Origin: a virus | Strand: one strand, 5' to 3' | IMG/VR virus record: IMGVR_UViG_3300020472_000152 | Location: 1 to 25,393 of that record | DNA length: 25,393 bases | In this document: one piece after another, positions 1-25,393 of the stretch | Layout of the letters: every line of letters begins with the position of its first letter | Numbering within the stretch: position 1 is the stretch's first letter | Notes under the pieces: model-generated | What the model was told of the DNA's origin: nothing | Database searches by the model: none | Seen by the model: only the letters and a program-made list of their open reading frames with translations | Position numbers and translations under genes: made by a program

Positions 1-765
1 GAAATTACCACTACCATTCCTAATCCTATGATTTGTTGAATTAGTCTCCATCAAGTCAATATGACAAGATGAAGCAGATATCTCTAAATGGCCAGGAATA
101 TTAACATTATTATTAAACCAGGCGTTTCCATCAGAATCAATTTCAAGTCTTTTCCCTGTACCACTACCATTTGTGGTATGGAAGGACATTGAATCGCCAC
201 TCTTATAAGAATAAAGATTGCAATCACCATTAGCAGCAATTACAAAAGCTTCACTTGTAACAGTATCTCTTAGTTCTATAGCTGCTCCTGCTGCTCCTGC
301 TAAAAGCGTGTAACAATCAGCAGCAGAATCAAAAACTTCTAAATTCCAATCTGTTTGACCCCAAGATCCTGCTGTTGCTGATGAACCACCAACATTTAAG
401 GGCTTATTAAATTCCCACTTATCCCCAGTCTGATTGTATAATAAAGTCTTGTCATTTGCACCCTTAAGAGTTATACCTCCCCCAGAGGCAGCAGCATCAG
501 TTGTAGACCCCTTAGCAATGATAATGTTCTTGTCCTCCACCTCAAGTGTGGCAGTGTTCAGAATCGTCTGAGATCCATTTACTGTGAGTGTCCCACTCAG
601 TGTGAGGTCAGCACCAGTTGCACCTGCTGCAAGGGCATTAGCAGTGGCAGCAGTACCAACATTGGTTACTCCTGTTGCTATATTATTGACATCACCAGCG
701 AGATTGTTAATCTCTAACCTCTGCTGTTCTATTGTGAATGTGGTTGCTACGTTTCTTAATGGCAT
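1..765 (-). CDS. Tail-fibre-like structural protein, 5' part (runs off window)
   Basis: The frame is open from the ATG at 765 to the window edge, giving 255 visible residues with no stop; the 3' end lies outside. A ribosome site (AAGGA) sits about 8 bases upstream and the start is 12 bases after the stop of the giant upstream gene, so the two are co-transcribed. The N-terminus (MPLRNVATTFTIEQQRLEIN) is followed by an Ala/Gly/Thr-rich stretch and then a segment reading LTLSGTLTVNGSQTILNTAT and VEDKNIIIAKGST. From memory, this head is common in fibre or adhesin-like proteins of marine cyanomyoviruses, where a conserved attachment region precedes variable repeats. Further on are low-complexity residues (LAGAAGAAIELRD) and a repeat-like NGSGTGKRLEIDSDGNAWFN. 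A role in host contact at the baseplate periphery is inferred from position after the baseplate genes. It has no convincing similarity to a specific T4 fibre gene. Confidence 0.7.
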   Translation of the reverse strand, partial: MPLRNVATTFTIEQQRLEINNLAGDVNNIATGVTNVGTAATANALAAGATGADLTLSGTLTVNGSQTILNTATLEVEDKNIIIAKGSTTDAAASGGGITLKGANDKTLLYNQTGDKWEFNKPLNVGGSSATAGSWGQTDWNLEVFDSAADCYTLLAGAAGAAIELRDTVTSEAFVIAANGDCNLYSYKSGDSMSFHTTNGSGTGKRLEIDSDGNAWFNNNVNIPGHLEISASSCHIDLMETNSTNHRIRNGSGNF

Positions 766-777
766 GATGGGGATCCT

Positions 778-3700
778 TTAGTATGATGCTACAGCCCGTA
801 GATCTTGGATCTTCGGTACAAATGCAGGGTTTGATGTTTTCATTACGACCTTAATTGCAAATGATGAGAACTCAGGAAGATCATCAACACTGTAACTCAA
901 CTCTTGATAAGAAGATTGTTTTTCTGTAATCGCACTAATAGAATTTTCAGCACTTGCAATGACATCAACATCTGGAAGTCCAGTACCATTAAATTCTATC
1001 CATTCAATATCTTCAAAGTTCTCTTGAGAAGAAGATTTCTTCGTTCTATATAGAACTTTTATATTTTCAATTTCTGTTGCATTAGCAGTTAACTTAACAT
1101 CAATACTTGTTCCTGGATTATCAATAGAAACTTCTTTTGTTACATATCCTGCAAGACTAGAACTATCTTTAGATTGTGTATCAGATACAAAGTTAATTCC
1201 ATTAGTATATGCAATACTAGAAATCTCAGTATAATTTTCTTCACCAGCAGTCTGTCCAATCCACCCAAGAATATCACCAACCCTGAATATATCAGGTTGC
1301 TGCACTGCATTAGTTGAACTAGTAGTTACTCTTGCAAAAGGTACATTAGTATTGTTACTTGTATAATTATCACTTATTGGTTGCTTATCATTAACAATTT
1401 TCAATATCTTAGTCTTTGGATTAAAGAGAACAACTTCTCCACTAATCTTATTATTATAATCTCCAGCAGATGCAATATCTCTAGCAAATACAATAGATGG
1501 AGGAGATATAACATTAGGTATTGATAACACTTTTTGTAATACTCCAGCAGAAGTTATAGTAACTTTTGGTGTAGTTGGAGTACCTACATTAGGGTTAAGT
1601 GCAGTTAAAGCAGAAGATTGTGAATTATTTCCACCAAACTTCAATCCCTCATTTGCTGTAAATACATTAACAGTTTTTACTTTGACAGTAAGAACATCAC
1701 TGACAACATTTACTATTACACCTTCAGAATTAGTTGTCATTCCTTGTACAGTCATACCCACTATAGGTGGTGTACCTGTATTATTAACAACACTAAATGT
1801 GTATATTGGATAGAAATTTAAAATTTGATCTCTACGTCCAAATCTATCTTCTTGACCATGAGCATTTTCTATTCTATTTGATATAGTCTTAATAGATGCC
1901 CTAGTCAAATCAATTAAAGGTGATAAATGAGATACTGTACTTGAAAGATCAATCTTATAAGTTAATGAATTATCAATATTATTCATTGTTTCATTAACTC
2001 TTGAAGCAAGTATCTTCTGATTAATAAAGAAGAAATCTTCATTTAAGAATGTCTTCTCATAATCTGATTGAGTATATGAAGCAAATGTCTTAATGTTATC
2101 ATCAATTGGGGATACATTAGTAGTCTTAACAGATGTCTCAATTGAAGTTTGACTAAATGTTAAATTTGGAACAAGAGCATAAATTTTTTCAAACTTTCTA
2201 TTATAAGATGCTAGTACATTTGTACCACCACCAAATATATTACCAGATGCTTGGTTAACAGATTTCACATTGTAATGATCTAGTCCTGTATTTTTAACTT
2301 GATATAACTCTGAATTTAATTCAGATGCTATGAAACCACCAGTGTCTTTTGATCCTTTAAAGAATACATAAGAATTATCATCAGAATCAAATCCATTATC
2401 TGAATGGTTAATCTTAATAATAGAGTTATTATTCTTGAATAAAGAAGAAGTAGCATTTGTTTCAGAAGAAGCATTTGTTTCAAAAGGATGATTATCAAGT
2501 GCTTTATATCCAAGATCTTCATTAGTAAGAATTAAAGATGATGGTTTTGATATATCAAATTCAGCACGATACATCTTAAATTTAATATCTTCAAATAGAT
2601 CCTCTGTCCAAGCATTAGTATTCTGAGACTTAAAGAGAGAACCTAAAGCAGGTTGTGTTGTGACAGTTGTGCTAGTGGCCACCTCTGTCTCACCCAACCT
2701 AGATGCCCATAGAAGGTAATCAATAGAATCTGTCTCAAGTACAAGAGCATACTCAGTGTCATTCTGTAGATATACAGGATAATCAAATATAAACTTAGTT
2801 GGTGTTGTTGATGCAGTTGTTTCTAAATCATCAACTGCAATACCCATACGGACTGCTGGTGTATCAATAGTAATAGAAGATTCAATTACAGCACCTGAGT
2901 TACCTGTTCCTGTACCTCTTATAATAACTGCTGGAGGTTCAGTATATTCTGATCCAGAAAGAACCAATTCAGAATGATATACTTTACCACCAGAAACCCT
3001 TACAGTAGCAGTAGCATTACCACCACCAGGTAATTGTGGACTTTCAATAGTTACAATAGCAGAATTATAGGAAGCACCAGCATTAGAAACTTTAAGATCT
3101 GTTACTCTACCTGAATTTTTAACTATCTTCAATGATAAAGATGTATTATTGGCATTATTAGCAACAGTTATAGATGGAACAACAAGAGACTCATCTTGAT
3201 TAAAGGAAGTACCATTATGGTTACTCAATATCAAAGTATAAACTTGATCACTTGCTAAACTGAATGATCCTGTTGTAGAAGGAATTAACTCAATATTATT
3301 CCTATCAAATACACGAGAAATAGGACCAGAAGCATTAGAGGATGATCCTGTTATTTTTTCTCCCTTTGTTATATTAAGAGTATCATTAGCAACTACTCTT
3401 AAATAAGTATCTGGGGTAATAACCTTTTGTGTACCTGGAATTATATTCTTACCAGGTTTCCCATTATCAACATCTGTAAGATAAACTCTTATAGGAATAT
3501 TATCACTCTTAGTAGAGAAGAATAAATCAACTCCTGTTGTAAATAATCCACCATCATATCCACTAACAGTAAATGTTTGTGCAAGAGGATTTGGTCTAAT
3601 TGGATTTGCTGTATTACTATCTGTTATTTGTGTTCCTTCATTGGATTTAAAGAACGAAGGTGAAGTAGAAACAATAGATGATGGATTATCAGGTATTGCT

Positions 3701-6700
3701 CCTGTAGCATAATACTTAACTTCAGCATAAGTTTCTACATCTTCTACATTATGATCTGTAGAACTTGAAGTAAATCTAATAGTCTTAACACCAGTACTAA
3801 ATCTTACTTCACTAGCAGTATCATCATAATCTACAGTAGATACATCACCTGTCCAAGAAGTATTCTCTCTAGGTGGGTTTCCAGCTGGTACAAGAATAAT
3901 ACCACTAGCATTTCCATTCTCATCAGTAGTAATTGGACTATTGAATGATGACAATGAGTTTCCACCAACCCCAGTATATCTGTTATCTGGGTTAACCCAA
4001 CGAGCAATATCCTGTCCTTCCATAAAGACATGGATATTTGTATTTGGTTTCAAACGATTAACTACAAACTTAATAGGAATACTTCTAGCAAAGAATGATA
4101 ATGAAGTTGCAATTACATTAGAACCAACACCTTTAGTGGATATTCCTTTTCCAATTTCATTATTATCTGGACTAATATTAGAAGAACTATTAACAATAGC
4201 ATTTGTAACAGTTGAATCAGCTATTTCTCCATTTACATCCGCAAAAGAATTGATATTGAAGAATGATCTATTTGCACCTATCCAATTAACTTTATATGAA
4301 TTATAGAGACTTGAGAATGCATCTCTAAGTTGATTCTTAGCAAGGAAAATTGAATATAGATTAGTATTATTATCTGTTACTAAAGGAGCAACTGAACTAT
4401 CATACCAAGAATCTACAGATGGACCAACAAAAGAATCTCCAACATATTGAAGAACAACAAATGGGTTAGGATTAATTGTATTGGTAGCAAAGTTATTACC
4501 AAGTAATTCTAATTCTGAATATGGTAAAGTAACACGATCTCCTGTCTTTCTATATCCAGAAACAGCTCTTTGATCATCTCTAGTATTAATCTCTTCTAAT
4601 TTAAATGAATCCTCTTTGGATTGAGGTCTCATAACAGACTGTTGTGTATCAATAGAACACTGATAATCAGCAGCACCTAGAGATCCAATCTTATGTGTCT
4701 CAAAATTGTCCACAATGAAACCACTCTTGAAACGATTGATTCCTGCACTATCAGTAATGTGCATATTCAATGCTTGCTGTTCAAGAATGCTTAACGTTGT
4801 GTAATATTCTAATCTCTCAATACGTTTTTCTAATTTGCCAATATCACGCATTGTATAACGTTTATTGTCAATAGGAACAATCCTTACATCTTTACTTGAT
4901 TGAGTGAATGCAGGAATATAGAGATAATATAAAGGTATAGCATCATTAATAGGATCTGGCTTAGATGGATTAAGAGAAGAGTTACCTTTCTTAACAATAA
5001 AGGATCCTTTCTTATTCAAGAAAACACCATCAATTCTATTAAGATATTGTGTTTGTGTAAACGAGAAAGTAAATTCTAGATTATCATCTGGAGCAGGGGT
5101 ACTAGCAACTACACCACCAGATCCAGCAAAGACTCTGGTACTTCCAGAAGACAATAATGATTTATCATCAAAACCTGCAACTATTGAACTGTTGTCAATC
5201 TTAGGTCTAAAATCAAGTACATCTTTCAGTGATACTTTTCCTAAAGCAGGAGAATTAAATGTAGGAACCTCTTCAGGACTAACACCTGCTTCGTGTAAAT
5301 ATGAATCAACTGTACAGAAATCACCTTGAGTATGTTCAAAGTAATCAAATGCTATTAGTAGTTTACCTACGGGTGCTTGAGCTCCTGGTTTAATAATAAG
5401 TCTTGAGACATCATATATTGTATCTCTCTGACCATCATCAAAGGTAAATCTATTAGTAACATCTGTTCCATTAACTAGATTACCATTTTTATCAGCAGTT
5501 GGTGGTTCTGTTGGAGAACCTTCATAGATGTATCTTAATTTGTATGCATCAGAATATGTGTATGTCTCTACACTTGATGTGTCATAGTCATTACCACGAA
5601 AAGGAATAACTTTATCTCCACCAGCATCAACAACAATTCTCTTATTCTCTACTGCTGTTTTAATTCTTGGTTTTGCTTTAGTTATCTCTAAAGTAGCAGT
5701 TAACTTAAGTACAGGGAACTTAGTATAAGTATTTGAATCTCCACCAAAATATGTTGATGGAAGTTGTAATTTAACCGCACCAGAAGTTAATCCACTAGCA
5801 GCATCAGTAGATGCTGAAATAATAACTTGATCTGAAGTAACATATACAATATCACCTTTTGCTATATCTGTTGCATCACCTGGATCTAACACAGTAATAA
5901 TAAAATTACTTTCATCAAAAGAAACAAATCTTTGAGTTCCAAATGGTAACTGAGCAGAGAATGTTATAAGTCCACCACTTGTATTACCTGGAGTTACAAA
6001 ATCTCTTCTTGCATAGTAAGTAATCTTTGAATCTTCACTATTTGCTACAATAGAACTAATCTCTTTAGTTCCTGTCTTATAAAGAAGACTACCACCATTA
6101 AAATTATTAATTGAAGGACGAACTCTAACAACACTAGTATTAGTTACAACATTAGGAAGAGATCTATCAAGATATATTCTTGATTTTAAAACACCTGATG
6201 GTAATGTAGCATACTGAACAATAGCACGTATTAATGTATCAGATGAATCTGTAAATTGTACAAGATCTCCATGTTGAAGGAATTTAGTAGCATCTCCACC
6301 AAAACCATTACACTCAATATACTTTCTACCTTCAGATCCACTAAAAGTAAACTGTGTAACAGCTTTAACTTCTGTGTAAGTATCCTTGTTTACTTCAATA
6401 TCTGATGTAAATGTATTAGCATTTCCAGAACCATAATCACAGAAGAAAGACTTTGCATTCTGTGGAGTATATGTTGTTACAGCATTTCTAACAAGGACAG
6501 GAGTAATTACAGCAACAGTAGTAGGAGCATTTGAAGCTGCTGGTTGTATTATAGTAACAACAGGTGGTCTTGAATATTCAGTCTTAACAAATTCTCTATC
6601 CTTAATATTAATATCAAGAATCTTATCAATACCATTTGGTTTTATTATTTCAATTCTAGCAGCATCATAATCAACACCATCAACTCTTATTGTACATCCA

Positions 6701-9000
6701 TCATCATATCCAACACCTCTATTGTTAATAACAAAATGTGAAATAGTATTATCTCTTGCAATTTTTAATGAATTGTTATCTTCATCAGTAATAGTTTCAC
6801 CAGATTCAAAAGTTCCAGAAAGAACTTTAAGCATCAATGTTTTATTCTTAGTATATGCTGCACCTTCTCCACCTTCACCCTCTACAATACCGTATGCACC
6901 ACTCACACTACCATAAACATACTTACCAGAGGTAAACCCATTAGTATCTGTTATAGGATCATCTAAGAGGATTCTAGTAAAGAACTGCGGATCAAAATAT
7001 GAGAATCCAAAAGTAGTATTGTAGGAAGGATCTCCATTGTCTTGTCTTCCCTTAGAAACAACAACATCACTATCAGGATTAAAACCATTTCCCTTTTCAA
7101 CCAATGTAAAGTTACTTGGTTTTACTGTACCTATAATAGGTGTAATAGTTTCGTTGTAATCAACTAAATTACCAAATTGACCTGTTGTAGCTTTAGCATC
7201 TGCTTCAGATCTAAAGAAATCTCTACTATAAGATCCAGCAGCAGGATCAGCAGGATCAAAGTTACCAGAATCATATTCTGTTAAGAAATCATCTAAGTAA
7301 TCTTTATTTCCTTTAAGTGTTAATTCAAGATAGGTATCACTTCCACACTCAAGTCTTTTTACTTCAGAATAAGCAACTACATCAAAAGATGTTGCTAAAG
7401 TTGGTGTCTGTACTGTATTCCTTGACTGTACGATCCAAAGTTTTGTACCAATTATTGAATTAAATCTTTTTTCAAAATTATCAGTAACAGGAGATGATGC
7501 TCCATCTAATTGATTCAAGTTAACTTGAGGAGTTATCTTTACATATACTGTCTTCAACCCATCATTAATACCAAAGTAAGTTCCTCTACGATTTAATGTT
7601 TGTTTTAATCCTGTATCTGATTCTGTATTATTAAGACCAATAGATCCATCATTAAAATTAGAACATAGGAATATATTTGGATACGCAGTTAATTGTGCTC
7701 CATCTGCATTTAGAGGAACAGCTCCATATGTATTAGTAATTCTATAAGTAGGAAGTCCTTTAGTTTTTAAACGAATATCAGATCTAGTTAAACTTTCTCT
7801 AGCCTTATCTACTGGTAGATACTTCGTTTCTTTGTTAACAATTTCAAAACCTTTTACATATGCCTTACCAGAACCAACAGTAGCAACTAATTTATCTTTT
7901 GCATCTGCTTCTGGAATATTATTTACATTTCCAAGATCATCTAATGTATAAACACCAAGATTACCACCTTGTTGATAATATTCTCTAATACCTAAAGAGA
8001 AATCATCAACAACGTAATCTCCAGATTCGTCATAAGTCCTTCTTGCTAAAGTCTTTTCAAGTAGGGAGTAGTTCGTTTGTACTACTTTAGTCTCTACAGA
8101 ACCATTTCTAACAGATATTAACTGTATAAAATTCTTATCTGTAATCTGACCTAAAGGATACTTTACTAAAGTAAGAGTGATCTTTAATCTATGTGCTCCA
8201 GGAGAAGTATAATTGGTTGATCCAATTGCATTGTCATATAAAGATTCATCTTCTTCTGAAGTTACTAAACTCTCTTCAATTTTAAATCCAACATTTGAAG
8301 AGGGTTTGTCATAATAATTATCAATTACTAATAACTGTTCTGCATTCCTAACAAAATATCCATTAACAAAGTAAATACCTTCTTCTACTTTAACAGCAGA
8401 AGCATAACCCATTGCTGGGCTCTCTAATGACGCTGATACACCTGTGTCAGGATCAGTAATAGAAATACTAGTAGGAAGTACGCTTCCATCAGTTCCAACC
8501 ACTAGGAGTGGTGTATTAACGCCATCTACGACCTCTAGGGTCTCACCTTGTCGGAACGTGTCCTCATTACCTGCATTACCACTATTTGTATAGTTTACAA
8601 ATAGAACATCAGATGCTGTATCATTTGCTACATTAGATTCAATAACCGTAGCGGTAACACCAGATGTTAAACCTTTAAGAACTTGACCTTTTAATGAAGT
8701 AACATCATACTTCTTATAAACTATCTGTCCATTTACATTGACAGGAATTTCTGATACAGAAGATAACTTAACAAATGGTAATTTTGTGTTAATTCCAATT
8801 TCACCAGGTATGACTAATTCACCCTGCTTAAAAGCATATTTTCCAAAACTTTCTATCTGATTTTGTAAGATAGACTGTAGCTGAGTTAACTCTCTCGCTT
8901 GGATAGAATATCCAGGGCGAAAAAGCACCTTGTAGAAGTTCTTATCTTGTTTGAAATCATCGTAGTATGGAGCTACGTTAAGGTTTGTCTTCTGAGGCAT
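778..9000 (-). CDS. Giant DUF4815-type virion structural protein, probable baseplate/tail periphery
   Basis: The product is 2740 residues. The N-terminus (APYYDDF, NFYKVLFRPGYSIQARELTQ, LQSILQNQIESFG) is the signature of DUF4815 proteins found in T4-like cyanophages. Later landmarks of this family are visible: a helical segment RYTMRDIGKLEKRIERLEYY at residues 1381-1400, a RLKPNTNIHVFMEG motif at 1649-1662, NPLAQTFTVSG at 1805-1815, a segment ending EYALVLETDSIDYLLWASRL at about 2083-2102, and FKSQNTNAWTEDLFEDIKF just after. Family members known to me are usually much shorter; here long Ser/Thr/Asn-rich beta segments with GxGYxxPPxVxI-type repeats separate the landmarks. No signal peptide or membrane segment is apparent. 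It starts 32 bases after the gp8-like stop and ends 12 bases before the fibre-like gene. A peripheral, possibly receptor-facing, structural role is inferred. T4 gp9 or gp10 could be positional counterparts, but I see no direct similarity to either. Confidence 0.8.
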   Translation of the reverse strand: MPQKTNLNVAPYYDDFKQDKNFYKVLFRPGYSIQARELTQLQSILQNQIESFGKYAFKQGELVIPGEIGINTKLPFVKLSSVSEIPVNVNGQIVYKKYDVTSLKGQVLKGLTSGVTATVIESNVANDTASDVLFVNYTNSGNAGNEDTFRQGETLEVVDGVNTPLLVVGTDGSVLPTSISITDPDTGVSASLESPAMGYASAVKVEEGIYFVNGYFVRNAEQLLVIDNYYDKPSSNVGFKIEESLVTSEEDESLYDNAIGSTNYTSPGAHRLKITLTLVKYPLGQITDKNFIQLISVRNGSVETKVVQTNYSLLEKTLARRTYDESGDYVVDDFSLGIREYYQQGGNLGVYTLDDLGNVNNIPEADAKDKLVATVGSGKAYVKGFEIVNKETKYLPVDKARESLTRSDIRLKTKGLPTYRITNTYGAVPLNADGAQLTAYPNIFLCSNFNDGSIGLNNTESDTGLKQTLNRRGTYFGINDGLKTVYVKITPQVNLNQLDGASSPVTDNFEKRFNSIIGTKLWIVQSRNTVQTPTLATSFDVVAYSEVKRLECGSDTYLELTLKGNKDYLDDFLTEYDSGNFDPADPAAGSYSRDFFRSEADAKATTGQFGNLVDYNETITPIIGTVKPSNFTLVEKGNGFNPDSDVVVSKGRQDNGDPSYNTTFGFSYFDPQFFTRILLDDPITDTNGFTSGKYVYGSVSGAYGIVEGEGGEGAAYTKNKTLMLKVLSGTFESGETITDEDNNSLKIARDNTISHFVINNRGVGYDDGCTIRVDGVDYDAARIEIIKPNGIDKILDINIKDREFVKTEYSRPPVVTIIQPAASNAPTTVAVITPVLVRNAVTTYTPQNAKSFFCDYGSGNANTFTSDIEVNKDTYTEVKAVTQFTFSGSEGRKYIECNGFGGDATKFLQHGDLVQFTDSSDTLIRAIVQYATLPSGVLKSRIYLDRSLPNVVTNTSVVRVRPSINNFNGGSLLYKTGTKEISSIVANSEDSKITYYARRDFVTPGNTSGGLITFSAQLPFGTQRFVSFDESNFIITVLDPGDATDIAKGDIVYVTSDQVIISASTDAASGLTSGAVKLQLPSTYFGGDSNTYTKFPVLKLTATLEITKAKPRIKTAVENKRIVVDAGGDKVIPFRGNDYDTSSVETYTYSDAYKLRYIYEGSPTEPPTADKNGNLVNGTDVTNRFTFDDGQRDTIYDVSRLIIKPGAQAPVGKLLIAFDYFEHTQGDFCTVDSYLHEAGVSPEEVPTFNSPALGKVSLKDVLDFRPKIDNSSIVAGFDDKSLLSSGSTRVFAGSGGVVASTPAPDDNLEFTFSFTQTQYLNRIDGVFLNKKGSFIVKKGNSSLNPSKPDPINDAIPLYYLYIPAFTQSSKDVRIVPIDNKRYTMRDIGKLEKRIERLEYYTTLSILEQQALNMHITDSAGINRFKSGFIVDNFETHKIGSLGAADYQCSIDTQQSVMRPQSKEDSFKLEEINTRDDQRAVSGYRKTGDRVTLPYSELELLGNNFATNTINPNPFVVLQYVGDSFVGPSVDSWYDSSVAPLVTDNNTNLYSIFLAKNQLRDAFSSLYNSYKVNWIGANRSFFNINSFADVNGEIADSTVTNAIVNSSSNISPDNNEIGKGISTKGVGSNVIATSLSFFARSIPIKFVVNRLKPNTNIHVFMEGQDIARWVNPDNRYTGVGGNSLSSFNSPITTDENGNASGIILVPAGNPPRENTSWTGDVSTVDYDDTASEVRFSTGVKTIRFTSSSTDHNVEDVETYAEVKYYATGAIPDNPSSIVSTSPSFFKSNEGTQITDSNTANPIRPNPLAQTFTVSGYDGGLFTTGVDLFFSTKSDNIPIRVYLTDVDNGKPGKNIIPGTQKVITPDTYLRVVANDTLNITKGEKITGSSSNASGPISRVFDRNNIELIPSTTGSFSLASDQVYTLILSNHNGTSFNQDESLVVPSITVANNANNTSLSLKIVKNSGRVTDLKVSNAGASYNSAIVTIESPQLPGGGNATATVRVSGGKVYHSELVLSGSEYTEPPAVIIRGTGTGNSGAVIESSITIDTPAVRMGIAVDDLETTASTTPTKFIFDYPVYLQNDTEYALVLETDSIDYLLWASRLGETEVATSTTVTTQPALGSLFKSQNTNAWTEDLFEDIKFKMYRAEFDISKPSSLILTNEDLGYKALDNHPFETNASSETNATSSLFKNNNSIIKINHSDNGFDSDDNSYVFFKGSKDTGGFIASELNSELYQVKNTGLDHYNVKSVNQASGNIFGGGTNVLASYNRKFEKIYALVPNLTFSQTSIETSVKTTNVSPIDDNIKTFASYTQSDYEKTFLNEDFFFINQKILASRVNETMNNIDNSLTYKIDLSSTVSHLSPLIDLTRASIKTISNRIENAHGQEDRFGRRDQILNFYPIYTFSVVNNTGTPPIVGMTVQGMTTNSEGVIVNVVSDVLTVKVKTVNVFTANEGLKFGGNNSQSSALTALNPNVGTPTTPKVTITSAGVLQKVLSIPNVISPPSIVFARDIASAGDYNNKISGEVVLFNPKTKILKIVNDKQPISDNYTSNNTNVPFARVTTSSTNAVQQPDIFRVGDILGWIGQTAGEENYTEISSIAYTNGINFVSDTQSKDSSSLAGYVTKEVSIDNPGTSIDVKLTANATEIENIKVLYRTKKSSSQENFEDIEWIEFNGTGLPDVDVIASAENSISAITEKQSSYQELSYSVDDLPEFSSFAIKVVMKTSNPAFVPKIQDLRAVASY

Positions 9001-9032
9001 CTCACTTTCGTTCTAACTTTGGATTGAATAAA

Positions 9033-10823
9033 TTAGAATTCAATTACGAGCTTGATGTCCTCAATTTGGTCAGCAGCTCTTGTAATTTGTCTTCTGTTCT
9101 CTATGTATACGATATCCCCAGAGTTAGATGCGATCTCAGGTGTTGCAAGACCTTCAACGAATGAAACATCTTGAACAACTGAAGGAGTTCCAGTAGTTCC
9201 AGCAGCAGTATCAACTGCTGAAGATGCAGTTGAAGTAGAACCAACTACAGCATTTGCAGCGTTGGATTCAAATGCACGAACAATACCTGAATCAGTGTGT
9301 ACATTAGGTGACTGATAGTACTTTAGAATACCATTAGTTGCATCCCAAGAAACAACTGTACCTTTAGCTATACCACCTGTAACAGTCTGAGTAATAACTT
9401 CATCAGCAACATAATCTGTGGTTGCACCATTAACTTTTAATACGGCAGTTCCACGTAATGTGCTGTTAGTAGAAACTGTTGTTGTTCCGAAATCAAAGGG
9501 ATCTTGAATAATACCAATTCTGCGGAAATCATTATCCACAGGGAAATCACCTTGCCCTTCAGCATAAGTTAGACGAACGTTCGTCATAACTCTCTTAGCA
9601 AAGAGTTCTACATCAGCATCTGAACCATGTCCACCTTCAGGTGAAATGATAACTTCAATTGAACCTGTAGAAGTGAAAGCACCAGCAGCGGCTGTAAGAG
9701 CAGCATCAGTGAATACCTTTCCTGTCTCTAATATTACGCTACCATATGTGTAACCTGAACCAACTGCTTCCATTGATACGTCTGTAATACCACCAGAACC
9801 ATCTGTATCAATCTTAACGATAGCACCAGTAGCAGTTCCAGCATTTGCACCATCTCCAAATACAGGAGCATATAGTGTGGTAGTAGCAGTTAATCCAGCA
9901 CCAACACCTTTAATGACAGCAATATGAATTGCTCCGTCAACGGCTAAACCTTCAACAGTAGTTCTTGATGCTTCACCAGTAGCAGCGATTGGCATAAAGT
10001 CTGTGGATAAGAAAGCAATAACATCTCCAGTTGTCAGTGTATACATATGCTTCCAAACATATCCACCTGTACCAGATGGTTCCGTAAATACTCCATTAGC
10101 AAAAGTACCTTGACCTGCTGTTGGAGTAGACTTTGGTTCATATGTTGCATTTTGTCCAGCACTATTTGCTGTATTCTGTCCATTATACAAACACTTAAAC
10201 ACTTCATACTGACTGTTCATTACATAAAACTTAGATCCAGTAAGAGCATTTGCTCCTAGAGCAGTTTGAGTACCAACAGATCCACCGCCACCAGGTGTCG
10301 CTGAATAGTTTGGACGGTACATATCAAACTTAGCATTAATCTGAGTATTCCAATTGTAACGAGGAACAACAAGACGTGCGTTGTCAGATAAAACTCTCTT
10401 TGCAGCAATTAATTCGTCATATACATCTTGCTTCTCAATTTGATTATCCAATGGCAGTGGAGGAATCTCTTCAGTAGCGTATCTGTAAGTACCTGTTTTA
10501 GCAACTGCGGTAGCAACATTACCAGCTGGTGCGGTGATATTAATATCACTACCAAATGCGGGAGTTGAGGTTGCAGTTGGAAGAATAGTATTGAGTAGTA
10601 AACTATTAGGATGAACCTCTGCTACTACTGCACTCCATGCTCCTACTGCAACAGTATCACCTACTGCAAAAGTTCCGCTAGCCCCGAATATCTCAAGGTA
10701 TGCTTCCCACTTTGCGGATCTTCCCACAAAGAAGTACATGTTAGTTGGTGCTGCTTCACCAAGGGACTCTAAGAATTGCTTCGCATTGAAGATTCTAAAT
10801 TTTTCTGAAATGATAGCTGCCAT
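9033..10823 (-). CDS. 8: Baseplate wedge protein gp8-like
   Basis: The 596-residue product matches recalled T4 gp8 landmarks in order. These are an N-terminal block (SEKFRIFNAKQFLES, then MYFFVGRSAKW at 29-39), a VPRYNW block near 152-157, a KCLYNG followed by GGYVWKHMY near 253-262, FRRIGIIQDPFDFG near 432-445, and a C-terminus reading VYIENRRQITRAADQIEDIK. T4 gp8 ends with a very similar MENRPPI...DQTEEINI stretch. T4 gp8 is 334 residues, so this protein is nearly twice as long; the extra sequence lies at about 40-110 and 270-425 and is Ala/Thr/Gly-rich, as expected for added surface beta domains. In T4, gp8 dimers sit on the outer face of the wedge and contact gp7 and gp10. The gene follows the gp7-like gene, as in T4, and two late-promoter octamers lie 43 and 53 bases upstream of its start, so it may also be transcribed separately. 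Confidence 0.85.
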   Translation of the reverse strand: MAAIISEKFRIFNAKQFLESLGEAAPTNMYFFVGRSAKWEAYLEIFGASGTFAVGDTVAVGAWSAVVAEVHPNSLLLNTILPTATSTPAFGSDINITAPAGNVATAVAKTGTYRYATEEIPPLPLDNQIEKQDVYDELIAAKRVLSDNARLVVPRYNWNTQINAKFDMYRPNYSATPGGGGSVGTQTALGANALTGSKFYVMNSQYEVFKCLYNGQNTANSAGQNATYEPKSTPTAGQGTFANGVFTEPSGTGGYVWKHMYTLTTGDVIAFLSTDFMPIAATGEASRTTVEGLAVDGAIHIAVIKGVGAGLTATTTLYAPVFGDGANAGTATGAIVKIDTDGSGGITDVSMEAVGSGYTYGSVILETGKVFTDAALTAAAGAFTSTGSIEVIISPEGGHGSDADVELFAKRVMTNVRLTYAEGQGDFPVDNDFRRIGIIQDPFDFGTTTVSTNSTLRGTAVLKVNGATTDYVADEVITQTVTGGIAKGTVVSWDATNGILKYYQSPNVHTDSGIVRAFESNAANAVVGSTSTASSAVDTAAGTTGTPSVVQDVSFVEGLATPEIASNSGDIVYIENRRQITRAADQIEDIKLVIEF

Positions 10824-10865
10824 TGTCTATAATACTCTAGTGTTTGTAATGTAACGAATCTGACT

Positions 10866-10873
10866 TATTTATA
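10866..10873 (-). promoter_or_regulatory. T4-type late promoter box (TATAAATA)
   Basis: The minus strand reads exactly TATAAATA, the T4 late-promoter -10 element recognised by the gp55 sigma-like factor family. It lies in the 55-base gap between the gp7-like and gp8-like genes, about 43 bases upstream of the gp8 ATG, a normal distance for a late leader. An exact 8-base match in one of the few non-coding gaps is unlikely to be chance, although AT-richness raises the background. Confidence 0.7.
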
Positions 10874-10875
10874 CT

Positions 10876-10883
10876 TATTTATG
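10876..10883 (-). promoter_or_regulatory. Second late-promoter-like box (CATAAATA)
   Basis: The minus strand reads CATAAATA two bases before the TATAAATA box, so the pair forms CATAAATAAGTATAAATA with a 10-base period. It overlaps the gp7-like stop codon. One mismatch to the T4 consensus; it may be a tandem start or simply a duplicated neighbour of the better box. Confidence 0.4.
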
Positions 10884-13800
10884 ATGTAGTTCTTAAGAAG
10901 TCACCTACAGTGTGCTCTTCAACGGATGTACTGTTGACTCCACGAGTGCAATCTACAAAACGATCACTCAGTTTACTAGTATAAGTAATTTGTTCCCTTC
11001 CTATTGAAATGGTTCCTGATGCAGGGAAATTAGTAGTATCTGCATATACTATAGCACCAGTAGCAAGATACCCTGCTCCATTTTCATCTGGCAAATCTGA
11101 AGTATTCAGTTGTGCCATATAATTATTAATTGTTGGATAACCTATATTGAAAGAATATCCATCATCCGCATATCCTGATTGTGCATTGGACTCAAATTGA
11201 CCAATATTAAAACCATATCTGTCAAACTCTTCAATAGTGTATTCGGATACTGATGCACCCCCAGAAGAAAGAATGTCTCCAGTAGACATAAACTTTGCAC
11301 CTTCCCACTGGAAGAATGCAGGTCGCATAGTCATATTATGGAGTTGAGGAGGATTCTGATTATACGTTGGATTATAAAAACGATGATCAACAAATCCTAA
11401 TTGGTATATAGTAGTTCTTCCACCATCTCCATCACCAGGTCCACCTGGACCTCCTGGACCTCCTGGATCTGGATCACCTGGATTAACACGTCTTCTATTA
11501 CTAATTGGATCAATATAGAAAGTAGGAACCCTCATCTTAACTGAAATCTTAGGTTCAATTATTTCTATTCCCATATAATAAGTAGTTCCAGTAGAACTTA
11601 CAGAAGTTACAACTGTAGGGTATATTTTCAGAATTTCTTGCGGAACTGCTACGGGTGCTGGTACAGTTACATTAAAGTTAATGATGGATGTTATCTGTAT
11701 CATCCTACCAGACCAACTAACATCAGCCCAAGGATACTCCTTATGTGTTCCATTACCATCACCATCGCCAGGTAATATAGGAAGTCCTGGATCACCTGTT
11801 CCTGGTCCAGACTCAACACCTTTCTCCTTACTGATAATACAAATAACACTAAGAGCTGAGTTATCTAATTCACCCTCAATCCTAAGATCAAACAGAGTAT
11901 CAACTTTCCTTCCACGTTGTTTAATTAAATCATATTGTCTAGCAGTAACAACTTGAGGTGGTTTCTCGTATCCAGATCCAGGATCCGTTAAAACAATATC
12001 AACAATATAACCATCAGAAACTATTACTTCTGCTTTAGCACCACCACCTTTCTGATCTATTGGAACAAAATGTATTATTGGTGTAGTATCATAACCACCA
12101 GCAGTAGATGGACGTAAAATACCTTCATCATATAATAATTGAAGATCTGCTTTATTCCAATCAAGAGAAGTTATTTTACCACCAGATACAGTAGCACTAA
12201 CACTTAAACCTACTCCTCTAATATTACCAGAGTAATTTGTTACACCTAATGATCCAAAGAAACTATTAGATACTTCTTCTCCAGCGTTATAAGTCTTTGG
12301 ATGTGCAAATCTAGGTAACTTATTAACTTCACGATAACTATCTTCACCATCTATCTTAATATGATCTCCAACTGATAGTTTTTCAATACCTCTTCTTCTT
12401 TCTGATAAAGCTTTATCACCTTTCTCACTTCCATATAACCACTTAGTAACATTTCTCTTCATTTGATAGTTACTATAATCATCCTTAGTGATTTCAATAG
12501 TAACTGTGCCACCTGGAACAGCAAGTTCAAATTCATCACTGAAATCTGACTTACCTGCAAAGAATATAGAAGAATTATCAAGATCAGGGTTATTACCAGA
12601 AAGAATAACATTCAATTGATTTGTATCTAAGTTATATCCTTTAAGATTACCAATAAATCTCTTAACACCACCTATCTTCTGATATGCTACTTGGAATAAC
12701 TGAGAAGTATCATCATACCACTTCCTCCATGCAGTAAATCCTGGATTTGTCCCACCATCATTGTACGACAATGTAATTTCATTGAAATACTCATTTCTCT
12801 CATGATCAAATATGGTAAGATTTGAATCCTTCTCTCTTCCATATAGAGATATAATATCTACCTTACTTCTTCTAAAGATATTCCTAGTAAATCTAATAGC
12901 AGGTCCAGTAATATTATATGACCTACCTTCTCTCTGTAAGACACCATCAATAAAGACTAAAGCGAATGTTGGATCAGGAATTGAAGAGACATTATCATCA
13001 TTGTCCACTATCAAAAATGGACCAGGTGAACCATCTTTTCCAATTGCATTATTGTTTGTGGTAAATCTTTCATAACAACCCATACCATGAGCAAAAAACT
13101 TATCAACTGCTAAAGGTTCTTGTAACGTTTTAGTATTTTCATTCTGACCCCATATAGGTGGACTATCAAAGACTACTCTATTTGGAGTAACATCTCTATC
13201 AATAGTATAAGATCCTGAGTGTTGTAATACACCACTTAATGCTATGAATAGATCCTCATTTGGATCAGTAGATACAGGATTGCCATCTTCCCAATAAAGA
13301 TCAAATATTGTATTATCTCCATTAATAAAATCAGCATAACCAACATCAACAGTTCCAGGTCCACTAGTCAATGTCATTCTAAGAACTTCATATAATGTGT
13401 CTAATGCAGAAAGAACATCTTCACATTTAACAGGAACAGTATCTAAAAGAATATCAGGGTTATCATATCCATTAGGTAACTCATTATTAACTGCCAACTT
13501 AGCAAGATCTTTTACTTTCTCAAATGCTTCTAAAGTTGGTTCCAATTCACCAATAATATAATCAAGAATTCCATTGTTGTAATACTTCTCAGCAGAGAAT
13601 ATAGTCTTCTGATTTCCACCAAATCTTAAGTCATGTGCAAATGCATCAACTATCAATCCAATATCCCTAACACATGTACTAGAAAGAGTTGTCCATGCCA
13701 ATGTAGGATGAACACCCTTGATATAATCTATAGTTTGTGATTGAATATATTGCTTATTTCTTTCAAGTTGATTAGCAGCATCAATCCATCTTCCATTCTT

Positions 13801-16800
13801 TTGATATATGTTTCTAATTTTCTTAAGATACCTAGCATTCAAACTATCAGTCTTAAACTCAAAATTTCTTCCATAGAAACTAACACCTTCAACATCTGTT
13901 TTACTTGGATTTGTTATTGATAATCCACTCTTGGTTCTTGGTCCTAAAGGAGGTTGAGCAAAAGTAATCTTATCTCCATTAACTGTGAAAGATAATCCTG
14001 GTTCTTGTAATATACCATCAATGGTAATTATCAATGCTTGTGCATTATATGGTTTTACTACATTACCATCCTTATCAACCATAGTGAATACAGTTCTTCC
14101 TTCTAAGTTTCCTTTATTGGTAAATGCTCCATTAAATCCAGGAGTTAAGAAAACATTACCACCAGATATTTCACTAGCAACTAAAGCATCAAGAGAAATT
14201 GACCCAGAACCCTTTTCTACATTAAGATTGTCCATCAAGACAATACTCTGAGTAATCTGTCTCTTAGTACTTTCTACAGTAACAATTTTAGGAGCAACTT
14301 CTATAACACTAACTCTACTATAACTAGTGTGTTCAGACATACGTGACACACCACTAGATTCAATTATAACTTCTCCAAATAATTGAAATCCAGCTGGGTG
14401 GGTAGTTGATTTGATTAAATCTCTCCATATGTTAATTGGAGTCTTTGATTTGATCGCATAAGAATAATCTTGATAATAGAAAGAATCTGTTATCCTTTGA
14501 TTGAGATCACTTATCTTTCCTTCATCAGACTTATAGAAACCTAAGTTATCAAAATATGTTTTAATTAATGGTTTAAATGATTCAAAAGAAATACTTTCAA
14601 GTAATGCTGACTTACTCTTAGATAATCCATATATTAATTGATTTTCTCTAAAGATTCCTTTTACTCTATCAATAAGAAGAATATTAGATCTCCATGAAGT
14701 AACTCTTGCTCTAGCAACTTCAACACCACCTGTCTTTTGTATTACCTCTTCTCCAATACTAAATGCATCTGCATCAAAAGTAGATAATTTAAATACGTAA
14801 TTTGATCTGAAAGTAGAACTCAATGTTTCATCACTATGGAAAGCACCACCGTTGTTTAATATCTTTACACTACGAGGAACTCCAATATTATCACTCTCCA
14901 AGAAACATAGTACATTTGTATCAATAGTTCCATTATTATTATAAACTCCTGTCACTACTGGGATTTTAAGATAGTCAGTACCAATATTAGTAATATCAAT
15001 TGAATTGATTTCACCTACAGAAAACTGAGATCTTGAAGTATATGTAATAGTTCCACTACCATCATGGGGAGATGTAATCTCAGTAGAATATAAAATCTTG
15101 TTAGATGTAACATATACTACATCTTTAGATCCTTGTAAAGGATCATCAATAACATTTAAATAAGCGTTCTCTGAATTAGATATTCCATTTTCATCATAAT
15201 AATAGTATCTGTTATAAACAATATCTTCTTTTGTAGTGGAAGATCCAACTCTCACACCAAAACCTATCTTAACATCAATATTGTTATTATTCTTTATTCT
15301 TTCTGGTGTAACTAAGTTAAAATTAATACTTGGTGATATATCAAATATCTTACCATTCATTGATAAATGAGAAGTATCAAAAATATACCTATAATATTTC
15401 TTTATATCAATATTTTTATTTCTTTCTCCATCAATTTCAAAATAATACTGTGGAGATGTTACATTAGCAATATCAACTATTCTATTATCAGGAGTACTTT
15501 CATCTTTAAATACACTACTTAATGTTAATTCACTAATAGTTGTTAATGTTTGTCCATATGAATATCTTAACAATACCTTCTGTGTAGTCTTATCATAAGA
15601 AACAACTATTGGTTGTGTAGGATCAGCAGTTGTCTGATTAATCTGATAACCAACAGACAGATTGTATCCAGCATCTGATAAAATAACATTAATACCATCA
15701 GCATGATCTGCTGGAGAATTCCCTCTATTTACTTCAAGTGTATTACCACTAATAGATTTAATACTTACAATTTCACTTCCAATAAGAAGATTATCTCCTA
15801 GTTTGAATCCAATAACACTATCAAGTTTTAAATCCTTTTCTCCAGATGAAAATCCTGCATGATCAACACGTAGTTTGAAATTTGGATCATCTGTTGACGA
15901 TTTTCCTAGATCAGTATTACCAACAGTTAAAATATCATATGTTGTGTATCCTGTACCCTTATCTGTTAGAGCAAAATCTGTTACAACAGTATAATTACCA
16001 ACTTGTGTTACTGTTATATTTGCTTTAGCATCTGTTCCTGTTCCACCCTTCAATGCGATATCAGTATACGTACCTACAGTATACCCATCACCACCATTAA
16101 GAATTTCATATCTTCCAATTCCACTATCGCTGAGAACCCTTGCAACAGAAGGGATCTCAACGGTTACTTCTTGATATATTGCACTAGTTACTTGGTGTGT
16201 AGTCGTAGTTGTAGCATCATCTGGAATAATATCAATATTAATTTTTTCTCCTATACCAACTCCATGAGATCCATCAACTGAAAGTATTGCTACATTATCT
16301 TGTATAGTAAATATATTTAAATTTTCACTTAAATTAGTAATACCAACAACTCTAGACCCTGTAGTATCAATTAAACTACTACTTGAGAGAAATAGTGAAT
16401 CATCAGCAACAAAACCATTTAAACTAACTTTAACCTTTACTGTATTTTGACCTATTGAGGTTTCAAGTACTTCACCTCTACCAACAGGGTTATTAACACC
16501 ATCAGATAAAGAAAGAGTAGCACCTTTACTATATGAAGAGTCTTGATTTAATATTAAAGAGATTACCTTTGTGTTTGATGATAGTACATCTGTACTATTA
16601 AAGGTTCCTGATACAGAACTTAAAGCAAACTTACTACTAGAGAAGACATCTCCTACTATAGTTCCTGTAGCACCTGTATTTGCTTGTGTGATAGTATCTC
16701 CATCAAAGAGATACCCAATACCAATAAGTTCAACATATAATGCTTTCTTTACTTGAGACTCAATTGAGACTACTGATTTTCCCTTTACAGAACTTACCTC

Positions 16801-19527
16801 TCCAGCAACACCAAATCCATTGGTATCACTATCATCAACTACTATCTTATTTCCTATAGAGAAATTAGATCCACTACTAATAATTGTAGCAGATGATACA
16901 TTACCTCTTTGGACATCATTAATTCTTGCTACTGTAAGGTCACCATTATTATCAATATCAGATGTTCTTAATATTCTAGCATTCCTTGGTAAATCATCCT
17001 GAGTTAACTCAGAATTATAATTAGAATCTACTGGAAGTGAATAATAATTCTCACCTAAGATATATGGGAATACAGGTGTATCTGTACTATCAACAGTAAT
17101 AAAGTAAGCGTATATTCCTTTCGGAAATTCTGGAGTAACACAAAAACGTCCATTGTTCTCATCTAATGTACCAGAACCATGAACATATTCATAATCATTG
17201 ATAAAAGTACCATTAGTAGCAGTAGGTCTATCTGTAGTAGGTGGATTTAATGTATAACTAGATGTCATCCTCTGAACTCCAGATGAAGAGTCTAGTGTGT
17301 TTACATAACCATAAGCACCATATATGGGGTTACCATCATACGCAAACCCCAATATAGGTGAATGATTTGTTCCTGTGTCATTTACCCTTAATGTAGTTGG
17401 GGATGCATAATAGGCATACCCACTTCCCTTAGAAGAAATGAAATTCTTAATGAACCCACCATTATCAGTATCTAATGTTGTATTCTTAAACTTATCCTTT
17501 CTCCACTCTTTAATTTTTGCAGTTGCAGTTGTACCAGAACCTACTGGGATAATATCAATTACTACATTACCCTGTGTATAATTACTTCCACCATTAACTT
17601 TCACTAATCCTGTTAATTCACCTTTAATAGATATTTCTGCTGTATAGTCTGCAAATCTTCCTTTTCCTGCATTATCTGTTATTCTAACTTCTGGTGGAGA
17701 AGAATAGTATTCACCTGCATTATTAACATCTATACTAGTAATAGCACCATTAGTTACTACAGCAGTAGCAGTAGCATTTCTACCAGATAAAATCTCTATA
17801 GTAGGAATTGCTGAATAAGAACCTAATGTATCAATAATAATAGATTCAACTACCTGTCCTGCTAACTTAGTCCTTGCAATACCAGATACTCCATTGACAA
17901 GAACATATGGTTCTTTCTCATAACCACGTCCTCTAGCAGTAACTGTGATATTTTCTAATGGACCATTATATACAACTTCCTCATCCTTATAACTTACGAA
18001 AGGAATACCATTAACAGCAATACCAACATCCCTATACTTAGTTTCGTAAACTTCAGTAGTAGGAATAGGATTCTTTCTAATAATCTTTAAATTCTTTTGA
18101 TCTTGTGCATCAGCAGGTAATGTACCAATAAGATGTGATGGAAATCCAGAAGAAGCAATATAATATCCTGTCTCATCTTCATATATTGCTGATATATTAG
18201 AATTGAGATCTGATATAGCAGCAGTGCCAGTACTAGTAATCCATCTAAGATTATTTTGTGCATCAAAGATCTTTATATCATTAGTCAGGAACCCAGCTTC
18301 TGATATTTCTATAGTATCATTAGCATTTAGATATGGTTGATTTGAATCTGTCTTTAAGTTATAAAGAACTCCATATACTAAAAGAGTTACATTACCATCT
18401 GTAACATCAGCACCATATGTTACAGAAGCATCTGTAGAATGAGTTCCTGTACCTGTCCTTGAGGAAATAATAAATTGATTTACATTTTTATCCTTATATG
18501 TAAATGTCTCTCCATTAATAATAAATTTACCTTCTTTATCCCATCCCATTGTAGAGAAGACATTTACTCTATCACCAACAGTAATACTAACTCCAATATC
18601 TTTTGTTAATTTTGTTCTTGATGCAATAGAGAATTCCCCATTAACAGTAGACTCTGCAAGAATTATCTCATATAACTCTTCACCATCATACTTACCAACA
18701 TATCTTACGTTATCAACAATTGCAGAAGCATATATACCATCTTTTTGTTCTATCTTCTTACCAATAAGATCTTCTGCTATTCCTGATGTTATATTTGCCT
18801 TAAGTGCATATACATTAACCCATCTAGATTCTGAACTCTTAAGAGTAAAATCTCTTGGATGAAATATCTCTGGATCTGGACCTTGTAAATCAACTAAACA
18901 CTTAAATAGGAACTTGATAGAACTATCTGTTCCTTTTGATTTATAGAAAGAACCAATATTTTTTATTAGTGTTCTCTTATCAATATTTCCCTTTAAATAT
19001 ACTTCAGGAAAATCAACAAGATACTGACTCTCAAAACTTTTTACAATTGAATACAAGAAAAGATTACTTATATTCAATACCTCAGATCCTACTAAATGAT
19101 CTGATGATTGTGTCGTTATGAAGGTAGTTGATTCGTAAAGATCTCCAAGTTTAGTATTACCACTTACACCACGACTAACTTCTAAAAACTGAGTATCTGT
19201 TCTGGACTTATAAAAACATATTTCATCACCTATTTTAATATATCCACCATTCTTAGGAAATGAAGATGCATCATCAACATTAATAGTAGTATCTCCACTC
19301 TGTATGAAAATACTAGTATTAGTTGATTGGTTTAATATATTTTTCTCGTAAAAATCAATATCACGATATGTCTGGATATTTTGAATAATATCCAGAGGTT
19401 GTCCTTGAATCTCTAGTTGTTCGTAATACTTTTGTATGAACTTACCAAACAGTTCATATTCTTCATTAATGAAGTTAGGTAACTGAGATTCAATTAAGAA
19501 CGATATCTTGTTAGCAGTCTTTTGCAT
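10879..19527 (-). CDS. 7: Baseplate wedge protein gp7-like, giant form (2882 aa)
   Basis: Two blocks match the C-terminal part of T4 gp7 as I recall it. Residues 194-211 read FYKSKGTDSSIKFLFKCL (T4: FYSTKGIEASYKFLFKVL), followed near 250 by DLIGKKI. Residues 1684-1720 contain YYQDYSYAIKSK, INIWRDLIKS and HPAGFQLFGEV (T4: SYYVMKIKS, VHPVGFGFIAI). In T4 these blocks are on the order of 100-150 residues apart; here about 1,460 residues intervene. The insert holds GxGYxxPP beta repeats (about 525-680) and a YHYH-type domain (722-829). After the core come three DGxLQ repeats (near 1837, 2099, 2194), a helical CVRDIGLIVDAFAHDLRFGG module (1952-2015) and Pro/Gly-rich linkers (about 2570-2600, 2679-2701). 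The T4 beta-propeller N-terminus is absent. It lies 3 bases after gp6, the T4 order. gp7 with two gp6 copies forms the wedge core in T4; the same role is inferred here. Confidence 0.8.
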   Translation of the reverse strand: MQKTANKISFLIESQLPNFINEEYELFGKFIQKYYEQLEIQGQPLDIIQNIQTYRDIDFYEKNILNQSTNTSIFIQSGDTTINVDDASSFPKNGGYIKIGDEICFYKSRTDTQFLEVSRGVSGNTKLGDLYESTTFITTQSSDHLVGSEVLNISNLFLYSIVKSFESQYLVDFPEVYLKGNIDKRTLIKNIGSFYKSKGTDSSIKFLFKCLVDLQGPDPEIFHPRDFTLKSSESRWVNVYALKANITSGIAEDLIGKKIEQKDGIYASAIVDNVRYVGKYDGEELYEIILAESTVNGEFSIASRTKLTKDIGVSITVGDRVNVFSTMGWDKEGKFIINGETFTYKDKNVNQFIISSRTGTGTHSTDASVTYGADVTDGNVTLLVYGVLYNLKTDSNQPYLNANDTIEISEAGFLTNDIKIFDAQNNLRWITSTGTAAISDLNSNISAIYEDETGYYIASSGFPSHLIGTLPADAQDQKNLKIIRKNPIPTTEVYETKYRDVGIAVNGIPFVSYKDEEVVYNGPLENITVTARGRGYEKEPYVLVNGVSGIARTKLAGQVVESIIIDTLGSYSAIPTIEILSGRNATATAVVTNGAITSIDVNNAGEYYSSPPEVRITDNAGKGRFADYTAEISIKGELTGLVKVNGGSNYTQGNVVIDIIPVGSGTTATAKIKEWRKDKFKNTTLDTDNGGFIKNFISSKGSGYAYYASPTTLRVNDTGTNHSPILGFAYDGNPIYGAYGYVNTLDSSSGVQRMTSSYTLNPPTTDRPTATNGTFINDYEYVHGSGTLDENNGRFCVTPEFPKGIYAYFITVDSTDTPVFPYILGENYYSLPVDSNYNSELTQDDLPRNARILRTSDIDNNGDLTVARINDVQRGNVSSATIISSGSNFSIGNKIVVDDSDTNGFGVAGEVSSVKGKSVVSIESQVKKALYVELIGIGYLFDGDTITQANTGATGTIVGDVFSSSKFALSSVSGTFNSTDVLSSNTKVISLILNQDSSYSKGATLSLSDGVNNPVGRGEVLETSIGQNTVKVKVSLNGFVADDSLFLSSSSLIDTTGSRVVGITNLSENLNIFTIQDNVAILSVDGSHGVGIGEKINIDIIPDDATTTTTHQVTSAIYQEVTVEIPSVARVLSDSGIGRYEILNGGDGYTVGTYTDIALKGGTGTDAKANITVTQVGNYTVVTDFALTDKGTGYTTYDILTVGNTDLGKSSTDDPNFKLRVDHAGFSSGEKDLKLDSVIGFKLGDNLLIGSEIVSIKSISGNTLEVNRGNSPADHADGINVILSDAGYNLSVGYQINQTTADPTQPIVVSYDKTTQKVLLRYSYGQTLTTISELTLSSVFKDESTPDNRIVDIANVTSPQYYFEIDGERNKNIDIKKYYRYIFDTSHLSMNGKIFDISPSINFNLVTPERIKNNNNIDVKIGFGVRVGSSTTKEDIVYNRYYYYDENGISNSENAYLNVIDDPLQGSKDVVYVTSNKILYSTEITSPHDGSGTITYTSRSQFSVGEINSIDITNIGTDYLKIPVVTGVYNNNGTIDTNVLCFLESDNIGVPRSVKILNNGGAFHSDETLSSTFRSNYVFKLSTFDADAFSIGEEVIQKTGGVEVARARVTSWRSNILLIDRVKGIFRENQLIYGLSKSKSALLESISFESFKPLIKTYFDNLGFYKSDEGKISDLNQRITDSFYYQDYSYAIKSKTPINIWRDLIKSTTHPAGFQLFGEVIIESSGVSRMSEHTSYSRVSVIEVAPKIVTVESTKRQITQSIVLMDNLNVEKGSGSISLDALVASEISGGNVFLTPGFNGAFTNKGNLEGRTVFTMVDKDGNVVKPYNAQALIITIDGILQEPGLSFTVNGDKITFAQPPLGPRTKSGLSITNPSKTDVEGVSFYGRNFEFKTDSLNARYLKKIRNIYQKNGRWIDAANQLERNKQYIQSQTIDYIKGVHPTLAWTTLSSTCVRDIGLIVDAFAHDLRFGGNQKTIFSAEKYYNNGILDYIIGELEPTLEAFEKVKDLAKLAVNNELPNGYDNPDILLDTVPVKCEDVLSALDTLYEVLRMTLTSGPGTVDVGYADFINGDNTIFDLYWEDGNPVSTDPNEDLFIALSGVLQHSGSYTIDRDVTPNRVVFDSPPIWGQNENTKTLQEPLAVDKFFAHGMGCYERFTTNNNAIGKDGSPGPFLIVDNDDNVSSIPDPTFALVFIDGVLQREGRSYNITGPAIRFTRNIFRRSKVDIISLYGREKDSNLTIFDHERNEYFNEITLSYNDGGTNPGFTAWRKWYDDTSQLFQVAYQKIGGVKRFIGNLKGYNLDTNQLNVILSGNNPDLDNSSIFFAGKSDFSDEFELAVPGGTVTIEITKDDYSNYQMKRNVTKWLYGSEKGDKALSERRRGIEKLSVGDHIKIDGEDSYREVNKLPRFAHPKTYNAGEEVSNSFFGSLGVTNYSGNIRGVGLSVSATVSGGKITSLDWNKADLQLLYDEGILRPSTAGGYDTTPIIHFVPIDQKGGGAKAEVIVSDGYIVDIVLTDPGSGYEKPPQVVTARQYDLIKQRGRKVDTLFDLRIEGELDNSALSVICIISKEKGVESGPGTGDPGLPILPGDGDGNGTHKEYPWADVSWSGRMIQITSIINFNVTVPAPVAVPQEILKIYPTVVTSVSSTGTTYYMGIEIIEPKISVKMRVPTFYIDPISNRRRVNPGDPDPGGPGGPGGPGDGDGGRTTIYQLGFVDHRFYNPTYNQNPPQLHNMTMRPAFFQWEGAKFMSTGDILSSGGASVSEYTIEEFDRYGFNIGQFESNAQSGYADDGYSFNIGYPTINNYMAQLNTSDLPDENGAGYLATGAIVYADTTNFPASGTISIGREQITYTSKLSDRFVDCTRGVNSTSVEEHTVGDFLRTTS
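11435..11481 (-). repeat. Short tandem Pro/Gly-coding repeat in the gp7-like gene
   Basis: On the plus strand the 9-base unit CCTGGACCT recurs with variants (ACCTGGACC, TCCTGGACC, TCCTGGATC). It encodes a collagen-like DPGGPGGPGGPGDGDGG linker at about residues 2685-2701. A second Gly/Pro-rich linker is encoded near 11740-11820. They probably act as flexible hinges between C-terminal domains, and such tandem repeats are prone to length change. Confidence 0.7.
17041..17364 (-). other. YHYH-type domain within the gp7-like protein
   Basis: Residues 722-829 show the ordered motifs of the YHYH family: HSPILGFAYDGNPIYG, YGYVN, SSYTLNPP, a NDYEYVHGSGTLDENNGRF block, VTPEFPKGIYAYFITVD and FPYILGENYY. 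The family is known from secreted or surface proteins of bacteria and eukaryotes and, from memory, also from marine phage structural proteins; its biochemical role is not settled. It falls inside the long insertion that separates the two gp7 core blocks. Confidence 0.7.
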
Positions 19528-19530
19528 CTA

Positions 19531-21336
19531 CTACTCTTCTTTATAAGCGATAAATTTACTATTTGACACATCTACATCTAAATATGCCTCACGCTTAACT
19601 TCAATATCTCTATTAGCAGGCTTCGCTCGTAATTCAACACGATTATCAGAAAAACTACCTTTTAAGATTGTAAAGTTATATAATTTAATTTCACCATGAT
19701 GATAATCAACAGTTCCTACAGAATCATCTAATAGGATCTTTTCACCAGTCAAAGAATCTAGTCTATATAGGACTATTTTACCATCTCTATCCTCTAGATA
19801 TGAGGTATAGTTTGGATACTCAAAGACTGTCATCCCTGTAGACGAAACTACAGGATTATTGCAATCTATTAAGAAAGGATTCTGATAACATATCTCATAG
19901 AATGAAGACGCATTTATCTGTGCGATAAAATCCTTTCGTAATATAATATTTGTATCATTTGATTTAATAGAACGATCAGCATTATCAATAACACCAATAA
20001 ATTTACTATATCTAAACTTACCATTAAACTTCTCTGTACCAGAAGTCTTTAAGTATTCAGTAATACCATTAATAACCTTTGTTGCCATCTCATTTGGTAA
20101 CAATTTAGTTATTGCACTACTATAGTAGATAGTACTATCAAGTTCAATGTATATAATGGATGGATCTAAAAACTCAGGTCTAATAGAAGCAACAGTATAC
20201 TTTTTAAGATCTTGTACTAGTTGATCTTTTGTATAAGAAGATAATGTAGATGCTTCTGTAGGTTTCACGGATATGAATACCTTACCATAAGCAGGTGGTT
20301 CCTGATCCTCACCACCAAATACAATAACATCACTAACAGCAGGATATAAGTCTCTTACAACAGATTTAAAATCATTAGACGTTACTGCTCTATTCTGTGA
20401 TCCGTAAGACTTGGGAGCATTATACTTAATCTTATCAATACTCTCAATAGGAGCACCACCAGTAGCAATATTTTTAGTAGTAAGAGTAGATACAGCAAAC
20501 GGTAATGTAGTAGCAGCACCTGTGTCATCTTCAACTAATCCATTAAAGGTAAATAATGATGCACCATTAGTAGATTCTCCATTAGTAATGATATAACTGA
20601 TTTCAACTATACTTCCGTTATCAAGACTCTTACCTAATACACCATCACCAAAGAATAACTCATAACTCTCGTCTTCCATCTCACTAATAAAGAAGACTCT
20701 ATCATCTGCCCCAATATCTAATATATTCTTTGCTTCAGTGAAAGTTTTATATATTGTGGAGTTTGCGGAATCATATACTTTTACGGTAACTGTATTTGTA
20801 TCTACGGAAGAATTATCTATTTTAAATCTTTGGTTCCGCAAGTTGGTATTGACAGTAGTTTTAGTTGTAATGAAAGATCCTTCATATACCTCTAGATCAT
20901 TATATGTTGCCACCTTATTAACAACTGATACTTTATGATCTTCTCTTACAACAAAACGATATAACGTATTATCATAGTTCGTTATAAATCCACTTCCTGC
21001 TTTTAATATTGCTGTAGAAGGAGCAGTACCATTAAATGTCAATGCAAGATCAACTACTGCCTTTGGTGACGTAATAGACTTTGGAGTATAACCCAATTGC
21101 TTCGCCAGAGACACCACATTGTCCCTGAGAGTGGAGGAATCAAGGAATAACTCATTGAATACCATATTGGTATTAAACGCCGTATAATACGTGTTATACG
21201 CCATTACGTCTAATAACTGACTGATTGCAGATCCTTCAAAATCGTAATCAGTGAAATCTGACTGTGCTCTCATGTATTCCTTGAGAGCTGTTTTAACTTC
21301 GTTGAAGTCTAAATTGTTTAACTGGGTATATGGCAT
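19531..21336 (-). CDS. 6: Baseplate wedge protein gp6
   Basis: The product is 601 residues (T4 gp6 is 660). The N-terminal region contains FTDYDFEGSAISQLLDVMAY, followed by NELFLDSSTLRDNVVSLAKQ and LGYTPKSITSPKA, which match T4 gp6 (FLDYDFEGSRLNVL, NLRSSVV, NGYLPTSKSAA) residue for residue in places. A baseplate-J-like core is seen at about 316-360 (SQNRAVTSNDFKSVVRDLY, FGGEDQEPPAYGKVFISVKP). The C-terminal part carries FRYSKFIGVIDNADRSIKSN. In T4, gp6 dimers form the inner ring of the baseplate, with gp7 in the wedge core and gp25 packed against them. The start ATG overlaps the gp25 stop (TAATG) and the gp7-like gene begins 3 bases after its TAG, so the three are translated as a coupled set with likely matched stoichiometry. 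Confidence 0.95.
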   Translation of the reverse strand: MPYTQLNNLDFNEVKTALKEYMRAQSDFTDYDFEGSAISQLLDVMAYNTYYTAFNTNMVFNELFLDSSTLRDNVVSLAKQLGYTPKSITSPKAVVDLALTFNGTAPSTAILKAGSGFITNYDNTLYRFVVREDHKVSVVNKVATYNDLEVYEGSFITTKTTVNTNLRNQRFKIDNSSVDTNTVTVKVYDSANSTIYKTFTEAKNILDIGADDRVFFISEMEDESYELFFGDGVLGKSLDNGSIVEISYIITNGESTNGASLFTFNGLVEDDTGAATTLPFAVSTLTTKNIATGGAPIESIDKIKYNAPKSYGSQNRAVTSNDFKSVVRDLYPAVSDVIVFGGEDQEPPAYGKVFISVKPTEASTLSSYTKDQLVQDLKKYTVASIRPEFLDPSIIYIELDSTIYYSSAITKLLPNEMATKVINGITEYLKTSGTEKFNGKFRYSKFIGVIDNADRSIKSNDTNIILRKDFIAQINASSFYEICYQNPFLIDCNNPVVSSTGMTVFEYPNYTSYLEDRDGKIVLYRLDSLTGEKILLDDSVGTVDYHHGEIKLYNFTILKGSFSDNRVELRAKPANRDIEVKREAYLDVDVSNSKFIAYKEE

Positions 21337-21728
21337 TATCTCGTCCTTGCAAGGAAGAAGTCTACTGTAACAGGTATATCGTTTGAACCTCGTACTGAAT
21401 ATGTCATCTCAACATCAAATCCATTATCATCAAAATTTGGATTAGCACGTAAATCTTCTATCTGAACTCTAGGTTCATGTTTATTTACACTATATGCAAT
21501 GTTCCTTTGTATTTGGGCAGCAGTACCATAATCTAATGGTTCAAACAGATAGGAACGTATATCAGATCCGTATTCAGGATTAAATAATTTTTCACCTTTA
21601 TTAGTAAGCAATAAATTTACAATTGCTTGCTTAATAGCAGAAGCATCCCTACTAACAACTAAGTCATTAGTAACAGGATGCTTCTTAAATGTAATATTGA
21701 TGTCCTTGAAGGACTGAGTGACCGCCAT
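21336..21728 (-). CDS. 25: Baseplate wedge protein gp25 (TssE/gp25 lysozyme-like family)
   Basis: The 130-residue product is the size of T4 gp25 (132). It carries the family core: LLTNKGEKLFNPEYGSDIRS, YLFEPLDYGTAAQIQRNIAY and a following KHEPRV, where NPEYG and the EPR motif are the conserved elements shared with TssE of type VI secretion. In T4, gp25 sits at the inner wedge and initiates sheath polymerisation through contact with the gp6/gp7/gp53 core. Its stop overlaps the gp6 start by one base (TAATG). The ATG at 21728 has no strong Shine-Dalgarno sequence; a late-promoter-like GCTAAATA lies about 28 bases upstream in the 40-base gap after the SET gene. Confidence 0.95.
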   Translation of the reverse strand: MAVTQSFKDINITFKKHPVTNDLVVSRDASAIKQAIVNLLLTNKGEKLFNPEYGSDIRSYLFEPLDYGTAAQIQRNIAYSVNKHEPRVQIEDLRANPNFDDNGFDVEMTYSVRGSNDIPVTVDFFLARTR

Positions 21729-21755
21729 TTACTGACAATATACGAAGTCAGTTAT

Positions 21756-21763
21756 TATTTAGC
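21756..21763 (-). promoter_or_regulatory. Possible late-promoter box before gp25 (GCTAAATA)
   Basis: Minus strand GCTAAATA agrees with TATAAATA at six of eight positions and lies 28-35 bases upstream of the gp25 start, in the only sizeable gap between the SET gene and gp25. Weak by itself in AT-rich DNA. Confidence 0.3.
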
Positions 21764-21768
21764 GACTT

Positions 21769-22068
21769 TTATGTAACTTGGTAAAAGGTATACTTTAAAA
21801 ATAACTCTTCTCCCTTCTTAATATCCTTAATAGTCCTCATATGGTATATCTTACCCCATTCTTCATCTTCATATACTTTGATGCAATTGGGGTCTTCAGA
21901 ATGGTTTACGAACCCTCCTAGAGGGGTTCTCATGATCTCTTCATCTACTACTACATGGGATATTCCAAGATATACATCATTAGGTATATCCTGGGTAGCA
22001 AAAAGACCTTGCCCTGCGGTAGGACTATCTTTAACATGCAGACAATTGGGAAGTGCTTGATAAGTCAT
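21769..22068 (-). CDS. Compact SET-domain protein (putative protein lysine methyltransferase)
   Basis: The 99-residue product contains the SET-domain hallmarks in order: an N-terminal AGQGLFATQDIPN (S-adenosylmethionine-side GxGxFA motif, residues about 18-30), GGFVNHSEDPNC at about 51-62 (the NHSxxPN pseudoknot motif), and KKGEELFLKYTFY at about 84-96 (GEEL and the catalytic-side Tyr). SET proteins transfer methyl groups from S-adenosylmethionine to lysine side chains. At 99 residues it is near the minimum for the fold, with no pre-SET or post-SET cysteines, similar in concept to small viral SET enzymes. It lies between a 44-residue basic protein (24 bases upstream) and gp25 (40 bases downstream), so it is expressed with virion genes. 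Its substrate is unknown. No strong Shine-Dalgarno sequence precedes the ATG, but the SET motif begins soon after it, so the start is probably right. Confidence 0.85.
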   Translation of the reverse strand: MTYQALPNCLHVKDSPTAGQGLFATQDIPNDVYLGISHVVVDEEIMRTPLGGFVNHSEDPNCIKVYEDEEWGKIYHMRTIKDIKKGEELFLKYTFYQVT

Positions 22069-22092
22069 TCGGAGTCTTCGGCGTTCGGAGAA

Positions 22093-22227
22093 CTAGCGTC
22101 CCTGTCCTCTAGATCTCTTCTTCTTAGCATTCCTAGAAGTCGCAGAAAGCTTCGTATTCTGTGAACTGCCCTGTCTTGTCTTCTTTGGTTTTGGTTGGAC
22201 TACCTGTCCGTCACTGTATAATGCCAT
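22093..22227 (-). CDS. Small Lys/Arg-rich protein (44 aa)
   Basis: Read directly on the minus strand: ATG at 22227, TAG at 22093, 44 residues. It contains 7 Lys and 5 Arg against a single Asp. Basic clusters are at 13-18 (KPKKTR) and 35-44 (KKKRSRGQGR), separated by a Ser/Thr/Gln/Asn-rich stretch. From memory, cyanophages carry short proteins of this type with a KPKKTRQG-like head and an RNKAKK...RGQG-like tail, which supports it as real. It begins 1 base after the stop of the 133-residue gene and ends 24 bases before the SET gene. Its function is unknown. The composition suggests binding to nucleic acid or an acidic surface, and it is an obvious candidate substrate for the neighbouring SET protein, but that is inference. 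Confidence 0.8.
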   Translation of the reverse strand: MALYSDGQVVQPKPKKTRQGSSQNTKLSATSRNAKKKRSRGQGR

Positions 22228-22228
22228 T

Positions 22229-22630
22229 TTAAGTTTTCGTACCAATGTATATTGTAGGATAATTTGTCGCAGATGTCAAGGGTCTAGGATTGGGAGATGC
22301 CCCAATACCCGAAAGAGCATCCCCGATGACGGGAACTAATTTCCCTTCTATGTAAACACCCCTTTCATCTGAATTGACCAATGAAACAAGATCATTCCTT
22401 ACCAAGGGTTGTGGAACAGGTGGAATAGTTGGATTGATAGGTGTCCCAGTAACAGGTGTATACGTGGAAAGAGGATCTAGGAATGTGAGACCTCCTCCAT
22501 CACTGTATACAGTAACACAAGTATAATCAGTACCTCCATTTGCTTGGGAGATATACGTAGCAGTGGGATTAGCACTACCAGTATCCACTGTACTTGAATT
22601 TGCTGGATTACCTGTCAGATTAACTGCCAC
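22229..22630 (-). CDS. Small virion-region protein, weakly PAAR-like (133 aa)
   Basis: The GTG start at 22630 is chosen because a strong Shine-Dalgarno (AGAGGTGG) precedes it by about 3-5 bases; it overlaps the preceding coiled-coil ORF by 11 bases. The product has an Asn/Ser/Thr-rich N-terminus, a Pro-rich linker (residues about 62-74, PINPTIPPVPQP) and a C-terminal part with VYIEGKLVPVIGDALSG and YPTIYIGTK. The last elements loosely recall PAAR-type spike-tip proteins (V-x-NGKPxxRxGD pattern), and T4 places its PAAR protein gp5.4 just before gene 6. The His residues typical of PAAR are missing, so this is only a guess. A role in the baseplate or central spike is inferred from context. Confidence 0.6.
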   Translation of the reverse strand: MAVNLTGNPANSSTVDTGSANPTATYISQANGGTDYTCVTVYSDGGGLTFLDPLSTYTPVTGTPINPTIPPVPQPLVRNDLVSLVNSDERGVYIEGKLVPVIGDALSGIGASPNPRPLTSATNYPTIYIGTKT

Positions 22631-22823
22631 GTTCCACCTCTAATAAACACTCTACTGAATTATGTAGATAGTTAAGTGTCTCCACTAGACTCTCGTGTTT
22701 CTGAGAGGTAGGTGGCTTGTACATCAATTGGGGTTGTTCCAGAGATGACATTCTCCTCTCCAGAGAATCTAATCTCTTGGAGAGTTTCTTTATCGTCTCG
22801 TTTAGTTCGTTCAACGTTTCCAT
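22620..22823 (-). CDS. Short coiled-coil protein (67 aa)
   Basis: The first half is a clear heptad-like helix (LNELNETIKKLSKRLDSLER followed by RMSSLE), giving a likely coiled coil over residues 4-29; a second amphipathic helix follows (SLVETLNYLHNSVECLLEVE). No signal peptide or membrane segment. An in-frame stop lies just upstream, so the ATG at 22823 is the first possible start, although no Shine-Dalgarno is visible. It overlaps the next gene by 11 bases and also overlaps a longer alternative-frame ORF (22672-22923). Unrecognised family. The upstream 152-residue protein also ends in a coiled coil, which could mean the two interact. Confidence 0.6.
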   Translation of the reverse strand: METLNELNETIKKLSKRLDSLERRMSSLEQPQLMYKPPTSQKHESLVETLNYLHNSVECLLEVERGS

Positions 22824-22923
22824 TATTTAATTTAGAATAACTACTTGCTGCTTGATTCTCAAACTCATCACAGAATTGATCAAAGTTATTGAGTATCTTG
22901 TCAAAATTGGATTTAGGTTCCAT
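22672..22923 (-). CDS. Overlapping small ORF (83 aa), possible real gene
   Basis: ATG at 22923 overlaps the end of the 152-residue gene by 11 bases, the same style of overlap seen at other junctions here, and an AGG lies about 11 bases upstream. The first 33 residues (MEPKSNFDKILNNFDQFCDE and on) look like an ordinary acidic helical protein and fill a gap of 89 bases that would otherwise be empty. The remaining 50 residues are in a different frame over the 67-residue coiled-coil gene. Either it is a true overprinted gene, or a short gene whose tail is fortuitous, or it is joined to the coiled-coil ORF by a +1 shift near 22824. The function is unknown. Confidence 0.4.
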   Translation of the reverse strand: MEPKSNFDKILNNFDQFCDEFENQAASSYSKLNNGNVERTKRDDKETLQEIRFSGEENVISGTTPIDVQATYLSETRESSGDT

Positions 22924-23371
22924 AATCTGTACCTGAAGGGGGTGTAGGTGGTCCATCTTGAGGACTGTGATCATTACTAAACCTTACTGATTGTTCAAGA
23001 TCACCAAGTCTATTCTCAAGGTGGTTAATTTGATCAGAGATATTCTCTAATACTTCCACAATCCTATTGATCTGTGTTTCATGCACATGAACAGCATACT
23101 TTGGATTCTCCAAAAGTTCGTTATGGGCGTTTTCTGAGTTAGGATGTGAAGGTGGTTGAGGTACTTCTGGCACGTATTCAGAAGGTGGTGCAGAAGTTAT
23201 GGGATCATATCCTGGAATTGTATTGGGCGTTTCCTTGGTAGGATCATAGAAACCATTTGGTGCTGTTGTCTCTGGTGCAAGGTAATCTGTTTCTTCGGGC
23301 GTTTCTGTCATGTTATTAAGGATATATGGTATATCGTCTGAATTAAATTTTAACTCGTCTTTTTCAGGCAT
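22913..23371 (-). CDS. Pro-rich protein with C-terminal coiled coil (152 aa)
   Basis: Good Shine-Dalgarno (AGGA about 6 bases before the ATG) and a late-promoter-like box 59-66 bases upstream make this the first gene of the late operon. Residues 1-95 are acidic and rich in Pro, Thr, Glu and Asn (TETPEETDYLAPETTAPNGF, VPEVPQPPSHPN), so probably disordered. Residues about 95-133 form a helix with heptad hydrophobics (INRIVEVLENISDQINHLEN, RLGDLEQSV). The tail is Pro/Gly-rich. No enzyme motif. A structural or assembly role is inferred from the operon; the family is not recognised. Confidence 0.75.
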   Translation of the reverse strand: MPEKDELKFNSDDIPYILNNMTETPEETDYLAPETTAPNGFYDPTKETPNTIPGYDPITSAPPSEYVPEVPQPPSHPNSENAHNELLENPKYAVHVHETQINRIVEVLENISDQINHLENRLGDLEQSVRFSNDHSPQDGPPTPPSGTDYGT

Positions 23372-23429
23372 TTTTTCCTGGGAAAAATTTTTTGAAAATC
23401 AAGGTTTTGAAATTTCAATTTTGTAATTA

Positions 23430-23437
23430 TATTTATC
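23430..23437 (-). promoter_or_regulatory. Late-promoter-like box (GATAAATA)
   Basis: Minus strand GATAAATA matches the T4 late element TATAAATA at seven of eight positions and is followed by TAATT. It lies 59-66 bases before the ATG at 23371 and downstream of the terminator at 23514-23537, where a promoter for the late operon is expected. Confidence 0.55.
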
Positions 23438-23490
23438 GTGCTCTGGGAAACGTTTGTAGGTTAGATAGACGGTACTTTTTTCACACGGCA

Positions 23491-23510
23491 ACCCCGACCC
23501 CGCCCCGACC
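23491..23510 (-). other. G-rich run with four G-tracts
   Basis: The minus strand reads GGTCGGGGCGGGGTCGGGGT, i.e. tracts of 2, 4, 4 and 4 G with 1-2 base loops, in an otherwise AT-rich genome. It begins right after the T-run of the terminator and precedes the late promoter. A two-tier G-quadruplex is geometrically possible; function unknown. Confidence 0.6.
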
Positions 23511-23513
23511 AAT

Positions 23514-23537
23514 AAAAAACCCTGTCCGAGACAGGGT
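23514..23537 (-). terminator. Rho-independent terminator of the small-gene cluster
   Basis: On the minus strand an 8-bp stem (ACCCTGTC with GACAGGGT) closes a 3-base loop (TCG) and is followed by six T residues. It lies 7 bases past the end of the 54-residue gene (stop at 23544), so it ends the right-hand transcription unit and insulates the late operon. Confidence 0.85.
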
Positions 23538-23543
23538 GTGGAT

Positions 23544-23708
23544 TTAGTGTCTGTCGCTGATGTTCCAATGACCTGTCGGGTGTGACCTGAAAGTGAAATT
23601 GTCCTCTGCGAGTTTGGTTAATGCTGCCATTACTGCTTTGTCCTTCTTGGCGGATTCGTTCATAAGAACAGCACCGCCAAACATAGGAGTGAGATCTCTG
23701 TTATTCAT
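23544..23708 (-). CDS. Small hypothetical protein (54 aa)
   Basis: The start ATG at 23708 is chosen over an upstream in-frame GTG because the previous gene stops at 23710 with a one-base gap (TAGCATG), giving translational coupling. The product begins MNNRDLTPMFGGAVLMNESA, has a basic Lys-Asp-Lys helix in the middle (SAKKDKAVMAALTKLAEDN) and a His/Trp-containing tail (FRSHPTGHWNISDRH). No known motif recognised. It is the last gene before the terminator and belongs to the cluster of small non-structural phage genes. Confidence 0.7.
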   Translation of the reverse strand: MNNRDLTPMFGGAVLMNESAKKDKAVMAALTKLAEDNFTFRSHPTGHWNISDRH

Positions 23709-23709
23709 G

Positions 23710-23862
23710 CTAGAATCCAGGAGCGATAAGTTCACAACGGATGCCAGCACCTTGATAGAAATCCAACATCTCCAACGCCTTGGCGTACGTGTTGAATGTG
23801 ATTCGCCTCGCTTGCCTTTGGTCGTTGGGTGTCCAGTAGCGGATCGCAGTTGAATTACTCAT
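23710..23862 (-). CDS. Small hypothetical protein (50 aa)
   Basis: Read directly on the minus strand: ATG at 23862, TAG at 23710. The start overlaps the stop of the DUF3574 gene (TAATG). The product is MSNSTAIRYWTPNDQRQARR followed by a helical TFNTYAKALEMLDFYQGAG and a beta-like IRCELIAPGF end. It looks like a compact alpha/beta protein in which one helix is followed by a short strand; net basic N-terminus. Small proteins with a YWTP start and this arrangement occur, from memory, in other cyanomyoviruses, but no function is known to me. Codon use is visibly more G+C-rich than that of the structural genes. Confidence 0.75.
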   Translation of the reverse strand: MSNSTAIRYWTPNDQRQARRITFNTYAKALEMLDFYQGAGIRCELIAPGF

Positions 23863-24167
23863 TAGATAAAAATGGCGTTGGTTTGCACTTGTGAGACAAG
23901 AACGGATTCTTGTCTGAATTGTTTTCTGTATGCTGCGGCGATACAGTTGAAAGTGAGGAGCATGTCTTCAACCTCTCGGTCTTCACACTCAAGATAAAAA
24001 ATCTTGGTTTGCTCTCGCTTGCCTTTCCAGAGACCTTCGCCATCTATGAAAGTGCCGTACTCAAAATGTGGCATGATCTCACGCTTAATGAAATTGTCCA
24101 TCATGTGATCAGTTACAGTTCCGTTGTCTGGAATGTCCCTGCCCATTGTGAGTTCAAGTCGTTGCAT
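23862..24167 (-). CDS. DUF3574-family protein (101 aa)
   Basis: From the ATG at 24167 the product begins MQRLELTMGRDIPDNGTVTD and continues with a helix (HMMDNFIKREIMPHFEYGTF), IDGEGLWKGKREQTKIFYLE, then a C-terminal helix ending YRKQFRQESVLVSQVQ. This order (ELxxGRxxPxxGxV, FxxxEIxPxF, TxxDGxGxWxG, ExTKxxxxE, YxxxFxQESVL) is the DUF3574 pattern. Bacterial members are often exported; the phage form here seems cytoplasmic. The frame is open to an ATG at 24221, which would add an 18-residue hydrophobic head, but an extended -10 promoter sits inside that stretch and favours the shorter start. Function unknown. Its stop overlaps the next start. Confidence 0.75.
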   Translation of the reverse strand: MQRLELTMGRDIPDNGTVTDHMMDNFIKREIMPHFEYGTFIDGEGLWKGKREQTKIFYLECEDREVEDMLLTFNCIAAAYRKQFRQESVLVSQVQTNAIFI

Positions 24168-24190
24168 AAGGTTTTCTTGAGTACATACAC

Positions 24191-24199
24191 AGTATAGCA
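24191..24199 (-). promoter_or_regulatory. Possible extended -10 promoter (TGCTATACT)
   Basis: Minus strand TGCTATACT fits the extended -10 pattern TGnTATAAT with one mismatch. It ends 23 bases before the chosen DUF3574 start in a 79-base gap. No convincing -35 hexamer is present, which extended -10 promoters do not require. Consistent with host sigma-factor use for early or middle genes. Confidence 0.4.
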
Positions 24200-24246
24200 A
24201 AAAAGCGAGGGTAAAAAGCATGGGCAGTGACAGTTTGTGAATTGGT

Positions 24247-24426
24247 CTAGCTGAAGAGTGGTCTCATGTAATCTTTGAACTCTTCGCACATAGCACGTGC
24301 TAGAATTTCTAACTGCTTAGGGTCTGAATTGTTCCCATCGGCAACCAATTCGTCATAACAGGCAGAAGTAATACCACTATCAGTGATATCGTATTCGTGG
24401 AGTTGAACATGCTTAAAAAATGACAT
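24247..24426 (-). CDS. Small acidic hypothetical protein (59 aa)
   Basis: Read directly: ATG at 24426, TAG at 24247. The product begins MSFFKHVQLHEYDITDSGIT, has an acidic central part with DGNNSDPKQLEILARAMC, and ends with an amphipathic EEFKDYMRPLFS. The start lies 5 bases after the stop of the previous gene, so they are co-transcribed, though there is no good Shine-Dalgarno. No motif recognised. It is followed by a 79-base gap with a candidate promoter. Confidence 0.7.
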   Translation of the reverse strand: MSFFKHVQLHEYDITDSGITSACYDELVADGNNSDPKQLEILARAMCEEFKDYMRPLFS

Positions 24427-24431
24427 AGGGT

Positions 24432-24590
24432 TTAGGTGTAATCAAAAGGTGAAGGGTCGCTGACTTTATCCCAAAGGGAAGCAAATGCTTCGTCCTCCTC
24501 TAGGTGTGGCGGCACACCCAAATCATGAACGAATAAAAAAAGATTGACTAAAGCAGATTCCTCTGCCTCGGTCAATTGTAAATTTCTCAA
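24432..24590 (-). CDS. Small acidic protein with TTG start (52 aa)
   Basis: The start is a TTG at 24590, supported by a perfect AGGAGG four bases upstream and by overlap with the upstream stop (TTGA). The product begins (M)RNLQLTEAEESALVNLFLFV and ends HLEEDEAFASLWDKVSDPSP followed by FDYT. The DEAFASLWDKVSD segment resembles DELFNRTWDKISN in the partial gene at the right edge of the window, so the two look like diverged copies. From memory, T4-like cyanophages have many small acidic proteins with an LTEAEE head. Function unknown; probably non-structural. Confidence 0.75.
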   Translation of the reverse strand: MRNLQLTEAEESALVNLFLFVHDLGVPPHLEEDEAFASLWDKVSDPSPFDYT

Positions 24591-24766
24591 AGTGCCTCCT
24601 CAATTGCTGTGTCTAGAGCGAGTGAATAGAGTGCTACTTCGTCATGTGTTGTGAGGTCAATGAAAAATCTCTTTGCAAGATCTTCAAAGATGTCCTCTGC
24701 TCTTGCTTCAACAAAATCAAGATTGTAAGACATAAAATCCTCTAATGGTTTGAGTGTGGAAGACAT
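24587..24766 (-). CDS. Small acidic helical protein (59 aa)
   Basis: ATG at 24766 is preferred to an in-frame TTG two codons upstream. The product begins MSSTLKPLEDFMSYNLDFVE and continues with ARAEDIFEDLAKRFFIDLTT, then a helix to IEEAL; it is acidic and helix-rich with no known motif. The codons for its last residues contain the AGGAGG that serves the next gene. The start codon lies within an inverted repeat (see 24761-24800), so translation may be controlled by leader structure. It is the first gene of this sub-cluster. Confidence 0.7.
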   Translation of the reverse strand: MSSTLKPLEDFMSYNLDFVEARAEDIFEDLAKRFFIDLTTHDEVALYSLALDTAIEEAL

Positions 24767-24800
24767 CTTCAAAACTGTCTTTTCAGATGTCTAGGACATC
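24761..24800 (-). promoter_or_regulatory. Competing hairpins / inverted half-sites at the start of the 59-aa gene
   Basis: Bases 24761-24768 (AGACATCT) are the exact reverse complement of 24785-24792 (AGATGTCT), with an inner AAAA/TTTT pairing (71-74 with 80-83) around loop 75-79. The resulting hairpin buries the ATG at 24766-24764. The upstream copy can instead pair with 24795-24800 (GATGTC-TAG-GACATC), so the two hairpins exclude each other. Either a translational switch or a protein-binding operator is possible; function inferred only from symmetry. Confidence 0.45.
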
Positions 24801-25001
24801 AGCAGTACAAGAGGTCTCCAAACATAAAGAGAAGTTATCCACAGTGTGCGATCAAAGACGCTCCTGAATTGTTTCTCACCCCTGCCTTGCGTTGTCTTCC
24901 ACTCTTTAATAATACATCATTTTGGGGTGCTGTGGGGTAAATGTGGACACTTTGCCAACTGTCTACGCCTTATCAAAAAAAGCAGCTGCCCATTTTATGA
25001 T
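24767..25001. other. Non-coding leader between the two small-gene sub-clusters
   Basis: About 235 bases with no minus-strand frame longer than a few codons after any start; the only long plus-strand frame is Cys/Lys-rich and has no ribosome site. It contains the GATGTC inverted repeats next to the 59-residue gene, a perfect DnaA-box sequence TTATCCACA at 24835-24843, a candidate -10 (TATTAT) at 24909-24914, and GGGGT runs near 24924-24938. A promoter and leader for the downstream sub-cluster are likely here. Confidence 0.5.
24909..24914 (-). promoter_or_regulatory. Candidate -10 element (TATTAT)
   Basis: The minus strand reads GATGTATTATTAAAG, with TATTAT one mismatch from TATAAT and a TG directly before it. 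It is the best -10 in the leader and lies about 145 bases upstream of the 59-residue gene. No matching -35 hexamer at 16-18 bases. Confidence 0.25.
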
Positions 25002-25026
25002 AAAAAAAGACCCGCTAAAAGCGGGT
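25002..25026 (-). terminator. Rho-independent terminator overlapping a stop codon
   Basis: On the minus strand ACCCGCT and AGCGGGT form a 7-bp stem with a TTT loop, followed by TC and seven T residues. The loop and right arm contain the TAG stop of the 45-residue gene (25015-25017), so the gene ends inside its own terminator, an economical arrangement seen in compact phage genomes. Confidence 0.85.
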
Positions 25027-25152
25027 GTCTCCGTTGACTGCATATAGGATGGAGTCAAATGGCACTTGTCGTTCTGCCTCCTCTAGGTCATTTGCTGTGA
25101 CCGTGACCAAAAATGTGTAATCTTGGTCGTCTTGAAATGATTTAGAGTCCAT
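25015..25152 (-). CDS. Small hypothetical protein (45 aa)
   Basis: Read directly: ATG at 25152, TAG at 25015. The product begins MDSKSFQDDQDYTFLVTVTA, continues NDLEEAERQVPFDSILYAVN and ends GDTRF. The pattern strand (YTFLVTVTA), helix (NDLEEAERQV) and possible strand (SILYAV) suggests a tiny alpha/beta fold. Its start overlaps the upstream gene by 11 bases and its stop lies inside the terminator hairpin. No known family recognised; similar short beta-alpha-beta proteins are common among unnamed cyanophage genes. Confidence 0.75.
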   Translation of the reverse strand: MDSKSFQDDQDYTFLVTVTANDLEEAERQVPFDSILYAVNGDTRF

Positions 25153-25309
25153 TGAGAAAATCGTGCATTGAATCCAAGTACTCAGCGTACGTGCCGTTGA
25201 ACCAATCGGGAGCGACTCGCTGTTGGTGACGCTTGCAAGACTCTCGGATTTCTCGCTCGCTGTAACCCTTATCTAAGAGTCCAGAATAGAATTCAGAAAT
25301 GACGCTCAT
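25142..25309 (-). CDS. Small hypothetical protein (55 aa)
   Basis: Read directly: ATG at 25309, TAA at 25142, with a perfect AGGAGG eight bases upstream. The start overlaps the stop of the upstream gene (ATGA) and the end overlaps the next gene by 11 bases. The product begins MSVISEFYSGLLDKGYSERE, has a basic centre (IRESCKRHQQR) and ends with an aromatic helix (WFNGTYAEYLDSMHDFLNGL). Predicted mostly helical. No motif recognised; belongs to the small-gene operon that ends at the terminator at 25002-25026. Confidence 0.75.
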   Translation of the reverse strand: MSVISEFYSGLLDKGYSEREIRESCKRHQQRVAPDWFNGTYAEYLDSMHDFLNGL

Positions 25310-25393
25310 GATTTTGCCTCCTCAAATAAAATGTTGTGATCTGCATTTGAGATTTTGTCCCAAGTGCGGTTGAATAATTCGTCATCGCTGTGC
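25306..25393 (-). CDS. Small acidic protein, 3' part (runs off window)
   Basis: Only the last 28 residues are visible (HSDDELFNRTWDKISNADHN then ILFEEAKS), ending with TGA at 25306-25308 that overlaps the next ATG. The visible part resembles the C-terminal half of the 52-residue protein at 24432-24590 (DEAFASLWDKVSD), suggesting a duplicated small-protein family. The last codons carry the AGGAGG for the next gene. Confidence 0.6.
   Translation of the reverse strand, partial: HSDDELFNRTWDKISNADHNILFEEAKS

Follow-up and report, generated by a model that had tools for sequence, protein, structure and literature searches.

The locus raises the question of why a marine phage should carry a gene for a minimal SET-domain protein beside one for a short, histone-tail-like basic peptide, and whether the two act as methyltransferase and substrate. 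It lies in an IMG/VR record, a 25,393-base virus contig (the whole stretch analysed, hereafter the window), in which genes encoding gp25 and gp6 baseplate wedge proteins flank the SET/peptide pair, indicating that the window is a fragment of a T4-like cyanophage (Kyanoviridae). Two genes, encoding proteins of 2740 and 2882 aa, dominate this fragment. The features concerned are given below.

21769..22068, minus strand: 99-aa minimal SET-domain protein, predicted protein-lysine N-methyltransferase, phrog_28741 (family alignment, AlphaFold, PDB profile and fold matches)
22093..22227, minus strand: 44-aa basic peptide, core cyanophage gene, phrog_516 (PHROG match, phage-record hits)
21755..21762, minus strand: CTAAATAA, late-promoter-like motif between the SET and gp25 genes (motif as in PMC2984593)
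21336..21728, minus strand: gp25-like baseplate wedge protein, core gene, downstream border of the cargo slot (Pfam GPW_gp25, 9.2e-16; phrog_261, 6e-53)
19531..21336, minus strand: gp6-like baseplate wedge protein (phrog_219, 3.5e-197)
22229..22630, minus strand: 133-aa protein with a GTG start, phrog_11361, directly upstream of the basic peptide (PHROG match)

The SET gene runs from an ATG at 22068 to a stop codon at 21769-21771. The original prediction of a SET protein retaining the GxGLFA, NHSEDPN and GEEL...Y motifs was borne out, as these are present as GQGLFA (GQG at residues 19-21), NHSEDPN (55-61) and GEELFLKY (GEEL at 86-89), the last ending in a catalytic-type Tyr93. Pfam PF00856 matched the protein at 2.3e-12 with 47.7 bits, above the curated cut-off of 22.4, and phrog_28741 at 1.3e-55 over 99 of 100 profile positions. 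A SET fold was predicted with high confidence by AlphaFold using 29 relatives (pLDDT 92.2, pTM 0.81), and a Foldseek search with this model gave 287 PDB fold matches at E <= 0.001, those listed being SET proteins, such as the Plasmodium falciparum SET protein 4rz0 (TM 0.75) and the chlorovirus enzyme vSET (3kma, TM 0.71). The SET family profile also recovered vSET (4.9e-10, residues 9-91). In an alignment of 29 diverse sequences of both phage and cellular origin, the six motif positions G19, G21, N55, H56, E88 and Y93 are invariant, which supports an intact active site. The median dN/dS at the same loci is 0.105 for SET versus 0.27 for the peptide and 0.29 for gp25, pointing to strong purifying selection on SET. 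From sequence and model together, we infer that the protein is most likely a catalytically active S-adenosylmethionine (SAM)-dependent protein-lysine methyltransferase.

The neighbouring ORF (ATG at 22227, stop at 22093-22095) encodes 44 residues including seven Lys, five Arg and a single acidic residue, Asp6, confirming the claimed 12 Lys/Arg and one acidic residue, and it ends 24 bases before the SET start on the minus strand, as had been described. It matches phrog_516 (5.9e-20), the peptide occurs in 449 phage records, and its tail, TRQGxSxxTKxSATSRNxxKKxYRGQGR, is strongly conserved. Both the peptide and SET are thus real genes rather than chance ORFs, and the distribution of the peptide marks it as a core gene of Kyanoviridae. 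Folded alone, the peptide gave a poor model (pLDDT 63, pTM 0.24), making an unstructured tail plausible. In genome annotations the phrog_516 peptide is often missing or overlapped by a different gene call, for example a 'redox protein' in P-RSM3 and a 'hemagglutinin' in P-SSM4, and no matching CDS is listed for it in P-RSM6 and S-SM2.

A dedicated enzyme-substrate pair would be expected to travel together, as the original prediction of a writer and its substrate implied; the two genes were found to occur independently. SET is present in six phage records (four distinct phages), against the 449 with the peptide, so that hundreds of cyanophages carry the peptide without SET, among them S-SM2, syn9 and two IMG/VR contigs of 149 and 187 kb. 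Conversely, SET occurs without the peptide in the pelagiphage Kolga and in chromosomal relatives, and apart from it in P-SSM7, whose SET gene occupies the nrdB-talC interval at 164 kb, 113 kb away from the peptide at 51 kb, as well as in 27 of 133 metagenomic contigs. The P-SSM7 gene, PSSM7_204, is the nearest copy from an isolate, with 80% identity to the window protein. Scanning IMG/VR for the peptide yielded 80 loci, with gp25 62-1645 nt downstream in 76 and SET in seven, and only one of 80 SET-related loci from genome assemblies (L088) contained the peptide. This locus (PBHZ01000012.1), assigned to a Euryarchaeota metagenome-assembled genome, encodes a SET protein 89% identical to that of the window besides the cyanophage peptide on a phage-like contig, which was probably misbinned into the archaeal genome.

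At least 319 close relatives of SET were found in one scan of IMG/VR. Among 133 distinct SET contigs, a metagenomic sample skewed towards close relatives of the window and including many relatives on contigs without known hosts, 104 (78%) show the order peptide-SET-gp25, two are cut at SET, and 27 place the gene elsewhere in at least five other slots. These are nrdB-talC (10 contigs), a position beside minor coat protein/DNA methyltransferase genes (nine), one beside an endonuclease V/2OG-oxygenase-like gene, a 2OG oxygenase and a radical-SAM gene (five), one downstream of a large primase gene in one phage type (two) and one other (one). In 92 of the 104 main-slot loci, a distance of 30-73 nt separates SET from the gp25 gene downstream, but SET is within 50 nt of the peptide in just 51 of the 104, and its tighter link is therefore to gp25. 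On the SET tree, the distribution across these phages requires at least nine changes of slot, and at least two entries into nrdB-talC fall on supported branches; the short length of the protein leaves most forks unresolved.

Comparison with the backbone shows that SET moves between phages alone, as a clean single-gene cassette. SET and gp25 identities are barely correlated (Spearman 0.11), and pairs exist in which SET is 98% and gp25 29% identical. The coefficient for SET and the peptide is slightly higher at 0.22 (partial 0.21), which is still weak. Homology ends at the SET boundaries; among between-backbone pairs with SET at least 93% identical, of which there are only 10, the median peptide identity is 0.63 against a background of 0.62. 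In one comparison, L029:4097-4377 versus L039:2370-2650, SET shares 95.7% DNA identity over 281 bp in a block that begins and ends inside the gene, gp25 is 29% identical, and no DNA similarity was detected in the adjacent genes for the peptide and gp25, a case of precise single-gene exchange between distant phages. Comparisons across other backbones and across slots likewise confined the strong block to SET. The gap that receives it is a cargo hotspot: 65 ORF families, with purM, purC and several 2OG-Fe(II) oxygenases among them, occur across 220 distinct peptide-gp25 intervals. Various oxygenases of this type turn up repeatedly near SET or in the peptide-gp25 slot (L016, L057, L330, L012 and others), and one family lacking a Pfam match, with members of up to 302 aa (representative L274_1_15), occupies 118 of the 220 intervals, mostly those lacking SET.

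The original prediction had also placed the two genes inside a baseplate operon. The gp25 and gp6 genes do adjoin them, although a promoter-like motif puts SET and the peptide probably in the preceding transcription unit. The motif CTAAATAA between SET and gp25 is the sole copy in the window and resembles the cyanophage late promoter NATAAATA (PMC2984593). A single match is within chance for a window of this size (2.4 expected), and the argument is its conserved position: NTAAATA occurs between SET and gp25 in 77 of 94 related loci, whereas only three of 92 loci have it within 60 nt upstream of SET. It is therefore probable that gp25 has its own promoter, and that SET, with the peptide, closes the preceding unit, outside that of gp25-gp6. 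A further motif, TATAAATA, occurs once in the window at 10866-10873, between the genes at 10879-19527 and 9033-10823, and also fits a late promoter.

Combined with its patchy distribution, its several slots and a phylogeny at odds with that of the backbone, it appears rather more probable than any other reading, though well short of certain, that SET is a functional minimal lysine methyltransferase carried as mobile auxiliary cargo, with a widely conserved and probably host-encoded protein as its target. SET would then be a SAM-dependent enzyme and a horizontally mobile cargo of marine cyanophages, some pelagiphages and other phages, inserted as a single-gene cassette most often into the variable slot between the core peptide gene and gp25. 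The peptide would probably adjoin it because the slot lies there, rather than as its dedicated substrate. The target may be a slowly evolving protein that many marine bacteria share, such as a host translation, nucleoid or metabolic protein. A host-side rather than phage-specific target is suggested only by breadth of occurrence: with relatives on the chromosomes of Flavobacteriaceae and Porticoccaceae and in pelagiphages, a target shared by many organisms is easier to reconcile with the data than a part of the cyanophage baseplate. Lodging as bare cargo in a hotspot only partly accounts for the 78% slot preference or the close position upstream of gp25, and the retention of one peptide lysine wherever SET is present (see below), together with the slightly stronger correlation of SET with the peptide than with gp25, also runs against it. 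Knowledge of the substrate would point to a protein of abundant marine bacteria whose methylation benefits phages.

The tight spacing to gp25 could instead reflect methylation of a baseplate or other structural protein by SET, a role in the virion that we regard as unlikely. SET enters backbones in which gp25 is only 23-34% identical without itself diverging, it resides in replication/metabolism regions in P-SSM7 and other phages, and it occurs in Kolga and in chromosomes; moreover, the late-promoter-like motif separates it from the very gene to which it is most tightly linked.

The peptide as dedicated substrate was rejected as the default reading on the independence, slot and transfer data, and with this tempting but weak deduction removed, Lys26 is left as the single lysine bearing on the pair. 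If SET modifies the peptide, the target lysine would be expected to be kept where SET is present. Lys26 is indeed Lys in all 110 SET-positive loci versus 67 of 131 classified SET-negative loci, whereas Lys15 and Lys37 are invariant with and without SET. These raw counts are striking, but they are undercut by relatedness: the losses of Lys26 fall in a few clades, most of them in one large clade, and phylogenetically independent pairs gave one to three concordant and no discordant cases, which is not significant (p 0.25-1). A Markov simulation returned P of about 0.003, a value that depends on how loci were sampled and was not trusted because separate sampling had supplied the SET-positive and the Lys26-less loci, with one scan chosen for Lys26-less peptides; the peptide scans as a whole are biased by query choice. 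The Lys26 pattern is the one lead in favour of a pair.

Methylation of the basic peptide by SET, most plausibly at Lys26 (TK-x-[SA]A[TS]SRN), so as to alter its binding to DNA, RNA or virion proteins in late infection, is accordingly a quite improbable alternative in our estimation. Besides Lys26 and the weak correlation between the two proteins, it can draw on their adjacency on the same strand, probably in one transcription unit, on the contrast between an acidic SET (pI 5.0) and a very basic peptide (pI 11.9), and on the preference of SET for the peptide-gp25 slot. It has to contend with a core peptide that mostly does without SET, with SET genes that lack the peptide or lie far from it, with SET transfers unaccompanied by a similar peptide, and with chromosomal SET relatives without any such peptide. 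Less probable still is the specific proposal of a histone-code-like pair in a bacterial virus, in which SET would methylate Lys26 of the core peptide; were it true, a constitutive cyanophage peptide would become regulated only in those phages that gained the writer. It is very improbable that SET is a degenerating or catalytically inactive remnant with only a binding role: at 99 aa it is shorter than most SET domains, it has no post-SET motif and an acidic loop around residues 67-73 differs in length among relatives, but every motif residue including Tyr93 is invariant, its dN/dS is low, and a short SET domain can be active, as its structural match vSET shows.

In comparison with known systems, the window SET showed no difference from phrog_28741, to which the SET assignment, the slots and the mobility are added here. 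The window peptide matches phrog_516, a family of basic cyanophage peptides of 44-48 aa, and differs in that Ser39 occupies a site where Tyr is nearly invariant. Small chromosomal SET relatives of 100-125 aa, about 37-45% identical, occur in marine Flavobacteriaceae, Porticoccaceae and SAR86. They share the motifs Y-x-[AP]LP...G-x-G-[LIV]-F, R-x-PLGGF-[IV]-NH and GEE with the window protein and differ in their chromosomal setting and, in some cases, a C-terminal extension. Among the best 80 genome loci, the best clearly chromosomal relatives belong to Flavobacteriaceae and Porticoccaceae, and no Prochlorococcus copy was found. Their genomic context was rejected as a clue to the substrate, as the neighbours are unrelated genes (fabA/fabB in Porticoccaceae, a transporter, a lipase). 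A SET gene by pst has been described in HIMB59 bacteria (PMC10734472); it was rejected as being of the same type, since its product is longer, at about 170 aa, with a Cys-rich end. Two loci from marine Alphaproteobacteria, L159 and L166, carry such a longer SET gene (about 170 aa, Cys-rich C-terminus) beside the pst phosphate operon. The SET slot falls inside or at the edge of the cyanomyovirus hot-spot region between gp46 and gp25 (PMC3037559; Sullivan et al.), and lysine methyltransferase cargo goes unmentioned in the passages of that account consulted here.

No publication on a lysine methyltransferase encoded by a phage, or on a SET enzyme in cyanophages or Caudovirales, came up in a search of the open literature, which leaves most subscription journals outside. 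Phage SET proteins are already present in sequence libraries, and vSET is a described viral SET enzyme; the window protein belongs to a compact SET family with well-documented mobility among ocean phages. With a profile match spanning nearly the whole domain, vSET of PBCV-1 (A612L; PDB 1n3j, 3kma) is the closest full-domain solved relative of the window protein. Both are viral single-domain SET proteins, of 119 and 99 aa, respectively, with 27% identity in the aligned part. The PBCV-1 enzyme is an H3K27 methyltransferase from a virus that infects algae, and it methylates host histone H3, whereas the hosts of the window phage are bacteria without histones.
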